This document shows, piece after piece, positions 1 through 64,000 of a stretch of 64,000 bases of DNA. The notes beneath the pieces were generated by a model. The model did no database searches. It had not been told where the DNA came from and worked only from the letters and a program-made list of their open reading frames with translations. The translations under genes and the position numbers were made by a program. Each line of letters begins with the position of its first letter. Positions within the stretch are counted from its first letter, which is position 1. This DNA is from Enorma burkinafasonensis (GTDB taxonomy: Bacteria > Actinomycetota > Coriobacteriia > Coriobacteriales > Coriobacteriaceae). The stretch is from NCBI RefSeq assembly GCF_902150035.1, contig NZ_LR597506.1:1-64000 (forward strand), written 5' to 3'.

Positions 1-267
1 GCCCCCGAGCCCCCCCCCCCCCCCGCCGCGGCCACGTCGAGCGCCCCTGCCGGCGCGCACGTGCAGACGGCCGCCATGCCCGGCAAGATCCTCGACATCC
101 ACCTCAACGTGGGCGACACCGTCGAGGTGAACCAGCCCGTCATGGTGCTCGAGGCCATGAAGATGGAGAACGAGATCGTGGCCGAGCAGGCCGGCACCAT
201 CGCCTCCATCAACGTCGCCAAGGGCGACATGGTGAACCCCGGCGACGAGCTGTTCTCCATCGCCTAG
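1..267 (+). CDS. Biotin carrier subunit, 5' end outside window
   Basis: This is the C-terminal part of a biotinyl carrier domain; the reading frame is open to the first base, so the start lies upstream. A proline/alanine-rich linker (including a run of proline CCC codons) leads into a lipoyl/biotin-type beta-barrel ending in EAMKMENEI, whose AMKM lysine is the site biotinylated by BirA. Such carriers shuttle CO2 between a carboxyltransferase and a membrane decarboxylase. The next genes encode exactly those partners, so it is the gamma/C-type carrier of an oxaloacetate, methylmalonyl-CoA or related decarboxylase. Which acyl substrate is used cannot be decided from this fragment. Confidence 0.9.
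   Translation, partial: APEPPPPPAAATSSAPAGAHVQTAAMPGKILDIHLNVGDTVEVNQPVMVLEAMKMENEIVAEQAGTIASINVAKGDMVNPGDELFSIA
10..24 (+). repeat. 15-base C homopolymer inside the carrier gene
   Basis: Fifteen consecutive C residues form five in-frame proline codons in the linker of the biotin carrier. Tracts of this length slip readily during replication, so it is either a contingency tract or a place where the assembly length should be distrusted. Confidence 0.85.
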
Positions 268-303
268 CGGCCCGGCAGCGCACAACGTGTAGAGGAGAGA
301 CCA

Positions 304-1431
304 TTGGAGATCCTAGTTACGGCAGCAGACGTGCTGACCGCGGGCGTGGTGGCGCTCGCGGCCGAGCCCGGTCGCATCGTCATGATGCTCGTCGGCTGCA
401 TCCTCATGTACCTCGGCATCAAGAAGGAGTACGAGCCCACGCTGCTCGTGCCCATGGGCCTCGGTACCATCCTCGTGAACATCCCGTTCTCGGGCGTCAT
501 CGGTGAGACGGGCCCGTTCACGGTGCTCTTCAACATGGGCATCGAGACCGAGCTCTTCCCGCTTCTGCTCTTCATCGGCATCGGCGCGATGATCGACTTC
601 GGGCCCCTGCTCTCGAGCCCGTTCCTGCTCATCTTCGGTGCCGCCGCGCAGTTCGGCATCTTCTTCGTCATCATCATCGCGACGCTTCTGGGCTTCGACA
701 TGGCCGACGCCGCCTCCACGGGCATCATCGCCGCGGCCGACGGCCCGACCTCGATCTTCGTGGCGAACAGCCTGGGCTCCAAGTACATGGGCGCCATCAT
801 GGTCGCCGCGTACTCCTACATGGCGCTCGTGCCCATCATCCAGCCCATCGCCATCAAGATGTGCACCACCAAGAAGGAGCGCCAGATCCGCATGAGCTAC
901 AACCCGCTCGCGGTGTCCAAGACGGCGAAGATCCTCTTCCCCATCATCATCTGCGTCATCGCCGGCCTCATCGCCCCGGCGTCGCTGCCGCTCGTGGGCT
1001 TCCTCATGTTCGGCAACCTGCTACGCGAGTGCGGCGTGCTCGACTCGCTCTCCAAGTCCGCGCAAAACGAGCTCGTGAACCTCATCTCGATCCTTTTGGG
1101 CCTCTGCGTCTCGGTGAAGATGGAGTACAGCGAGTTCCTGCAGTTCGACACCCTCATCGTCATGGGGCTCGGTCTCGTGGGCTTCATCATGGACTCCGTG
1201 GGCGGCATCATGTTCGCCAAGCTCCTGAACATCTTCCGCAAGGAGCCAATCAACCCCATGGTCGGCTCCGCCGGCATCTCCGCCTTCCCCATGGCCTCGC
1301 GCGTCGTCCAGCGCATCGCCACGGAGGAGGACCCGCAGAACTTCGTCCTCATGCAGGCCAGCGCCGCGAACGTCGCCGGGCAGATCGCATCGGTCGTCGC
1401 CGGCGGCCTCGTGCTCGGCCTTTTGATGTAG
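304..1431 (+). CDS. oadB: Sodium-pumping decarboxylase beta subunit
   Basis: A 375-residue polytopic membrane protein of the OadB/GcdB/MmdB family, which decarboxylates carboxybiotin and exports Na+. The conserved pump-site region AAADGPTSIFV is at about residues 143-153, with D146 as the likely Na+/H+ coupling aspartate, and the C-terminal NVAGQ segment is near residue 356. The start is TTG, preceded by a GAGGAGAG ribosome binding site; no better start lies upstream before the carrier gene stop. It sits between the biotin carrier and a one-helix subunit, the usual order of these complexes. The substrate (oxaloacetate, methylmalonyl-CoA or glutaconyl-CoA) is not set by this subunit. Confidence 0.93.
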   Translation: MEILVTAADVLTAGVVALAAEPGRIVMMLVGCILMYLGIKKEYEPTLLVPMGLGTILVNIPFSGVIGETGPFTVLFNMGIETELFPLLLFIGIGAMIDFGPLLSSPFLLIFGAAAQFGIFFVIIIATLLGFDMADAASTGIIAAADGPTSIFVANSLGSKYMGAIMVAAYSYMALVPIIQPIAIKMCTTKKERQIRMSYNPLAVSKTAKILFPIIICVIAGLIAPASLPLVGFLMFGNLLRECGVLDSLSKSAQNELVNLISILLGLCVSVKMEYSEFLQFDTLIVMGLGLVGFIMDSVGGIMFAKLLNIFRKEPINPMVGSAGISAFPMASRVVQRIATEEDPQNFVLMQASAANVAGQIASVVAGGLVLGLLM

Positions 1432-1444
1432 GGAGGCAGCTCGT

Positions 1445-1576
1445 ATGTCTGAGAACCTGATTACCGCCATCGAGCTACTCGGCATCGGCTGGGGCGGCAT
1501 CTTCGTCGTCATGATCGTCATCTACCTCGTCTCGCTCGCGCTGTCGAAGATCTTCAGCCCGAAGAGCGAGTCGTAG
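1445..1576 (+). CDS. Small single-helix decarboxylase subunit
   Basis: A 43-residue ORF starting ATG after an AGGCAGC-type site, 13 bases past the beta subunit stop. It has one hydrophobic helix (GWGGIFVVMIVIYLVSLAL, about residues 14-32) followed by a short charged tail (SKIFSPKSES). OadG-type gamma subunits of these pumps have the same plan: one N-terminal helix that anchors the complex. It is shorter than classical OadG, and the Zn-binding tail is missing. Position between beta and carboxyltransferase genes makes a structural subunit the best reading. Confidence 0.75.
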   Translation: MSENLITAIELLGIGWGGIFVVMIVIYLVSLALSKIFSPKSES

Positions 1577-1601
1577 CGTCGAAGCGCGAAAGGAGAACCG
1601 C

Positions 1602-2996
1602 ATGGGACGTACCATCCGCTTCATGGAAACCATCCTGCGTGACGGCCAGCAGAGCCAGATCGCCACGCGCATGCCCATCGAGGACATGCTGCCCGTGCTC
1701 GAGGACCTCGACAGCTGCGGCCTCTACGCCCTCGAGGTGTGGGGCGGCGCGACCTTCGACTCGTGCCTGCGCTACCTGAACGAGGACCCCTGGGAGCGCC
1801 TGCGCACCATCCGCGCTCACGTGAAGAACGCGAAGCTCCAGATGCTGCTGCGCGGCCAGAACCTCCTGGGGTACCGCAACTACGCCGACGACGTCGTGGA
1901 GGAGTTCGTCAAGAAGTCCGTCGAGAACGGCATCGACGTGCTGCGCATCTTCGACGCCCTAAACGACACGCGCAACCTCCAGACCTCGATCTGCGCGGCC
2001 AAGGAGGCCGGCGGCGAGGTGCAGGCCGCCATCTGCTACACCACGAGCGACGTGCACACGGTGCGCTACTTCACCTCGCTCGCCGTCGAGATGGAGCGCG
2101 CCGGCGCCGACAGCATCTGCATCAAGGACATGGCGGGCGTGCTCACCCCCGAGGTCGCCTACGAGCTCGTGACCGAGATCAAGGGCGCGACCGACCTGCC
2201 GCTGCAGGTGCACACGCACGGCACGGCGGGCATCGGCCAGATGACCTACCTGAAGGCCGTCGAGGCCGGCGCCGACATCATCGACACCTGCCTCTCCCCG
2301 CTCGCCGAGGGCACGAGCCAGCCCTGCACCGAGTCGATGGCCATCGCGCTCGACGGGCTCGGCTACGACACCGACCTCGACGTCGACAAGCTCGATGGCA
2401 TCGCCAAGCACTTCGCCGGCGTGCGCGACCGCTTCGTCGCCGACGGCGGCCTGAACCCCAAGGTGCTTGAGGTCGAGCCCAAGGCGCTCCTGTACAAGGT
2501 GCCCGGCGGCATGCTCTCGAACATGATCAGCAACCTCGCCGACCTGGGCGCGAGCGACCGCTACAGCGAGGTCCTCGCCGAGGTCCCGCGGGTGCGCGCC
2601 GAGCTGGGCTACCCGCCGCTCGTGACGCCGCTGTCGCAGATGGTGGGCTCGCAGGCCCTTATGAACGTGCTCTCCGGCGAGCGCTACAAGGTCGTGCCCA
2701 AGGAGATCAAGGACTACGTGCACGGCATGTACGGCCGGCCGCCCGTGACCATCTCCAAGGAGATCCGCGAGAAGATCATCGGCGACGACGAGGTCATCAC
2801 CTGCCGCCCTGCCGACCTGCTCGAGCCCGAGCTGCCCCGCGCGCGCGAGGAGATCGCGCAGTACGCCAAGACCGAGGAGGACGTGCTCGCCTACGCGCTC
2901 TTCCCCGAGCAGGCGCGCGACTTCCTGGGACGGCGCGAGGACCCGTTCTACGACGTGCCCGTGCAGGAGGTCGAGGTCACCATCGACGTGGCGTAA
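1602..2996 (+). CDS. oadA: Biotin-dependent carboxyltransferase, alpha-type
   Basis: A 464-residue carboxyltransferase of the DRE-TIM (HMGL-like) family, as in the oxaloacetate decarboxylase alpha subunit, pyruvate carboxylase subunit B and transcarboxylase 5S. Visible are ETILRDGQQS (residues 9-18, metal aspartate D14), the CIKDMAG lysine (K175, carbamylated in relatives) and the metal-binding HTH at 204-206, followed by the conserved carboxylase domain. It has no C-terminal biotin domain; the carrier is the separate upstream gene. RBS AAAGGAGAA precedes the ATG. The most economical role is oxaloacetate to pyruvate plus CO2 with Na+ export, but a transcarboxylase-like substrate is possible. 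Confidence 0.9.
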   Translation: MGRTIRFMETILRDGQQSQIATRMPIEDMLPVLEDLDSCGLYALEVWGGATFDSCLRYLNEDPWERLRTIRAHVKNAKLQMLLRGQNLLGYRNYADDVVEEFVKKSVENGIDVLRIFDALNDTRNLQTSICAAKEAGGEVQAAICYTTSDVHTVRYFTSLAVEMERAGADSICIKDMAGVLTPEVAYELVTEIKGATDLPLQVHTHGTAGIGQMTYLKAVEAGADIIDTCLSPLAEGTSQPCTESMAIALDGLGYDTDLDVDKLDGIAKHFAGVRDRFVADGGLNPKVLEVEPKALLYKVPGGMLSNMISNLADLGASDRYSEVLAEVPRVRAELGYPPLVTPLSQMVGSQALMNVLSGERYKVVPKEIKDYVHGMYGRPPVTISKEIREKIIGDDEVITCRPADLLEPELPRAREEIAQYAKTEEDVLAYALFPEQARDFLGRREDPFYDVPVQEVEVTIDVA

Positions 2997-3023
2997 GCGC
3001 GAAGGTGCACGCTCATGACTCAG

Positions 3024-3060
3024 AACCGGCGTCTGCCCGCATCGGCGGCGCCGGTTTTCT
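3024..3060 (+). terminator. Rho-independent terminator after oadA
   Basis: AACCGGCG pairs with CGCCGGTT around a GC-rich loop and is followed by TTCT, 28 bases past the carboxyltransferase stop. Confidence 0.65.
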
Positions 3061-3131
3061 CTTGCCGGTCGTTTGTACCGGCTCGACGCTGTTTGCAGCG
3101 CACCCTCTGGCTTCTCCGTCCATCCGGCCAT

Positions 3132-3299
3132 CCTCTGAACCCTCGGGGAAACCTGCGAACCCCTATCCGCCATCTCTTTAGAGCAAAGATGGCTCTATAG
3201 GGTTCACAGGTTATCCCGAGGGTTCACAGGTTATCCCGAGGGTTCACAAGTTATATCGAGGGTTCAGAGGATCGAATCAGGGTTCACAAGCTCGCGGAG
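3132..3299. repeat. Cruciform with 20-bp tandem units
   Basis: Five head-to-tail units with exact 20-bp spacing begin at 3200, 3220, 3240, 3260 and 3280 (consensus GGGTTCACAGGTTATCCCGA; the fourth and fifth are degenerate). About one and a half units lie inverted at 3132-3162. Between them is a dyad in which GCCATCT (3169-3175) pairs with AGATGGC (3187-3193), extended outward by CCCTAT/ATAGGG. The arms 3132-3175 and 3187-3230 can fold into one long hairpin. It lies between two convergent genes, so termination or insulation is plausible. No function is established. Confidence 0.8.
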
Positions 3300-3322
3300 G
3301 CATCACGCGCGCGGCGACGTGC

Positions 3323-4126
3323 CTAGCACGCAGGGCGAATCGACACGATCGCGGCGTCGAAGGCCTGCACGGTGCCGTCCGCGAGCTCGACGAGGGCGCG
3401 TCCCCAGGAATCCACGCCGGCGAGCACGCCGTGGGCCGAGACGCTTCCATCGGGCGCACCCGCGCGCACGCGCTCGCCGCGGTAGGCCAGAAGGGCGTTG
3501 TACGCATCCTCGATGCCGGTGAGCGGCGCCGCGCCCTCACCGGCGGCATCGACCGCAGCGGTCCACATGTCGATTGCCTTGAGCGCGGAGGCGCGGACCG
3601 CCGCGGCGAGGTCGTCCAGTGTCGGCATGGGAGCCGCGGCGGGAAGGCAGTCCGCGACGCCGGCACCCGGCAGCGCGGTCGCGTCACTCGGCTCGAAGGG
3701 GACCGACCTCAGGTTGAGTCCCAGCCCGCACACAGCGAGCGCCTCGCCCGAGGAGCGCTTGAGCTCGACCAGGATGCCGCCGAGCTTGCCCCGCCCGCAG
3801 ATGACGTCGTTGGGCCATTTGAGCGCGATGCCGCAGCACCCGAGCCCCTCGAGCGCGCGCACCACGCCCAGGCCGAATGCCACCGGCAGGCCCGGCAGCG
3901 CACGGTCGGGAACCGTCGGCTTGATGAGCATGGAGAAGTAGAGCCCGCCTGCGGGCGACGCCCAGTTGTGGGTGCGCCTGCCGCGGCCGGCGGTCTGCAC
4001 GCGCGCCCGGATCGCCGTGCCGTGCGGCGCCCCGGCGAGCGCGCGCTCCATGAGCACGGCGTTGGTGGAGCCCACCTCGTCGAGCACCTCGATGGGGCCG
4101 CATCCTTTCGCGGAACCCTCGTCCAT
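3323..4126 (-). CDS. birA: Biotin-protein ligase
   Basis: A 267-residue monofunctional (class I) biotin ligase that activates biotin with ATP and attaches it to the carrier lysine. Visible are EVGSTN (17-22), the biotinyl-AMP loop GRGRRTHNW (48-56), KWPNDV (103-108) and the lysine in GRGKLGG (K114). There is no N-terminal winged helix, so it should not repress biotin genes as E. coli BirA does. It converges on the biotin-dependent decarboxylase operon whose carrier is its obvious target. The C-terminal SH3-like cap is present. Confidence 0.93.
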   Translation of the reverse strand: MDEGSAKGCGPIEVLDEVGSTNAVLMERALAGAPHGTAIRARVQTAGRGRRTHNWASPAGGLYFSMLIKPTVPDRALPGLPVAFGLGVVRALEGLGCCGIALKWPNDVICGRGKLGGILVELKRSSGEALAVCGLGLNLRSVPFEPSDATALPGAGVADCLPAAAPMPTLDDLAAAVRASALKAIDMWTAAVDAAGEGAAPLTGIEDAYNALLAYRGERVRAGAPDGSVSAHGVLAGVDSWGRALVELADGTVQAFDAAIVSIRPAC

Positions 4127-4217
4127 GGCTCATCCCCCTCCCGATTTCAAACGCGCGCGGAGTCCGGCGCGCCGCGACGCCCGGGCCCACGGCGGCGCCT
4201 CGCGCCGGCCCGAGCCC

Positions 4218-7200
4218 TTAGACCACGGCCACGCGGCCCTGGTCGCCGACGATCGCCTTGGTCTCGGCGATGAGCGGGATCGAGCGGGCGTTCACGCGCG
4301 CGGGGATCTCGGCGCGCATGGTCTGGCCGTCGCTTTGCTCCACGAAGATCTCGACGCGGTCGCCGCCGGGGTTGCTCGCGAGGATCGCCGCGAGGCGCGC
4401 CATGCTCCCCTGCGAGAAGCGCGAGCTGGGGATCATGACCTCGAACACCTTGGGCCGGTTGGTCTCCTCGTTGAGCTCGAGCGGCAGCACCTCCTGCGCG
4501 ATGATCTGGTCGCCGCGGTCGCTGCGCTCCAGCTTGCCGTGGACGCGGATGAACGAGTCCGCGAGCACGGCGCCGGTCTCGGGGTCGGTCTCGCCGTAGA
4601 GGAAGCTCTCGCACTCCTTGTAGACCTTGGGGAACATGACCACGGTGGCCTCGCCCTCCATGTCCTCCAGGCGGACGATGGCCATGGGGTCGCCCTTCTT
4701 GGTCACGCGCTTGGAGACCTCGGCCACCATGCCGGCGAACCAGAACGCCTTCCCCTCCGGGATCGCCTTGTTCACCGTCGTGTCGCTCCCGGGGACGACC
4801 TGCTCCACGCCCGTGTCGATCTGGCTCAGCGTGAACTCGCGGGCCTTGCCGAGCGCGTACTCGAAGGGGCGCAGCGGGTGGTCCGAGACGTAGATGCCCA
4901 GCACGTCGCGCTCCGCGGAGAGCTTCATGTGGCGGTCCCATTCCTGGCCGTCGGGCTCGGGCACGTTGACCTCGAAGCCGGAACCCTCGATATCGCCGAA
5001 CAGGTCGAAGAACGAGGTCTGGCCGCCCACGCGGTCCTTCTGGCGCTTGGTCGCGGCGTCGATGATGTTCTCGGGGTTCGCCTTGTCGACGAAGCTCATG
5101 AGCTGGCGGCGCGGGTAGCCCGTCGAGTCGAAGGCGCCGGCCTTGATGAGCGCCTCGATGACGCGGCGGTTGGCCTGGCTCGAGTCGACGCGGTCGACGA
5201 AGTCGTGCAGGTTCTTGAAGGCGCCGCCCCGGGCGCGCTCCTCGATGATGGCATCGGCCACGCCCTCGCCCACGCCGCGGATGCCCGCGAGCCCGAAGCG
5301 CACGCCCTCGGAGGTAGCCGTGAACTCACGGCCCGATTCGTTCACGTCGGGCGGCAGCACCGGGATGCCGTCGTGGCGACAGGCCGAGACGTAGTGCGTG
5401 ATCTTCTCAGTCTTGCCGGTGTAGCTCGTCAGCACGGCCGCCATGTACTCGTGCGGGTAGTGGGCCTTCAGCCACGCGGTCTGCATGACCAGGATGGCGT
5501 AGCCGGCGGAGTGCGACTTGTTGAACGCGTAGGAGGCGAACTCGAGCACGTCGTCCCAGATGCGCTGGGCGGTCTCGCGCGAGTAGTCGTTGCGCTCGGC
5601 GCCGTTCATCCAGTGGTCGTAGATGGTCTCCTCGTGGCCGTCCTCCCAGCTGAAGACCTGCTCGGTGAGCATCTTGATCTTCTTCTTGGCCACGGGCTTG
5701 CGGATGCGCGAGTCACTCTCGCCCTTGGAGAAGCCGCACATCTCGACCGAGATGTTCATGACCTGCTCCTGGTAGACCATGGTGCCGTAGGTCTCGTTCA
5801 GAATGTCGTCCAGGCGCGGGTCGTAGGAGACGGCGGGCTCCTTGCCGTTCATGCGGTTGATGTAGCTCGCGACCATGCCCGCGCCCAGAGGGCCGGGGCG
5901 GTAGAGGGCGATGAGGGCGACGACGTGCTTGTATTCCGTAGGCTTCATGTTCTTGATCGTCGCCGTCATGCCGGCGGACTCGATCTGGAACACGCCCGCG
6001 GTGTGGCCGCCCTGCATGAGCTTGAAGATCTCGGGGTCGTCGAAGGGGATTGCGTCGACGTCGATGTCGATGCCGTGGTTCGCCTTGATGTTCGCCTTGG
6101 CCTTCGAGATGACCGTGAGCGTGCGGAGCCCCAGGAAGTCCATCTTGAGCAGGCCCATGTCCGCGACCGTATGGCCTTCGTACTGGGTGATCTCCACGCC
6201 GCCCTTGGTGTCGAGCTTGGTCGGGACGTGCTCGTTCACCGGGTCGCGGCAGATGAGCACGGCGCAGGCGTGCACGCCCTCGCCGCGGGTGAGGCCCTCG
6301 ATGGAGAGCGCCGCGTCGATGATGCGGTGCGCGTCCTCGTCCTTGGCGTAGGCCTCGGCGAAGTCGGGGTTGTAGAGGTCCTCCTTGCCCTCGACGCGCG
6401 TGAGCACCTGCTTGAGCTTCACGGACGGGTCGCTCGAGATCATCTTCGAGAGCTGCTGGCCCTTGAAGACGGGATAGTCGAGTACGCGCGCGGCGTCGTT
6501 GATGGCCTGCTTGGCCTTGATGGTCGAGTACGTGATGACGTGCGTGACCTTCTCGGGGCCGTAGAGCTGGCGGACGTGCTCGATCACCTCGAGCCGCCGC
6601 TCATCGTCGAAGTCCATATCGATATCGGGCATCTCGGTGCGCTCGGGCGAGAGGAATCGCTCGAACATGAGGCCGTTCTCGAGGGGGTCGAAGGTGGTGA
6701 TGTCCATGGCGTAGGCAACGATGGCGCCGGCGGCCGAGCCGCGGCCGGGGCCCACGCCGATGCCGTTCTGCTTGGCCCAGCGTACGTACTCGGCCACGAT
6801 GAGGAAGTACGCCGCGAAGCCCTTGTCGCAGATGACCTTGTACTCGAACTCGAAGCGCTCCTTGACGGAGACGCCGCCCACGACCTTGGTCTCCCAGTCC
6901 GCGCCGTAGCGCTTCGCGAGACCCTCCTCGCACTCGCGGCGGAACTGGCTCTCGTGGGTCTCGCCCTCGTCGAGCAGCGGGTAACGGGGCAGGATGATCT
7001 TGCCCCACTCGAGCTCGACGTCGCACTTGTCGGCGATCTCGACCGTGTTGTCGCAGGCCTCCGGGCAGTACGGGAAGAGCGCGCGCATCTCCTCCTCGGT
7101 CTTCATGTAGAACTCGCTGCCCTGCATGCGCATGCGGTTGGGGTCGTCGACCTTGGAGTTCATGCCGATGCACATCATGATGTCCTGCACCGGCGCGTCC

Positions 7201-8021
7201 TCGCGCGTGAGGTAGTGGAAGTCGTTCGTGGCGATGACCTTCACGCCGACCTGGCGGGCGATCTCGATGAGCTGGCGGTCGAGCTGCTCGTCGGTGAGGC
7301 CCGAGTCGGTCGTGATGCCGTGGTCCTGGATCTCGATGTAGAAGCTGCCCGGCTCGAACGTGTCGCGGAAGGTCTCCGCCCAGCGGAGCGCGTTGTCCAT
7401 CTCGCCGCGGTCGATGCACTTGGGGATGATGCCCGCGATGCACGCCGAGGTGGCGATGAGGCCCTCGCTATGGCGGCGCAGGTTGTCGAGCGTCACGCGG
7501 GGCTTGTAGTAGAAGCCGTTGACCGCGGCCTCGGACACCGTCTGCATGAGGTTCACGTAGCCACGCTCGTTCCGGGCGATGAGGATCATGTGGTAGAGCT
7601 CGGGCTTGCGGTCGCGGGCGAGCGTCTCGTCGGGCGTGAAGTAGACCTCGCACCCGAAGATGGGCTTGATCACGTAGGGCTTGACGGCGTCGATCGAGCC
7701 CGTGCGCCCCCATTCGGCGAGGTCGCGGGCATGCTGCGCGGCGCCGCGCGGGTCCTCTTCGGGATCGGGCGCCACGAGCTCGGCGGCGCGGCCGGCCTCG
7801 AGCATCTTCTTGTCGTTGTTCCACACGCGGCGCTCGGGCGACTTCTTGTTGTAGGCGTCGCACGCCAGGCCGAGCTCGGGGATGCCGTACATGTAGCCGT
7901 GGTCCGTGAGCGCCACGGCGGGCATGCCCAGCTCGACCGCGCGGTCGACCATGTCGCCCACGCGCGTCGCGCCGTCGAGCATGGAGTATTCGGAGTGGTT
8001 GTGCAGGTGAACGAAGGCCAC
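4218..8021 (-). CDS. dnaE: DNA polymerase III alpha subunit
   Basis: A 1267-residue replicative polymerase. The N-terminal PHP domain starts immediately (HLHNHSEYSML, residues 5-15, and TDHGYMYG). The palm aspartates are in PDIDMDFDD near residue 465, followed by fingers, helix-hairpin-helix and an OB fold near the C-terminus. A longer frame runs upstream, but the GTG at 8021 is chosen because GAGGAGA lies 5 bases before it and DnaE homologues begin just ahead of the HLHNHS motif. The PHP metal ligands look intact, so intrinsic proofreading or pyrophosphatase activity is possible. Confidence 0.95.
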   Translation of the reverse strand: MAFVHLHNHSEYSMLDGATRVGDMVDRAVELGMPAVALTDHGYMYGIPELGLACDAYNKKSPERRVWNNDKKMLEAGRAAELVAPDPEEDPRGAAQHARDLAEWGRTGSIDAVKPYVIKPIFGCEVYFTPDETLARDRKPELYHMILIARNERGYVNLMQTVSEAAVNGFYYKPRVTLDNLRRHSEGLIATSACIAGIIPKCIDRGEMDNALRWAETFRDTFEPGSFYIEIQDHGITTDSGLTDEQLDRQLIEIARQVGVKVIATNDFHYLTREDAPVQDIMMCIGMNSKVDDPNRMRMQGSEFYMKTEEEMRALFPYCPEACDNTVEIADKCDVELEWGKIILPRYPLLDEGETHESQFRRECEEGLAKRYGADWETKVVGGVSVKERFEFEYKVICDKGFAAYFLIVAEYVRWAKQNGIGVGPGRGSAAGAIVAYAMDITTFDPLENGLMFERFLSPERTEMPDIDMDFDDERRLEVIEHVRQLYGPEKVTHVITYSTIKAKQAINDAARVLDYPVFKGQQLSKMISSDPSVKLKQVLTRVEGKEDLYNPDFAEAYAKDEDAHRIIDAALSIEGLTRGEGVHACAVLICRDPVNEHVPTKLDTKGGVEITQYEGHTVADMGLLKMDFLGLRTLTVISKAKANIKANHGIDIDVDAIPFDDPEIFKLMQGGHTAGVFQIESAGMTATIKNMKPTEYKHVVALIALYRPGPLGAGMVASYINRMNGKEPAVSYDPRLDDILNETYGTMVYQEQVMNISVEMCGFSKGESDSRIRKPVAKKKIKMLTEQVFSWEDGHEETIYDHWMNGAERNDYSRETAQRIWDDVLEFASYAFNKSHSAGYAILVMQTAWLKAHYPHEYMAAVLTSYTGKTEKITHYVSACRHDGIPVLPPDVNESGREFTATSEGVRFGLAGIRGVGEGVADAIIEERARGGAFKNLHDFVDRVDSSQANRRVIEALIKAGAFDSTGYPRRQLMSFVDKANPENIIDAATKRQKDRVGGQTSFFDLFGDIEGSGFEVNVPEPDGQEWDRHMKLSAERDVLGIYVSDHPLRPFEYALGKAREFTLSQIDTGVEQVVPGSDTTVNKAIPEGKAFWFAGMVAEVSKRVTKKGDPMAIVRLEDMEGEATVVMFPKVYKECESFLYGETDPETGAVLADSFIRVHGKLERSDRGDQIIAQEVLPLELNEETNRPKVFEVMIPSSRFSQGSMARLAAILASNPGGDRVEIFVEQSDGQTMRAEIPARVNARSIPLIAETKAIVGDQGRVAVV

Positions 8022-8270
8022 GGTCGTCTCCTCGAAATGTGCTGGTACGGCTGATGTGCAAAGCTGCGGAAACGAGGACGGGCTGTGATTGTGGGGTGGC
8101 TCCTCTGTTCCGGTACCCGATTCTACCGCAGCGGGCGGACCCCTTGGCGGGTGCCGCGACGGCTCGCGGAAGCACCACAGGGTGTTCGATGGCGCCGCCC
8201 AGGTCGCCCCGATCGCGGCAAAACGCCTCCCCCGCTGCCGCAGCTCGTCGCTCGAGCGGGAGGCGGGCAC

Positions 8271-8410
8271 GTTCGATCAAGAATACTGTGGGTGCACGGA
8301 GGCACTCCGGTCCCACGGCTCTTGGGACCGATGCAATCCTGCGCTTTCTCGCCACCGGAGCCCGGTCCCGACCGCAGGATCGAAATAAGACACAGTATTC
8401 TTGATCGAAC
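8271..8410. repeat. 140-bp inverted-repeat element, copy A
   Basis: The ends are perfect 20-bp inverted repeats: GTTCGATCAAGAATACTGTG at 8271-8290 and its reverse complement at 8391-8410. The interior has two further dyads (GGTCCCA/TGGGACC and ATCCTGCG/CGCAGGAT). A second element of almost identical length and termini is at 55294-55434. There is no ORF of note and no clear target-site duplication. It lies in the gap upstream of dnaE. A non-autonomous mobile element (MITE-like) or a structured regulatory element are the two readings. Confidence 0.75.
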
Positions 8411-8609
8411 GGAAGGCTCCGGGGACTCCCGGAGGCGACTTGAGCGCCTTGGCGGTGGTTGGCGCCGGAGCTGCCGGGGCCAATCCCCCATCTCGTTTTT
8501 TATGCAAGCCTTTTACCTGCGTAAATGCATCAGCCCGAGACCTGTATGTCTGAGGTTCCGCGGACAACCCACCGCCAAGACGCACGAACGACGTCGAGCC
8601 CCAAGAAAA
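8411..8609. other. Intergenic gap between copy A and addA terminator
   Basis: No gene is visible. A segment around 8448-8461 (CTTGGCGGTGGTTG) recurs inverted at 8565-8579 with a one-base bulge, and an AT-rich stretch (GTTTTTTATGCAAGC) lies between them. A promoter for dnaE may be here, but no clean -35/-10 pair is seen. Confidence 0.4.
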
Positions 8610-8641
8610 GGCGGGCGCACTCCATAAGGAATGCGCCCGCC
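8600..8641 (-). terminator. Terminator after addA
   Basis: GGCGGGCGCA (8610-8619) pairs with TGCGCCCGCC (8632-8641) around a short loop closed by ATAA. On the minus strand the stem is followed by CTTTTCTT. It lies 43 bases past the addA stop. Confidence 0.8.
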
Positions 8642-8683
8642 GCGCTGCCGGATATGGTGTGAGCACCCGCCGGGCACCGGTTA

Positions 8684-11600
8684 CTACGAGTAGGTGACGA
8701 CCTGGGGCTCGCCGGGGTCGGCGGGGTCGTCGACCTCGACGCGCACGAACATCAGGGTCACCCGCTCGAACCCCGCCTTGTGAAGCACGTCGGCGTACAC
8801 GCTCGCCTGGAGCGCGTGCTTCTCCTGCAGCTGCTCGGGCGTCTCGGCGGGGGAACCGCCCGTCTTGTAGTCGAGGACGAGCGCCTCGCGGGGACGGCCG
8901 GGGTCGGTGCAGAGCACGTCGATCGCTCCCTCGGCGTAGGCGCCGTACTGCTCCCGGAAGTCTTCCATCCCCAGGGAGAAGAAGGGGACCTCGGCCCGCA
9001 CCTGCGCCCAAGAGCGCATGAGGGCGCGCGCCTTGGAGCGCTCCCAGCGCGCGAGGGCGTCCTCGAGGCGCACCCGCTGCGCGGAGGTGACGCCCCAGTA
9101 GCGGCACAGCGCGTCGACGCGCGACGCGGGCACGGACTCCTCCCCGGTCTCGATGAGCCATTGGGCGGCGGCATGGAAGGCGGAGCCGAGCGCCGTGGGG
9201 TCGCCGTCGCCGCGACGCGCTGCGTCGGGAGCGCCGCCGTCCCGCCCTGCCGAAAGAGCGCTCGGGGCACAAAGGGCGTCATCCTCCGCAGGCTCGACGG
9301 GGGCGCTGCGGTCCTCGAGCTCGGCGTGGGAGGCGGCGGCCACCGAGGAGTAGCTGTACGAGTCGCGCGGTGGAACGGGGGCCGGGACCATGGAGACCTC
9401 CACCCGAGCTGGCCTCACCAGCAGCACGGAGCGCTCCTCGCAGACGGGGCCGTCTGCGGCGCCGCACGCCGCGGCGGGCGCGGGCGGGGGCGGGTAATCC
9501 GCTGCAGCGAAGGCGGCCTGGGGCCGCTTCAGGCCCTTCTTCTTCGCCGGGTACGCCACGTCGTCCAGAAGGATCATCTGGAAGTCGCCGGCATGGGCAT
9601 CGGGGAAGGCGAGCCGGTCGCTGGTCAGGTCGGGCAGGCCGCCCAGGTCCTCATCAGGCGGCAGGATCCGTGCGAGGACCTCGCCCACCAGCGAGGTCGC
9701 GTGCCCGGGCTCGAGCTCGGATGCGTAGCGCGCCCCGAGCGCGAGGATCGCGACCTCCCGGGCGCGCGTGATGGCGACGTAGAGCAGGCGCGCCGCCTCC
9801 TCGTAGTCGAGCTGCGCGTTCTCGCGCTTCATGTATGCGAAGGCCGGGGCGGCGGAAGCGGGGACCTCGGGGCCGTGCTCGCCGGCGTCGACGGCCTGCT
9901 TCTCCAGGTCGTTCAGCGCACCCATGGCATCCTTGAGCAGGCTCTCGTCTGCCGCGAGCCCGAAGCGGTTGGGCAGGGCGGCCCACAGCGTGCACCCATC
10001 GCGGTCGAGCATCTGGATCCGGTCCGTACCCGCCTTGATGCCGTCGCACTCCGCGACGGCGACGACCGGGAACTCGAGGCCCTTCGACGCGTGCACCGTC
10101 ATGATGCGCACCGCGTCCTCGTCGGCGCCCGAAAGCGTCGCAGGCGACTCCTTCACGTGCTCGATATGCGCGTCGAAGGCCTCCGAGACGAGACGCGGCG
10201 AGAACGCGCGCCCGGCTTCCTCCTGCTCGACGATCGAGATCGCCTTCAGCAGGTTCGCGGCGACGGCGCGCTCCTGGGCGCCGCCCCGCTCGAGGCGGGC
10301 GAGCCAGCCCGACTCGGCGACCGCGTCGCGCACGATGGCGGACATGGGGTCGCGCCCGACGCGCGCCTGGGCGCCTCCGAGCACCTCCCGCATGCGGTCG
10401 ACGAGCGGCAAGGGGCCGAACGCATCGAGGATCTCGGCGGAGAGGAGCACGTCCCCGGTGATGGTCCTGCTGTCGACCGCCCCGGTCTCGGCGTCCACGC
10501 AGGTGGAGAGCGCGAGGAGCTCAGTCGCGCCCAGGCAGAACATCGGCGAGGTGACCAGCGGCGTGATGCCGCGCTCGCCGTCGTCGGGGTTGGCGAGAAA
10601 CGCCAGCAGCGCGGAGACGACCCCGACCTCGGGCGCCCGACGGTAGACCGAGGTGCCGCCCGACACCACGCACGGCATGCCCGCCGCGCGGATGGCGTCG
10701 GCGTAGACGTCCGCCTTGGTGAGGCGCGCCATGAGGATGACCATCTCGCTCGGCTTGAAGCCCTCCGCGTCGCGCAGGTGCCGGAAGCGCTCCGCGATCG
10801 CCGCCGCCTTGGCCGCGGCGCGGTCGTCCGAGGTCCCCGCCACCGCGAGCACGGCCTGGCGGCGCGACGTCTTCGCGGAGACCCGGCGCGCGCCCTTGCG
10901 CTTGCCCTCCCCGCACGAGACGAGATGGAGGAAATCGCGGCCCAGCGGGTTTTCCGCGCCGCCCTCGAAGATGCGGTCGGCAAACGACAGGATGTCCGCA
11001 TGGCTTCGGTAGTTCACGTCGAGGTCCAAGACCGTGCCCGTGCGCTCGACCTCGTCCTTCTTGCCGCGGAAGACCGACACGTCCGCGCCGCGGAACCGGT
11101 AGATGGACTGCTGCGCGTCGCCCACCGTGCACAGCTCGCGCCCGTCGGGGCTGCAGAGCAGGCGCACGAGCTCGACCTGCTGCTGAGCGGTGTCCTGGAA
11201 CTCGTCGACCATGACCATCTTGAAGCGGCCGGAGAACTCCCGGCGGATCCGCTCGTCGTGGTTGAGCGCATCGAACGCCCGTGTGAGCAGGTCGTCGTTG
11301 TCGAGCACCGCCTGGTCCGCCTTGAGCGCGTCGTATTCGGCGCGCACCAGCTCGACGAGGGGAACGAGCTCGTCGAGGGCGCCGGCGCAGGTCGCGAGGT
11401 AGGCGTCGGCGAAAAACGCCGGGCGCGCGGCGCGCACCTCCCCCACCGCCGTCTTCTCGTCCTTGCCCATGCCCTTGCCGCGCAGCGAGAGCTCGCCGGC
11501 GGCATCGAAGCAGGCACGCAGGTCGTCACGGGTGCGCGGCGACGCCAGATAGGTTTCGAGCGCATCGAGGGCGACGCGCGCCGCGGCGGCGTTCGCGTAT

Positions 11601-12289
11601 GAGGGGGTCTCCGCGATGTCGCGATAGACTTCCAGGATACGGCGCGGGGAGGGCACGGGCGCGACCTGCTGGAATGCGGAGAGCCCGCCCACCGTGGCGG
11701 AAACCCGCCCCAGGATGGCGACGAGGATCGAAAGCAGGCTGTCCAGGCCCTGGGAGGGGCCCCCGGCGCCCTCGAGCGCGAAGGCGCCGAGGATCTCCCT
11801 GAACGCGCCGTCGCCCTGCGCGTCGTCGGCGGCGATGCGGCGCACCACGTGCTCGACGGCGAGCCGCTTGAGGTCGTCGGCGTACCCGACGACGGAGAAC
11901 GCCGGGTCCACGTCCACGTCGAGCGCATGCGCGCGGATGATGCGCGAGCACATGCCGTGGATGGTCGAGATCCAGGCGTCGTCGACCTTCTCCGCCTCGG
12001 CGGCCATGCCCTCCTCGACGAGCGCCGCGCGGATGCGCTGCTTGAGCTCGGCGGCGGCCTTGTCGGTGAAGGTGATGGCGAGCACCTGGTCGATGCTGTC
12101 CAAAAACGGCTCGGGACGGCTGGGGTCGCGCCAGAGCTCGCGCGGCTTGGAGCCCGGCCGCAGGGCGTGCATGATGCGCTGCGTGAGCGTGAACGTCTTG
12201 CCGGACCCGGCGCCGGCCGACACGAAGAGCGGGCCCTCGAGGGTGCGGACGATCCGCTCCTGCTTGGGCTCGAGCTGGATGCGCGCCAT
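8684..12289 (-). CDS. addA: AddA-type helicase/nuclease
   Basis: A 1201-residue UvrD/RecB-like superfamily 1 helicase with a C-terminal RecB-family nuclease. Visible are Walker A SAGAGSGKTFT (24-34), Walker B VMVDEFQDT, the GDAQQSIYRFRGAD motif, VNYRS, TVHASKGLEF, and the nuclease motif VLDYKTGG near residue 1140. With AddB it resects double-strand breaks and loads RecA. The start at 12289 is set by AGGAGG six bases upstream and by a TGATG junction in which the addB stop shares a base with this ATG. An in-frame ATG 18 bases further upstream would lie inside addB and is less likely. Confidence 0.92.
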   Translation of the reverse strand: MARIQLEPKQERIVRTLEGPLFVSAGAGSGKTFTLTQRIMHALRPGSKPRELWRDPSRPEPFLDSIDQVLAITFTDKAAAELKQRIRAALVEEGMAAEAEKVDDAWISTIHGMCSRIIRAHALDVDVDPAFSVVGYADDLKRLAVEHVVRRIAADDAQGDGAFREILGAFALEGAGGPSQGLDSLLSILVAILGRVSATVGGLSAFQQVAPVPSPRRILEVYRDIAETPSYANAAAARVALDALETYLASPRTRDDLRACFDAAGELSLRGKGMGKDEKTAVGEVRAARPAFFADAYLATCAGALDELVPLVELVRAEYDALKADQAVLDNDDLLTRAFDALNHDERIRREFSGRFKMVMVDEFQDTAQQQVELVRLLCSPDGRELCTVGDAQQSIYRFRGADVSVFRGKKDEVERTGTVLDLDVNYRSHADILSFADRIFEGGAENPLGRDFLHLVSCGEGKRKGARRVSAKTSRRQAVLAVAGTSDDRAAAKAAAIAERFRHLRDAEGFKPSEMVILMARLTKADVYADAIRAAGMPCVVSGGTSVYRRAPEVGVVSALLAFLANPDDGERGITPLVTSPMFCLGATELLALSTCVDAETGAVDSRTITGDVLLSAEILDAFGPLPLVDRMREVLGGAQARVGRDPMSAIVRDAVAESGWLARLERGGAQERAVAANLLKAISIVEQEEAGRAFSPRLVSEAFDAHIEHVKESPATLSGADEDAVRIMTVHASKGLEFPVVAVAECDGIKAGTDRIQMLDRDGCTLWAALPNRFGLAADESLLKDAMGALNDLEKQAVDAGEHGPEVPASAAPAFAYMKRENAQLDYEEAARLLYVAITRAREVAILALGARYASELEPGHATSLVGEVLARILPPDEDLGGLPDLTSDRLAFPDAHAGDFQMILLDDVAYPAKKKGLKRPQAAFAAADYPPPPAPAAACGAADGPVCEERSVLLVRPARVEVSMVPAPVPPRDSYSYSSVAAASHAELEDRSAPVEPAEDDALCAPSALSAGRDGGAPDAARRGDGDPTALGSAFHAAAQWLIETGEESVPASRVDALCRYWGVTSAQRVRLEDALARWERSKARALMRSWAQVRAEVPFFSLGMEDFREQYGAYAEGAIDVLCTDPGRPREALVLDYKTGGSPAETPEQLQEKHALQASVYADVLHKAGFERVTLMFVRVEVDDPADPGEPQVVTYS

Positions 12290-15288
12290 CAGCGCCTCCT
12301 CTCGCACATGGTAAGCGGGCAGTACGTGCAGGAATCCGAGGCGGGAGCCGGCGCGATGCGGCCCTGCTCGAGCTTGTCGAGCTCGCCGGTGATCGCGCGC
12401 TCGACCTGGTCGAGCAGCTCGGTGAGGGCCATGGTGCCGTCATGCAGGGCGCTGCGCGAGCGCGGCGGCTTGACGCCGGGGAAGCCCGAGACCCTGTCGT
12501 GCGGGAACGACGGAGGCTCGGTATCCGCCAGCGTATCGGTCACCTGGCCGGCGACCTGGGGCCCGCGCGTCCCCAGGTAGAGCGCGCCCTGGGCGGAGCC
12601 GAACCCCATGCGCGCCAGCGCCTGGGCGTAGATGAGCGTCTGGACCTTGGGCGCGCGGTCAGCATCGCGCCCCGGGAGCCACGCGGGGTCGAGCCCCTCG
12701 CCCTCCTCGAGCGCCATGGTGGGGTCGGCGCAGGAGAGCGACGCGACCGAGGCGCGGTTCTTGTAGTCGATCACGACGAAGCGGTCGCGCTCGCAGCGCT
12801 CGGGCACGTGGCCCGCGGGCGCGCCCGCCGCCGGGGCGACGTCGATGCGGTCGATGCGCCCCCCGAGGGGACGGCCCGCGTAGGCGACGCCCTCCTTGTC
12901 GAAGGCGTACTCGAACCAGGCGGGGATGAAGCCGGGCATGAGGTCGCTCTCGTGGCGCACCACGTCGCGCAGCTTGGGCAGGATGGCGTCGAGCTGGTCG
13001 CGCTCGAGCTCGTCGAGGGCGACGAGCGGGCCGCGGATGGGGCGCGGGCGCTCCTCGCGCGCGTACTTGCCATGGGTGTACTTGCCGCGCGCATGGTCCG
13101 CGCGCACCTCGGCGTACGCCAGGTCCATCTGCTCGAGGCAGGCGTCCAGGTTGGCCGCGTCGACGCGCTGCAGGCCCTCCTCCTGCAGGCGCTCGTGGAA
13201 GCGCTGCATCACGTCATGGACGAAGTTTCCCATCTCGATGGGGCCGAAGCCCACATCGAGCCGGCGCGTGGACGCGCGGTTGCCCACGAGCCAGCTGTAC
13301 GGGCAGGCGAGGTAGGCCTCGATCTGCGAGGCGGAGAGGGTGCGCGGCACCTCCGTCCCGCCCATGCTGCGCGTGGGCGGCAGCAGGAAGCGCTCGAGCC
13401 CGGACGGGAGCACGTGGGCGCCGGGGATCTTCGCCTCGGTGAGCACGACGTCGCGTCCGGCGGCGACATCGAGATTGGAGAGGAGCGCCCCCTCGTGGGG
13501 AAGCTCGGGGGCGGCCGGGGCGGCGTCGCCGAAGGCGGCCTTGAGCTCGTCGTAGGCGAGCGCGGCGTAGCGCTCGTCGCCCTGGCGGTCGCGGGCCGTA
13601 TGCGCGAGGACCGCGCGGCGGCCGGCCTCGCAGGCGCGGCGCACCTGGATGCGGTGGCGCTCGACCGCCGGGACCTTGGCGCCGGGGCAGCCGAGCTTGG
13701 CGGCGAGCAGGTCGTGCGGGGTCTCGCGGCGGGCGAGCGGGTAGGCGTCGGCATCCAGGTCGATGAGGACGACGGCGTCGAACGACCCCTCGGCGCGGCG
13801 GGCGAGCTCCTCGCACGTGATGAAGAGCACCCTGGCCGCAGGGGCCACCGATGCGGACGGGACGGCGTCAGCGGTGAGGCGGGTGGCCAGGCCGGGCAGG
13901 GCGAGGACCGCCTGCTCCTCTGAGACGCCCAGGCGATGGGCCGTCTCCATCAGGCCGGAGGCCTCTTCGAGCGCGGCGAGCTCGGCCTCGCGGGCGGCGA
14001 GGCCCTCCGCACCGAACGCGTGCGGCGCGGCCGCCGAGGCCGCCTCGGCCATGAGCGCGAGCGCACGGGCGAGGCGGCCGCCGGCGAGCGCACGGGGGAC
14101 CGCGGCGGCCACGATGGGCCTCCGGTCGCGGCCGTCCTCCTCGGCGAGCTTGCGCTCGCGGTTGAGCTCCCTGCTCTCGAGGCTCGTGAGCTCCGCCATT
14201 AAACCCTCAGCGTCGAGCTTGCGGGTCTTGCGCAGGCGCGCGTCGAGCATGCGAGAGATGCGCGGCGCCACATGGGACAGGCCCGAGAAGGGGCTGCGGA
14301 TCCAGTCGGGCACCTCGGGCGCGGGCCACCAGGCGCTCGGCTCCTCCGCCTCCATGCGGCGGAGCAGGTCCCGGAGCATGAAGAACGCCTGGCCGGCACG
14401 CGCGTCCTCGAAGGGGACCCGCACGGAGAGCTCTGCCTCCAACCCCCTGGCGGCGAGCCGGGGGGCGAGCGCGCGAAAGGCGGCGACGGGGTCGGGCGCG
14501 GCGACGGCGAGCGTGGCGCCCGCGGCCGCATGGGAGGCGTCGGAGATGAGCTCGGCATGCGCCGCGTCGCGGGCAGAGGGACCGGAGATCTCGGCGAACT
14601 GGAGACGGGACGCGGCGAGGCCCGCGCAGGCGCCCCCGTCGTCCTCGAGCACGAGCAGCGGCACGCGGCAGGCGCACGCGTCGAGCAGCCGCACTAGGTA
14701 CTCCGGCCGGTCGTCCAGGGCGCGCGCCACCACCGCGTGGACGCCGGGAACGCCGTCTGCGCCCATCGCGGCGAGCGAGACGGCGGCGCAGGAGGGCTCC
14801 ACGGCGCCCAGCCGGTCGAGGGCGCGCGCGTAGCGCTCGAGCACATCGACCACGGCGCGCTCGGAGGGCGTGAGCGACTCCCGCCGCGCTGCGGTGATGA
14901 ACGGCTGGTAGAGGCGGGCGGCGGTGGCGAGCATGGCGAGCGTGCCGGTGGTCCGGGGCAGCGCGGCGGCATCGGCGGGGCGCGTGGGGTCGGCGGCGGC
15001 CTCGTCAATCGAGCGCGCCAAGAGGAGCCGACGCTCGGCCGGCTCGACGATGCGGCGGCCGTCGCCGGAGAGCTCCCAGAGCGCGGACACCCAGGCCGCG
15101 GGCGTCAGCACGTCGATGCCCACGCCCAGCCCCACGTCGGCGAGCGCGCGGCGGCAGGCATCGCGCATGCCCGCATGGGGCACCAGAAGCGTCACGCGGC
15201 CATGTGCCCGGGCAAGGTCGCCGATGAGCTCGATCTCCCGGGCGTCCGGACGGTTCCCCATGGCCTTTCTGATGACTTGAGTCGCCAT
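12289..15288 (-). CDS. addB: AddB-type nuclease subunit
   Basis: A 999-residue partner of AddA: a degenerate helicase-like body plus a C-terminal RecB-type nuclease (VVIDYKNRAS near residue 840). Four cysteines suited to an Fe-S cluster are visible: one in YLACPYSW (about 662) and a CTYCPLTMC cluster at the extreme C-terminus, as in AddB. The N-terminal Walker A lysine motif is not evident, suggesting a non-motor subunit. The start is uncertain: 15288 follows GGGAGG closely, while an ATG at 15315 extends the protein by nine residues. It is translationally coupled to addA. Confidence 0.87.
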   Translation of the reverse strand: MATQVIRKAMGNRPDAREIELIGDLARAHGRVTLLVPHAGMRDACRRALADVGLGVGIDVLTPAAWVSALWELSGDGRRIVEPAERRLLLARSIDEAAADPTRPADAAALPRTTGTLAMLATAARLYQPFITAARRESLTPSERAVVDVLERYARALDRLGAVEPSCAAVSLAAMGADGVPGVHAVVARALDDRPEYLVRLLDACACRVPLLVLEDDGGACAGLAASRLQFAEISGPSARDAAHAELISDASHAAAGATLAVAAPDPVAAFRALAPRLAARGLEAELSVRVPFEDARAGQAFFMLRDLLRRMEAEEPSAWWPAPEVPDWIRSPFSGLSHVAPRISRMLDARLRKTRKLDAEGLMAELTSLESRELNRERKLAEEDGRDRRPIVAAAVPRALAGGRLARALALMAEAASAAAPHAFGAEGLAAREAELAALEEASGLMETAHRLGVSEEQAVLALPGLATRLTADAVPSASVAPAARVLFITCEELARRAEGSFDAVVLIDLDADAYPLARRETPHDLLAAKLGCPGAKVPAVERHRIQVRRACEAGRRAVLAHTARDRQGDERYAALAYDELKAAFGDAAPAAPELPHEGALLSNLDVAAGRDVVLTEAKIPGAHVLPSGLERFLLPPTRSMGGTEVPRTLSASQIEAYLACPYSWLVGNRASTRRLDVGFGPIEMGNFVHDVMQRFHERLQEEGLQRVDAANLDACLEQMDLAYAEVRADHARGKYTHGKYAREERPRPIRGPLVALDELERDQLDAILPKLRDVVRHESDLMPGFIPAWFEYAFDKEGVAYAGRPLGGRIDRIDVAPAAGAPAGHVPERCERDRFVVIDYKNRASVASLSCADPTMALEEGEGLDPAWLPGRDADRAPKVQTLIYAQALARMGFGSAQGALYLGTRGPQVAGQVTDTLADTEPPSFPHDRVSGFPGVKPPRSRSALHDGTMALTELLDQVERAITGELDKLEQGRIAPAPASDSCTYCPLTMCERRR

Positions 15289-15381
15289 ATCCCTCCCATT
15301 CTCCGTCCCCACCATCCTACACGCCCGTGCGGACAGGCGGGGCGAGAGCCGGGAGACGGGTCGCGGGCCGGGGGCGCGGGG

Positions 15382-15900
15382 CTACCCGACGGGGCGCTCC
15401 ATGATGTAGTCGTCCATGACGAAGCCCGCGCCGATATCGGTCACCGCGGCGTCGACGGTCGTGAAGCCGTTGCCCTCGTATGCGCGGATGCCGAGCTCGT
15501 TGCCCTTGTTCACCGTGAGGTACATGGCGCTAAGTCCCCGCTCGCGGCAGAGCGCGTCGTAGAAGCGCACGATGGCGCTCGCGAAATGCCTGCCGCGCTC
15601 GGCGGCGCTGAGGTAGATCTTCGAGATGAAGAAGCGGCCCGTCTCGGGCTCGACGCAGCCGCCCGTGTACCCCACGACCCGGCCGTCGTCCGCGGCGCGG
15701 ACGAACCAGTATTCGTAGGCGTGCTCGCGCATGTCGCGCTCGATGGCCGCGCGCGACTGGAAGCGCTCGATCATGTACTCGGTCTGTGCGCGCCCCAATC
15801 GACCGGTCCAGAACTCGCGCCAGATGGCACCCGCGAGCTCGGCGAGGGCGTCGACGTCGGCGGGCCCGACCGCCTCGAAGGAAACCGGCTCCGAACTCAC
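15382..15900 (-). CDS. GNAT-family N-acetyltransferase
   Basis: A 172-residue GNAT protein that moves an acetyl group from acetyl-CoA to an amine. The acetyl-CoA-binding region reads FFISKIYLSAAERGRHFAS, with the final strand/helix LTVNKGNELGIRAYEGNGF typical of the fold. The acceptor is unknown. Its ATG overlaps the stop of the upstream regulator gene (ATGA), so the two are co-translated. No motif distinguishes ribosomal-protein, antibiotic or small-molecule acceptors. Confidence 0.85.
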   Translation of the reverse strand: MSSEPVSFEAVGPADVDALAELAGAIWREFWTGRLGRAQTEYMIERFQSRAAIERDMREHAYEYWFVRAADDGRVVGYTGGCVEPETGRFFISKIYLSAAERGRHFASAIVRFYDALCRERGLSAMYLTVNKGNELGIRAYEGNGFTTVDAAVTDIGAGFVMDDYIMERPVG

Positions 15901-16196
15901 TCGCCGTCCTCCAGCTTGATGAGCACCCGGCGGTAGCCGCCGTACTCGCCGTTTAGGGCCTTGGAGACGCGGCTCACCGTGGTGGACGAGGCGCCCGTCT
16001 GCGCCTGCACCTCGAGGTAGGACTCCCCCTCGTCGAGGCAGCGCGCCACGTGCAGGCGCTGCGCGAAATCGCAGAACTCACGCGGCGTCAGCAGGTCGAC
16101 GAGGAACTCCTCGACCTCGCGCTCGCCCTCGAGCAGCGTGAACGCATGGACGAGCTGATGCACGTCCTCGCGCGCGAGCATCGTCTCGATATTCAT
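15897..16196 (-). CDS. YerC/TrpR-family regulator
   Basis: A 99-residue helix-rich protein of the YerC/YecD (TrpR-like) family. The DNA-binding part is LTPREFCDFAQRLHVARCL followed by the recognition region TGASSTTVSRVSKAL. Full length for the family is about 100 residues, so the ATG at 16196 is preferred over frame extensions upstream. The effector is unknown; YerC has no demonstrated tryptophan role. It overlaps the acetyltransferase gene by four bases and probably regulates its own operon. Confidence 0.85.
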   Translation of the reverse strand: MNIETMLAREDVHQLVHAFTLLEGEREVEEFLVDLLTPREFCDFAQRLHVARCLDEGESYLEVQAQTGASSTTVSRVSKALNGEYGGYRRVLIKLEDGE

Positions 16197-16283
16197 GGGC
16201 ACCACCAAACATCCGGGTTCCAACGAAGCGCCGGAAGGCGCAGCGAGAGCAGTGTAGCACACCACCACACTAAAGTGGCGCCC

Positions 16284-17318
16284 CTATGCGAGCGTCACGC
16301 GCCCGGCAAGGCCGCTCGTCCAGCGCACGCGCCCGCACTCGTCCACCGTGAGCGCCTCGATGCCCGGGACGCCCTCGGCGAACGCGATCCCGTCGCGCGC
16401 GCCGAGCATGAGCACCGTCGTCGACCAGCCGTCGCAGTCGAGCGAGCGCCGTGCCACGACGGTCGCGCTCGCGGCGTCGGTCGCGGCGGGCATGCCCGTG
16501 CGCGGGTCGAGGATATGGTGGTAGACGGTCCCTCCCCGCGAGAAGCGGCGCTCGTGCGTGCCGCTCGTCACCACCGAGCCCTGGTCGAGCTCGATGACCG
16601 CGCGGCTGCGCCCCGGGCGGAACGGGTCGGCGACGCCTATGCGCCACGGGCCCGAACAGCCGTCACCGCCGGGCGCCCGCCCGCGCACAAGCACGTTACC
16701 GCCCAGGTTGAGCGCGAAACGGCCGACACCCCGGCCACAGAGGAGTTCTGCGAGGTCGTCGGCGATGTAGCCCTTCGCGATGCCGCCGAGGTCGAGCACC
16801 GTCTGAGGGTCGCGGATGGCGAGCCACGGCGCGCCCCCGGGGGCGCCGCCGTCCCCGGGCGAGACCTCGATAAGGTTCATCCCCACGTGGAGCAGCGCCT
16901 CGGCGAGCCCGGGACGCGCGGGGACGGCGCCCGCGTGGAAGTCCCAAAGCGACGTCACAGTGCCCATCGTGATGTCGAAGCAGCCCCGGCTCCCGGCGCA
17001 GTAGGTGCGCGCCGCGCGCACGAGCTCGGCGGTCTCGCGCGCGACCGGCACCGGCTCGGGCGCCGCCGCATGCGCGCGCGAGATGTCGGAGGCGGGATCG
17101 GTGCGCGAGAGCAAGCGCTCGAAGTGCCGGCACCGCTCGACGCATGCGTCGAGGGCCCGGGCGGCGCCGTCGAGCGCGCCTTTCGCGCACCCGGGTGCCG
17201 CATCGGGGTAGACGCGCAGGTCGACCACCGTATCGAAGCAGATGAAGCGCACGGAGAGCGCGCCGTCCGCCTCCCTCTGAACCCGCTTCCCGCTGCCTGC
17301 GCCCATGCGCTCCCCCAT
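16284..17318 (-). CDS. apbE: FAD:protein FMN transferase
   Basis: A 344-residue ApbE-family flavin transferase, which attaches FMN to threonine of target proteins such as NqrB/RnfG-type subunits. Visible are the FDTVVDLRVY strand, GCFDITMGTVTSLWDF, LDLGGIAKGYIAD and LNLGGNVLVRG (flavin-binding glycine-rich segment), and HHILDPRTGMPA with the metal-binding region. No lipoprotein signal peptide is seen, so it looks cytosolic rather than the usual exported lipoprotein. No flavinylated target is encoded in this window. Confidence 0.92.
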   Translation of the reverse strand: MGERMGAGSGKRVQREADGALSVRFICFDTVVDLRVYPDAAPGCAKGALDGAARALDACVERCRHFERLLSRTDPASDISRAHAAAPEPVPVARETAELVRAARTYCAGSRGCFDITMGTVTSLWDFHAGAVPARPGLAEALLHVGMNLIEVSPGDGGAPGGAPWLAIRDPQTVLDLGGIAKGYIADDLAELLCGRGVGRFALNLGGNVLVRGRAPGGDGCSGPWRIGVADPFRPGRSRAVIELDQGSVVTSGTHERRFSRGGTVYHHILDPRTGMPAATDAASATVVARRSLDCDGWSTTVLMLGARDGIAFAEGVPGIEALTVDECGRVRWTSGLAGRVTLA

Positions 17319-17485
17319 ATCTCCACACGCCCGCGCGCCGCGTGCCGAAGCGGCGGGTTAGGGCATAATCTTCAGGACACCGGCCAGCCTGGCCGGGGCC
17401 GGGCGCGCCACGCGGCCACCCCGGACCAGGGACCCGCCCATCATCCATAGGACACCGTACCGTCTACCCCGTTTGCGAGGAATCC

Positions 17486-17848
17486 ATGACCTTCGTGCTC
17501 AACTGGCTCTTCACCTCGATCGCCATCGCGATCGCCGACTACATCGTCCCCGGCATCTTCGTCATCGGCCCGGTCGAGGTCTGGCTGTGCTACGTCTTCT
17601 GCGGCCTCACCCTCTCGCTCGTGAACTCGTTCGTGAAGCCGATCGTGAGCCTCCTCTCCCTGCCCATCACGATCGTGACCCTCGGCATCTTCCAGCTCGT
17701 GGTGAACGGCCTCATGCTCCAGTTCGCCAGCCAGCTCTCGCTCAACCTGTTCCACGCGGGCATCGTCATCGACGGCTTCGGGGCGGCGTTCGGCGGCGCG
17801 ATCATCGTGAGCATCATGTGCACGCTGCTCGGCGTGCGCAAATCTTAA
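17486..17848 (+). CDS. Phage-holin-4_2-like membrane protein
   Basis: A 120-residue protein with four predicted transmembrane stretches (about residues 4-25, 31-50, 56-80 and 92-115). The NSFVKPIVSLLSLPITIVTLG segment is the signature of the YvlD/phage_holin_4_2 family. Despite the family name, these are chromosomal membrane proteins of unclear role, some linked to envelope stress. It has its own RBS (GCGAGGAATCC) and stands alone between apbE and cysK. Confidence 0.85.
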   Translation: MTFVLNWLFTSIAIAIADYIVPGIFVIGPVEVWLCYVFCGLTLSLVNSFVKPIVSLLSLPITIVTLGIFQLVVNGLMLQFASQLSLNLFHAGIVIDGFGAAFGGAIIVSIMCTLLGVRKS

Positions 17849-17963
17849 GGCCCGCGGTCGCCCGCGTGCGCGGCGAGCGTCATAGCGGGGCCGCGCGATG
17901 GGTACAGACCCCACAGGCACAACCCGGCGGGCGCCGTGCCCGCCACTCATAAGGAGGTTTTCC

Positions 17964-18899
17964 ATGGCCAAGATCTACACCTCGATCGACCAGCTCATCG
18001 GCAGGACGCCCCTGCTCGAGCTCAGCAACATCGAGCGCGAGGACGCCCTCGGCGCCCGTGTGCTCGCCAAGCTGGAGAGCATGAACCCCGCGGGGTCCGC
18101 CAAGGACCGCATCGCGCTCGGCATGATCGATGCCGCGGAGCGCGCCGGCGCCATACGCCCGCACGAGGGCTACACGATCATCGAGCCCACCTCGGGCAAC
18201 ACGGGCGTGGGGCTTTCCGCCGTCGCGGCGGCGCGCGGCTACCGCGTCATCATCACCATGCCCGACACGATGAGCGTCGAGCGCCGCCAGCTCATGGCCG
18301 CCTACGGCGCCGAGCTCGTGCTCACCCCGGGCGCGCGCGGCATGGCCGGCGCGATCGAGCGCGCCGAGGAGCTCGCGCGCGAGGTGCCCAAGAGCATCAT
18401 GGCCGGCCAGTTCACCAACCCGGCGAACCCGGCGGCCCACCGCGCCACCACCGGCCCCGAGATCTGGGAGGATACCGACGGCGCGGTCGACATCTTCGTC
18501 GCGGGCGTGGGCACCGGCGGCACCATCACCGGCGTGGGCTCCTATCTGAAGGAGCGCAACCCCGACGTGCGCGTAGTCGCCGTCGAGCCGGCGGACTCCC
18601 CCGTCCTCTCGGGTGGCGCGGCCGGCCCGCACAAGATCCAGGGCATCGGCGCGGGCTTCGTGCCCGAGGTGCTCGACACCGGCATCTACGACGAGATCAT
18701 GACGGTCACCAGCGAGGACGCCTTCGCGACCGGCAGGCGCCTCGGCGCGACCGAAGGGGTGCTCGCCGGCATCTCGTCGGGCGCCGCGGCCTGGGCCGCG
18801 CTCGAGCTCGCGCGCAAGCCTGAGAACGCCGGCAAGACCATCGTGGTCATGCTCGTCGACACCGGGGAGCGCTACCTCTCGACCCCGCTCTTCGCGTAA
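17964..18899 (+). CDS. cysK: Cysteine synthase
   Basis: A 311-residue O-acetylserine sulfhydrylase that makes cysteine from O-acetylserine and sulfide with PLP. The PLP lysine is K47 in NPAGSAKDR; the phosphate/substrate loops TSGNTGVG and [10 protein letters not shown] are present. The ATG at 17964 is chosen because AAGGAGG lies 7 bases upstream; a longer frame has no such site. A 7-bp hairpin (GGCGGGC/GCCCGCC, 17931-17949) lies just before the RBS and could affect translation. mnmA follows after 21 bases, which would place sulfur assimilation and tRNA thiolation in one transcript. Confidence 0.95.
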
Positions 18900-18920
18900 G
18901 GGCGAGGAGGTATCCGGGTC

Positions 18921-20066
18921 ATGGAGCGCGGGCGCGTCCTCGTGGCGCTGAGCGGCGGCGTCGACTCGAGCGTCGCGGCATACCTGCTCAAGCGGCAGGG
19001 CTATGAGTGCATCGGCGTGACCATGCGCCTCTTCGACGAGGACACGCCGGGCCGCGGGCGCGCCTGCGGCAACAGCGCCGACATCGAGGACGCCCGCGCG
19101 CTCGCTGGCCGCCTGGGCATCCCCTTCCATGTGCTCGACCGCCGCGCGGCCTTCGAGCGCGACGTGATCGAGCGATTCGTCGACGCCTACGAGCAGGGCC
19201 TCACGCCCAACCCGTGCGCGGTCTGCAACCGCGCGATCAAGTTCGGCACGCTGCTCGAGCACGCGCGCGAGGAGGGCTGCGCCTATCTCGCCACCGGCCA
19301 CTACGCGCGCGTCGCCGAACGAGCGGATGCAGAGGGCAGGCGCACGTTCGACCTGCTCAGGGCGCACGACCGCACCAAGGACCAGAGCTACTTCCTCTAC
19401 GGCCTCACCCAGGGCGCCCTCGCGCGCGTCATCTTCCCCCTGGGCGGGCTCACCAAGGAGGGCGACGTGCGGCGCATCGCCGCCGAGCAGGGGTTCGAGA
19501 ACGCCCGCAAGCGCGACAGCCAGGGCATCTGCTTCGTGCCCGGCAACGACTTCGCCACGTTCATCGAGCGGCGGCGCGGCAAGACGCTCGAGCCGGGGCC
19601 CGTCGTAGATACCGCCGGCAACCTCCTCGGCGAGCACCGCGGCGCCATCCGCTACACCGTGGGCCAGCGCAAGGGCCTCGGCGTGGCGGCGGCGCGCCCG
19701 CTCTACGTGACCCGTGTGGACGCCCGCACGGGGACCGTCACCCTAGGAGACGAGCGCGACCTGTACGCCCCGGCCCTCGTCGCCGACTCGTGGACCTGGT
19801 GCGTCCCCGCCGCGGAGGCCGAGGCCATCCGCGCGGCGTCCGCCAGCGGGACGGGGATGGCCGTCCAGGCGCGCATACGCTACCACCAGGAGGGCCAGGA
19901 GGCGCGCATCTTCGCGCCGGCACCCGACGAGGCGGCCGGCTGCACGGGTGAGGCCCTGCGCATCGCCTTCAGCGAGCCGCAGCGCGCCATCGCCCCCGGG
20001 CAGTCCGTGGTCGCCTACGACGGGGACCGGGTGCTCGGCGGCGGGCGCATCGTCCGCGCGCTCTAG
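18921..20066 (+). CDS. mnmA: tRNA-uridine 2-sulfurtransferase
   Basis: A 381-residue tRNA 2-thiouridylase that modifies the wobble U34 of tRNA Lys, Glu and Gln. The PP-loop ALSGGVDSSVA is at 9-19. The nucleophile cysteine is in LTPNPCAVCN and the second catalytic cysteine in QGICFVPG, followed by the conserved GQRKGLGV. Length matches the family. RBS GAGGAGG precedes the ATG. It follows cysK directly, and no cysteine desulfurase is adjacent, so the persulfide donor must be elsewhere. Confidence 0.95.
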   Translation: MERGRVLVALSGGVDSSVAAYLLKRQGYECIGVTMRLFDEDTPGRGRACGNSADIEDARALAGRLGIPFHVLDRRAAFERDVIERFVDAYEQGLTPNPCAVCNRAIKFGTLLEHAREEGCAYLATGHYARVAERADAEGRRTFDLLRAHDRTKDQSYFLYGLTQGALARVIFPLGGLTKEGDVRRIAAEQGFENARKRDSQGICFVPGNDFATFIERRRGKTLEPGPVVDTAGNLLGEHRGAIRYTVGQRKGLGVAAARPLYVTRVDARTGTVTLGDERDLYAPALVADSWTWCVPAAEAEAIRAASASGTGMAVQARIRYHQEGQEARIFAPAPDEAAGCTGEALRIAFSEPQRAIAPGQSVVAYDGDRVLGGGRIVRAL

Positions 20067-20127
20067 CGCGCTCGGGTGCCGACAGGCCGCTCACGCCGAC
20101 GACGCGCGACGCCGCCGCTCGGGCGGC

Positions 20128-21525
20128 CTAGTTGCAGTGGCGCCACGCGGGGTCGGTGAGCGCCCGCGCGAGGCCGAGGCCCAAGGGCAGAAACAGGATG
20201 ATCATGACCGCGCGGAAGATCCACTCCATGGAGCCCACCACGTCGACGGTGCCCATGAAGTACACCGCGCGGTACAGGTAGAGGCCGGGCACCATGATCA
20301 CGATCGAGGGGACCGTGATCGAGATCCGCGGGAAGCCCGCCCCGCGCACCGCCACGGAGGCCAGGAGTCCCGCCGCGAGCGCACCGGCGAAAGCGGCCGC
20401 CTCGGGCGTCACGCCCGCGTCGACGAGCGTGAGGCGCAGCGTGTTGGCGACCGCGCCCACCCCCGCCGCCGTCGCCGCCATGGGCGCCGGCGAGTTGAAG
20501 AGCACCGAGAACCCAAAGACGCCCACGAAGCTCATGAGAACGCGCAGCGCCGTGAGCGCGACGGGGCCGAGCCCGAGCGGCTGGAACTCATCGGGCCTGA
20601 GTCCCACGAACGACGAGATGAGCCATGCGACGAGCGTCGCCGTCACGATGATCGAGACCGCGTAGACGAGCCGCTCGCCGCCGGAGCGCAGGTCGAGCTT
20701 GGCGATGTCGAGGCCGCTGCTGATGAGCGGGAAGCCGGGGATGACGAAGAGCATCGCGCCGATGTAGCCCGCGTTGTAATCGAGCGCCGCGGGCACGACG
20801 AGGCCCACGACGTGCTGCACGGCGAGGTAGACCATACACGCCGCCGCCACGCCGCAGCCGACGCACCCCAGGTGCGTGAGGTGCCGGTCAAGCATGATGC
20901 GGCGCACGTAGCCGCCCACGCCCGCGCCCGCGAAGGCGCAGAGCATCTCGATGGGGCCCCCGCCGAGCAGAAAGACGAAGGCGGCGCAGGCCGCCGCGGC
21001 GCCGAGCGCCGCCTGCCAGGGGGCGTAACGGCCCTTGACGTGCTCGATCTCGTCCATGAGCTCATGGAACCTGCCCGCCGTGAACGTCTTGCCCTCCGCC
21101 TCGATGCGGCGCACGAGCCGCTCCATGTTCCAGATGCGCTCGGTGTTCACGCCGGTCGTGGGCAGCGAGACGACCTCGGAGAACGAACCCGTCTCGTCGA
21201 AGCAGCTGCACTCGATGGAAGTGAGGCTCACGTCCGAGGAGCACGTGATGCCGAGCACCCCGGCCGTGGCGTTCATGGCCTCGCGCACGCGCCAGGCGCC
21301 CGCGCCGCCCGCGAGGAGCAGCAGCCCCACGCGGCACACGATCGACGACTTGTCCGGCAGGCTCGCCTCGGTGGCGAGGCTGTCGTGCTCATCGAGCACC
21401 TCGTGCCAGTGGACGGTCATGTGGTTGCGGTGCGAGAGCCGGGTATGGCGCGTGCGGTGCACGACGGCATGGCGCGCCGGGCGGGCAGCGCCGGCGCTGC
21501 GGGCGTTCTCTTCCTCACGGGGCAT
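20128..21525 (-). CDS. thrE: Threonine/serine exporter, ThrE-type
   Basis: A 465-residue fused ThrE-type protein: a soluble N-terminal domain (with the glycine/threonine-rich region ITCSSDVSLTS near residue 95), then about ten transmembrane helices corresponding to the ThrP and ThrB halves found as two genes in many bacteria. These proteins export threonine and serine. The ATG at 21525 has an AGGAGC site five bases upstream. It starts nine bases after the stop of an antitoxin-like gene on the same strand, suggesting co-transcription. Substrate is inferred from the family only. Confidence 0.87.
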   Translation of the reverse strand: MPREEENARSAGAARPARHAVVHRTRHTRLSHRNHMTVHWHEVLDEHDSLATEASLPDKSSIVCRVGLLLLAGGAGAWRVREAMNATAGVLGITCSSDVSLTSIECSCFDETGSFSEVVSLPTTGVNTERIWNMERLVRRIEAEGKTFTAGRFHELMDEIEHVKGRYAPWQAALGAAAACAAFVFLLGGGPIEMLCAFAGAGVGGYVRRIMLDRHLTHLGCVGCGVAAACMVYLAVQHVVGLVVPAALDYNAGYIGAMLFVIPGFPLISSGLDIAKLDLRSGGERLVYAVSIIVTATLVAWLISSFVGLRPDEFQPLGLGPVALTALRVLMSFVGVFGFSVLFNSPAPMAATAAGVGAVANTLRLTLVDAGVTPEAAAFAGALAAGLLASVAVRGAGFPRISITVPSIVIMVPGLYLYRAVYFMGTVDVVGSMEWIFRAVMIILFLPLGLGLARALTDPAWRHCN

Positions 21526-21533
21526 GGCCGCTC

Positions 21534-21797
21534 CTAACCCTCGGATACGGACGGGGCGCCGGCAGATGCCATGCCGGGCGCAAGCTCCCCTTGAGCATAC
21601 GACATCGCGGGGCCGTCCGCCCCGAAGACGCCCGCGGGCGTTATATCGAACGGGAAGGTGCCGCATCGGTTGAAGGCGGCGATGAACATGCGTATCGCGT
21701 TGGACGGCGTGGTGCCGACCTGCTGGGTCGCTGCCGCGAAGGCCGCCTTCTCCTCAGGCAAGACCTTCGCGACAACTGGGGTCATGTGCTCTGCCAT
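21534..21797 (-). CDS. RelB/DinJ-like antitoxin, no toxin nearby
   Basis: An 87-residue protein whose first 50 residues match the RelB/DinJ ribbon-helix-helix plan (VVAKVLPEEKAAFAAATQQ, then TPSNAIRMFIAAF and PFDI). The tail is alanine/glycine-rich and unrelated to known toxin-binding tails. No RelE/YafQ toxin gene is found on either side: downstream is thrE, upstream is a divergent amidotransferase. It could be an orphan antitoxin kept as a regulator. Its upstream region has a long dyad and 10-bp iterons that could be its operator. Confidence 0.7.
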   Translation of the reverse strand: MAEHMTPVVAKVLPEEKAAFAAATQQVGTTPSNAIRMFIAAFNRCGTFPFDITPAGVFGADGPAMSYAQGELAPGMASAGAPSVSEG

Positions 21798-21831
21798 GGA
21801 ACTACCTCTGTAGAGCGAATGGGCTGCGTTT

Positions 21832-21903
21832 GCTTGGACACGGCGGCATGTGCCGACGTTGCACTACCACCTGCCCTACGGCGCCATGCCGCCGTGCCCA
21901 AGC
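21832..21903. repeat. 19-bp inverted repeat, large hairpin
   Basis: GCTTGGACACGGCGGCATG (21832-21850) is matched by its reverse complement at 21885-21903 with a single mismatch, leaving a 34-base loop. It lies between the antitoxin start and the 10-bp iterons. It could be a REP/BIME-like unit, an operator, or an RNA hairpin in the leader. Confidence 0.75.
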
Positions 21904-21925
21904 GTGCTGTGTTTCTGCTATGTTG

Positions 21926-21953
21926 GTATTACTAAGTATTACTAAGTATTACC
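21926..21953. promoter_or_regulatory. 10-bp iterons upstream of antitoxin
   Basis: GTATTACTAA occurs twice exactly at 21926 and 21936, followed by a partial third copy (GTATTAC) at 21946. The 10-bp spacing puts each copy on the same DNA face, as expected for cooperative binding of a ribbon-helix-helix protein. Binding is inferred, not shown. Confidence 0.55.
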
Positions 21954-22132
21954 CCTGAAGGTAGGATAGCGCATCCTGCCCGTTCCCGCAACGGCCTATC
22001 GAAGAATTCCCGCGCTGCGTGTAGAATGTGGGCGGCGACGCGAACGCCCGCGTGGGCCGGTCGCCCCCAAGGACCGCCCGGCCCCGTGCGCGGCCTCCGC
22101 GCGCAAGCGGCCACCGACCGGAATGAGGCCCC

Positions 22133-22900
22133 ATGCCCAGCAAGCGACCGCTCATCCTCGTCACGAGCTCCGCCACCGAGTACCTCGGCGAGCCCGCGCT
22201 GCGTCTCTCGGAGAACTATGCCGACGCCGTCGTCATGGCGGGCGGCCTGCCGGTCGTCACCCCGCTCTCGGACGACCTCTCCATCTTTGACGACCTGCTC
22301 GACCGCGCCGACGGCCTCATGCTCACCGGCGGCTCCGACATCGACCCCGCCCGCTATCGCGATGCGCTCTCCCTCGGTGCGGACGAGCTCGATGCCGGCG
22401 AGCGCACCGTGCACGAGGTCACGCCCGGACGCGACGCCATCGAGCTCTACCTGCTCGAGGGCGCCGAGCGCCGCGGCATGCCCGTGCTCGGCATCTGCCG
22501 CGGCCTGCAGATCATGAACATCGCGCACGGCGGCTCGCTCTACCACGACCTACCCGCGCAGCACCCGGCCGACCCCGGCACGCTCGCCATCGCGCACGAC
22601 GCCTACATGGACGGCCGCATCTCGCACCGGATCTCGCTCGAGGAGGGGTCGCTCCTCGCCCGCACGGTCGGCGCCACGGAGCTCGAGGTGAACTCCCTGC
22701 ACCATCAGGCCATCCGCGACCTCGCGCCCGGCTTCGTCTGCACGGCGCGCGCCACCGACGGCGTCATCGAGGCGATCGAAGACCCCGCTCGCCCCAATAT
22801 GCTCGGCGTGCAGTGGCACCCCGAGTACTTCGCGGCGACCGAGCCCATGGCGCTCATCTTCCGCTCGTTTATCGATGCGTGCCGCGAACCGCGGGCGTGA
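22133..22900 (+). CDS. Class I glutamine amidotransferase (peptidase C26)
   Basis: A 255-residue gamma-glutamyl hydrolase/PuuD-like enzyme. The nucleophile is C122 in GICRGLQIMN, with H229 and E231 in QWHPEY completing the triad. The oxyanion-region LTGGSDIDP is at about residues 63-71. PuuD relatives hydrolyse gamma-glutamyl-GABA in polyamine breakdown; other members act on folate poly-glutamate or unknown amides. No polyamine genes are nearby, so the substrate is open. It is a single gene, with a strong hairpin downstream. Confidence 0.9.
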   Translation: MPSKRPLILVTSSATEYLGEPALRLSENYADAVVMAGGLPVVTPLSDDLSIFDDLLDRADGLMLTGGSDIDPARYRDALSLGADELDAGERTVHEVTPGRDAIELYLLEGAERRGMPVLGICRGLQIMNIAHGGSLYHDLPAQHPADPGTLAIAHDAYMDGRISHRISLEEGSLLARTVGATELEVNSLHHQAIRDLAPGFVCTARATDGVIEAIEDPARPNMLGVQWHPEYFAATEPMALIFRSFIDACREPRA

Positions 22901-22951
22901 GCGGGCACGATGCCCGGCTCCTGCGCACCTGAGCGCACGAAACCCGAGAAA

Positions 22952-22993
22952 GACGAGCGCCCGACACGGTCCGTACCGCGTCGGGCGCTCGTC
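22952..22993. terminator. Bidirectional terminator between convergent genes
   Basis: A perfect 14-bp stem (GACGAGCGCCCGAC at 22952-22965 with its complement at 22980-22993). On the minus strand it is followed by TTTCTCGGGTTT; on the plus strand by a weaker T-rich tail. It lies between the amidotransferase and helicase stops. Confidence 0.85.
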
Positions 22994-23029
22994 GCATGTC
23001 CCTGTTCTTAAGATCGCGAGCCGGCGGGG

Positions 23030-24562
23030 TTACGCCTGCCTGCCGCCATGGTCGCCTGGGCGCCGGCGGGCACGGGGCCGCTCGGCCTGCTCGGGCCGGC
23101 GCGTGTGCCCGGCTCCCCGCGCTCGCTTGCCCGCGCGATCGCCCTCGGCGCGTCGCGTCCGCTCGCGCGTGCGCGCGCCACCGGCACCGCGGCCGCCCTC
23201 GGCACTGCCGCCTTCGGCCGCGCGCACGCGCACCCTACCCGCGCGCTTGGGACGGGCGGGACGGGGCGCGGCGTCCTCGCGGGCGGCCGATGCCGGGGCG
23301 CGCTTCTTGCGCGACGTCGACTTGCCGCGCTTGGTCTTCTTCTTGCGGCCCGCGCGCGGCTCGCGCGCGGGGTCGAGCGCCGGCGGGTTCTCGCCCGTGT
23401 CGAGCCCGGCGGTGTCGAAGAGGCGCGCGGTCTTGCCCATCAGGCCCTCGATGGCGTAGAACTCAGTCACATCCTGCTCCGTCACGAACGTGACCGACCA
23501 GCCCGCCTCGCCGGCGCGCCCGGTGCGGCCGATGCGGTGGATGTAGTCGGTCGGCTCACTCGGCACGTCGAAATTGACCACGTAGCGCACATCGGTGATG
23601 TCGATGCCGCGGGCGAGGACGTCGGTCGCCACGAGCACGTCGACCTTCCCCTCGCGAAACGCCCTGAGCGCGCGCTCGCGCTGGGCCTGGCTCCGGTCGC
23701 CGTGGATGGCGAGGGCCGAGATCTCGCGCCGCGCGAGGCGCTTGCAGCAGGTGTCGGCACGGCGCTTGGTGCGCACGAACACGATGACGCGCTCGGTGCC
23801 CTCGCGCTTGAGCACCTGGGAGAGCAGGCCGTTCTTCGCCTCGAGCGAGACGGGCAGCACGTACTGGTCGACGGTGTCGGCCGTGGACGCGGGCGGGGCG
23901 ATCTCGACGCGGGCGGGGTCGCGCACCAGGTCCGCGATACCCTTGAGTGCCTGGTCATCCAGGGTGGCCGAGAAGAGCAGCGTCTGGCGCTCGGCGGGCG
24001 TGCGCTCCACGATCTTGCGGACCGAGGGCAGAAAGCCCATGTCGAGCATGCGGTCCGCCTCGTCGAGCACGAGCGTGCGCACCTCGCCGAGGTCGCAGGC
24101 GCCCTGGTCGATGAGGTCGATGAGGCGGCCGGGCGTGGCGACGAGGACGTCGCACCCCCGCTTGAGGGCGCTGCGCTGCGGGTTGTAGCCCACGCCGCCC
24201 ACCACGGTCACGGCGCTGTGGCGCGTGCGGCGGGCGATCGTGGTGCACACCTCGTCGATCTGCTGCGCGAGCTCGCGCGTGGGCGTGATGACGAGCATGA
24301 GGGGGCCGCGGCCCCGGCCGCGCTTTCGCTCCGTGGCAACATGGCCGAGCCGGTCGAGCGCGGGCAGCAGGAACGCCGCCGTCTTGCCCGTCCCGGTCTG
24401 CGCGGCGGCGAGCAGGTCGCGGCCGGCGAGGACCTCGGGGATGGCGGCCGCCTGCACGGGCGTCGGCTCCTCGTAGCCCATATCATGCACGGCGGCGAGC
24501 ACCGTGTCCGAGAGACCGAGGTCCTCGAAGCGGACGGCTCGGTTATCTGATTCCCTGTTCAT
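23030..24562 (-). CDS. DEAD-box RNA helicase
   Basis: A 510-residue RhlE/CsdA-like RNA helicase. In order: Q motif FEDLGLSD...TPVQ (11-35), Walker A AAQTGTGKT, PTRELAQQ, LDEADRMLDMGF, FSATLD, and HRIGRTGRAG. From about residue 400 there is a long Arg/Lys-rich low-complexity tail, likely RNA binding. The start ATG at 24562 is set by homology, as the RBS is weak. A TATACT -10-like box near 24707 would give a 5' leader of about 140 bases with a GCACCCGC/GCGGGTGC hairpin, typical of cold-regulated helicases. Confidence 0.93.
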   Translation of the reverse strand: MNRESDNRAVRFEDLGLSDTVLAAVHDMGYEEPTPVQAAAIPEVLAGRDLLAAAQTGTGKTAAFLLPALDRLGHVATERKRGRGRGPLMLVITPTRELAQQIDEVCTTIARRTRHSAVTVVGGVGYNPQRSALKRGCDVLVATPGRLIDLIDQGACDLGEVRTLVLDEADRMLDMGFLPSVRKIVERTPAERQTLLFSATLDDQALKGIADLVRDPARVEIAPPASTADTVDQYVLPVSLEAKNGLLSQVLKREGTERVIVFVRTKRRADTCCKRLARREISALAIHGDRSQAQRERALRAFREGKVDVLVATDVLARGIDITDVRYVVNFDVPSEPTDYIHRIGRTGRAGEAGWSVTFVTEQDVTEFYAIEGLMGKTARLFDTAGLDTGENPPALDPAREPRAGRKKKTKRGKSTSRKKRAPASAAREDAAPRPARPKRAGRVRVRAAEGGSAEGGRGAGGARTRERTRRAEGDRAGKRARGAGHTRRPEQAERPRARRRPGDHGGRQA

Positions 24563-24845
24563 AGAGGTACGTTCCGTTCCATCGATTTGACAAGCAAGCG
24601 CCGGCGCATCCGCGTGGGCGCGCCGGCGCGAGGTCGCAAGGTTTTGCGCCCCGCATCTGCAGAAGGGCGCGAGATGCCGCACCCGCTGGCCGCGGGTGCC
24701 CTGTGCAGTATAGGGGCTTCCGCCGCCCGGGGGCCGACATCGCGCGGCCGCGCACGCAAACCCCATGAACCGCGTGGCGCGCGGGCTCCCCCGCGCCGCC
24801 GTCGAGACGGGAGAAGGCAACGATCGTTGCGATTGCTGAATACCC

Positions 24846-24867
24846 ATACCCCGTGGGGGTATATGAT
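24846..24867 (+). promoter_or_regulatory. CsoR-like operator over the copA promoter
   Basis: The dyad ATACCCCGTGGGGGTAT (24846-24862) resembles known CsoR operators (TACCCC-n-GGGGGTA). It abuts and overlaps a -10 box TATGAT (24862-24867), so a bound repressor would block RNA polymerase. The cognate csoR is the third gene of the operon it controls. Confidence 0.8.
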
Positions 24868-24929
24868 GGTGCATGGGAACGCGCCGCCGGGAAGGCATCC
24901 CGGCGCCGCGGACCGGAAAGGAAGCCATC

Positions 24930-27275
24930 ATGGCACATGAATCTTTCGATGTGGGCGGTATGACCTGCGCGGCATGCCAGGCCCATGTGGAGCGGGCGGT
25001 CTTGGGGCTCGACGGCGTCGAGGACGTCGCCGTGAACCTGCTCTCGGGGTCCATGACCGTGGATTTCGACGAAGACGCCCTGACCGAGCAGGACATCTGC
25101 GACGCCGTCGACCGCGCGGGCTACTCCGCGGCGCCCGTGGCCGAACCCGGCTCGGCGCCGGCCGCGACGGGCTCCGCCCGCGCCCGGCCCGAGTCGCCCA
25201 CCAAGAAGCTCGAGGCCACGGCCCGCGCCATGCGGGCGCGGCTCGCCGCCTCGTTCGCGTTCTGGATTCCGCTGTTCTACCTGGGCATGGGGCACATGTT
25301 CGGCTGGCCGCTGCCCGCGGTCTTCACCGACCCGCGCTACTCGATGACGCTCGCGCTCGCCGAGCTCGCCCTCACCCTGCCAATCATCTACGTGAACCGC
25401 GCGTACTTCGAGAGCGGCTTCAAGTCGCTCGCGCACGGCGCGCCCACCATGGACGCGCTCATCGCCATCGGCGCCGCGGCGAGCGTGGGCTGGTCCGTCT
25501 ACGCCATGTTCCTCATGGCGGCCTCGCTCGCCACGGGCGATACCGCGAGCGCGCATCGCATCGCCATGGACAACCTGTTCCTGGAGAGCGCGGGCACGAT
25601 CCTCACGCTGGTTACCGTGGGCAAGTACCTCGAGACGCGCAGCAAGTCCAAGACGGGCGGCGCCATCGAGAAACTCATCGACCTCGCGCCCAAGACCGCG
25701 ACGCGCGTCGGCGCCGACGGTAGCGAGGAGACGGTCCCCGTCGAGGCGATCCGCCCCGGCGACGTCATCGCGGTGCGTCCGGGCGCGTCGATCCCGGTGG
25801 ACGGCGTGGTGCTCGAGGGCGCGTCCGCCGTGGACGAGAGCGCGCTCACCGGCGAGTCGATCCCCGTCGAGAAGGGGCCGGGTGCGACGGTGAGCGCCGC
25901 GACCGTCAACCGCACGGGATCGTTCACCTTCCGCGCCACGCGCGTGGGGGCCGACACGGCACTCGCCAGGATCATCAGGCTCGTGGAGGACGCCAACGCG
26001 ACCAAGGCGCCGATCGCGCGGCTCGCCGACAAGGTCGCCGGCGTCTTCGTGCCGGTGGTGCTCGGCATCGCGGCCGTCACATTCGTCGCCTGGCTCGTCG
26101 CGGGCGGCTCCGTGAGCGAGGCTCTCACCTCGGCCGTCGCCGTCGTGGTGATCAGCTGCCCGTGCGCGCTCGGCCTCGCCACGCCCGTCGCCATCATGGT
26201 GGGCACGGGAAAGGGAGCCGAACTGGGCGTGCTCTTCAAGAGCGCCGAGGCGCTCGAGACCCTGCACAAGGTCGACACCGTGGTGCTCGACAAGACGGGC
26301 ACCGTCACGAAGGGCGCGCCCGCCGTGACCGACGTGCTCCCCGCCGTGCGCGCGGACGGCACGCCGGCTATGAGCGCCAAGGCGCTCATGAAGCTCGCCT
26401 GCGCGCTGGAGAAGAACAGCGAGCACCCGCTCGCGGAGGCCATCATGGCGCGCGCCGGCGAGCTGGGCATCGCCGCCCGACCCGTCGAGGACTTCCAGGC
26501 GCTGCCCGGGCGCGGCGTCACGGCGCGCGAGGGCGCGAGCACCGTCGCCGCGGGCAACGCGGCCCTCATGGCGGAGCTCGGCATCGAGGTGCCGGCAGAG
26601 GAGCTCGAGCGCTTCGCCCGCGCGGGCAAGACGCCGCTCTTCTTCGCGCGCAACGGCCAGCTCGCGGGCACCATCGCCGTCGCCGACGAGGTGAAGCCCA
26701 CGAGCGCGGCCGCCCTGCGCGCGCTCGCCTCGCTCGGCGTCAAGACCGTCATGCTCACGGGCGACAACCGCCTCACGGCGTCGGCGATCGCCGATGAGGT
26801 CGGGCTCGACGCCTCCGATGTCGTCGCCGACGTCATGCCGGCCGACAAGGAGCGCCACGTGCGCGCGCTCCAGGAGGCCGGCCGCTGCGTCGCCATGGTG
26901 GGCGACGGGATCAACGACTCCCCCGCCCTCGCGCGCGCCGACGTGGGCATCGCGATCGGCACGGGCGCCGATATCGCCAAGGAGGGCGCCGACGTGGTCC
27001 TCATGCACAGCGACCTCGTCGACGTCGCGCGCGCCATCGAGCTCTCGCGCGCCGTAATCAGAAACATCAAGGAGGACCTGTTCTGGGCCCTCTTCTACAA
27101 CGCGTGCGGCATCCCGCTCGCGGCGGGCGCGTTCTTCCCGCTGCTCGGCTGGCAGCTCTCGCCCATGTTCGGCGCGGCGGCCATGAGCCTGTCGAGCATC
27201 TGCGTCGTGACGAACGCGCTGCGCCTGCGCGGGTTCCGCCCCAGGGCAACCGACCGCGTCATCGCGGAGGGATAA
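24930..27275 (+). CDS. copA: Copper-exporting P1B-type ATPase
   Basis: A 781-residue copper ATPase. An N-terminal heavy-metal domain carries GMTCAAC (C13, C16). Eight membrane helices follow, with the metal-site CPC ([12 protein letters not shown], near residue 410), TGES in the actuator domain, the phosphorylation site DKTGT near 454, the nucleotide-binding SEHPLAEA motif and GDGIND near 658. These mark a Cu(I) exporter. The ATG at 24930 follows GGAAAGGAA; an upstream in-frame ATG lacks a good site. It is the first gene of a CsoR-controlled operon with copZ and csoR. Confidence 0.95.
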
Positions 27276-27301
27276 GGTAGGTACCGACGAAAGGACCGGA
27301 C

Positions 27302-27517
27302 ATGAACTACACCATCCACACCGAGGGGCTCCACTGCGGGCACTGCGAGGCCGCCGTCGAGGCCGAGCTCATGAAGGTCGCCGGCGTGACCGACGCCGAC
27401 GCCGACCACGAGGCGAACACCGTCGCGGTCGAGACGTCGGGCGAGGTCGATCCCGCCGCGCTCGCCGCCGCCGTCGAGGCAGCCGGCTTCACGGCGCGCT
27501 CGGTCGAGGCGGCCTAG
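27302..27517 (+). CDS. copZ: Copper chaperone, CopZ-like
   Basis: A 71-residue single heavy-metal-associated domain with the ferredoxin-like pattern and the metal site LHCGHC (C12, C15). The middle residues GH rather than the TA/AA of classical CopZ are unusual, though common in short HMA proteins. It would hand Cu(I) to CopA or buffer it. RBS GAAAGGACC precedes it; it is 26 bases after copA and one base before csoR. Confidence 0.9.
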   Translation: MNYTIHTEGLHCGHCEAAVEAELMKVAGVTDADADHEANTVAVETSGEVDPAALAAAVEAAGFTARSVEAA

Positions 27518-27518
27518 G

Positions 27519-27791
27519 ATGCAGGCCGACCGCGGCAAGACGCTCCGCCTGCTCAAGACCGCGCGCGGCCAGATCGACGGGATCATGCGCATGGTCGAGG
27601 AGGACCGCTACTGCATCGACATCTCGACCCAGCTCATGGCCACGCAGTCCATGCTCGCGCGCATCAACGCCGACGTGCTGAAGGCGCATGTCGAGCACTG
27701 CGTGCGCACCGCCGTGGAAAGCGGGACCGAGGCCGAGAAGGAGCGCAAGCTCGCCGAGGTGGAGCAGGTCATCGACAAGCTCGCGCGGTAG
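27519..27791 (+). CDS. csoR: Copper-sensing repressor CsoR
   Basis: A 90-residue DUF156 all-helical repressor. The Cu(I) ligands C32, H57 and C61 have the spacing of the Cys-His-Cys triad in CsoR (25 and 4 residues apart), and the first-helix basic segment KTARGQIDGI matches. Copper binding releases it from the operator at 24846, derepressing its own operon. The Cys-His-Cys pattern separates it from formaldehyde-sensing FrmR and from nickel-sensing RcnR. Confidence 0.92.
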   Translation: MQADRGKTLRLLKTARGQIDGIMRMVEEDRYCIDISTQLMATQSMLARINADVLKAHVEHCVRTAVESGTEAEKERKLAEVEQVIDKLAR

Positions 27792-27961
27792 GCGCACGGA
27801 AGGCTCGCGGAAGCGGCGGCTCCCGGGCGGTGTCCATACCCGGGAATCGCCGCGACGCGGCGTTTACCGCCCGGCTCGCGGGGTACAACCGGACGTGTGC
27901 CGTCGACCCGCCCCGCGCGGGCGGCGCCGCGCTCCATCGACTCTCGACGGGATAGGAAACC

Positions 27962-28411
27962 ATGAAGGACTTCATGAAGGGACGCTACGGCGTCGACGAC
28001 CTCTCCGCCTCGCTCGGCGCCTGCGGCGTGGTGCTCACGCTCATCGCGACCATCTTCTCGCTCCGCCCGCTCTCGTGGATCGCGCTCGCGATCCTCGCGC
28101 TCGCGCTCATGCGGGCCCTCTCGCGGGATTTCGGGACGCGCCGCGAGGAGAACGAGGCGTTCCGCTCCTTCATCGCCAAGGTCCCGGGAATCGGCTCCCT
28201 CCTGTCGAGGGCTCCCGGCGCGCGCGGCGCGGCGGGCTCGGTCGACTTCGAGCGCACCAAGCGCACCGCGAGCACCATGTGGAAGAACCGCAAGACGACG
28301 CGCTACCTCAAGTGCAAGAGCTGCGGGCAGCTCATGTCCGTGCCGCGCGGCAAGGGGCACATCCGCGTGACCTGCCCCAAGTGCGGCACCAAGGTGGACA
28401 TCCGCTCGTAG
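27962..28411 (+). CDS. Membrane protein with C-terminal zinc ribbon
   Basis: A 149-residue protein with two closely spaced hydrophobic helices (about residues 16-33 and 37-52), a basic linker, and a zinc ribbon with C118-x2-C121 and C138-x2-C141. No close functional family is recognised; similar small proteins are frequent next to rhomboid or stress genes in actinobacteria, but no such partner is adjacent here. RBS GATAGGAAACC precedes the ATG. Function unknown. Confidence 0.8.
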   Translation: MKDFMKGRYGVDDLSASLGACGVVLTLIATIFSLRPLSWIALAILALALMRALSRDFGTRREENEAFRSFIAKVPGIGSLLSRAPGARGAAGSVDFERTKRTASTMWKNRKTTRYLKCKSCGQLMSVPRGKGHIRVTCPKCGTKVDIRS

Positions 28412-28678
28412 CGCCCCCTCCACCGTAACTCCACAGACAGCCCCCTCACGCCCGTGAAGGTTCCATGGATTGCGGGCGCGACCCGCGCCCGGCGTGCGCA
28501 TCGGGAGGCGGTTCCCCACGCGGGCGAGCTCGCCCGGGAAGAACCGGGGAAGGTCGCCGTGACATCCGCGTGAGCTTTCGGACAGGTTCCGGCCAGGTTC
28601 CCGTTTGATATGCCGTACCCGGACCGAGCCGAGCCCGGTACACTCCCCCCAAAGACGTGCCGACCGTTTGGAGGGACC

Positions 28679-29380
28679 ATGGACCGATTTGACGTCGTGC
28701 AGGCGGATATCAACGCGATGGCCCGTTACTGGGAAGACCGCAAGCTCGAGTTTCTGGAACCCGCCAACGAGCTCTTCATGGCCTTCGTCGACCCGGCCTT
28801 CCGCTACGGCGAGGAACCGTATGTGGGGCACGACGAGTTCTCGATGTTCTTCACCGAGTGGGTGCTCTTCGAGTTCGCGTTCCTCGAGCGGAGGACCCCG
28901 CTCGAGGAGTACGCCGCGCACCCTCCCGCGGGCACGGAGCCGGCGCGGGTCGCCAGACTCGGCGAGATCGCACGCAGCCAGTTCTTCTCGCGCTTCGCGA
29001 TCCTCGACAAGGACCCCGCGACGGATACGGTCGTCCTCTCCGACGTGGTCACGAGGCGGCGCTACGACGTATGCGACCCCGTCACCTGCCTCCAGCCCCG
29101 CTGGCGGGACGGGACCATCGGCGTCAGGATCGCCTGTGTAGAGGGAACATGGCACGCCGTCGGCCAGGCGCATCTCTACGACCGCGCCCTGCCCGAGCAC
29201 ACCGACCGCGACGGCCCGGGGTTCTTCCACGACGAGGATCGCCTCATCCGGCCCGAGGCCGAGCACATGGGCTTCTACCTGAGGCTTCTGCGCGACACCG
29301 TCGGCATCGAGGGGCGCTACCGGCACACCGCCTCCATACGCCGCGACGATCCCGCCGGCGCGCGACACGCCTCGCCGTGA
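28679..29380 (+). CDS. Conserved-looking protein of unknown function
   Basis: A 233-residue soluble protein preceded by TTGGAGGGACC, with an ATG at 28679. It is rich in aromatic and acidic residues in the first half (MARYWEDRKLEFLEPANELF, FSMFFTEWVLFEF), has one CDPVTC pair, and ends in a long His/Arg-rich tail. It has no transmembrane segment and no motif I recognise. It stands alone before the M18 peptidase. Codon use matches its neighbours, so it is an ordinary chromosomal gene. Confidence 0.75.
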   Translation: MDRFDVVQADINAMARYWEDRKLEFLEPANELFMAFVDPAFRYGEEPYVGHDEFSMFFTEWVLFEFAFLERRTPLEEYAAHPPAGTEPARVARLGEIARSQFFSRFAILDKDPATDTVVLSDVVTRRRYDVCDPVTCLQPRWRDGTIGVRIACVEGTWHAVGQAHLYDRALPEHTDRDGPGFFHDEDRLIRPEAEHMGFYLRLLRDTVGIEGRYRHTASIRRDDPAGARHASP

Positions 29381-29446
29381 CGTCCCGCCGGGCGCGTGCT
29401 ACCATGCGAACGATACGCACCTGAAACCCTGAGGAGATGAGGCAGC

Positions 29447-30841
29447 ATGGAACGCCCCAACGCCTGGAAGGCCTACACCGATGAGGACCGCGCCGCGCTC
29501 GAGGAGCTCTGCGGCGCCTACCGCGCGTTCATCTCGGCCCACAAGACCGAGCGCGAGTGCGTGACGGGGGCCGTCGAGCTCGCGCGCGCCGCCGGTTACA
29601 TCGACCTCGCCGAGGCCGTGCGCGAGGGCCGTGCCCTCAAGCCCGGCGACAAGGTCTACGCCGTGAGCCACCTGAAGACGCTCATGCTCGTGAACCTCGG
29701 CACGCGGCCTATCGAGGAGGGCATGAACATCCTGGGCGCCCACATCGACAGCCCGCGCCTCGACCTCAAGCAGAACCCGCTCTACGAGGACGGCGACATG
29801 GCCTACCTCGACACGCACTACTACGGCGGCGTGAAGGCCTACCACTGGGTGGCCACCCCGCTCGCGCTCCACGGCGTGGTGTGCAAGAAGGACGGCACGA
29901 CGGTCGACGTCTGCGTGGGCGAGGACGCCGCCGACCCGGTGTTCTGCGTGAGCGACCTGCTCATCCACCTCGCCGCCGACCAGCTCAAGAAGCCCGCCGC
30001 CGAGGCGGTCGAGCACGAGAAGCTCGACGTGATCGTGGGCGGCAGGCCCGTTGCGCTCTCGGGCGGCGAGGATCAGCCCGCGGAGCCCGTCAAGCGGCTT
30101 TTGCTCGACATCCTCTCCGAGCGCTACGGGATCGACGAGGAGGACTTCCTCTCGGCCGAGATCGAGGTCGTGCCGGCGGGGCCGGCGCGCGACATGGGTC
30201 TCGACCGCTCGATGATCTTAGGCTACGGCCAGGACGACCGCGTGTGCGCCTACACGTCGCTCGCCGCCCAGCTCGAGGTCGAGCGGATCGAGCGCACCTC
30301 CTGCACGCTCCTCGTCGACAAGGAGGAGATCGGCTCCGTGGGCGCCTCGGGCATGACGAGCCGCTTCTTCGAGAACGCCGTCGCCGAGATCATGGAGCTC
30401 GCCGGCGAGGGCGGCCCGCTCAAGCTGCGCCGCGCGCTCGACGCCTCGCGCATGCTCTCCTCCGACGTCTCCGCCGGGTTCGACACGCTCTACGCCGACC
30501 GCTTCGAGAAGAAGAACGCCGCCATCATGGGGCACGGCCTGTGCTTCAACAAGTACACGGGCAGCCGCGGCAAGGCCGGCTCGAACGACGCCGACGCCGA
30601 GTACCTCGCGCTCGTCCGCGACATCATGGACGAGGCGGGCGTGGCGTTCCAGACCTGCGAGCTCGGGCGCATCGGCGCGGGCGGCGGCGGCACGATCGCC
30701 TACGTCCTCGCCGAGTACGGCATGGACGTGATCGACTCGGGCGTGCCCGTGCTCTCCATGCACGCGCTCTGGGAGGTCGCGAACAAGGCCGATATCTACG
30801 AGGCCTACAAGGGCTACAAGGCGTTCATCAGCCGCGCGTAG
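29447..30841 (+). CDS. M18-family aminopeptidase
   Basis: A 464-residue metallo-aminopeptidase of the aspartyl-aminopeptidase family (M18), which removes N-terminal residues with two metal ions. Metal and catalytic motifs seen: GAHIDSPRLD (H near 98), LLVDKEEIGS (general base Glu), GSNDADAEY, and the C-terminal MHALWEVANKAD histidine. Length fits the family (430-480). RBS GAGGAGATGAGG precedes the ATG. It is 19 bases from yaaA, so the two may be co-transcribed. Confidence 0.92.
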   Translation: MERPNAWKAYTDEDRAALEELCGAYRAFISAHKTERECVTGAVELARAAGYIDLAEAVREGRALKPGDKVYAVSHLKTLMLVNLGTRPIEEGMNILGAHIDSPRLDLKQNPLYEDGDMAYLDTHYYGGVKAYHWVATPLALHGVVCKKDGTTVDVCVGEDAADPVFCVSDLLIHLAADQLKKPAAEAVEHEKLDVIVGGRPVALSGGEDQPAEPVKRLLLDILSERYGIDEEDFLSAEIEVVPAGPARDMGLDRSMILGYGQDDRVCAYTSLAAQLEVERIERTSCTLLVDKEEIGSVGASGMTSRFFENAVAEIMELAGEGGPLKLRRALDASRMLSSDVSAGFDTLYADRFEKKNAAIMGHGLCFNKYTGSRGKAGSNDADAEYLALVRDIMDEAGVAFQTCELGRIGAGGGGTIAYVLAEYGMDVIDSGVPVLSMHALWEVANKADIYEAYKGYKAFISRA

Positions 30842-30860
30842 AAAGTCCGGGAGGGCGCCG

Positions 30861-31733
30861 ATGCAGGTCATCATATCCCCCGCCAAGCAGATGCGCGTGG
30901 AGCGCGACGCGTTCGCGCCGCGCGGCATCCCGCCCTTCCCGGAAGAGACGGCGCGCCTCGTCCGCGAGCTGCGCCGCATCGAGCGGACGGGGGGCGCCGA
31001 GGGGCTCCGCGCGCTCTGGCGCGTGAACGACAAGCTCCTCGCGCAGAACATCGAGCTTTTGGACCGCTTCGAGGTGCTCCGCGACGAGCGCGACCTCGAC
31101 GACCCCGCGCTCGCCGCCCTCGTCTCCCCCGCCGTCTTCTCCTACGTGGGCATCCAGTACCGAAGCCTCGCGCCCGAGGTGCTCGACCTCGACGCGCTCG
31201 ATTGGCTTCAGGGGCACCTGTGGGTCGTCTCGGGCCTCTACGGCTGTGCCCGCCCCTTCGACGCGGTCGAGCCGTACCGCCTCGAGATGGGCGCCAAGCT
31301 CGCGCTCGACGGGACGCGGGACCTCTACGCCTTCTGGGGCGAGCGCATCGCCCGCAGGATCGAGCAGGCCGATGCCGAGGGTGTCCGAGGACCCTTGGAG
31401 ACGGGGCCGAATGGCGCGCCGACGAGCGGGGCGGCGGCCGCTACCACGGTCGTGAACCTCGCGAGCGTCGAGTACGCCAAAGCGGTGCTCCCGCACCTAG
31501 GTGCGGAAACGCAGGTCACAACGTGCATCTTCGGCGAGGAGGTGCGCGCGGGCAGGCCCGTGCAGCGCGCGACGGCATCGAAGATCGCCCGCGGCTCGAT
31601 GGTACGCTGGATGGCGGAACGCGGCTGCGACGACCCACGGGAACTCACGGCGTTCGATGTGAGCTACCGCTTCGCCCCGGAGCTCTCCGGGACCTGCAGC
31701 CACGCCACGACGCTCGTGTTCCTGCGGGCGTGA
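30861..31733 (+). CDS. yaaA: Peroxide-stress protein YaaA
   Basis: A 290-residue YaaA/DUF328 protein, which in E. coli limits iron-driven DNA damage under H2O2. The start MQVIISPAKQM, LWVVSGLYGCARPFD, YRLEMG, and the C-terminal DGFxF-like segment FDVSYRFAPE mark the family. Compared with the usual about 255 residues, there is an insertion of about 25 small residues around 180-200 (PLETGPNGAPTSGAAAATT). A terminator follows. Confidence 0.85.
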   Translation: MQVIISPAKQMRVERDAFAPRGIPPFPEETARLVRELRRIERTGGAEGLRALWRVNDKLLAQNIELLDRFEVLRDERDLDDPALAALVSPAVFSYVGIQYRSLAPEVLDLDALDWLQGHLWVVSGLYGCARPFDAVEPYRLEMGAKLALDGTRDLYAFWGERIARRIEQADAEGVRGPLETGPNGAPTSGAAAATTVVNLASVEYAKAVLPHLGAETQVTTCIFGEEVRAGRPVQRATASKIARGSMVRWMAERGCDDPRELTAFDVSYRFAPELSGTCSHATTLVFLRA

Positions 31734-31765
31734 CCCGCACGGAGCGGGCGCCGCCCAACGAGAAA

Positions 31766-31790
31766 GCGCCTGCCAAACGGCAGGCGCCTT
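31766..31790. terminator. Terminator shared by yaaA and the opposing phosphatase transcript
   Basis: GCGCCTGCC (31766-31774) pairs perfectly with GGCAGGCGC (31779-31787) over an AAAC loop. The minus-strand reading is followed by TTTCTCG, the plus-strand reading by CTTGCAG. It serves at least the minus-strand transcript. Confidence 0.85.
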
Positions 31791-31825
31791 GCAGCTAGAC
31801 CATAATGGGTGAGCAGCTTCAGGTC

Positions 31826-32002
31826 TTACTGGGGATTGTTGTCCAAAGCGAGCTGCCTGGCCTCATCCGCGGTCGGAATAACCGTCGAACGGTATTCGTA
31901 GAGCGTCTGGTTACCGTACAGACCGGTTTTGATGACAAAGGCTTCACCATCGACATCTACACGGATGGTGCCCTCATCGTAAACGGCAGAGGCACCGCCC
32001 TC
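31826..32002 (-). pseudogene. Start-less ORF downstream of the phosphatase
   Basis: A minus-strand frame of about 57 codons ending in TAA reads as a plausible protein (TIRVDVDGEAFVIKTG, then YEYRSTVIPTADEARQLAL, ending DNNPQ). Its codon choice (GGT, CGT, GTT, GAA) is clearly less GC-rich than its neighbours. No in-frame ATG, GTG or TTG lies between the phosphatase stop and this segment, so it could be translated only by a -1 frameshift from the phosphatase or an unusual start. A 5'-truncated gene remnant is the simplest reading. The terminator at 31766 sits directly behind it. Confidence 0.35.
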
Positions 32003-32010
32003 AAGGGGGC

Positions 32011-32928
32011 CTAGGCCAGGTAGCGCTCGCGCAGCGCCTCGAGCTCGGCCGGCTCGATGCCGAGCGCCTGCTGGATGTAGCCCAGAAGGCTGCCGTAGCG
32101 CTCCTCCGCCGCGGCGCGCGCGGCCAGAAGCGCGCTCTCGCGCGCCGGGTAGCTGAAGGTCTGCTCGTCGGTGGCGAAGATGTTCGTGGCGAGGTAGTCC
32201 GAGGTGATGTCGTCCCACGAGACGCCGAGCACGCACTCGATGAGCACGGACGCCAGGCCGCAGCGGTCGCGCCCCACCGAGCAGTGCCAGAGCGCGGCGC
32301 CCTCGTCGCAGGCGATGAGCGTGCGCAGAAACGCGCGGTAGCCGATCATGCCCGTCTCGCTCATGAGCAGGTAGCGGTACATCTCCTCGAGGCCGTCGGT
32401 CTTATCGCTGCGCATGGCGCGCTCGAACTCCCGGCGCTCGCGCATGATCTTGTCCTGCGTGGCGCGCTCCTGGGTGATGCCCTCGGCGCTGCGGGCGAGG
32501 ATGTCGGCATGCACGTAGCGGGCGCCGGGGAAGGCGTCCATGGGGTCCGGGACCTCGATGATCTCCTCGCCGTTGCGCAGGTCCACCACCGCGGCGAGGT
32601 GGTACTCGTCGCGCAGGCGCACGAGGTCGGCGTCGCTGCCGAAGCCGAGCGCGCCGGAGCGCAGCAGCAGCCCCGGCTTCACGCGGCTCCCCTCCGCGCC
32701 CGCGAGCCCGCCCAGGTCGCGCGTGTTGGGCAGGTGGCCGAAGTCGATCCACCCGTAGGTCTCGCGCTCAGCGGGGCCCGTGGCCGCGGGGACCTCGACG
32801 GGGATGGGCGAGCGCGCGGCGATGTCGTCGATGCGGCGCGCTATGCGCCCGTGCACCTCCTCGATGCCGCCCGGAGCGGCACCGGCGATGCTCCCGTCCA
32901 TCGGATATCGTTCGCGTGCAGTCGACAT
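32011..32928 (-). CDS. Tyrosine-phosphatase-family protein
   Basis: A 305-residue member of the Y_phosphatase3/MptpB-like group: an N-terminal NTRDLGG motif (68-74), RSGAL (90-94), VVDLRNGEE (114-122) and the P-loop HCSVGRDRCG with nucleophile C216 and R222. Most relatives have HCxxGKDRTG; here the residue after the arginine is Cys, not Thr. The family hydrolyses phosphotyrosine or phosphoinositide. The ATG at 32928 follows GGCGGAAG. It is the last gene of the minus-strand run that begins with the PP2C gene. Confidence 0.87.
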   Translation of the reverse strand: MSTARERYPMDGSIAGAAPGGIEEVHGRIARRIDDIAARSPIPVEVPAATGPAERETYGWIDFGHLPNTRDLGGLAGAEGSRVKPGLLLRSGALGFGSDADLVRLRDEYHLAAVVDLRNGEEIIEVPDPMDAFPGARYVHADILARSAEGITQERATQDKIMRERREFERAMRSDKTDGLEEMYRYLLMSETGMIGYRAFLRTLIACDEGAALWHCSVGRDRCGLASVLIECVLGVSWDDITSDYLATNIFATDEQTFSYPARESALLAARAAAEERYGSLLGYIQQALGIEPAELEALRERYLA

Positions 32929-33051
32929 GATCTTCCGCCTTCCCGGTTTGCAACCTCTCAACAGCCGATGCACCATTGTGCCACCGCGTCGGCGGGCGCG
33001 CATCAAGAACCGGTAAAGAGCCGGCGGAAACCACCGTTTTTCGGAAACGCG

Positions 33052-33792
33052 CTATGCCGCGAACGGCCGGTCGAGGAGCTTCACCAGGCGGACCATCGTA
33101 CCCCGGGCGTCGACGCGGCGACGGACCTCGACGCTGTCGACGAGCAGGCGCATGAGGCGGATGCCGCGGCCGCGTTCCTCCGACTCGTCCGGCTCCTCGT
33201 CCGGCGCGATCTCGAAGCCCTCCCCGGAGTCGCACACCTCGATGACCACGCGGTCGCGGTAGGCGCGCACGTTCATGACGCAGCCGGCGCCCGCAGCGTG
33301 GTCGTAGGCGTTGCCGAGGGCCTCGCTCGCGGCGAGCGCGACGTCGAAGCGCGCCTCGTCGGTGAGCGGCAGGTCCTCCAGGAGCTCGACGACCCGGTGG
33401 CGATAGCCCCCCAGGTGCTCGATGCCCTCCTGGATCGCGACGGCCTTGCTCCAGCGCGGGAGCTCGTCCGGGGCGAGCACCGGCAGCGGCGGCTTGTCGG
33501 CGGCGCTCACGTGGAGGATATCGAGCAGGCGGGCGATCTGCAGGAACCGGGAGACGCCCGCCGATACGTTGACGAGCGAGAGCAGGCCGTCCGCGCGCAT
33601 GAGCGCCCGGGCGCGCGACAGCAGGAACGCGAGGCCGGTCGAGTCGATGAAGCCCACGTGCGCGCAGTTGACCACCACGCGCCGCACGCCCCCGTCGATG
33701 AGCGCATCGACCTCCGCGCGCAGCGCGGGCACCGTGGCGATGTCGATATCGCCGGGAGGGGCAAGCACGGCTATGTCGTTCCATTCACGCAT
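33052..33792 (-). CDS. STAS antagonist fused to anti-sigma-type kinase
   Basis: A 246-residue fusion of two partner-switching modules. Residues 1-105 form a STAS domain (SpoIIAA/RsbV-like), with the phospho-acceptor serine S51 in FIDSTGLAF. Residues 125-240 form an HATPase_c domain (RsbW/SpoIIAB-like) with the N-box EALGNAYDHA (about 156-165), the G-box VCDSGEGFE and RGRGIRLMR. Usually the kinase phosphorylates a separate antagonist; here both are one chain. The PP2C phosphatase gene lies 29 bases upstream on the same strand, as expected for the opposing enzyme. No sigma factor gene is in the window. Confidence 0.88.
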   Translation of the reverse strand: MREWNDIAVLAPPGDIDIATVPALRAEVDALIDGGVRRVVVNCAHVGFIDSTGLAFLLSRARALMRADGLLSLVNVSAGVSRFLQIARLLDILHVSAADKPPLPVLAPDELPRWSKAVAIQEGIEHLGGYRHRVVELLEDLPLTDEARFDVALAASEALGNAYDHAAGAGCVMNVRAYRDRVVIEVCDSGEGFEIAPDEEPDESEERGRGIRLMRLLVDSVEVRRRVDARGTMVRLVKLLDRPFAA

Positions 33793-33821
33793 ACGCAGAT
33801 GGTTCCCCGCGCGCGGCGCCG

Positions 33822-36266
33822 CTATACCGCGATGCCGCCGGCAGGCGACGCGTCTTCGCGGAGCGGTGCGGGCACGTCCGCGGGCGGCACGGCGGCGTCG
33901 GGCGAGCCGAACTGCAGGGCCACGAGCGCGATGTCGTCCTCGAGCACCGAGCCCGTGAACGCATCGAGCTCGTCGAGGACGCGCTGGCAGAGCCCCTCGA
34001 CGGGAGCGCCCGCCTGCTCGAGTAGAATCGTGCGCAGCCGCTGCTCGCCGAAGAAGCCGCCCTCCGCATCGCGCGCCTCGATGGCGCCGTCCGTGTACAT
34101 GAACAGGATGTCGCCGGGACCGAACGAGAACGACCCACTCTCGAAGGCCATGCTCTCGAAGGCGCCCACCACGCCGGACTGGATGCTCAAGAGCTCGACC
34201 TCGCCGCCCGGCTCGGCATCCCCGCCGCCGGCGCGCACGAGCATCGAGGGCGGGTGCCCGGCGGAGCAGTAGACGGCCTCGCTGCGCCTGAGGTCGAGAT
34301 GCGCGACGAACATGGTCGCGAAGGTCTCGACGCGCGAGAAGCCCATGAGCATCGAGTTGAGCGAGCGCACCATGGCGACCGGCGAGGCGCCCTCCCAGGC
34401 GTAGGCGGAAAGCGCGGTCTTGACGAGCGCCGACATGGACGCCGCCTCGACGCCCTTGCCCGAGACGTCGCCCAAGATCATGACCGCGCAGTCGTCGGGC
34501 AGGCGGATGAGCGTGTAGAAGTCGCCGCCCACGAGCGCCTGGCGCGTCGCCGACGAGTACAGGGAGTCCGTGACGATGCCCGGCACCGCGCCGAGCGAGC
34601 TCCTCATGCCCGCCTGCAGGGTCTGCGCGATACGGCGCTCCTCGGTATGCCGCTGGACGTCGTGCGCGCGGAGCTCGTACTCGTGCGCGAGGCGCACCAG
34701 GTAGTCGTACTCCATGTCATCGATCGGCTCCTGGGAGGCGTCGCGCAAAAGCAGGAAGAACCGCGCCGGACGCGCCGCGGCGGGTTCAGCGGAGGGCTCG
34801 CCGGCCTGGCCGGGCAGCGCCGCCACGGCGTCCGCTGCGGGCGCCACCATGTCGCCCATGTCGAACACCACGCCCTGGCAGGGAAGCCCGTGCGCGTCGA
34901 GCCACTCCCCCATGCGCGAGAAGCGCTCGACGCGCGTCAGGCGCACGCGCTCCAGGTCGGCCCCGGAATCGGCCTGCGCCGGCACCGCCGCAGCGAAGTA
35001 GTCGCGCGCCGAGGCGCCCACGCGGGCCGCGGGCGCCGTCGTCGAGAAGAACAGCTGCTCGGCATCGCCCGGAAGCGCCACCTGGCTCCCGCCCTCGAAA
35101 TCGATCGCGAGCGCGCCGTCGGCGCCCACGGGCACGAGCGGGCACACATGGCAGCCGAGGACCCGCCCGATCTCGCGCGACGCCTCACCCCAGGCCTCGG
35201 AGGGCTCGACATCGAACATGAGGTCGCGCACCCGGTTGAGGGAGCGCGTGAGCTCGGCGGTGCGGCGCGAGCGCATGCCCGACACGAGGCTCATGAGCTC
35301 GATCGAGAGGTACTCGCAGACGACCTCGATGACGTTCACGTCGTAGGTGCGCGGCGTCGTGGGGCGCTTCCAGCCGAGCTCGATCACGCCGAGCACCTGC
35401 GTGCCGAAGAACACCGGCACCGCGATAAGCGTCTTGTACGGCGGCATGAAGTGCGTGCGCAGGGTGCGCGTCTGACGGGCGTCGATGTCGTAGAACGAAC
35501 CGCTGCGCGCGCCTGCAGCCTCGTCCGCGCGGACGATGGACAGGCGGCAGGAACGGCCCTGCCTGAGCACGTAGGTGGGGATGCCCACGCCGTAGGGCAC
35601 GAACTCCGGCACGTAGTCGCGCTCGAGCCCCTTCGAGATCGAGCGCAGCTTGAAGCCGCCGTTCTCCGAGAAGTAGATCGCCGCGCCGTCGGCGTCGAGC
35701 GCGTCGACGAGTTTGTCGAGCACCGTCGTGAGCAGCGTCGGGAGGTCGTCGCCGCCCACGGTGGACATGATGACCGAGAGCGTGCCGGAAAGGCGCTTGT
35801 TCGCCGCCTGGAGCTCCGAGAGGACCCTCCGCATCTGCCGGTCGTAGGCGTAGCGCTCCTGGAGGCTCCGCAGGATGACGAGGATGCGGCCGCGCGGGGC
35901 GCCGCGCTTGAGCAGGCGCGAGCGGAGCCTCACCGACGCGGCGAGCTCGACGGCGCGCACGAGCACGGGCACGAACGAGCCGTCGGCGAGCTTGAGCATG
36001 AGGGTGGTGTCGGTCCCGTTGAGCGGGAACGGCACGCGGTGCCCCTCGGCCCGCTCGAACGAGTCGCTGTAGAGCAGGTCCTTGATGTCGGTGTCGACGA
36101 TGCGCTCGCGCGGCTCGCCCGCGAGGTCGAGCAGCCGCCCGTTCACATGGCAGATCGTCCCGTCGCCCTCGCAGACGACCACGGCGTCGCTCGTGAGCTC
36201 TGTGAGCTTCGAGAGCTCCGAGACGAGCTCGTCGCGCGCGTACGATTCCACGATCCGCACCTCCAT
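33822..36266 (-). CDS. PAS-GAF-PP2C phosphatase (RsbU/SpoIIE-like)
   Basis: An 814-residue sensor phosphatase. A PAS domain (about residues 20-130), a coiled linker (LQERYAYDRQMRRVLSEL), a GAF domain (about 170-340, with KTLIAVPVFFGTQVLGVIELGW), a second GAF-like region (about 380-540) and a C-terminal PP2C/SpoIIE domain (about 590-790) with GGDFYTLIRL, LGDVSGKGVEA and LEDDIALVAL, whose aspartates bind Mn. It should dephosphorylate the STAS domain of the next gene in response to a signal. The start ATG at 36266 is set by the domain boundary; the RBS is weak. Confidence 0.87.
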   Translation of the reverse strand: MEVRIVESYARDELVSELSKLTELTSDAVVVCEGDGTICHVNGRLLDLAGEPRERIVDTDIKDLLYSDSFERAEGHRVPFPLNGTDTTLMLKLADGSFVPVLVRAVELAASVRLRSRLLKRGAPRGRILVILRSLQERYAYDRQMRRVLSELQAANKRLSGTLSVIMSTVGGDDLPTLLTTVLDKLVDALDADGAAIYFSENGGFKLRSISKGLERDYVPEFVPYGVGIPTYVLRQGRSCRLSIVRADEAAGARSGSFYDIDARQTRTLRTHFMPPYKTLIAVPVFFGTQVLGVIELGWKRPTTPRTYDVNVIEVVCEYLSIELMSLVSGMRSRRTAELTRSLNRVRDLMFDVEPSEAWGEASREIGRVLGCHVCPLVPVGADGALAIDFEGGSQVALPGDAEQLFFSTTAPAARVGASARDYFAAAVPAQADSGADLERVRLTRVERFSRMGEWLDAHGLPCQGVVFDMGDMVAPAADAVAALPGQAGEPSAEPAAARPARFFLLLRDASQEPIDDMEYDYLVRLAHEYELRAHDVQRHTEERRIAQTLQAGMRSSLGAVPGIVTDSLYSSATRQALVGGDFYTLIRLPDDCAVMILGDVSGKGVEAASMSALVKTALSAYAWEGASPVAMVRSLNSMLMGFSRVETFATMFVAHLDLRRSEAVYCSAGHPPSMLVRAGGGDAEPGGEVELLSIQSGVVGAFESMAFESGSFSFGPGDILFMYTDGAIEARDAEGGFFGEQRLRTILLEQAGAPVEGLCQRVLDELDAFTGSVLEDDIALVALQFGSPDAAVPPADVPAPLREDASPAGGIAV

Positions 36267-36779
36267 CCGACCGGCACACGCCCCTTGGTATACCCGCTGC
36301 AGCGGGCGCCGCATGCTTCTCGATAAGAATACCAGCTGTCGCGGAAGGGCTTGCAGCGCGGGCCTCCCTCTTGCACCGCGCTGCTCGTCAGCCAAACGGA
36401 TGCTCCGCGGGCCCGTCCGTGCCCTCGTACGATGGCGTCCCGTGCAACCACTCAAATGTACGAAACCATCTGCTATGGGGCAATATGATCGCAATCCGGA
36501 GACCACAGTTAGTGTGCCCTCTAGCGAGATAAGGCCCCGTCTACCCCTGCTGAAAAGCGGGAATAGAGACGGGTAACCACAATATTCTCACCAAAGTTGA
36601 CGACGGCAGCGAATGACTAATAGCGGTCACGCCTTCTGATGACATCTTTTCAAGATTCAGATAGGCATGCTCAACCTCTTGGTCTGACTCCGTCTCTGAG
36701 TTCCACTCACAACGTTCCCGAAATCATTTCCGAACGAACAGTGAACTTTTTGCAAAGAGCCCACCTTGCCAAACGTAGC
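36267..36779. other. Intergenic gap at the distal end of the CRISPR array
   Basis: About 510 bases with no supported gene. It holds the upstream region of the PP2C gene, a hairpin at 36536-36573, and AT-richer DNA next to the array. ORFs here run into the array and are not credible. Confidence 0.6.
36536..36573 (-). terminator. Hairpin beyond the distal end of the array
   Basis: CCCGTCT (36536-36542) pairs with AGACGGG (36567-36573), with an inner CCCTGCT/AGCGGG stem over a GAAA loop. It lies about 205 bases past the last (oldest) repeat in the direction of array transcription, so it may end the pre-crRNA. The T-run is weak. Confidence 0.4.
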
Positions 36780-39700
36780 TGGATCATTCCCGCGTCCGCG
36801 GGGAGCACGGATGGCAGAGCACCGCCACGAGGTGCGCCTCGGGATCATCCCCCCATGCGCGGGGAGCACCTCGGTGCGACATTCAACCAGCTCACGAACG
36901 GGGGATCATCCCCGCATGCGCGGGGAGCACGTGCCCTTGTTGAGCTCCACGATACCCAAGTGGGGATCATCCCCGCATGCGCGGGGAGCACACTCCATCC
37001 GTTCTCCTTTCGACGCCCACCATGGGATCTTCCCCGCATGCGCGGGGAGCACGGGGCACGGACGAGATAGTGCAGGCGCTGCCGGGATCATCCCCGCATG
37101 CGCGGGGAGCACTCTAGATCTCGGAGCGGCGCGGCGTGTCGACGGGGATCATCCCCGCGTGCGCGGAGAGCACAGCATCATGCGGCAGACCTCAAGCGAC
37201 GTGACGGGATCATCCCCGCATGCGCGGGGAGCACGCGCCATGTAGGATTCGAACCTACGACCTTAAGGGATCATCCCCGCATGCGCGGGGAGCACTCGGA
37301 GTACGTTATAGGAGTACCTTCTTGCTCGGGATCATCCCCGCATGCGCGGGGAGCACTAGCTAAGCACAGTAATTCCGATATACGGCTAGGGATCATCCCC
37401 GCATGCGCGGGGAGCACCGGATCAGCAGGTCCTGCGGGGAGGTGCCGGCGGGATCATCCCCGCATGCGCGGGGAGCACAACGGCCCGATGCTCAAATACT
37501 ACTGGAACCGGGGATCATCCCCGCATGCGCGGGGAGCACTGCGCCTCGAACATGCTTCCGACGATCATCCAGGGATCATCCCCGCATGCGCGGGGAGCAC
37601 GCACGGCCCCGTTTCTGCCGCTGTTCTGGGCAGGGATCATCCCCGCATGCGCGGGGAGCACCTGTCGGACGGCCAGGCAGTCCTTATCGCATCGGGATCA
37701 TCCCCGCATGCGCGGGGAGCACGTGAGCTGCAGGGCGATCATGGACAGTATGGTGGGATCATCCCCGCATGCGCGGGGAGCACTTTTTTGACTGCGAGCG
37801 CTTGGCGTGCTCGGTGGGATCATCCCCGCATGCGCGGGGAGCACTGGCGCTGTTCGAGTCGGGGCCCGCCTGCCACGGGATCATCCCCGCATGCGCGGGG
37901 AGCACAGCGTCGAGGTGCCGGGGACCGTGCCGGGGCCGGGATCATCCCCGCATGCGCGGGGAGCACGCATCCGCATCGGCAAGATAGTCCTTGCCGTCGG
38001 GATCATCCCCGCATGCGCGGGGAGCACGCGCTCAGGACCGCGCAGGAGGCGGCGCTGCCGGGATCATCCCCGCATGCGCGGGGAGCACAGCTTCGAGTTT
38101 GGGTACTGCTCCTACTCCGAGGGATCATCCCCGCATGCGCGGGGAGCACTCGCTATTGACAGTGGCGTGCACCTCGACGCCGGGATCATCCCCGCATGCG
38201 CGGGGAGCACTGGTGGGGGCCGCAGGACGCCTGATCGACGCCGGGATCATCCCCGCATGCGCGGGGAGCACTACGAGCAGCTCGTGGGCGGCATCGACAC
38301 CCTGGGATCATCCCCGCATGCGCGGGGAGCACTCCTACTACTTCGAGGCGTCGAGCTACATCCCGGGATCATCCCCGCATGCGCGGGGAGCACCCCGTGG
38401 CCGGGCACACGATTTCCTGAACCATGGGATCATCCCCGCATGCGCGGGGAGCACATGATCTCGTCGTACATGTGGGTACCGGGGCCGGGATCATCCCCGC
38501 ATGCGCGGGGAGCACTTATCGGTGAGTACGGATATGTCCGCGTCCTCGGGATCATCCCCGCATGCGCGGGGAGCACTTGTCGTCGCCCCGGTAGTACACA
38601 ACAACGTGGGGATCATCCCCGCATGCGCGGGGAGCACTTGACGTTCGTCCCGGCAGGCGTCCCGCCTATGGGATCATCCCCGCATGCGCGGGGAGCACCT
38701 TCTCCTCCTCTGGAACTGCCTGAACTCGGTGGGATCATCCCCGCATGCGCGGGGAGCACGTGACCGAGGTGAGGTGCGGGAGGACGTCCTCGGGATCATC
38801 CCCGCATGCGCGGGGAGCACCCATGTGGCCCTCCTTACCTGAACTTGCCCGCGGGATCATCCCCGCATGCGCGGGGAGCACGCGGCGCTGCTCTCCGCCA
38901 ACCTCATGAGCGAGGGATCATCCCCGCATGCGCGGGGAGCACTTGCTGACGAACTGCGAGCCCGCGCTGACGGCGGGATCATCCCCGCATGCGCGGGGAG
39001 CACCGCAGGCCGCGCATGTTCTCGGCCAGGGCGCTGGGATCATCCCCGCATGCGCGGGGAGCACAATTCGCTCTGACTGAGCACCGTGACCACACCGGGA
39101 TCATCCCCGCATGCGCGGGGAGCACACCTCCAGCCGGTAGCCCGCCGGTACGTCCATGGGATCATCCCCGCATGCGCGGGGAGCACTTGCTGGCGAACTG
39201 CGAGGCAGCGTTGGCGGCGGGATCATCCCCGCATGCGCGGGGAGCACTTGCTCTCGCTGATGTATGCAACCTCGGCGTTGGGATCATCCCCGCATGCGCG
39301 GGGAGCACTGCAGTCGGTCATCACGGCGGGGCAGAACGTCGGGATCATCCCCGCATGCGCGGGGAGCACTTATCGGTCAGGGCGGACATGTCCGCGTCCT
39401 CGGGATCATCCCCGCATGCGCGGGGAGCACCTGAACTTGCCCGCGTTGAGGGCGTTCTGGATGGGATCATCCCCGCATGCGCGGGGAGCACGGCCTCTTT
39501 GGAGATGTGGAAGTATTCGACGAGGGATCATCCCCGCATGCGCGGGGAGCACGGCCTCTTTGGAGATGTGGAAGTATTCGACGAGGGATCATCCCCGCAT
39601 GCGCGGGGAGCACTAGTTTCGCATATTATGCACGCTGTTCTGCATAGGATCATCCCCGCATGCGCGGGGAGCACGGATTCCGCCAGCTCACCACTCAGGA

Positions 39701-40955
39701 GACGAAGGGATCATCCCCGCATGCGCGGGGAGCACCGATGAAAGCCAGCAGCAAGATCGCCGATATGGGGATCATCCCCGCATGCGCGGGGAGCACCTCA
39801 TCGTCTCGGGCAACAGCATGAATCGCCTGGGATCATCCCCGCATGCGCGGGGAGCACTACGAGCAGCTCGTGGGCGGCATCGACACTCTGGGATCATCCC
39901 CGCATGCGCGGGGAGCACTGGTCGGTCAGGGCGGACATGTCCACGTCCCCGGGATCATCCCCGCATGCGCGGGGAGCACGAGATCGCCTCCGACGAGGAG
40001 GCCGTGGCGCTGGGATCATCCCCGCATGCGCGGGGAGCACCAGCTCGACAAGGTCGGGGACTTCCTCAACGAGGGATCATCCCCGCATGCGCGGGGAGCA
40101 CTGTCGATGCGGACCTGGTTCGCCGTGACCATGGGGATCATCCCCGCATGCGCGGGGAGCACGCAATCGACGGCGAGCAGGTCGGCGCCATGCCGGGATC
40201 ATCCCCGCATGCGCGGGGAGCACTGCTGAATGGCCGGTAGCGCGAGCGACTGCACGGGATCATCCCCGCATGCGCGGGGAGCACCCGACCTCCAGGGATA
40301 CGTCCACCGAGTACTCGGGATCATCCCCGCATGCGCGGGGAGCACGGGCTCGCGAACGCGTCGACCGACATCGTGAGGGGATCATCCCCGCATGCGCGGG
40401 GAGCACTCGAGATCTCCCAGGGTCTCGGCCGTGGACTCGGGATCATCCCCGCATGCGCGGGGAGCACTGATGCGCACGGGCAACCCCGAGGACGGCACGG
40501 GGATCATCCCCGCATGCGCGGGGAGCACTTGTAAGTGGATGTGACGCTCACCCAAAAGACGGGATCATCCCCGCATGCGCGGGGAGCACACGATGTCGAT
40601 CCGGTCGTATGAGGACGCCCCGGGATCATCCCCGCATGCGCGGGGAGCACCAGACGCTCGAGATCGAGATCAACCACATCCCGGGATCATCCCCGCATGC
40701 GCGGGGAGCACGCAGGGGGCGACGAGTGATGAAGCTCTCCGACGGGATCATCCCCGCATGCGCGGGGAGCACGCTACGTTGGTCCACGAGCTGGTGGTGA
40801 CGATGGGATCATCCCCGCATGCGCGGGGAGCACTACGAGCAGCTCGTGGGCGGCATCGACACTTTGGGATCATCCCCGCATGCGCGGGGAGCACAGCTTG
40901 GTTCCCATGGTGTCGCTCCTCCCCCTGGGATCATCCCCGCATGCGCGGGGAGCAC
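36780..40955 (-). CRISPR. Type I-E CRISPR array, 69 repeats
   Basis: Sixty-nine 29-base repeats with 68 spacers, almost all 32 bases (61-base period; one 31-base spacer near 37053). The crRNA strand is minus. The repeat core CCCCGCGCATGCGGGG forms a 6-bp stem with a GCAT loop, and the last eight bases (ATGATCCC) are the crRNA 5' handle. The leader and newest spacers are at the 40955 end next to cas2. Degenerate repeats at 36780 (three changes), 36841, 37024 and 37145 mark the old end. Two adjacent spacers (39492 and 39553) are identical, three are near-identical (38272, 39858, 40834), and others form related pairs. The spacer at 37235-37266 matches a tRNA 3' half. Confidence 0.98.
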
Positions 40956-41041
40956 AGTTGTTTACCAGCGGTCCAGATTCTAACCCTACATCATCTGGTT
41001 CACTTTTCCAATCTAATCTAAACACTTAAACGATTGCATCG
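40956..41041 (-). promoter_or_regulatory. CRISPR leader with promoter
   Basis: An 86-base AT-rich leader between the cas2 stop and the first repeat. A promoter TTGGAA (41006-41011 complement) - 17 bases - TAGGGT (40983-40988 complement) would start the pre-crRNA about 20 bases before the first repeat. The leader also directs spacer integration. Confidence 0.65.
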
Positions 41042-41407
41042 TTATGGGTGAGAACGATATTTCCTTGCCTTGTGATGTTTCGAAGCGCTACTCCAGCCTG
41101 TCGGAAGTGAACCCACCAGCGTTGCATCATCTGTCCCCGCCGGCCGCTTGATTAGTTTTAGTCCCTCGTTATCAACCGGCGTCCAGTCGGGTTGAAACAC
41201 TTCGAAGTCCAAATGCTGTTCATTACGTGCCCCATACACCATAATTGCCCTGCCAGATTTGAGAAACGAGCAGACGCGTAGCCAGAGCCTTTCCCTCACG
41301 CGTGCCGATAATCGCCCAACAAATACTCCCGGAGCGATTTCTAAAAGCCATCTAGTCAAATCTCCCCGAGCGCCTGGAGGACACGCCGTTAGAACCATAA
41401 CAACCAT
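41042..41407 (-). CDS. cas2: CRISPR-associated Cas2, type I-E
   Basis: A 121-residue Cas2e (CasB/ygbF-type) protein with the ferredoxin-like N-terminus MVVMVLTACPPGARGDLTRWLLEI and the GVFVGRLSARVRERLW segment typical of the type I-E subgroup. It dimerises between two Cas1 dimers in the integrase. No exonuclease domain is fused to it, in contrast with Cas2-DEDDh fusions known from some type I-E systems; a separate DEDDh gene lies at the head of this operon. Confidence 0.93.
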   Translation of the reverse strand: MVVMVLTACPPGARGDLTRWLLEIAPGVFVGRLSARVRERLWLRVCSFLKSGRAIMVYGARNEQHLDFEVFQPDWTPVDNEGLKLIKRPAGTDDATLVGSLPTGWSSASKHHKARKYRSHP

Positions 41408-41413
41408 TCTTAT

Positions 41414-42406
41414 TCATCCTTCCGGTCCGGCGAGATACAGTTTTCCAGCGGCAACTTCTCCTGTTTTTTCATCCCAAAGCTTAACTTCATCGTCCAAGGA
41501 CTCTTCTACGCTGGATTCTGTCGAAAACAGAGCATCGATATCTTCAACCATACGCTTCATGATCGATAGATCATAAAGAGCATCCCGCATGTTCTTTCGG
41601 GTAGCAGAACCGATGTCATTTGGATGCGACGCGGCAGTTTTGAATGCCACCGGTATAGACAGTTCTGCCTTATATAGGTCTGCTATATCGTATACAAACG
41701 AACGCTCATGACCGGTATGAACAAAACCAAGGCCCGGAGAGCAACCTAGAGCAACGATAACGGCATGTGTTATTCCATATAAGCATGTATGAGCCGCAGA
41801 TAGGGCCTTATTGATCTCTGAGCCAGCATCGAAATCATCGGGATCGAATTCCCTCCGCTTCCAGTCAACACCCGTTTCCCTCGACCAGTACCGATATACC
41901 CTGCGGATACGTGCTCCCTCTCGACCTCGCAGCTGCTGCATAGTCAGAGAGCTCACATCCTCTTCGGGGAATCGCATCTGATACATTTTCCTGGCCACCG
42001 CGAGCCGCATTCTCGTATTGGAAACAAGTTTCGCCTGGCTGATGAGAAGCCGACTTGAGTGTGTCAGCGGGCGCCCGGATGCGTACATTCTCACCCCGCG
42101 CTCGCCAACCCAAATCACACTGGCGCCGTTCTCCCCTATCGTCGCCATGGCTTTGTGGGAGATGCTCGTCCCGGGACCCAACATCAAAACTCCCAGCGTT
42201 GCCACCGGTATTCGAATTGTCCCCTCGTCATCGGTAATCGTGATGGCGTTCTCCGCTTGATTGACAACGCATCGCTCGAAGTAAACAAACGAGATGCGCT
42301 CGTCGGCGCGGACCAAATCGGATAAGACAGGCGGAACGGCCCCCGGCGTCGTCCCGCCCTCAGAACCCATATTCTTTTCCACCTCGGAGGTGCAGTCGTC
42401 AGTCAT
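41414..42406 (-). CDS. cas1: CRISPR integrase Cas1, type I-E
   Basis: A 330-residue Cas1 integrase. The metal-site His and Asp lie in HTGHERSFVYDIADLYKAE, with the catalytic Glu upstream in the helical domain. The ATG at 42406 is chosen because it overlaps the cas6e stop by eight bases (ATGACTGA); an in-frame ATG 24 bases upstream would lie within cas6e. It contains a 30-residue acidic, low-complexity N-terminal extension (residues 1-35) before the first beta strand. Codon use is AT-richer than in the Cascade genes. Confidence 0.94.
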   Translation of the reverse strand: MTDDCTSEVEKNMGSEGGTTPGAVPPVLSDLVRADERISFVYFERCVVNQAENAITITDDEGTIRIPVATLGVLMLGPGTSISHKAMATIGENGASVIWVGERGVRMYASGRPLTHSSRLLISQAKLVSNTRMRLAVARKMYQMRFPEEDVSSLTMQQLRGREGARIRRVYRYWSRETGVDWKRREFDPDDFDAGSEINKALSAAHTCLYGITHAVIVALGCSPGLGFVHTGHERSFVYDIADLYKAELSIPVAFKTAASHPNDIGSATRKNMRDALYDLSIMKRMVEDIDALFSTESSVEESLDDEVKLWDEKTGEVAAGKLYLAGPEG

Positions 42407-43100
42407 CGCCGAGCTCCCGAAGCGGAGCAACAGTCATAAGGCCGCATCCGAAGCCGCGGGCACGGCCCAGGCCGAAGCCGAGTGTGCGTCGAAATGAATC
42501 AGCGTCGATAACCTCAAGGACGCCATCGTATTGTGCAGTCGCAAGCGTGACCACGCCGCCCTGTCTCTTGAACCGCTCTCGACGACGATGAGACACGACC
42601 AGCCGCTCGAATCCTTCCTCCGTCTTGGCAACGCGAAATCCGTGAGCCTCGGAGCGATCCATGAGCCACTCGCGCTGCTGCGCCTCGGTAACGTGGCCTT
42701 GGAGCGTACCGACGACCCCTTCACGCTCCCTTCTCCCCTTGTCGACAAGAACCTTGCGCACCGGGTTCGCCTTAAGCCTGAACTGCCAAAGCTGCCCTTC
42801 AGATACCTGATTAAGTACAGGGCCGTAGTCCTTGGTCACCCAGGTGAGCGATGCCGCCGAAACCGCCCGATCACAAATATGGGCGAAGTCTGGCTTTTCG
42901 GGGCTCACGACGTAAAGCCATACTTCGCGCTCGTTTCCTGGAACCTCGTCCAAACGCCAGAGAATTCTTCCCTCTGCACCCTCGCGCACGGCATCGGGCG
43001 CAAATGCCCCCTCAATTGCCGCGTGAACCTTGTAGGGCGAGCTGACAAGCGCAATGGCATCCATGCACTCCAGGTTTAGAGGAACTCTTGATAGATACAT
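42399..43100 (-). CDS. cas6e: crRNA endonuclease Cas6e
   Basis: A 233-residue Cas6e that cleaves pre-crRNA at the base of the repeat hairpin and stays bound as part of Cascade. The N-terminal MYLSRVPL strand and the C-terminal glycine-rich loop GLGRARGFGCGLM are diagnostic. Catalytic Tyr/His candidates are H26 and tyrosines in the first domain. RBS GTGAGGTGA precedes the ATG, eight bases after cas5e. Confidence 0.94.
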   Translation of the reverse strand: MYLSRVPLNLECMDAIALVSSPYKVHAAIEGAFAPDAVREGAEGRILWRLDEVPGNEREVWLYVVSPEKPDFAHICDRAVSAASLTWVTKDYGPVLNQVSEGQLWQFRLKANPVRKVLVDKGRREREGVVGTLQGHVTEAQQREWLMDRSEAHGFRVAKTEEGFERLVVSHRRRERFKRQGGVVTLATAQYDGVLEVIDADSFRRTLGFGLGRARGFGCGLMTVAPLRELGDD

Positions 43101-43108
43101 AAGTCACC

Positions 43109-43852
43109 TCACTCCATCCATCCCAAAGGATCGTGAACGAGCACCTCTTTCAAATTCGGCTCCAAGACGGATGCCCCGCTACTGCTGGCGTCATCAAAAC
43201 CGACGATGTCGGGATTAGGCACCCGCAGCCGAGTGACCGGCCTGCACGCGTAACGTCTTCCCGCGGGGCTGTACGTAAGCGGATAATCCGCCCAGCTCTC
43301 ACAAGCTTCCCCATCACGTGCGTCAGCAACCATCTCTAGCACGAGCACATCCGGGTGCCGGGACTTATATCGCGCGGAAGCTCTCCAGGGCTCCTCGACA
43401 AGCACTTTCCGAACGTCTCGCGCCCCTTCGTCGATGCCCAAACAGAGCGGCATATCCGCCGGACAGGACCTTCTGCCCAGATAGAGCGGCCTGTGCGGCA
43501 GTCTCAAAGCTGACTCCACCTTCTCGAGCGTCTTCTTAGGCCCTCCTAGGGCAACGAGAAAGCAGGCGTCGGCAAGGTAGTAACGGTTCGAGAGCGGCAT
43601 GGGCTTGCCGCCATTCATGGGACGCTCCGTCTGGAAGTCGCGCATGAGCTGACCAGGCTGTTCAACGCGAACGGCAAGCTCGAGCTGCGCCAAGTCGCCC
43701 ACCGGGTCTTCGCGTGTTCGGCCGAGCGCGGAGGCGATAAGCCCTACGATCCCGCTTTTAGTCGGCTCGCGCCTTGTGGTTCTTCTCGCATAGCGCGACG
43801 AGTCCCCCCAAGACTGCATGGGCCCCGCAAGGCGAATGAGAAGAACGGCCAT
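43109..43852 (-). CDS. cas5e: Cascade subunit Cas5e
   Basis: A 247-residue RAMP protein that holds the 5' handle of the crRNA. The N-terminal RLAGPMQSWG motif is the Cas5e signature, followed by RRTTREPTKSGIVGLIASALG. GAGGAG of its RBS lies in the end of cas7e, two bases separating stop and start. Confidence 0.94.
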   Translation of the reverse strand: MAVLLIRLAGPMQSWGDSSRYARRTTRREPTKSGIVGLIASALGRTREDPVGDLAQLELAVRVEQPGQLMRDFQTERPMNGGKPMPLSNRYYLADACFLVALGGPKKTLEKVESALRLPHRPLYLGRRSCPADMPLCLGIDEGARDVRKVLVEEPWRASARYKSRHPDVLVLEMVADARDGEACESWADYPLTYSPAGRRYACRPVTRLRVPNPDIVGFDDASSSGASVLEPNLKEVLVHDPLGWME

Positions 43853-43854
43853 GA

Positions 43855-44988
43855 TTACTCCTCGGACGCAAGGGCCGATTCGATTGCCTCACGCACGGCA
43901 GCCACGAGAGCGTCGAAAGACACGCCCTCCCCGAAATGCTCAAGAGCTGCCGCATCCACGCCATACGAGACATGCCAGCTCTTCGTTGCCGAGTGCGCGA
44001 AGGCACCTTCGACATCCTTGGCACATGCCGCAAGGCGCTCTGCGGCGACCTGCGTGATGGAGCGGTCACGCTCGGCATACGCGGGACGCTCGAACGCCGT
44101 AGCCAGGTTGATTGGCTGGTCGTCACGCAGCGAGACCGCCACCACATTGGGAAACGTGCGGTTGGCAAAGGTATTCTGCTTGCCGGTAGGCATGGACTTG
44201 ACAAACGCCTCGACGAAGGCCGCCACTCCGCGCGCCGTCGCCTCGGCGCTCTCCAGCTGCTCCATGAGCGCGTCGACGTTCACGGTCGCATAGCGGTAGA
44301 GCGTTGAGGAGTTGAAGCTTACGGTACCCAGCATCCCGGCACCAGCGTTGTCATCTGCCGCGCAGTCATCCACGGCGGTGAAGTAGTCGTACTCCTGGGA
44401 GATCTCGTTGACCGAGATGGCGTGCGCGACCTGTGAGCACGCATCGACGTTGAAGTCGGACGCATCGGCGAGCATGCGACCGAACAGGGCGATGTCAACC
44501 GCCTGGATTCCCTTGAACGCCTTCTGGACGTCCTTCTTCGACTTGCTGTCAGGCTTCTTGGGATCGACTCCCCCGTCTGCCCAGGAAATGGCGATGTCCG
44601 CAAGATCGTCGAGTTCGCGATTGGCGATAAAGACGAGGTAGCCCGTAGCAAGCGTCCCCTCGTCGGAACCCTTCCTGTCGGTCTCGGACGACTTGATTCC
44701 CGTGGCGTCCAGTACCGCCTTAGCAAAATCGACGGACCGCTCGGCAAGATCTTCGCGCTTGGCAGCGATCCGCTCCGCAATCAGCGGCACAACGAACTTC
44801 GTGCGCACGCCCAGCTGGCCTTCCGGCAGGAAGTCCGAGAACATCTCGCGCATGGCACGCTTCCACGCCTGGCTGGAGACGCGGGCCCTAAGTGCACCGC
44901 CAAACATGGCAGTCTTAGGGCTCCCCGTATCGTCGCGGTTGATGTTGCTGGGCGGAACGCTCTGAAGGGCATAAAGATCAAGGTACAT
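43855..44988 (-). CDS. cas7e: Cascade backbone subunit Cas7e
   Basis: A 377-residue Cas7e (CasC/Cse4), the six-copy backbone of Cascade. MYLDLYALQSVPPSNINRDDTGSPKT and GGALRARVSSQAWKRAMR are highly conserved in the family. The ATG at 44988 follows AGGAGGCACC; the frame extends upstream without homology. It is ten bases after cse2. Confidence 0.95.
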   Translation of the reverse strand: MYLDLYALQSVPPSNINRDDTGSPKTAMFGGALRARVSSQAWKRAMREMFSDFLPEGQLGVRTKFVVPLIAERIAAKREDLAERSVDFAKAVLDATGIKSSETDRKGSDEGTLATGYLVFIANRELDDLADIAISWADGGVDPKKPDSKSKKDVQKAFKGIQAVDIALFGRMLADASDFNVDACSQVAHAISVNEISQEYDYFTAVDDCAADDNAGAGMLGTVSFNSSTLYRYATVNVDALMEQLESAEATARGVAAFVEAFVKSMPTGKQNTFANRTFPNVVAVSLRDDQPINLATAFERPAYAERDRSITQVAAERLAACAKDVEGAFAHSATKSWHVSYGVDAAALEHFGEGVSFDALVAAVREAIESALASEE

Positions 44989-44998
44989 GAGGTGCCTC

Positions 44999-45655
44999 CT
45001 AGTTCTTCTCATCAGTCGCCGCGCCGGCGGCATCGCCTGTTGTCGTCTCGTCGGATGCAGTCGTAAAGTAATCCCGTCCCCAGCGCATAAACACGTCACC
45101 ACGGGCACTCGGGAACTGCAAGAGAAAGAGGTCGCGGGTGAGCTGGTAGTAGTCCACGCGGACATCCTTGCCCTTCATGAGCAGGATGAGGGCATGCATG
45201 TAGTGCTCGATGCCCTCCATGTCCCGCACGCCCTCCAGTGCGGCCATCCGGCGACGGACCCCCTTCGCCTTGTCCTTGTCGTACTCGATGCACCGGCATG
45301 ACCACCCAAAGGAGCGCCGCTGGGCACGCGCGCCTTCAGGGGAGCCCGTAATGGCCATGGGGACGTCCCTTGACTGCTGGTGATAGGCGTAGAGCCTCAG
45401 AGCGGTCGTTATGGCACGAAGGGCCTTCCTCTCGTCCGCCTCGGACAGGTTCAGGTCGAGAAGCCCCTCGAAGAGGTTCTCCCCCACGGAGACCCAAGAC
45501 GCACCGCCGGGCATCCCCAGCTGGCGCAGGCGCGCAAGGGAGGCTCGTGCATCCGCGGCGTCAGAGCCCTTTCCTACATAGGCGCGCTGCAGCCGAGCGA
45601 TCTTCTTCTGCGCGAACAAGGCTATCTCGTTCGCACGGTCGTAAATCGACGACAT
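44999..45655 (-). CDS. casB: Cascade small subunit Cse2
   Basis: A 218-residue Cse2 (CasB) helical small subunit, present as two copies in Cascade and stabilising the R-loop. Visible are the alternating basic helices (ALFAQKKIARLQRAY, ASLARLRQLG) and the family's RLRQL and FALQLRDL-like LTRDLFLLQF segment. RBS GGAAGGAAGT precedes the ATG. The C-terminal tail is Ala/Thr/Gly-rich. Confidence 0.92.
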   Translation of the reverse strand: MSSIYDRANEIALFAQKKIARLQRAYVGKGSDAADARASLARLRQLGMPGGASWVSVGENLFEGLLDLNLSEADERKALRAITTALRLYAYHQQSRDVPMAITGSPEGARAQRRSFGWSCRCIEYDKDKAKGVRRRMAALEGVRDMEGIEHYMHALILLMKGKDVRVDYYQLTRDLFLLQFPSARGDVFMRWGRDYFTTASDETTTGDAAGAATDEKN

Positions 45656-45670
45656 ATACTTCCTCCCTTC

Positions 45671-47299
45671 CTAGAACAGTGCCTTGACGAGGTCACGCTC
45701 AAACCAAGCGAGCGCCTGACCAACGGAGACGTCATCATGTTCCGAGAAGCACGAGACGTGCCGACGAGACACGTACGCATTCGCCAGCCTTCGAAGCACA
45801 GAACGAGTCTCCTTGCGCCACGCGAGGCAATACTCGTCCACCCCCTCATCGGGAAACTCGGCAATCCGCGACCGATACAGAGCGTCGAGAGCATAATAAG
45901 CTCCCTCGCGGACGTCGTTCTTCGTGGCAACGTCGGGGAACTTCTTATTCTTTCCACGACGATCGCCTTGGGCCTGCTCAACGTGCCGGATAAACTTAAC
46001 GAGAGCATCTACTGCCCTGTCGGTACGTTCAATGACATCGAGCAATCTGAGAACTGCCTCCGAATCCTTACGCAACAAGCCAGCTCGCAAGTCAACTGAG
46101 TCCGTCATAGCATCGTAAATGACGCTATTGTTGGGCCCGTAGCTGACTCCTTGACAAACAATGCGAACATTGAGACGCCAGTCATCAACGCTCTGAACGT
46201 CCTGAAGCTCCGACATCCAGCGAATGACGCCAGGACGAAGCTTTCCTCCATCTACAAGCGCGAGCAAGCTGGGAAGACCACGCCAAAGAGCGAAAGCCGT
46301 ATCTGGAACCACGGGCATGAGCGGTACCGTGGCGGTACCCAGCTTCTTCTGCTGCCGCTCGCTCTCACGCCAGCAGGTCATCATCTCAAAGCGTTGCTTA
46401 TTCGCTGGAATCAGAATGTCTCCGTAGCTGATGATGACGCCGCGGACGGAAGAGCCATCCGAGCCTGGAACCAGACGAATCCTTCGGCTCTGCCATGTGA
46501 GCAGGTCAATGGGCCCGGTCGGCTCTCGTCGGCATGTATCCGTCGGAGATGCCTCACGCTCCCAAGGAGCATAATCGTTTGGAACGATAACGGAAGCGTT
46601 GTTCAGATACAGTACGAAATTCAGAAGCAGGGTCTCGAAGAGGCTCTGCCCCTCTAGGTAGATTCCGCCCAGCGCACCGCACCATCCCGTGCCCAACGCC
46701 CCCTTGGGCGCTCGCGCCTTGCCATCCACCACGGAAGTGTTTCCCTCGACAGGACTTTTAATCCCAGCTATATCGTACGCCTGCACAACAATAAGATAAC
46801 GAGCTGCGAGATCAAACGGCAGCGAATCCAGGTGCTCCGGGCTCCTCATGGAAAAGAGAAACTTGCCCTTTTCTGGATTGGGGACGTCCAGCATGAACTC
46901 GCAGACGGGGTCAAACTCTTTCTCCCCCATGTAGGCAAGGTTGGGAACTTGATAGAATGGACGCTCGTTGTCAAAGAGGTCGAACTCGTGGGGATAGTCG
47001 GCAAGGTACTCATCAATTTGGTCCGGCCCAAAACACCCTTGGGACCGAAGTTTTTCCCAACGCCCCTTCTTCCCCTTCTCGCCCGCATCCTCGAGATCGG
47101 CATTGATGCAATAGACAAGCGCAAGCAAGAGACGCAGGAGGGCAATTCCCTCTCCGGGAATCTCGCCTGAGAGACGCCGAATCTGATGGGCGCCGGCCAA
47201 AGCCTCTCGTATCGAGACAACATCGGCAGTGCCGTCGAGCCGCTCGACAGGAATCCAGGGCTCGAATCTTAGATCGTAATGTGGTTTCTGTTGGGCCAT
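45671..47299 (-). CDS. casA: Cascade large subunit Cse1
   Basis: A 542-residue Cse1 (CasA) that reads the PAM and recruits Cas3. FNLLxEPWIPV is seen here as YDLRFEPWIPVERLDG near the start, with the family's SIREALAGAHQIRRLSG and the glycine-rich GALGTGWCGALGGIY loop. The ATG at 47299 follows AGGAGGAAGAA. The 160-base gap to cas3 upstream contains a CRISPR-repeat-like hairpin in its 5' leader. Confidence 0.94.
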   Translation of the reverse strand: MAQQKPHYDLRFEPWIPVERLDGTADVVSIREALAGAHQIRRLSGEIPGEGIALLRLLLALVYCINADLEDAGEKGKKGRWEKLRSQGCFGPDQIDEYLADYPHEFDLFDNERPFYQVPNLAYMGEKEFDPVCEFMLDVPNPEKGKFLFSMRSPEHLDSLPFDLAARYLIVVQAYDIAGIKSPVEGNTSVVDGKARAPKGALGTGWCGALGGIYLEGQSLFETLLLNFVLYLNNASVIVPNDYAPWEREASPTDTCRREPTGPIDLLTWQSRRIRLVPGSDGSSVRGVIISYGDILIPANKQRFEMMTCWRESERQQKKLGTATVPLMPVVPDTAFALWRGLPSLLALVDGGKLRPGVIRWMSELQDVQSVDDWRLNVRIVCQGVSYGPNNSVIYDAMTDSVDLRAGLLRKDSEAVLRLLDVIERTDRAVDALVKFIRHVEQAQGDRRGKNKKFPDVATKNDVREGAYYALDALYRSRIAEFPDEGVDEYCLAWRKETRSVLRRLANAYVSRRHVSCFSEHDDVSVGQALAWFERDLVKALF

Positions 47300-47336
47300 T
47301 TCTTCCTCCTTTCGTTTGCCGCAATAATAAAGTGGG

Positions 47337-47365
47337 TACTGGAACCCCACATTTGTGGGGAACAA
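47337..47365 (-). other. CRISPR-repeat-like hairpin between cas3 and cse1
   Basis: On the minus strand TTGTTCCCCAC AAAT GTGGGG aligns with positions 1-21 of the repeat (about 16 of the first 23 positions identical). Both fold as a 6-bp stem with a 4-base loop, and the one stem change (G-C to A-T) is paired on both sides. The 8-base handle is not conserved. It is 38 bases before the cse1 ATG. A Cas6e processing site or regulatory RNA is possible. Confidence 0.45.
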
Positions 47366-47459
47366 ATCAAAAACAATCCTTTCTCAAGGTACATTCCGCC
47401 CGTTGGTGGAAACATCAATCTGCCTATTTCCCTGAATTATTAATTGGGATAGGAAAGTT

Positions 47460-50400
47460 TTAAGTTTCTCGACGAACGGTCGATAACCCTTCTTCTCTGG
47501 TATAACGCACGCGCTGATCGAGCACCGTCGCCTCGAGCACTCCCGGCTCAATCTCAACCCCTTCCATGGCAAGCACCAGCCTCCCCGCCAGAACGGGAAC
47601 ATCCTGCCACGCAGCAACCCAACGCTCGCAGCCATCCTCAAGCTCACCAATGAGCCTGTCGAGCTGCTGTGGTCGACATAGAGAGAGCGGCAGCCTCACC
47701 GCGCACTGAGCGAGCACCATGGACAGAGCCCGATCCGGCTCATATGCAGTAGGGACCTCTTGTCCCCGCTCGACACCGCTCCCTTCGTCCCCCACCCAAG
47801 GAAGCAGGTGAACATGGCCGTCTCTTCTTCTAACAAGAAGAACCTCGACGGTCTCCTGCGTATCTCTGACCGCACGCTGCCCCGCATCTTCGCTCATCTT
47901 CGAATTCGAGCTGTCCTCAACTGCCCGGGCGAAGAGCCCAGTAAGTGTTTTCTCGTTCTCCGCAAGATACTTCGCCGACGGAAGGAGGAAATCTCCAGCA
48001 CGACACTTCTTGTCTTGAACCGCGTTTATCCGTTCTTCACAAGCATCGAGATACGATGAGAGCCAACCCTCTGGAATCCTCCCCTCAATCGTCGAGGAAT
48101 ACGCCAAGCGCACCAGCCTAGCGATGTCTTGCGGCAGGCAAAGCCTAGCGCTCGCATCCATGTCGCCAAGCCCGCTTACCGCAAGTGCCTCCATGAGAGA
48201 TGCCTTGTCATAGACCTTTGAGACCCCGGGCGCGAATACTGGGCCTTCAGGACCGATTTCCTCAATGCCACGGAGAAAACAGCGAGCCTTACGCAAGCGG
48301 ACTGGACGGTCCTTTTCGCCCTCGCCGCGAACATGACGATGGGCCCTTCCCAAGCGCTGCATCAAAAGGTCGATGGGCGCAATGTCGGTGACGAGAAGGT
48401 CGAAGTCTATGTCGAGCGACTGCTCGAGCACCTGTGTTCCCACCACGATCATTCGCTCAGGACGCTTACCGTTGGACCGCGTCGCATCGGGGCCAAGCAG
48501 GTTGCGGAGCACGGTCTCGTTTTCCATGCGGTCTAAGTCCATGAAGCGAGCATGGGCCAGCATAACCTCGCCGCTATCAAAGCAACCCCGCAAGGCGCGA
48601 TACGCCATCTGTGCGCGCGTTACCGTATCGCATACGACCCCCGCGATACCGCCCTCGCTCAGCTTCTCCTTCATAAGGGCAACGAGAGCATCAGGCTCAT
48701 CTTGCAGAATCGATACGTCGATCTGGGCACTTCGCGATGTCGCCGGACAATCAAGTCTCTCAATGCCCCGCTCGGAAGCAATCGTGATGAGTGGATAGGA
48801 TTCATCTACGGGCGTCTGTACCTCCCTCAGCTTTCTTCCCCTTGACCTTGCCCTCTCTTTTCGAGTGAGCTTTCGAGAGGAGGTGGTGGGCATGTCACCG
48901 AAGCCGGCTGTAGATACGGGGCAGGCCCCCTGGGCAGCACGCCCTTCTCGATAGGCATCGATCAGACTGTCTCGTACCGACGTCGGCAGCGTGGCGGACA
49001 GAAGGATAACGGGGCAGCCCCATGCCGCGAGCCACTCCAGCACACGCAACAGATATTGCTGCATGTAGCTGTCGTAGGCATGACACTCGTCGACGATAAC
49101 CACCTTGCCGGCCAAGGCGAGCTGCCTCAGCGAGAGGTGCCGCATGTCGAGCGCACCCATGAGCACTTGGTCGACCGTGCAAACAACGAAATTGGCCAGC
49201 ATGCCCTTCTTGCGACCCTGCATCCAGTCGGACACCACAACACGATCGTCTCTTGGGGTTTCTTCGTCTAGGTCAACACCCATAGAGCTCAGAGAACGAT
49301 ATGTGCGGGAAGAACGAACGATTCCCTGATACTCTTCGTTAAGCTGCGCCTTTCCATGTGCGAGATAGATGCTCGAGGAGTCATGCGCAGCAAGGTGATC
49401 GAGCCATCGGCGGACACGACCGAACATGGCGTCTGTCGTCGCCATGGTGGGAAGAGCAACGCACACACCCCCACAGCCAAACTGCGCTCCAACGATTTCC
49501 GCCGCTGCAAGCGCCGCCTCGGTCTTCCCCTCGCCCATAGGAGCTTCGATAACCATAAGGGAAGGCTCCGTCATCTGCGCAGCGGCTTCCATCACCGCCT
49601 TCTGGACAGAACGTGGCGCACAGCCCTCGGACAGGCCGAAACGCTCGCAAAACCAACTGTCGGACACAACGGGCTTCTCACCGCTCCAGCTGGATGGAAG
49701 GTCGAGCTCGAGCCATGCTCGATCTGCACGCGCATCAAGCGACGCGCCGTCTCTCTTCATCATGAAACTGCGCGTCGATCCCTCTCCGGGTATCAGCGGG
49801 ACCAACGGGAATAGATCTTGGTTGCTCGCAATCCAGTCCGCCATGATGAGAAGGCCGCAGGCGACTGAATCAGTCGACGCGTCCCATGCGCAGAGCGCAA
49901 GCGAGGCCATATCCTCATTCGACAACCCCGCTTCATGGAAAGCATAGTCAAGGAGCTCTCGTTGGACACCGCGCCAGCCCTTGCCCACATCGTCCGGCGC
50001 GTCGCCCATTGCCGTCTTCAGGATAAAGCCCTTATGGACCCGCTCTTTATCCGGAACGTTCCCATGATGAGCCCCCACTATGGAACCCCAAGCATCAGCC
50101 TGATTAGAAGACCAGCCGAACATGTCCTGGAGATAACGAGTAACGAGCACCTGACCGGCAATAGGATGAGTAGGATCCCTAGTCGTAGAGAGGCTAGCCT
50201 CGATGAACAGACCAGCCTTCTCCGGCTTCCATGCGAGGTTCACCCGCTCCCCGCCCCGTCCACGGCCGCACGGCTTAGCCTGGAAAATGGGAGTGGCCTT
50301 ACCTATGTCATGAGCGCCGGCAAGGAAAACAAGAGCCTTGCGAGCGAGCACCTCACTCCCATGGCAATGGCGTGCAAATAGGTTCTTTACGTTTTTCGAA

Positions 50401-50576
50401 ACCCATCCATCCCAAAGTCTAACCATGGTGCGAGCTGTATCGCTCAGGTGAATATGGAGAGGCAGCCAAAGAGAATCGTCCTCGGGGTCAGTCTTCGCCC
50501 AGAGAGCGCGAGCTTGTCTAGAAAGCTCATCAATTCCGTTCGCCGGCATTCCGACTCGAGTCGTGAGCTCACTCAT
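47460..50576 (-). CDS. cas3: CRISPR nuclease-helicase Cas3
   Basis: A 1038-residue fused HD nuclease/SF2 helicase that shreds the target after Cascade binding. The HD domain has HIHLSDTARTM (41-51) and GAHDIGK (H89, D90). The helicase has EAPMGEGKTEAAL, DECHAYD (a DECH box), LLSATLPTSV and a C-terminal helicase half with QSLDIDFDLLVTDIAPIDLLMQRLGRAHRH. The ATG at 50576 overlaps the stop of the exonuclease gene before it (ATGA). The E. coli gene has an independent promoter; here it is second in the operon. Confidence 0.95.
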   Translation of the reverse strand: MSELTTRVGMPANGIDELSRQARALWAKTDPEDDSLWLPLHIHLSDTARTMVRLWDGWVSKNVKNLFARHCHGSEVLARKALVFLAGAHDIGKATPIFQAKPCGRGRGGERVNLAWKPEKAGLFIEASLSTTRDPTHPIAGQVLVTRYLQDMFGWSSNQADAWGSIVGAHHGNVPDKERVHKGFILKTAMGDAPDDVGKGWRGVQRELLDYAFHEAGLSNEDMASLALCAWDASTDSVACGLLIMADWIASNQDLFPLVPLIPGEGSTRSFMMKRDGASLDARADRAWLELDLPSSWSGEKPVVSDSWFCERFGLSEGCAPRSVQKAVMEAAAQMTEPSLMVIEAPMGEGKTEAALAAAEIVGAQFGCGGVCVALPTMATTDAMFGRVRRWLDHLAAHDSSSIYLAHGKAQLNEEYQGIVRSSRTYRSLSSMGVDLDEETPRDDRVVVSDWMQGRKKGMLANFVVCTVDQVLMGALDMRHLSLRQLALAGKVVIVDECHAYDSYMQQYLLRVLEWLAAWGCPVILLSATLPTSVRDSLIDAYREGRAAQGACPVSTAGFGDMPTTSSRKLTRKERARSRGRKLREVQTPVDESYPLITIASERGIERLDCPATSRSAQIDVSILQDEPDALVALMKEKLSEGGIAGVVCDTVTRAQMAYRALRGCFDSGEVMLAHARFMDLDRMENETVLRNLLGPDATRSNGKRPERMIVVGTQVLEQSLDIDFDLLVTDIAPIDLLMQRLGRAHRHVRGEGEKDRPVRLRKARCFLRGIEEIGPEGPVFAPGVSKVYDKASLMEALAVSGLGDMDASARLCLPQDIARLVRLAYSSTIEGRIPEGWLSSYLDACEERINAVQDKKCRAGDFLLPSAKYLAENEKTLTGLFARAVEDSSNSKMSEDAGQRAVRDTQETVEVLLVRRRDGHVHLLPWVGDEGSGVERGQEVPTAYEPDRALSMVLAQCAVRLPLSLCRPQQLDRLIGELEDGCERWVAAWQDVPVLAGRLVLAMEGVEIEPGVLEATVLDQRVRYTREEGLSTVRRET

Positions 50577-51220
50577 CTTTCCCGCCTCTCCCGTGTCTTC
50601 ATTCGAGAATAACGTGCCACGACGTCCAGGTAGGCTGTAGACGACGGGAATCCGCATCTAGCGGGATCTTTCCCAATCATGGCGCAGAAGCACTCTAGCG
50701 TCGCTCGCGCATCCTCGAGCGCATCATGGGCTCGAAAGGAGACGCCGTAGAATTGTGCACAATAGGCTAGGGAGACCCAGGCGTATCTCTGTCGGTCGGC
50801 ATCCCAGCGCCCCACAACGGGGGCAAACTCGCGCATCACATCAAAAACTGCAGCGTTTCCGAAAGAAATGTCTGCCGCCTGGAGGAACGAGAGATCGAAA
50901 GGAGCGTTGTAACCAACAATGAGGCCAGCGCCCTCGAAAGCCCTCTCAATTTCCGGTTTCAACGAAGCCAACAAGGGACAGCTTTCCACCATTGAAGGAG
51001 AGATGCCATGCACACGCTGCGCAGAAGGCCAACTCGAGCGGCGTTCGGGCCGCACATAGCGAGATAGCATGGGCTCTCCGTCGCCGCGAACGAGGGCGAC
51101 CTGAAGCACTTCATCAGCACACGGGTCGAAACCCGTAGTCTCAATATCCAGACACACGACCTTACGATGCGAAAGCTCCCTCAGAGCCGTGATATCCCCC
51201 GTTTTGTACCACAGCCTCAT
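50573..51220 (-). CDS. DEDDh 3'-5' exonuclease at the head of the cas operon
   Basis: A 215-residue DnaQ-fold exonuclease: Exo I DIETTG (D25, E27), Exo II YNAPFD (D109) and Exo III HDALED (H165, D170), so all four acidic ligands and the general-base histidine are present. It is not the Pol III epsilon pattern in length or context. The stop overlaps the cas3 ATG, so it is translationally coupled to cas3. DEDDh domains fused to Cas2, or recruited host DnaQ-type exonucleases, trim prespacers in some type I-E systems; here the domain is a stand-alone gene. Role in trimming is inferred from position. RBS GGGGACGCG precedes the ATG. Confidence 0.9.
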   Translation of the reverse strand: MRLWYKTGDITALRELSHRKVVCLDIETTGFDPCADEVLQVALVRGDGEPMLSRYVRPERRSSWPSAQRVHGISPSMVESCPLLASLKPEIERAFEGAGLIVGYNAPFDLSFLQAADISFGNAAVFDVMREFAPVVGRWDADRQRYAWVSLAYCAQFYGVSFRAHDALEDARATLECFCAMIGKDPARCGFPSSTAYLDVVARYSRMKTRERRER

Positions 51221-51254
51221 CGCGTCCCCGACTGTAGCGACCTCTATTTCCTAG

Positions 51255-51283
51255 ACCATAACAGACAGACCGGACAACAATAA
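51255..51283 (-). promoter_or_regulatory. Likely promoter of the cas operon
   Basis: On the minus strand TTATTG (51278-51283) - 17 bases - TATGGT (51255-51260), about 30 bases upstream of the exonuclease start. It is the only good match in the 141-base gap and would drive the whole exonuclease-cas3-Cascade run. Confidence 0.5.
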
Positions 51284-51361
51284 CTCACGGCGCAGAATCG
51301 AGAACCATTGAGCGAATGCGCCTCTTAGCCCTCTAGCATCGGAACAGCAAGCCGCGTGTGA

Positions 51362-52486
51362 CTATCCCTCGACCCCATAACGAGCAAGCAATGCCTCGCG
51401 ATTCTCAACCAGGTACTCCCTCATGAACGGGATGGAGAAGCCAACGTAGCCGCGAGCTGTCGACTCAATGACCTGACGGGAGACGAGCAGCTTTCGGGTG
51501 GTGGAGAGCGAGGATGCGGAAACGCCCAGTCGATTGGCGATTTCCCCTGTTGAAGACGCCAGCTTATCCTCCGCCATCGCAAGCAGGTACTCCATAGCCG
51601 TCTTGGGAAGATGGGCTATCGCCGTCTCGAGCACCGTCCGCTCGAATTCCCGTCGTGCAGCGACCACGCCCTTTTCTACATCCTCCATTGTGATGGCATC
51701 GAGCTCCGCACCCGCTCGGACCTGCGCAGCGCGCCAGACATAATATCCCACCAGCTGAATGAGGTAGGCATATCCCGCAGTCGAATGCGCAGCCAAGGAG
51801 AGTTCGTCCTCACCGATACGGACCTCGCTCTTTTCGAATGTAGCCCCGAGCGCCGTCTCGACCTCATTGACCGGAATCGTGTCCAGCTCCTCAGGATATG
51901 CGCGCCTCAGAAACGTCGGGCCATCCTCCCCCAGCAGGTTCATCACTCCCGCCGTCAGTCCCGCAAAGACAAAGGCGATGTTGCGACGCTCTCGTATGAG
52001 GTGCTGAATGGCAACGGCAACCTCACGAACATCCTCAATGCTGGCATCCTGGATCTCATCAACCGTCACAAGCAGGCCATAACCCTTCTCGGTCAGCTTG
52101 CCAACAACGCGCTCAAGCACTTCGTAGATATCCTCGGTCTTATGGAAGTCGTCCTTTTGAGCCCTCGCCTTGATCACCTTGAGGTCAAGCTCGACCGAGT
52201 AATCGGCTCTTTTTTCTTTCTCAAGCCTGCGGCAGATCAGCTCGGGAAGATGCCCCGCTGCCGTCACGTCCACCACGCGCCATCCATGTTGGCGAGCGAT
52301 GTCACCCAATTCAGTTAGCAGGACCGTCTTTCCTGAGCCTCTCGGACCAGTAATGCGCATGAGCCTTCCGGGCGCACCGACACCCTCCTCTAGCCCTATC
52401 TCAAAATCGCTGAGAACCGCATCGCGACCCGCCAGAACCGGAGGCTCCGCGCCCGCAGTCGGCTTGAACGGATTGACCTTCTTCAT
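51362..52486 (-). CDS. AAA ATPase with C-terminal winged helix
   Basis: A 374-residue ORC/Cdc6-like ATPase. Walker A is GPRGSGKT (K53), Walker B LLVTVDEIQDA (about 138-148), a sensor/arginine region follows, and residues 300-374 form a winged-helix domain (STGEIANRLGVSASSLSTTRKLL). It is found as a stand-alone gene in accessory regions of gut actinobacteria. It lies on the same strand just before the cas operon, but its stop is 141 bases from the exonuclease start and its own upstream repeats suggest separate control. Link with CRISPR is not shown. RBS GTGAGGAGGCGCC precedes the ATG. Confidence 0.85.
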   Translation of the reverse strand: MKKVNPFKPTAGAEPPVLAGRDAVLSDFEIGLEEGVGAPGRLMRITGPRGSGKTVLLTELGDIARQHGWRVVDVTAAGHLPELICRRLEKEKRADYSVELDLKVIKARAQKDDFHKTEDIYEVLERVVGKLTEKGYGLLVTVDEIQDASIEDVREVAVAIQHLIRERRNIAFVFAGLTAGVMNLLGEDGPTFLRRAYPEELDTIPVNEVETALGATFEKSEVRIGEDELSLAAHSTAGYAYLIQLVGYYVWRAAQVRAGAELDAITMEDVEKGVVAARREFERTVLETAIAHLPKTAMEYLLAMAEDKLASSTGEIANRLGVSASSLSTTRKLLVSRQVIESTARGYVGFSIPFMREYLVENREALLARYGVEG

Positions 52487-52510
52487 GGCGCCTCCTCACT
52501 TGATGGCTCC

Positions 52511-52564
52511 TTTTCGTTATTTTATCCATTTTCGTTTTTTTATAAATTTTCGTTTTTTTATTTT
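52511..52564. promoter_or_regulatory. Three 18-bp direct repeats upstream of the AAA gene
   Basis: Exact 18-bp period: TTTTCGTTATTTTATCCA (52511), TTTTCGTTTTTTTATAAA (52529), TTTTCGTTTTTTTATTTT (52547). It is extremely AT-rich in a GC-rich genome and ends 24 bases before the AAA ATG. Operator iterons for the AAA protein itself are the best guess; the AT-rich units could also form the promoter. Confidence 0.65.
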
Positions 52565-52823
52565 GCAGCCGATTCGAAGGGCGTGGGGAGCAAGCGCAGC
52601 GCACCTCTTTGTACCGGGAGCCTAAGACCAGCGCCCAACTTAGTTCATAAGCGCGCTGTATGCTCCAGTTGGACGCATCGGAAAACCCGTTGGGTGCAAA
52701 CCGCCTGGGAAACCGCGAGCGATTCGAGATTGTTCCCCTGGGGATATGCACCTAACTCAGAATCAAGCGCACCGAACTGCGAAGTCGCTCCGCGAGGGGA
52801 AGGGCGAGGGCGTGGGCCCTGGC
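52565..52823. other. Gap with no supported feature
   Basis: About 260 bases between the AT-rich repeats and the PH-like gene. No credible ORF, repeat or hairpin was found. Confidence 0.5.
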
Positions 52824-53282
52824 TCACTCGCCGGCCGTACCGTGCACCTTGGTGACGATCCTGCCGGCATCGACGTTCTCCAAGATGAACTCCTCGAACC
52901 GTTCGCTCCCCTGCATGAGGGTCTCGACGGACACGCGGCGCTCGCGGGCGCAGACGGTCATCTTGGTCATCACGCCCACGGTCTTGTTCCGGTTGATATG
53001 GCGTACCACCCGGGTGATGTCGCCCGCGGTGAAACTCCACGGCCTGCCGATGAGCCCGGGACGCACGGATACGAGCCCCTGGCGCACCGCGACCCTGAAC
53101 CGCCGCGCCCAGACGGCGGCGAGCAGGAACGGGGCGATGATCAGCGCGAACATGACCGCACCGATGAGAGGGAGCTCCCCCGCGAGCGCGAACCCCGCCG
53201 GGACGAGCGCCAGCAGCGCGACGCCGCCCAGCATGAGCGCAGAGAAGCCGCGCGGCGGCACGACGTCGAAATCCCGGTCCAT
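52824..53282 (-). CDS. Membrane protein with PH-like domain
   Basis: A 152-residue protein with two transmembrane helices (about residues 15-33 and 37-56) followed by a beta-rich cytosolic domain (RFRVAVRQGLVSVRPGLIGRPWSFTAGDITRVVRHIN...). This is the plan of bacterial PH-domain/YcxB-like proteins. The ATG at 53282 follows GGAGCC. Function unknown; it is a single gene between the CRISPR region and ridA. Confidence 0.75.
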   Translation of the reverse strand: MDRDFDVVPPRGFSALMLGGVALLALVPAGFALAGELPLIGAVMFALIIAPFLLAAVWARRFRVAVRQGLVSVRPGLIGRPWSFTAGDITRVVRHINRNKTVGVMTKMTVCARERRVSVETLMQGSERFEEFILENVDAGRIVTKVHGTAGE

Positions 53283-53439
53283 GGCGGCTCCAATCGCGTT
53301 ATGGCAAGCGCTCCGTCTGGCGCACTGCATTCAGGATACATCGAGAGCGCCGGAGCGTGCGGCCGCGGGCGAACGAGGCCTTCCGCGCTGAAAAATAGAT
53401 ATACTGGTCCAGACATCTGCCCCACCTCGAGGAGGATCC

Positions 53440-53817
53440 ATGGACAAGCACGTCATCGCATCCGAGAACGCGCCCGCGGCGCTCGGCCCCTACTCTGCCG
53501 GCATCACGACCGGCAACCTTGCCTTCCTTTCCGGCCAGCTGGGGCTCGACCCCACGACCGGCGAGCTCGCCCAGGGCGTCGTCGCCCAGGCGGAGCAGGC
53601 GCTCAAGAACATCGAGGCGCTGCTCGCCGCCGCCGGCGCGACGTTCGGCAACGTCGTGAAGACCACCGTCTTCCTCGCCGACATCGCCGACTTCAACGCC
53701 GTGAACGAGGTCTACGGCGCGCACTTCACCGAGCCCTACCCTGCGCGCAGCGCCGTGCAGGTCGCCGCGCTGCCCAAGGGCGCGCTCGTCGAAATCGAGT
53801 GCATCGTCGCGCTGTAG
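53440..53817 (+). CDS. ridA: Reactive enamine/imine deaminase RidA
   Basis: A 125-residue Rid-family protein, the usual length. GPYSAGITTGNLAFLSGQL, the substrate arginine in YPARSAVQVAALP and the final EIECIVAL match RidA, which deaminates 2-aminoacrylate from PLP enzymes. An AGGAGGATCC site precedes the ATG. The next gene on the opposite strand is a PLP beta-lyase of the type that releases such enamines, a sensible partner. Confidence 0.95.
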   Translation: MDKHVIASENAPAALGPYSAGITTGNLAFLSGQLGLDPTTGELAQGVVAQAEQALKNIEALLAAAGATFGNVVKTTVFLADIADFNAVNEVYGAHFTEPYPARSAVQVAALPKGALVEIECIVAL

Positions 53818-53899
53818 CCGCGCGGTGCATGGCCGTGGCGGCCGGTCAAGCCGTCGCGGCCACGCACCGAGTCGCTGAAACCGTTCGAAACCCGCCGGA

Positions 53900-55114
53900 C
53901 TACTCGCAGAACACGTACCGGTCGAGGCGCTCGAACGCCTCGTGTACGCGCGCCTCGGGCAGCGCGAGGTTCACGCGGATGTGGTGCTCGCCCAGGAAGG
54001 GGCGGCCGTCCTGCCATGCCACGCCCACGCGCCAGCTGCGCCGCAGGAGCTCGTCGACCTCGCAGCCGTGCTCCTCGCACCAGCCCGTGCAGTCGAGGAA
54101 CAGCATGTAGGTGCCCTGGGGCTTGGCCGTGTGCACGCCCGCGGCCGCATAGCGCTCCGCGATGTGCGCGCACGCCCAGTCGACGTTACGCCCCAGCACC
54201 TCGCGGAGCTCGTCGACCCACACGCGGCCCGCATCGCCGTACGCGCCGATGAGCGCGTACATGGAGAGCACGTTCATCTCGTTGTAGTGGGGCTTGGTGC
54301 TCTGCGCCACCACGCGGTCGCGCAGGTAGCCGTCGTAGATGATGTGATAGCTGCCCACGAGCCCCGCCAGGTTGAAGGTCTTGCTCGGCGCATAGAGCGC
54401 CACGGTGCGCCGGCGGGCGTCCTCGCTCACGGACTGCGTGGGAACGTGCACGTGCCCGGGCAGGATGATGTCCGACCAGATCTCGTCCGAGACCACGACG
54501 CAGTCGTACTTCGCGTAGAGCTCCATGGCGCGCTCAATCTCGGCGCGCTCCCACACGCGGCCGCACGGGTTGTGCGGCGAGCAGAACACCGCGGCGTGAA
54601 TGCGGTTCTCCGCAAGCTTGTTCTCCATATCCTCGAAGTCCATGCGCCACACGCCCCGCTCGTCGAGCTTGAGCGGCGAGTGGACGATCCTGAAGCCGGC
54701 GTTGCAGATCGCCTTGGTGAACCCGATGTAGGTGGGGCTGTGCACGAGCACGGCGTCGCCCGGCGCCATGAACGCCGCGAGCGTGGAGATGAGGCCGCCG
54801 AGCACGCCGTTCTCGTAGCCGATGTGCTCGGGCTCAAGCCCGCTCACACCGTTGCGGTCGCGGTGCCAGGCGATGATGCGCTCGAAGTACTCGTCGCGCG
54901 GCTCGAAGTACCCGAAGTGCGGCTTGCGCACGCGGCCGATGATGGCGTCCTGGATGTCGGGAAGCACGGGGAAGTTCATGTCCGCGACCCACATCGGGAT
55001 GGGGTCGAAGCCCTCGTCGGGAGCACCGGGGACGCCAGGCGCGGTACCCAGGGCGTCGACGGCGATGGCGTCTTCCCCGTGACGGTCCATGATGGTCGTG
55101 AAGTCGTAGCGCAT
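53900..55114 (-). CDS. MalY/PatB-type aminotransferase or C-S lyase
   Basis: A 404-residue fold-type I PLP enzyme. The phosphate loop is ENGVLGGLIS, the aspartate SPHNPCGRVW and SDEIWSDI, and the PLP lysine is in APSKTFNLAGL. MalY/PatB proteins are cystathionine beta-lyases that release sulfide and pyruvate; some act as aminotransferases. The motif FDPIPMWVADMNFP at the start is the PatB signature. RBS CACGAGGAGGCTTGCC. Whether it regulates maltose genes, as E. coli MalY does, is not suggested. Confidence 0.9.
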   Translation of the reverse strand: MRYDFTTIMDRHGEDAIAVDALGTAPGVPGAPDEGFDPIPMWVADMNFPVLPDIQDAIIGRVRKPHFGYFEPRDEYFERIIAWHRDRNGVSGLEPEHIGYENGVLGGLISTLAAFMAPGDAVLVHSPTYIGFTKAICNAGFRIVHSPLKLDERGVWRMDFEDMENKLAENRIHAAVFCSPHNPCGRVWERAEIERAMELYAKYDCVVVSDEIWSDIILPGHVHVPTQSVSEDARRRTVALYAPSKTFNLAGLVGSYHIIYDGYLRDRVVAQSTKPHYNEMNVLSMYALIGAYGDAGRVWVDELREVLGRNVDWACAHIAERYAAAGVHTAKPQGTYMLFLDCTGWCEEHGCEVDELLRRSWRVGVAWQDGRPFLGEHHIRVNLALPEARVHEAFERLDRYVFCE

Positions 55115-55293
55115 GGCAAGCCTCCTCGTGCGGCGGTGATCCTCAGGCTGCGGGCAACGCCGGCGCCCTTGCACCGGCACCGCTTCCCTTCCAAGTGTAC
55201 TCCGCGGGCGCGGGCGAAGCGGCTGATAGGGCGAGCGGCGCCCGCAAGCGCGATTCGGGTGCCGACGCAGAGGCATCCAGCGCCGATTTTTCC

Positions 55294-55434
55294 GCTCGAT
55301 CAAGAATACTGTGGGTTCACTTGCGCATTCGAGCGGCACCAGCGATCTCGACGTAGGAATACGCAGGAAAGCGTTGGGCGAGCACGTGGTCTAGTCGCCC
55401 ATATGCTAATTACCCACAGTATTCTTACTCGAAC
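55294..55434. repeat. 141-bp inverted-repeat element, copy B
   Basis: Termini at 55294-55316 and 55412-55434 are inverted repeats over 23 bases with three differences, and match copy A (8271-8410) through AAGAATACTGTG. Length differs by one base from copy A, while the interior differs except near one end. Internal GGGCGA/TCGCCC dyad. It lies between divergent genes 180 bases upstream of the malY-type gene. Confidence 0.75.
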
Positions 55435-55660
55435 TTATCGGGACCATGCCATCGTCCCGTCGGAAAACCCGACACCCGACGACGCCCCGGATCAAATCCC
55501 CGTCGGGCGACACAGCTGCTACGGGGCGCGCCGCGATGCCGCCTCCTGCCGGCCCTTTGGAGGGGACGTGAAGATACGCCTGATGACGATCGGCTTTTGC
55601 GCTCTTCGGCCGCTTTGGCAGACAATTGACACCACGAGGCAACATGCAAGGAGGACGATT

Positions 55661-56224
55661 GTGGGCAAAGACGGCCGATACGATGCGATAGATACCGCTA
55701 GCTGCACGACCCCCCGCATCGAGGATATCCCCCTGATCGTCCGGCGCGAGATCGAGGCGCGGGCCATCGCGCCCTTCTACGACGCGCTCGTCGAGGAGCT
55801 CGGACAGGAGCGCGCCGACCGGGTCGTGCGCACGGCCGTGGCGCGCCTGGGGGAAGAATCCGGCCGCGCGCTCGCCGCCGAGCGCCCCACTGACGCCGAC
55901 CCGCTCGCCTACTACCGCGACGAGGTCATGCCGCGCTTCTCGGCAGGAGGCTCCATGACGTGGGAGGACGTCGAGCTCGATGCAGAGGCGGGCACGCTCG
56001 CCATGGATGCGACGCGTTGCGCCTTCGCCGAGATGTACCGGCGGCTCGGCCTCGAGCACCTGGGCCGGCTCCTCTCCTGCGAGCGCGACCCGCGCATGTT
56101 TTACGGCTACGATGAGCGGTTGGAGTTCACCCGCACCGAGACCCTCATGGAGGGCTGCGGCCGCTGCGACTTCCGCCTGCGCATGAGGCCGTCCGATACC
56201 GCGCCGACCGACCTCGAACGATAG
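55661..56224 (+). CDS. ATC-hydrolase-like protein
   Basis: A 187-residue protein of the L-2-amino-thiazoline-4-carboxylate hydrolase family. The middle segment (IPLIVRREIEARAIAPFYDALVEEL, then TRCAFAEMYRRLG) and the C-terminal EGCGRCDFRLR with two cysteines fit. It starts with GTG at 55661, six bases after a perfect AGGAGG. In the U32-linked context it could act in sulfur or amino-acid metabolism. The upstream gap of 225 bases contains no gene. Confidence 0.75.
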   Translation: MGKDGRYDAIDTASCTTPRIEDIPLIVRREIEARAIAPFYDALVEELGQERADRVVRTAVARLGEESGRALAAERPTDADPLAYYRDEVMPRFSAGGSMTWEDVELDAEAGTLAMDATRCAFAEMYRRLGLEHLGRLLSCERDPRMFYGYDERLEFTRTETLMEGCGRCDFRLRMRPSDTAPTDLER

Positions 56225-56232
56225 GAACCGCC

Positions 56233-58746
56233 GTGCCCGCACGCACTGAAGACAACCTCATGACCACCGACGGCGCCGCCGCGCGCCGCGTCGAGCTCCT
56301 CTCCCCCGCCGGCGGGCCCGAGCCCTTCGCGGCGGCCCTCGCCGCGGGCGCCGACGCCATCTACTGCGGCATGGGCTCCTTCAACGCGCGCCGCAAGGCC
56401 GCGAACTTCGATGACGAGAGCTTCGCGGCGGCGTGCCGCGCGGCGCACCTCGCCGGTACGCGCGTCTACGTGACCGTGAACATCGTGATCAAGGATGCGG
56501 AGATGCGAGACGCCCTGGAGCTCGTGCGAAAGTGCGCCATGCTCGGCGCGGACGCCTTCATCATCCAGGACTGGGGGCTCTTCGCCGAGGTTCGCCGCCT
56601 CATGCCCTCGATCGAGACGCATATCTCCACCCAGGCGAACATCCATGACGCGCGCGGGACGGCGTTTTGCGCCGCGGCCGGCGCCGACCGCGTGACGCTC
56701 TCGCGCGAGCTCTCGATCGCCGAGATCGCCGCGATCCACGACGCGTGCCCCGGCATCGACCTCGAGGTCTTCGCGCACGGCTCTATCTGCTTCAGCTACT
56801 CGGGCGTCTGCCTGCTCTCGAGCTTCTGCCAGGCCGGGCGTTCCGCCAACCGCGGCATGTGCGCCCAGCCCTGCCGCCTGCCCTACGAGCTCATCGACGA
56901 GGACGGCCGCAACATCTCCGCCCCGGGGCGCGGGCGCCCGCTGTGCCCCCGCGACACCAACACGACGGACCTGCTCCCGCAGCTCATCGAAGCCGGCGCG
57001 GCGGCGCTCAAGCTCGAGGGGCGCATGAAGGCCGCCGACTACGTCTATGCCGTGACCGATGTCTACCGCCGCGACCTCGATGACCTCGCCCACGGCAGCG
57101 AGCCCGACGCCACCGAGCGCACGCGGCGCGCACGGCAGCTCAAGCGCTGCTTCAACCGCGACTTCACCCACGCCTACCAGGACGGACGCTCGGACGACGA
57201 CATGATGAGCTACGAGCGGTCGAACAACCGCGGGCAGCTCGTGGGACGCGTGGCCGAGTTCATTCCCACCGAGCCCGTCACCAAGGGCGAGCGGCTCCGC
57301 GCCGCCATCAAGGGCCCCGCGGGCACGGCCGTCCTCGCGCTCGATGAGCCGGTGGGCGCGGGCGACCTCCTCGAGCTTCGCGACGACGAGAGTCCCGACG
57401 CCTTCCTCACCGCGCTCGCCCGCACGGACGGCGTCGGGGGCGGGACCATCTCGGTCGAGGTCCCCCGCCCCGTCGCGACCAGCTGCCGTGTGCGCGTGAT
57501 CCGCAGCCAGGAGGCCATCGATATCGCCGACGCCGCGCTCAAGCGCGCGGTGCCCCGCAAGCGCGCGGTCGATGTGCGCGTGACGGCGCGGATCGGCGAG
57601 CCCTTCCGGGTCGAGCTCTCCTGCGCGGACGACCCCACCGTGCGTGCCGCCTCCACGGGCTTCACGGTGGAGGCAGCGCGCACGCGGCCGGTCACCGCCG
57701 ACGACCTCATCGAGCACGTGGGCCGCATGGGCTCGACGCCCTTTGCGCCCGCCGCGTTCGACGTCGAGCTCGACGAGGGCTGCGGCATGGGCTTCTCCGC
57801 CGTGCACCGCGTGCGCGCCGAGGCGTGCGCCGCCCTCGAGGAGGCGCTGATCGGGCCCTGGAGGCGCCATGCCGATGAGCTCGCGCGCATCGAGATCGCC
57901 CCGCGCGCGGCGGAAGGCGCCGCCCCCGCGCGCGAGCCCGAGCTCTGCGCCATCGCCGCCACGCCCGAGGCCGCCGAGGCCGCACGCGAGGCGGGCGCGA
58001 CGCGCGTCTACCTCTCCTCCGATGCACTCGCCGAGGCCGGGCTCGACGCCGCGGCTGCGCGCGAGCGCGGCTACATCCCCGTCCTCGACGAGGTCTGCCG
58101 CGCGCGCGACCGCGAGCGCCTCGATGCCTGGGTGGCCGCGGGCGCGCCCGTCGCCGTGGGCAACATCTCCGAGCTGGCGTACGCCCGAGAGCTCGGTGCC
58201 ATGCCCGAGCTGCGCTCCTGCATCCCTGTGCACAACGCCGCCTGCCTCGCGTTCCTGCACAAGCAGGGAGCCGCGGCCGCGTGGCTCTCGCCCGAGATCT
58301 CGCTCGACGAGCTCGCCGCGCTCGCCGCCGGCGCCCCGGTGCCGCTCGGCCTTATGGTCTACGGCCGGCCGCGCGTGATGACGAGCGAGCACTGCATCCT
58401 GAAGGTCGCCGACGCCTGCATCGACGACTGCGCGCGCTGCGCGCTGCGGCGCCGCGAGCTCGTCCTGCACAACATCGACGACAAGCTCCTGCCGGTACGC
58501 ACCGATATCCACGGGCGCTCGCGGCTCTACGAGGCCTATCCGCTCGACCTCGCGCCGCAGGTGCCGCAGCTCATCGAGGCCGGCATCTCGCGCTTCCTCG
58601 TGGACGGCACGCTGCTCGACGCGCGCGGCCTCGCGAGCCAGGTCGCCCGCGCGCGACGCGCCCTCGAGGCCGCACGCGAGGGCAGGCGCCCCGCACCGCG
58701 CCAGAAGGGCTGCTCGAGCGGCTGCCTCTTCGTGGGAGTCGACTGA
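56233..58746 (+). CDS. U32-family peptidase/RlhA-like
   Basis: An 837-residue U32 protein. VELLSPAGGPEPFAAALAAGADAIYCG is the N-terminal signature, and FAHGSICFSYSGVCLLS and GMCAQPCRLPY hold the conserved cysteines. A C-terminal collagenase-like/DUF3656-type region completes a long variant. Members such as RlhA hydroxylate 23S rRNA C2501 using an Fe-S cluster; others are secreted peptidases. No signal peptide is seen, so an intracellular role is favoured. GTG start, eight bases after the preceding stop, so the two are co-transcribed. Confidence 0.88.
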   Translation: MPARTEDNLMTTDGAAARRVELLSPAGGPEPFAAALAAGADAIYCGMGSFNARRKAANFDDESFAAACRAAHLAGTRVYVTVNIVIKDAEMRDALELVRKCAMLGADAFIIQDWGLFAEVRRLMPSIETHISTQANIHDARGTAFCAAAGADRVTLSRELSIAEIAAIHDACPGIDLEVFAHGSICFSYSGVCLLSSFCQAGRSANRGMCAQPCRLPYELIDEDGRNISAPGRGRPLCPRDTNTTDLLPQLIEAGAAALKLEGRMKAADYVYAVTDVYRRDLDDLAHGSEPDATERTRRARQLKRCFNRDFTHAYQDGRSDDDMMSYERSNNRGQLVGRVAEFIPTEPVTKGERLRAAIKGPAGTAVLALDEPVGAGDLLELRDDESPDAFLTALARTDGVGGGTISVEVPRPVATSCRVRVIRSQEAIDIADAALKRAVPRKRAVDVRVTARIGEPFRVELSCADDPTVRAASTGFTVEAARTRPVTADDLIEHVGRMGSTPFAPAAFDVELDEGCGMGFSAVHRVRAEACAALEEALIGPWRRHADELARIEIAPRAAEGAAPAREPELCAIAATPEAAEAAREAGATRVYLSSDALAEAGLDAAAARERGYIPVLDEVCRARDRERLDAWVAAGAPVAVGNISELAYARELGAMPELRSCIPVHNAACLAFLHKQGAAAAWLSPEISLDELAALAAGAPVPLGLMVYGRPRVMTSEHCILKVADACIDDCARCALRRRELVLHNIDDKLLPVRTDIHGRSRLYEAYPLDLAPQVPQLIEAGISRFLVDGTLLDARGLASQVARARRALEAAREGRRPAPRQKGCSSGCLFVGVD

Positions 58747-58828
58747 GGGCGGCCGATAGCGCACGCGCCCGCCCGCCGGAAGCCGAACTCCCATGCGGAC
58801 GGGCGCGACCATCGCGCGGCGCGCTTAT

Positions 58829-58870
58829 GTCAGGCCGCCCCGCAGGGCGACCCGGGCGGGCGCCCCTGAC
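58829..58870. terminator. Hairpin between convergent U32 and crr genes
   Basis: GTCAGG (58829-58834) pairs with CCTGAC (58865-58870), enclosing a CCGCCC/GGGCGG stem (58835-58840 with 58854-58859). No long T-run follows on either strand. Confidence 0.4.
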
Positions 58871-58888
58871 GGAGCGCTCGCCGCATCG

Positions 58889-59413
58889 CTACTTCGCGAC
58901 CGCGATCAGGGCGGGGCCCGCGGCGACCGTGGCGCCCGCCTCGACCGCGAGCTCCACGCCTGCCAGATCCGCCGTGTTCGACACGGCGACGACCACGCAG
59001 TCGGGATGGCTCGCGGCGGCGATGGCGGCGCGGTCCATCGTGATGAGCGGGTCGCCCGCCGCGACCGCATCGCCCTGCGCCACGTAGCCCGTGAAGCCCT
59101 TGCCCTGCATGTCGACCGTGTCGACGCCGATGTGCACGAGCACCTCGACCCCGTCGGGTGACACGATGCCCACGGCGTGCCCCATGGCCACGCTCACGGT
59201 GCCCGCGACCGGGGCGTACACGGTGTCCCCCTCGGGCCAGACGGCGCAGCCGCGACCGAGCGCCTCGCTGCTGAAGATCGGGTCGGGGACCTCGGTCATC
59301 GCGATCACGCGACCGGCGACGGGCGCGGCGAGCGTGCCCGCCTGCGCGGAAACCTGGATCGCCTCCGGCTTGGCCGGGGCGGCTTTCTTCTTGAAGGCAT
59401 CGAAGAGACCCAT
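58889..59413 (-). CDS. crr: PTS glucose-type EIIA
   Basis: A 174-residue EIIA-Glc/Crr-type protein. The phosphorylated histidine is H94 in VEVLVHIGVDTV, with the second active-site histidine H79 in AMGHAVG. The N-terminal LAAPVAGRVIAMTEVPDPIFSS is typical. It accepts phosphate from HPr and passes it to the EIIB domain of the IIBC gene two genes upstream on this strand. RBS AAGGAGCTGACC. Confidence 0.93.
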   Translation of the reverse strand: MGLFDAFKKKAAPAKPEAIQVSAQAGTLAAPVAGRVIAMTEVPDPIFSSEALGRGCAVWPEGDTVYAPVAGTVSVAMGHAVGIVSPDGVEVLVHIGVDTVDMQGKGFTGYVAQGDAVAAGDPLITMDRAAIAAASHPDCVVVAVSNTADLAGVELAVEAGATVAAGPALIAVAK

Positions 59414-59523
59414 GGTCAGCTCCTTAACGAATGGATGGCGGAATGCGGCCCGACCCAGGCGGGCGCCCGGTCGGACCTTATGATGCATGGGCGCTGGGCG
59501 ATGGGGCGCGAAGGTGAGCCCCG

Positions 59524-60267
59524 TCAGTCGCCCGGCGTGAGGATCGGCACGTGCTTGATCAGGTGGTCGTCGGTCGCGTCCGAGATGATCGTGAGCCCCT
59601 CGAGGTCGAAGACCTTCACGTTGGACACGCGGTGGAACTTGCTGCTGTCGCAGAGCACGTAGGTCTTCTCGGAGTTCTGCCGGACGAGCTTCTTCTTGGC
59701 CGCCTCGTCGAAGCTCGGGTTCGTCACGCCGCGCTCGACGCTCACGGCGTTCACGCCCAGAAACGACTTGTCGAAGTAGAGCTCGCCCAAGATCCGCTCC
59801 GTGATGGGGCCGGTGACCGAGAGCGTCTGCGGGTTGTACTCCCCGCCCAGCATGAGCACGTGCGCCCGGATCGCGCCCGTCACGTAGCAGACGCTGCCGT
59901 TGCCGGTGTAGATCGTGACGTCGCGGTCGACCAGGTGCCGCAGCAGCGCGGTGCAGCTCGTGCCGGAATCGACGTAGACGGTGTCGCCGTCCTGCACCTC
60001 GCGCGCGGCGCGCTGCGCGATGGCCTCCTTCTCGGCGGCGTGCAGGGCGCTCGTCACCATGACCCCGAGCTCGTGCGAGACGGTCCTGAGCCGCACGGCC
60101 CCGCCGACGAGCAGCTCGACGCGCCCCTGCTTCTCGAGCTCCTTGAGGTCGCGCCTGATGGTCGAGACCGACGCCTCTGGCAGGAGCTCCTGGAGCTCCT
60201 CGAGCTTCAGGATGTTCGACTCGTCCAGGTGCCCGAGTATGGCCTGCTGCCGCTCATAGGGGATCAT
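59524..60267 (-). CDS. DeoR-family sugar regulator
   Basis: A 247-residue DeoR/GlpR-type repressor. The N-terminal helix-turn-helix (SVSTIRRDLKELEKQGRVE, about residues 34-52) is followed by the sugar-phosphate-binding DeoRC domain with DSGTSCTALLRHL and GVNAVSVERGVTNPSFDEA. It likely senses a phosphosugar made by this locus. RBS GAAGGAGGCGCGC. It lies between crr and IIBC, so it is expressed with them and probably controls the divergent promoters near 62.9-63.1 kb. Confidence 0.92.
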   Translation of the reverse strand: MIPYERQQAILGHLDESNILKLEELQELLPEASVSTIRRDLKELEKQGRVELLVGGAVRLRTVSHELGVMVTSALHAAEKEAIAQRAAREVQDGDTVYVDSGTSCTALLRHLVDRDVTIYTGNGSVCYVTGAIRAHVLMLGGEYNPQTLSVTGPITERILGELYFDKSFLGVNAVSVERGVTNPSFDEAAKKKLVRQNSEKTYVLCDSSKFHRVSNVKVFDLEGLTIISDATDDHLIKHVPILTPGD

Positions 60268-60396
60268 GCGCGCCTCCTTCTCGTCTTTCTCACGAGCATT
60301 GTACCGCGTCGCGCCGCGCAAGCGCCGACGGGGCGGCCGCCCGCAGACGACCGCCCCTGTCCGCTCGGGCGCGTTCGGACGATTGGGCATGGAACC

Positions 60397-61776
60397 TTAC
60401 GCCAGCTGGTCGTCCTTGCCGGTGAAGATGAAGCCCAGCACCGCGCCGACCACGGTCGCGATGAGCATGCCGATCATAGCGAAGGCGAAGTTCATCGCAT
60501 CCTGGCTCACGAAGGCCGGGAACGTGGTGACCGAACCGAAGACGAACGCCGTGCAGACCACGTGGGTGAGGCCGCAGAACGCGCCGCCGGCGGCACCGGC
60601 GATGATCTGGGCTCCCCAGAGCTTCTTGTTCTTGACGAGCATGCCGAAGAGCGTGGGCTCGATGATGGCCGAGAGCGCGATGGTGACCACGCCGGAGGCC
60701 GCGAAGCTCTTGAGCTTCTGGTTGCGGGCCTTGAGCAGCACGCCGAGGGCCACGCCGATCACGCCGAAGTTGCACGCGAAGGTGAACGGGCAGATGAAGT
60801 CGAAGCCGTTCTGGGCGATGTTGTTGATCATGATGGGGTTCACGGCCCAGTGGATGCCCATGGACACGAGCACCGACCAGCCGCCGCCGACCAGGATGCC
60901 GGCGAGCACGGAGCTGCGCTCGATGAGCCAGTTGACCACGAAGGCGACGCCCTCGCCGGCGTACACGCCGATGGGGCCGATGACCATCATCGTGAGCGGG
61001 ACCATGATGATGAGCGAGACGGCGGGCAGGACCACGAGCTTCAGGGTCTCGGGGATCTTCTCGTCGAGGAACTTGTACAGGAACGAATAGGCCCACACGG
61101 CGAGGATGGCCGGCACGACCGTCGAGTTGTAGCTCATGAGCACGACGGGGATGCCGAAGAAGTCGGTCGTGGCGCCGTTACCGACCTCGCCCATGAGGTT
61201 GATGAAGTCGGGATAGAGCAGGCACGCGCCGATGAGCGCCGAGAGGTACGGGCTCGCGCCGAAGCGGCGGCCGGCCGAGAAGGCCAGAAGCACCGGCAGG
61301 AAGTAGAACACGCTCATGGAGAGGGTGTACCAGATCACGTAGGTGCCGCCGCCCTCGGTGATGACGCCGAGCTGCGTGAGCAGGATGAGGATGCCGCGCA
61401 GGATACCGGAGCCGGCCATGGCGGGCAGAAGCGGGGCGAAGATGCCCGAGACAGCGCCGAAGATCTTGGAGATGACGCCCTCGCCGCTCGAGGACGAGTC
61501 GGTGGAGAGCTCGGCACCGGCGCCCTCGACGAGCGCGAGGAACTTCTCGTAGAGCTTGGGTACCTCGGTGCCGATGAGGATCTGGTACTGGCCGGCGGAG
61601 TTGACCGTGTTGATCACGCCGTCGACCTCCTTCACGGCCGCGTCGTCGCACGCGGCGTCGTCCTTGAGGTTGATGCGCAGGCGCGTCGCGCAGTGCGTGA
61701 GGCCGGAGATGTTCTCCGCACCGCCCACCGCGGCGAGGATGCCCTGGGCCATCGCATCCCAATCGTGTTTTGCCAT
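60397..61776 (-). CDS. PTS sugar transporter EIIBC, glucoside-type
   Basis: A 459-residue EIIBC of the beta-glucoside/sucrose family. EIIB carries the phosphocysteine C29 in GLTHCATRLR; EIIC has about ten helices with SMGIHWAVNPIM and ALSAIIEPTLFGM. No EIIA domain is fused; it is supplied by the separate crr two genes downstream. The transported sugar cannot be fixed from the sequence, as the family handles many glucosides. Confidence 0.93.
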   Translation of the reverse strand: MAKHDWDAMAQGILAAVGGAENISGLTHCATRLRINLKDDAACDDAAVKEVDGVINTVNSAGQYQILIGTEVPKLYEKFLALVEGAGAELSTDSSSSGEGVISKIFGAVSGIFAPLLPAMAGSGILRGILILLTQLGVITEGGGTYVIWYTLSMSVFYFLPVLLAFSAGRRFGASPYLSALIGACLLYPDFINLMGEVGNGATTDFFGIPVVLMSYNSTVVPAILAVWAYSFLYKFLDEKIPETLKLVVLPAVSLIIMVPLTMMVIGPIGVYAGEGVAFVVNWLIERSSVLAGILVGGGWSVLVSMGIHWAVNPIMINNIAQNGFDFICPFTFACNFGVIGVALGVLLKARNQKLKSFAASGVVTIALSAIIEPTLFGMLVKNKKLWGAQIIAGAAGGAFCGLTHVVCTAFVFGSVTTFPAFVSQDAMNFAFAMIGMLIATVVGAVLGFIFTGKDDQLA

Positions 61777-61914
61777 AGGGATTCCTTCCTTTCCATCTAT
61801 CTTACGGTATAGCCGGCGTTCCGGCCCTGTCCCCTCTGATGCCGTCTCGGCGCCGCCCGGGGATCCCGGGGGATGCGGCTCGCGTCCGCAGCGCCGCCGC
61901 ATGCGGGCGCGGGA

Positions 61915-62853
61915 TCACTCCGAGCAGGCGCACAGCAGACGGCGCATGAGCGCTGCGGCCTCGGTGCCGCTGTTCGCGTCGATGACGCGCTGCACCTCGT
62001 CGGCTCCCACCGCGTCGAGCGCGCGGTCGAGCATCGAGATCATCGCGATGTTCTGCGCGCACTCCTCCTCCGCGTCCTCGATGACCGGGAACGTGTCGAA
62101 GTAGATCGCGCGGTCGTAGCCGTGCTTCTTGAGGTAGTAGAGGAACTCGAGCGTCTTCACGGGGGTGGCCGTGCCGATCATGAGGCCGTCATCGACCGCG
62201 CCGTAGCCGTCGTTCAGGTGCACGCCGAAGAGCTTCCCGCGCCCGCCGAAGAGGTCGCACGCGAAAGCGGGGTTCTCGTGCTTCATGAGCATGTGGCAGT
62301 AGTCGAGGGTGACGCCCAGGTTGGGGCGGTCCACCTCGGCGAGCATCATGCCCGTGATGCCCATGCTGTCGATGAAGGCGTAGGCGCGCTCCTCGTAGGG
62401 CTTGTACTCGATGCTGATCGAGAGGTCCGGCGCATAGTCGCACACGTCGCGGTACGCAGCGGCGATCTGCTTCCACACGCGGGTGTAATCGATCTGGAAG
62501 CTGTAGTCGAAGCCGTCGAACCCGAGCCAGATGGTCACGGTCGTGCCGCCCACGGCGCGGCAGTAGTCGCAGGCCTCATGGCAGAGCTCGAGTGCGCGCT
62601 GGGCGATCGCGGGATCCGCGTTGCCGAGCTCGCCGTTGATGAAGTCGCCGCGGAAGCGCAGCGCCACGCCGTTGAGCGCGAGCTTGTGCCGCTCGAGCAG
62701 GGCCTTCATCTCATCTGCGGGGATACCCCCCACATGCTCGGGATAGTTGAGGTCCACGTGCGTGAGCCCCACCTCCTCGAACTGCGCGAACACGCGGTCG
62801 AGGTCCTTGTCGCCCGCACGGAAATACGAGTTGATGCGGGTTGCAAACTTCAT
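61915..62853 (-). CDS. TIM-barrel sugar isomerase/epimerase
   Basis: A 312-residue AP-endonuclease-2 type TIM barrel. Metal ligand candidates: Glu in SIEYKP, Asp in VTLDYCH, His in VHLNDG. These match xylose-isomerase-like epimerases acting on ketoses or their phosphates. It is the first gene after the divergent promoter and leads into the PTS genes, so it acts on the incoming sugar. RBS GAGGAGTGAT. Substrate unknown. Confidence 0.82.
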   Translation of the reverse strand: MKFATRINSYFRAGDKDLDRVFAQFEEVGLTHVDLNYPEHVGGIPADEMKALLERHKLALNGVALRFRGDFINGELGNADPAIAQRALELCHEACDYCRAVGGTTVTIWLGFDGFDYSFQIDYTRVWKQIAAAYRDVCDYAPDLSISIEYKPYEERAYAFIDSMGITGMMLAEVDRPNLGVTLDYCHMLMKHENPAFACDLFGGRGKLFGVHLNDGYGAVDDGLMIGTATPVKTLEFLYYLKKHGYDRAIYFDTFPVIEDAEEECAQNIAMISMLDRALDAVGADEVQRVIDANSGTEAAALMRRLLCACSE

Positions 62854-62917
62854 ATCACTCCTCCTGTCCTGTCGCGTCCCCGAGGCGCCTTGGGCAACCT
62901 CTCTTCCATCGACAATC

Positions 62918-62945
62918 ATTCTATTCCAGAGATTTTCATTTGCAA
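62918..62945 (-). promoter_or_regulatory. Promoter of the isomerase-PTS operon
   Basis: On the minus strand TTGCAA (62940-62945) - 16 bases - TAGAAT (62918-62923), 65 bases upstream of the isomerase ATG. It faces away from the epimerase gene. Confidence 0.55.
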
Positions 62946-63076
62946 TAGGATTTCTCAACAATTTGTCACTAGTTTTCAGTTTTTTGCAGAATGTATCTGC
63001 AAGTGCTCAGGCTTTCTAAATATTCTTGCAGGTATTTAAGGTAATGAGATGAATGGAATGTTTTGACACTCTCTGA

Positions 63077-63104
63077 TTGATTTTTGCGCTAGGCGCGCTA
63101 TCCT
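63077..63104 (+). promoter_or_regulatory. Promoter of the epimerase-rpiB operon
   Basis: TTGATT (63077-63082) - 16 bases - TATCCT (63099-63104), 39 bases before the epimerase ATG. GCGCTAGGCGC in the spacer is a partial palindrome that could be a DeoR-type operator. Confidence 0.45.
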
Positions 63105-63142
63105 TGTTATGAGGAGTCGAAAACCACCCGGGAGGTACCCCT

Positions 63143-63796
63143 ATGCTTCTCTGCCCCAGCATGATGTGCGCCGATTTCGGCAAGCTGCGCGACGAGATCG
63201 ATGAGCTCGAGAGCGCCGGCATCGACATGTTCCACTGCGATGTCATGGACGGGTCGTTCGTCCCCAACTTCGCACTCGGCCTCACCGACGTGCGCGCCAT
63301 CGCATCGCTCTCGCATGTACCGGTCGACTGCCACCTCATGATCGAGAACCCGGCATCCAAGGTCGACCTCTTCATCGACGCCGGTGTGGACCTCATCTAC
63401 ATCCATCCCGAGTCCGAGCGCTACACCGTGAAGACCCTCCAGGCGATCCGCTCCCGCGGGGCGAAAGCCGGTATCGCCATCAACCCCGACACCTCCATCG
63501 CCACCGTCGAGGAGATCCTCAACCTCTGCGACTACGTCATGGTGATGACCGTGAACCCCGGGTTTGCCGGACAGGCGTTCGTCGAGTTCACCAAGGACAA
63601 GATCGCTCGCCTCGCCAAACTCAAGGACCGCTACGGCTTCACGCTTACCATCGACGGCGCCTGCAGCCCCGAGCGCATCCGCGAGCTCTCCGCGCTCGGC
63701 GCAGACGGCTTCATCCTGGGCACGAGCGCGCTCTTCGGCAAGGAAGCGGGGTATGCCGCCTGCATCCGCGCGCTTCGTGAGGGCTCGGCAGCATAG
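63143..63796 (+). CDS. Ribulose-phosphate-epimerase family protein
   Basis: A 217-residue TIM barrel of the RPE/AlsE family. Metal ligands are H31 and D33 in HCDVMDG, H64 in CHLMIENP, and the C-terminal Asp in TIDGACS; the flexible loop VNPGFAGQ is present. The local context (PTS sugar uptake, RpiB) fits an epimerase of a special hexose or pentose phosphate such as allulose-6-phosphate rather than the housekeeping Rpe. RBS GGGAGGTACC precedes the ATG. Confidence 0.88.
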   Translation: MLLCPSMMCADFGKLRDEIDELESAGIDMFHCDVMDGSFVPNFALGLTDVRAIASLSHVPVDCHLMIENPASKVDLFIDAGVDLIYIHPESERYTVKTLQAIRSRGAKAGIAINPDTSIATVEEILNLCDYVMVMTVNPGFAGQAFVEFTKDKIARLAKLKDRYGFTLTIDGACSPERIRELSALGADGFILGTSALFGKEAGYAACIRALREGSAA

Positions 63797-63952
63797 GCTC
63801 CCGCGCGCGCAGCGCATGAACCGCATAACCCCGCACACCGCCTACCCGGCCTGCCGCTCTGGCAAGCGCCTGCAACGTGCGGGCACAGCATCGGTACCCA
63901 CGCCCGGTCGCAAGAGGCGGCCGGGCGATTCGTTGGACCAAGGAGGCCTTCC

Positions 63953-64000
63953 ATGAAGATCGGAATCGGAAACGACCATGTCGCCGTCGAGCTCAAGCAG
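63953..64000 (+). CDS. rpiB: Start of RpiB/LacAB-type isomerase
   Basis: Sixteen codons to the window edge read MKIGIGNDHVAVELKQ, matching the N-terminus of RpiB (MKIxxGxDHxGxxLK). AAGGAGG lies seven bases upstream. It would isomerise ribose-5-phosphate or a 6-phosphosugar such as allose-6-phosphate. It is 157 bases after the epimerase, and the remainder is outside the window. Confidence 0.8.
   Translation, partial: MKIGIGNDHVAVELKQ

Follow-up and report, generated by a model that had tools for sequence, protein, structure and literature searches.

The closest counterparts of the locus described here are the type I-E CRISPR-Cas systems of Escherichia coli and Vibrio cholerae, in which primed adaptation occurs, and which share with it the same full set of cas genes, a 29-nt repeat and 32-nt spacers. 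The V. cholerae system captures one base of the PAM and has a target-strand PAM of RTT (PMC7677007). The last repeat base varies in arrays related to the one considered here (mostly C, some T), which fits the capture of one PAM base and resembles the situation in V. cholerae, although PAM use at this locus, in contrast to E. coli and V. cholerae, is something we infer. Phage escape through seed or PAM changes followed by the acquisition of new spacers is also known, and the present case resembles it in its PAM-proximal changes and in repeated acquisition against one phage group. It differs in the many intervening spacers, a mismatch class that is tolerated, same-site families that are not limited to the seed and a phage series that has not been seen. 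The type I-E arrays of other Coriobacteriales (genomes G002, G007, G024, G169, G196 and G197) provide a nearer parallel, in that two to four variants of a single protospacer position are present per array. The differences in these families are mostly spread along the spacer, whereas both lie in the seed here; spacers 37 and 60 of G197 also have seed-located changes, at positions 3 and 6. A literature search yielded no close precedent for a natural series of spacer re-acquisitions.

The window (the whole stretch of 64,000 nucleotides of Enorma burkinafasonensis DNA analysed) contains a minus-strand type I-E array (36780..40955) in which 68 spacers are set between 69 repeats of 29 nt; on the crRNA strand, the repeat reads GTGCTCCCCGCGCATGCGGGGATGATCCC. 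To the right, beside minus-strand cas2 and cas1, lies the leader, and the leftmost repeat is degenerate, with four mismatches. The left end is, thus, the old end, with age running from old to new from left to right, and the spacers are numbered from S1, nearest the leader, to S68, the oldest. The gene set is complete and lies entirely on the minus strand: cas2e (41042..41407; TIGR01873), cas1e (41414..42430; TIGR03638), cas6e (42399..43100; TIGR01907), cas5e (43109..43852; TIGR01868), cas7e (43855..45165; TIGR01869), cse2/cas11 (44999..45655; TIGR02548), cse1/cas8e (45671..47365; TIGR02547) and cas3 (47460..50657; TIGR01587 for the helicase core and TIGR01596 for the HD domain). All these genes match type I-E or Cas3 models, and the real start of cas7e is probably further inside the open reading frame, given the overlap with cse2. 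The 29-nt repeat is of the type I-E kind, the spacers are 32 nt long and the leader adjoins cas1/cas2. Directly upstream of cas3 is an open reading frame for a DnaQ-like DEDDh exonuclease (215 aa; 50573-51220, minus strand). DnaQ-like exonucleases can trim prespacers during type I-E adaptation, and this gene may be an accessory gene of the system.

Several other spacers of the array have features of their own. S61 (37235-37266, minus strand), TTAAGGTCGTAGGTTCGAATCCTACATGGCGC, resembles the 3' half of a tRNA gene; it has no match at up to three mismatches in the host genome outside the array, and its source is perhaps a phage-borne tRNA. The adjacent spacers S23 and S24 (39492-39584) are identical, and adjacent duplicates are also present in several related arrays. 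S35 (38821-38852) and S25 (39431-39462) have an identical 14-base overlap, located where a reading frame ends, which places them at staggered positions in the same phage or in related phages.

Three spacers, all on the minus strand, are directed against a single site, referred to here as site A: S44, the oldest version (38272..38303; crRNA 5' AGGGT), S18, the middle version (39858..39889; AGAGT), and S2, the newest (40834..40865; AAAGT). The crRNA-strand sequence of S44 is AGGGTGTCGATGCCGCCCACGAGCTGCTCGTA, and S18 and S2 are identical to it apart from the 5' end, the only variable bases being crRNA positions 3 and 2. The 30-31 of 32 bases shared are far above chance, and the spacer sequences of the array confirm both the near-identity and the age order claimed in an earlier note on this DNA. 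Between S44 and S18 lie 25 spacers, and between S18 and S2 there are 15. The neighbouring spacers differ, so the three are independent acquisitions rather than block duplications, and a scan at up to three mismatches found site A nowhere in the host genome outside the array. The same note had drawn attention to the addition of one seed change with each newer spacer. This order is true of the sequences, but it is weak evidence of a stepwise process, because any three haplotypes defined by two biallelic sites necessarily fall on a path, and the intermediate has a one-in-three chance of also being the middle one in time.

The target was recognized through a degenerate scan of IMG/VR, which returned 26 contigs with the site-A motif, all encoding YEQLVGGIDTLF. 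We take the gene concerned to be that of a siphophage tape measure protein (TMP), recognized by its conserved motifs, no family search being involved. Another 80 loci came from a TMP search, and the adjoining crRNA-side bases were AAN in all 48 distinct site-A sequences (AAC in 20). The search pattern behind these 48 sequences itself demanded a Phe codon, but the unfiltered hits, the 26 IMG/VR contigs, all carry this Phe codon too. AAC or AAT is found in only half of these 48 homologous sites. The AA of the PAM is preserved because the codon after site A is Phe (TTY), so that in the homologous sites the coding sequence itself keeps these two bases intact. S44, S18 and S2 are each preceded by a repeat ending in C, which makes CTG, CTG and TTG the most likely Leu codons of the phages. 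Both changes would then be synonymous, as had been proposed, with Thr ACC becoming ACT and Leu CTG becoming TTG, the Leu synonymy depending on the captured PAM base. The sampling of one phage site three times and the type I-E assignment are likewise supported.

The closest phage, IMGVR_UViG_3300031993_001145, carries ACG where the spacers imply ACC or ACT and matches at every other base, and the codon at crRNA position 3 varies among the 48 natural sites (ACG 19, ACC 15, ACT 10, ACA 4). The exact variants of S44, S18 and S2 were not found in IMG/VR scans, GTDB contigs, order- and class-level genomes or GenBank phages, an absence that is weak evidence. One scan of the GTDB contigs was empty and a broader one gave a single match, in Olsenella, at 4-5 mismatches. 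Matches to the first 41 spacers among GenBank phages (S24, being identical to S23, was omitted) were weak, with E values of 2 or worse, and none was to site A. Degenerate IMG/VR scans for site B (described below), S23 and S25 gave no matches.

Near-identity at site A does not mean that two phages belong to one lineage. In a comparison sample of 66 unique TMP cores, the cores of pairs with one or two site-A differences were about 0.70 identical in the median (range 0.55-0.92); close likeness at the motif is, thus, normal between phages whose TMP cores agree at only some 70%. In nucleotide conservation, site A ranks ninth among 219 windows.

The array contains two further same-site families, both on the minus strand. 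Site B is represented by S40, the oldest version (38516..38547), S26 (39370..39401), which differs from S40 at four bases, none of them in crRNA positions 1-14, and S17 (39919..39950), which differs from S40 at eight and adjoins S18. These three spacers differ from one another by four, four and eight bases, with amino-acid changes. Site B lies about 180 residues downstream of site A in the TMP, at the motif GLGN-EDADMSALTDK (also given as GLGN-EDADxSxLTDK), a placement made by motif likeness rather than by a near-exact DNA match. Family C consists of S33, the older version (38943..38974), and S29 (39187..39218), with five differences. The differences in families B and C (4-8) are spread over the whole spacer. 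If adjacent spacers share one phage, the position of S17 beside S18 implies that the phage behind S18 had already become very different from that of S44 and S40. Natural pairs with 7-9 site-B differences seldom show two or fewer at site A (4 of 49). The likeness at site A is thus higher than would be expected, unless S17 and S18 come from different phages.

Same-site resampling is common in related arrays. A survey covering 876 spacers in 22 arrays or array fragments with related type I-E repeats, the array of this window among them, gave 13 same-site variant families in a list compiled by hand, three in this window and 10 in related arrays. There was no seed enrichment of variable positions over these 13 families: 14 of 50 fell in crRNA positions 1-8, against 12.5 expected (p=0.36), and 12 of 48, against 12.0, when site A was left out. 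In families with two or fewer variable sites, the seed is favoured (6/10, p=0.02), but this lean is not significant without site A (4/8, p=0.11) or without the unpaired position 6 (4/10, p=0.16). The probability that at least one family with two or more variable sites would have every one of them within positions 1-8 is 0.22. Two related arrays showed further forms of repetition. In the G197 array L205, spacers 44, 78, 91 and 95 of 104 are four variants of one spacer that contains a small inverted repeat (of the CCCGGCAAGCCGGG type), which may represent the hairpin of a phage terminator. In the G196 array L207, spacers 62-65 are repeated exactly in tandem as 66-69, so block duplication within arrays does occur.

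In the model suggested by the earlier note, the series would record the escape of one phage lineage, in which a silent seed change at position 3 defeated S44, S18 was taken, a change at position 2 followed, and S2 was taken. Coding constraint would, in such a model, leave silent codon changes as the sole means of escape at site A. The location of both changes in the seed (p of about 0.045 among 12 synonymous sites), their silence, their monotonic order and the seed lean of the low-divergence families are all consistent with this model, as is the rarity of the derived codons in GC-rich homologues. ACT and TTG each make up about 3% of their own codons in ten GC-rich TMPs and are absent at site A in 21 GC-rich contigs, suggesting recent C>T mutations. 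However, the order alone carries the one-in-three chance given above, the low-divergence lean loses its significance when site A is left out, the 13 families lack seed enrichment, and the copies are separated by 25 and 15 spacers, a span over which site B changes by 4-8 bases. The mismatches themselves also argue against escape. Each newer target would present dT opposite rG of the older crRNA, at position 3 in the first step and position 2 in the second. Mismatches of the rG-dT class are reported to be generally tolerated by the type I-E Cascade of E. coli, rG-dT at position 2 not being among the pairs named (PMC12871591), and the variant targets would therefore be expected to be poor escape mutants, although the Cascade of this host may differ from that of E. 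coli. Stepwise escape of a single lineage is, thus, an unlikely origin for the series and is left unsupported by the core identity of about 70%, the whole-spacer variation in families B and C, the lack of seed enrichment and the tolerated mismatches.

A seed location could also arise without a single lineage or stepwise mutation, if seed variants were standing in the phage population and immunity acted as a filter, phages matched by a spacer being destroyed while seed-variant phages infected the host and donated the next spacer. Natural phages do vary at crRNA position 3, as the codon counts for the 48 sites indicate, but S26 was acquired despite being identical to S40 over crRNA positions 1-14, and rG-dT mismatches should protect a phage poorly, making such filtering somewhat less likely still. 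Duplication of one spacer inside the array, with later mutation of the copies, is very improbable. The identical neighbours S23 and S24 and the four-spacer block repeated in a related array are precedents for duplication, but the copies of the site-A spacer lie 15 and 25 spacers apart among unrelated neighbours, and array duplication was rejected as the origin of S44, S18 and S2 because these neighbours differ. Nearly all the intervening repeats are identical, implying slow mutation of the array, and yet both changes would have had to fall on silent positions of the phage reading frame.

The best account of S44, S18 and S2 is probably that related, non-identical siphophages were sampled repeatedly at one conserved TMP site. 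An ordinary type I-E system would have taken the homologous TMP protospacer three times, independently. The DNA would stay alike because the protein sequence is nearly fixed at YEQLVGGIDTLF, the Phe codon after the site would always provide the two A bases of the PAM, and synonymous codon differences from phage to phage would yield near-identical spacers. The sources were probably different co-circulating phages, contributing spacers at different times, and older near-matching spacers may have primed the later acquisitions. Several observations run against resampling: both changes are in the seed, the codons ACT and TTG are rare, none of the 30 natural phage pairs with two differences had both within positions 1-8, only 4 of 49 natural pairs combined the site-B and site-A distances seen here, and the scans did not recover the source phages themselves.

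If true, the stepwise reading would make the array a direct record, from nature, of silent escape in which the host took the same site again at each step; that the array is such a natural record of type I-E evasion only by silent seed mutations, at a protein-constrained site, is unlikely. With a protein-constrained motif and a PAM enforced by a codon, spacers can reach across many phages, and such sites are therefore natural recurrent targets. Recurrent conserved targets can, in turn, mimic an escape series, and same-site families from the same array, together with natural phage pairs, provide the controls by which resampling can be told from escape.
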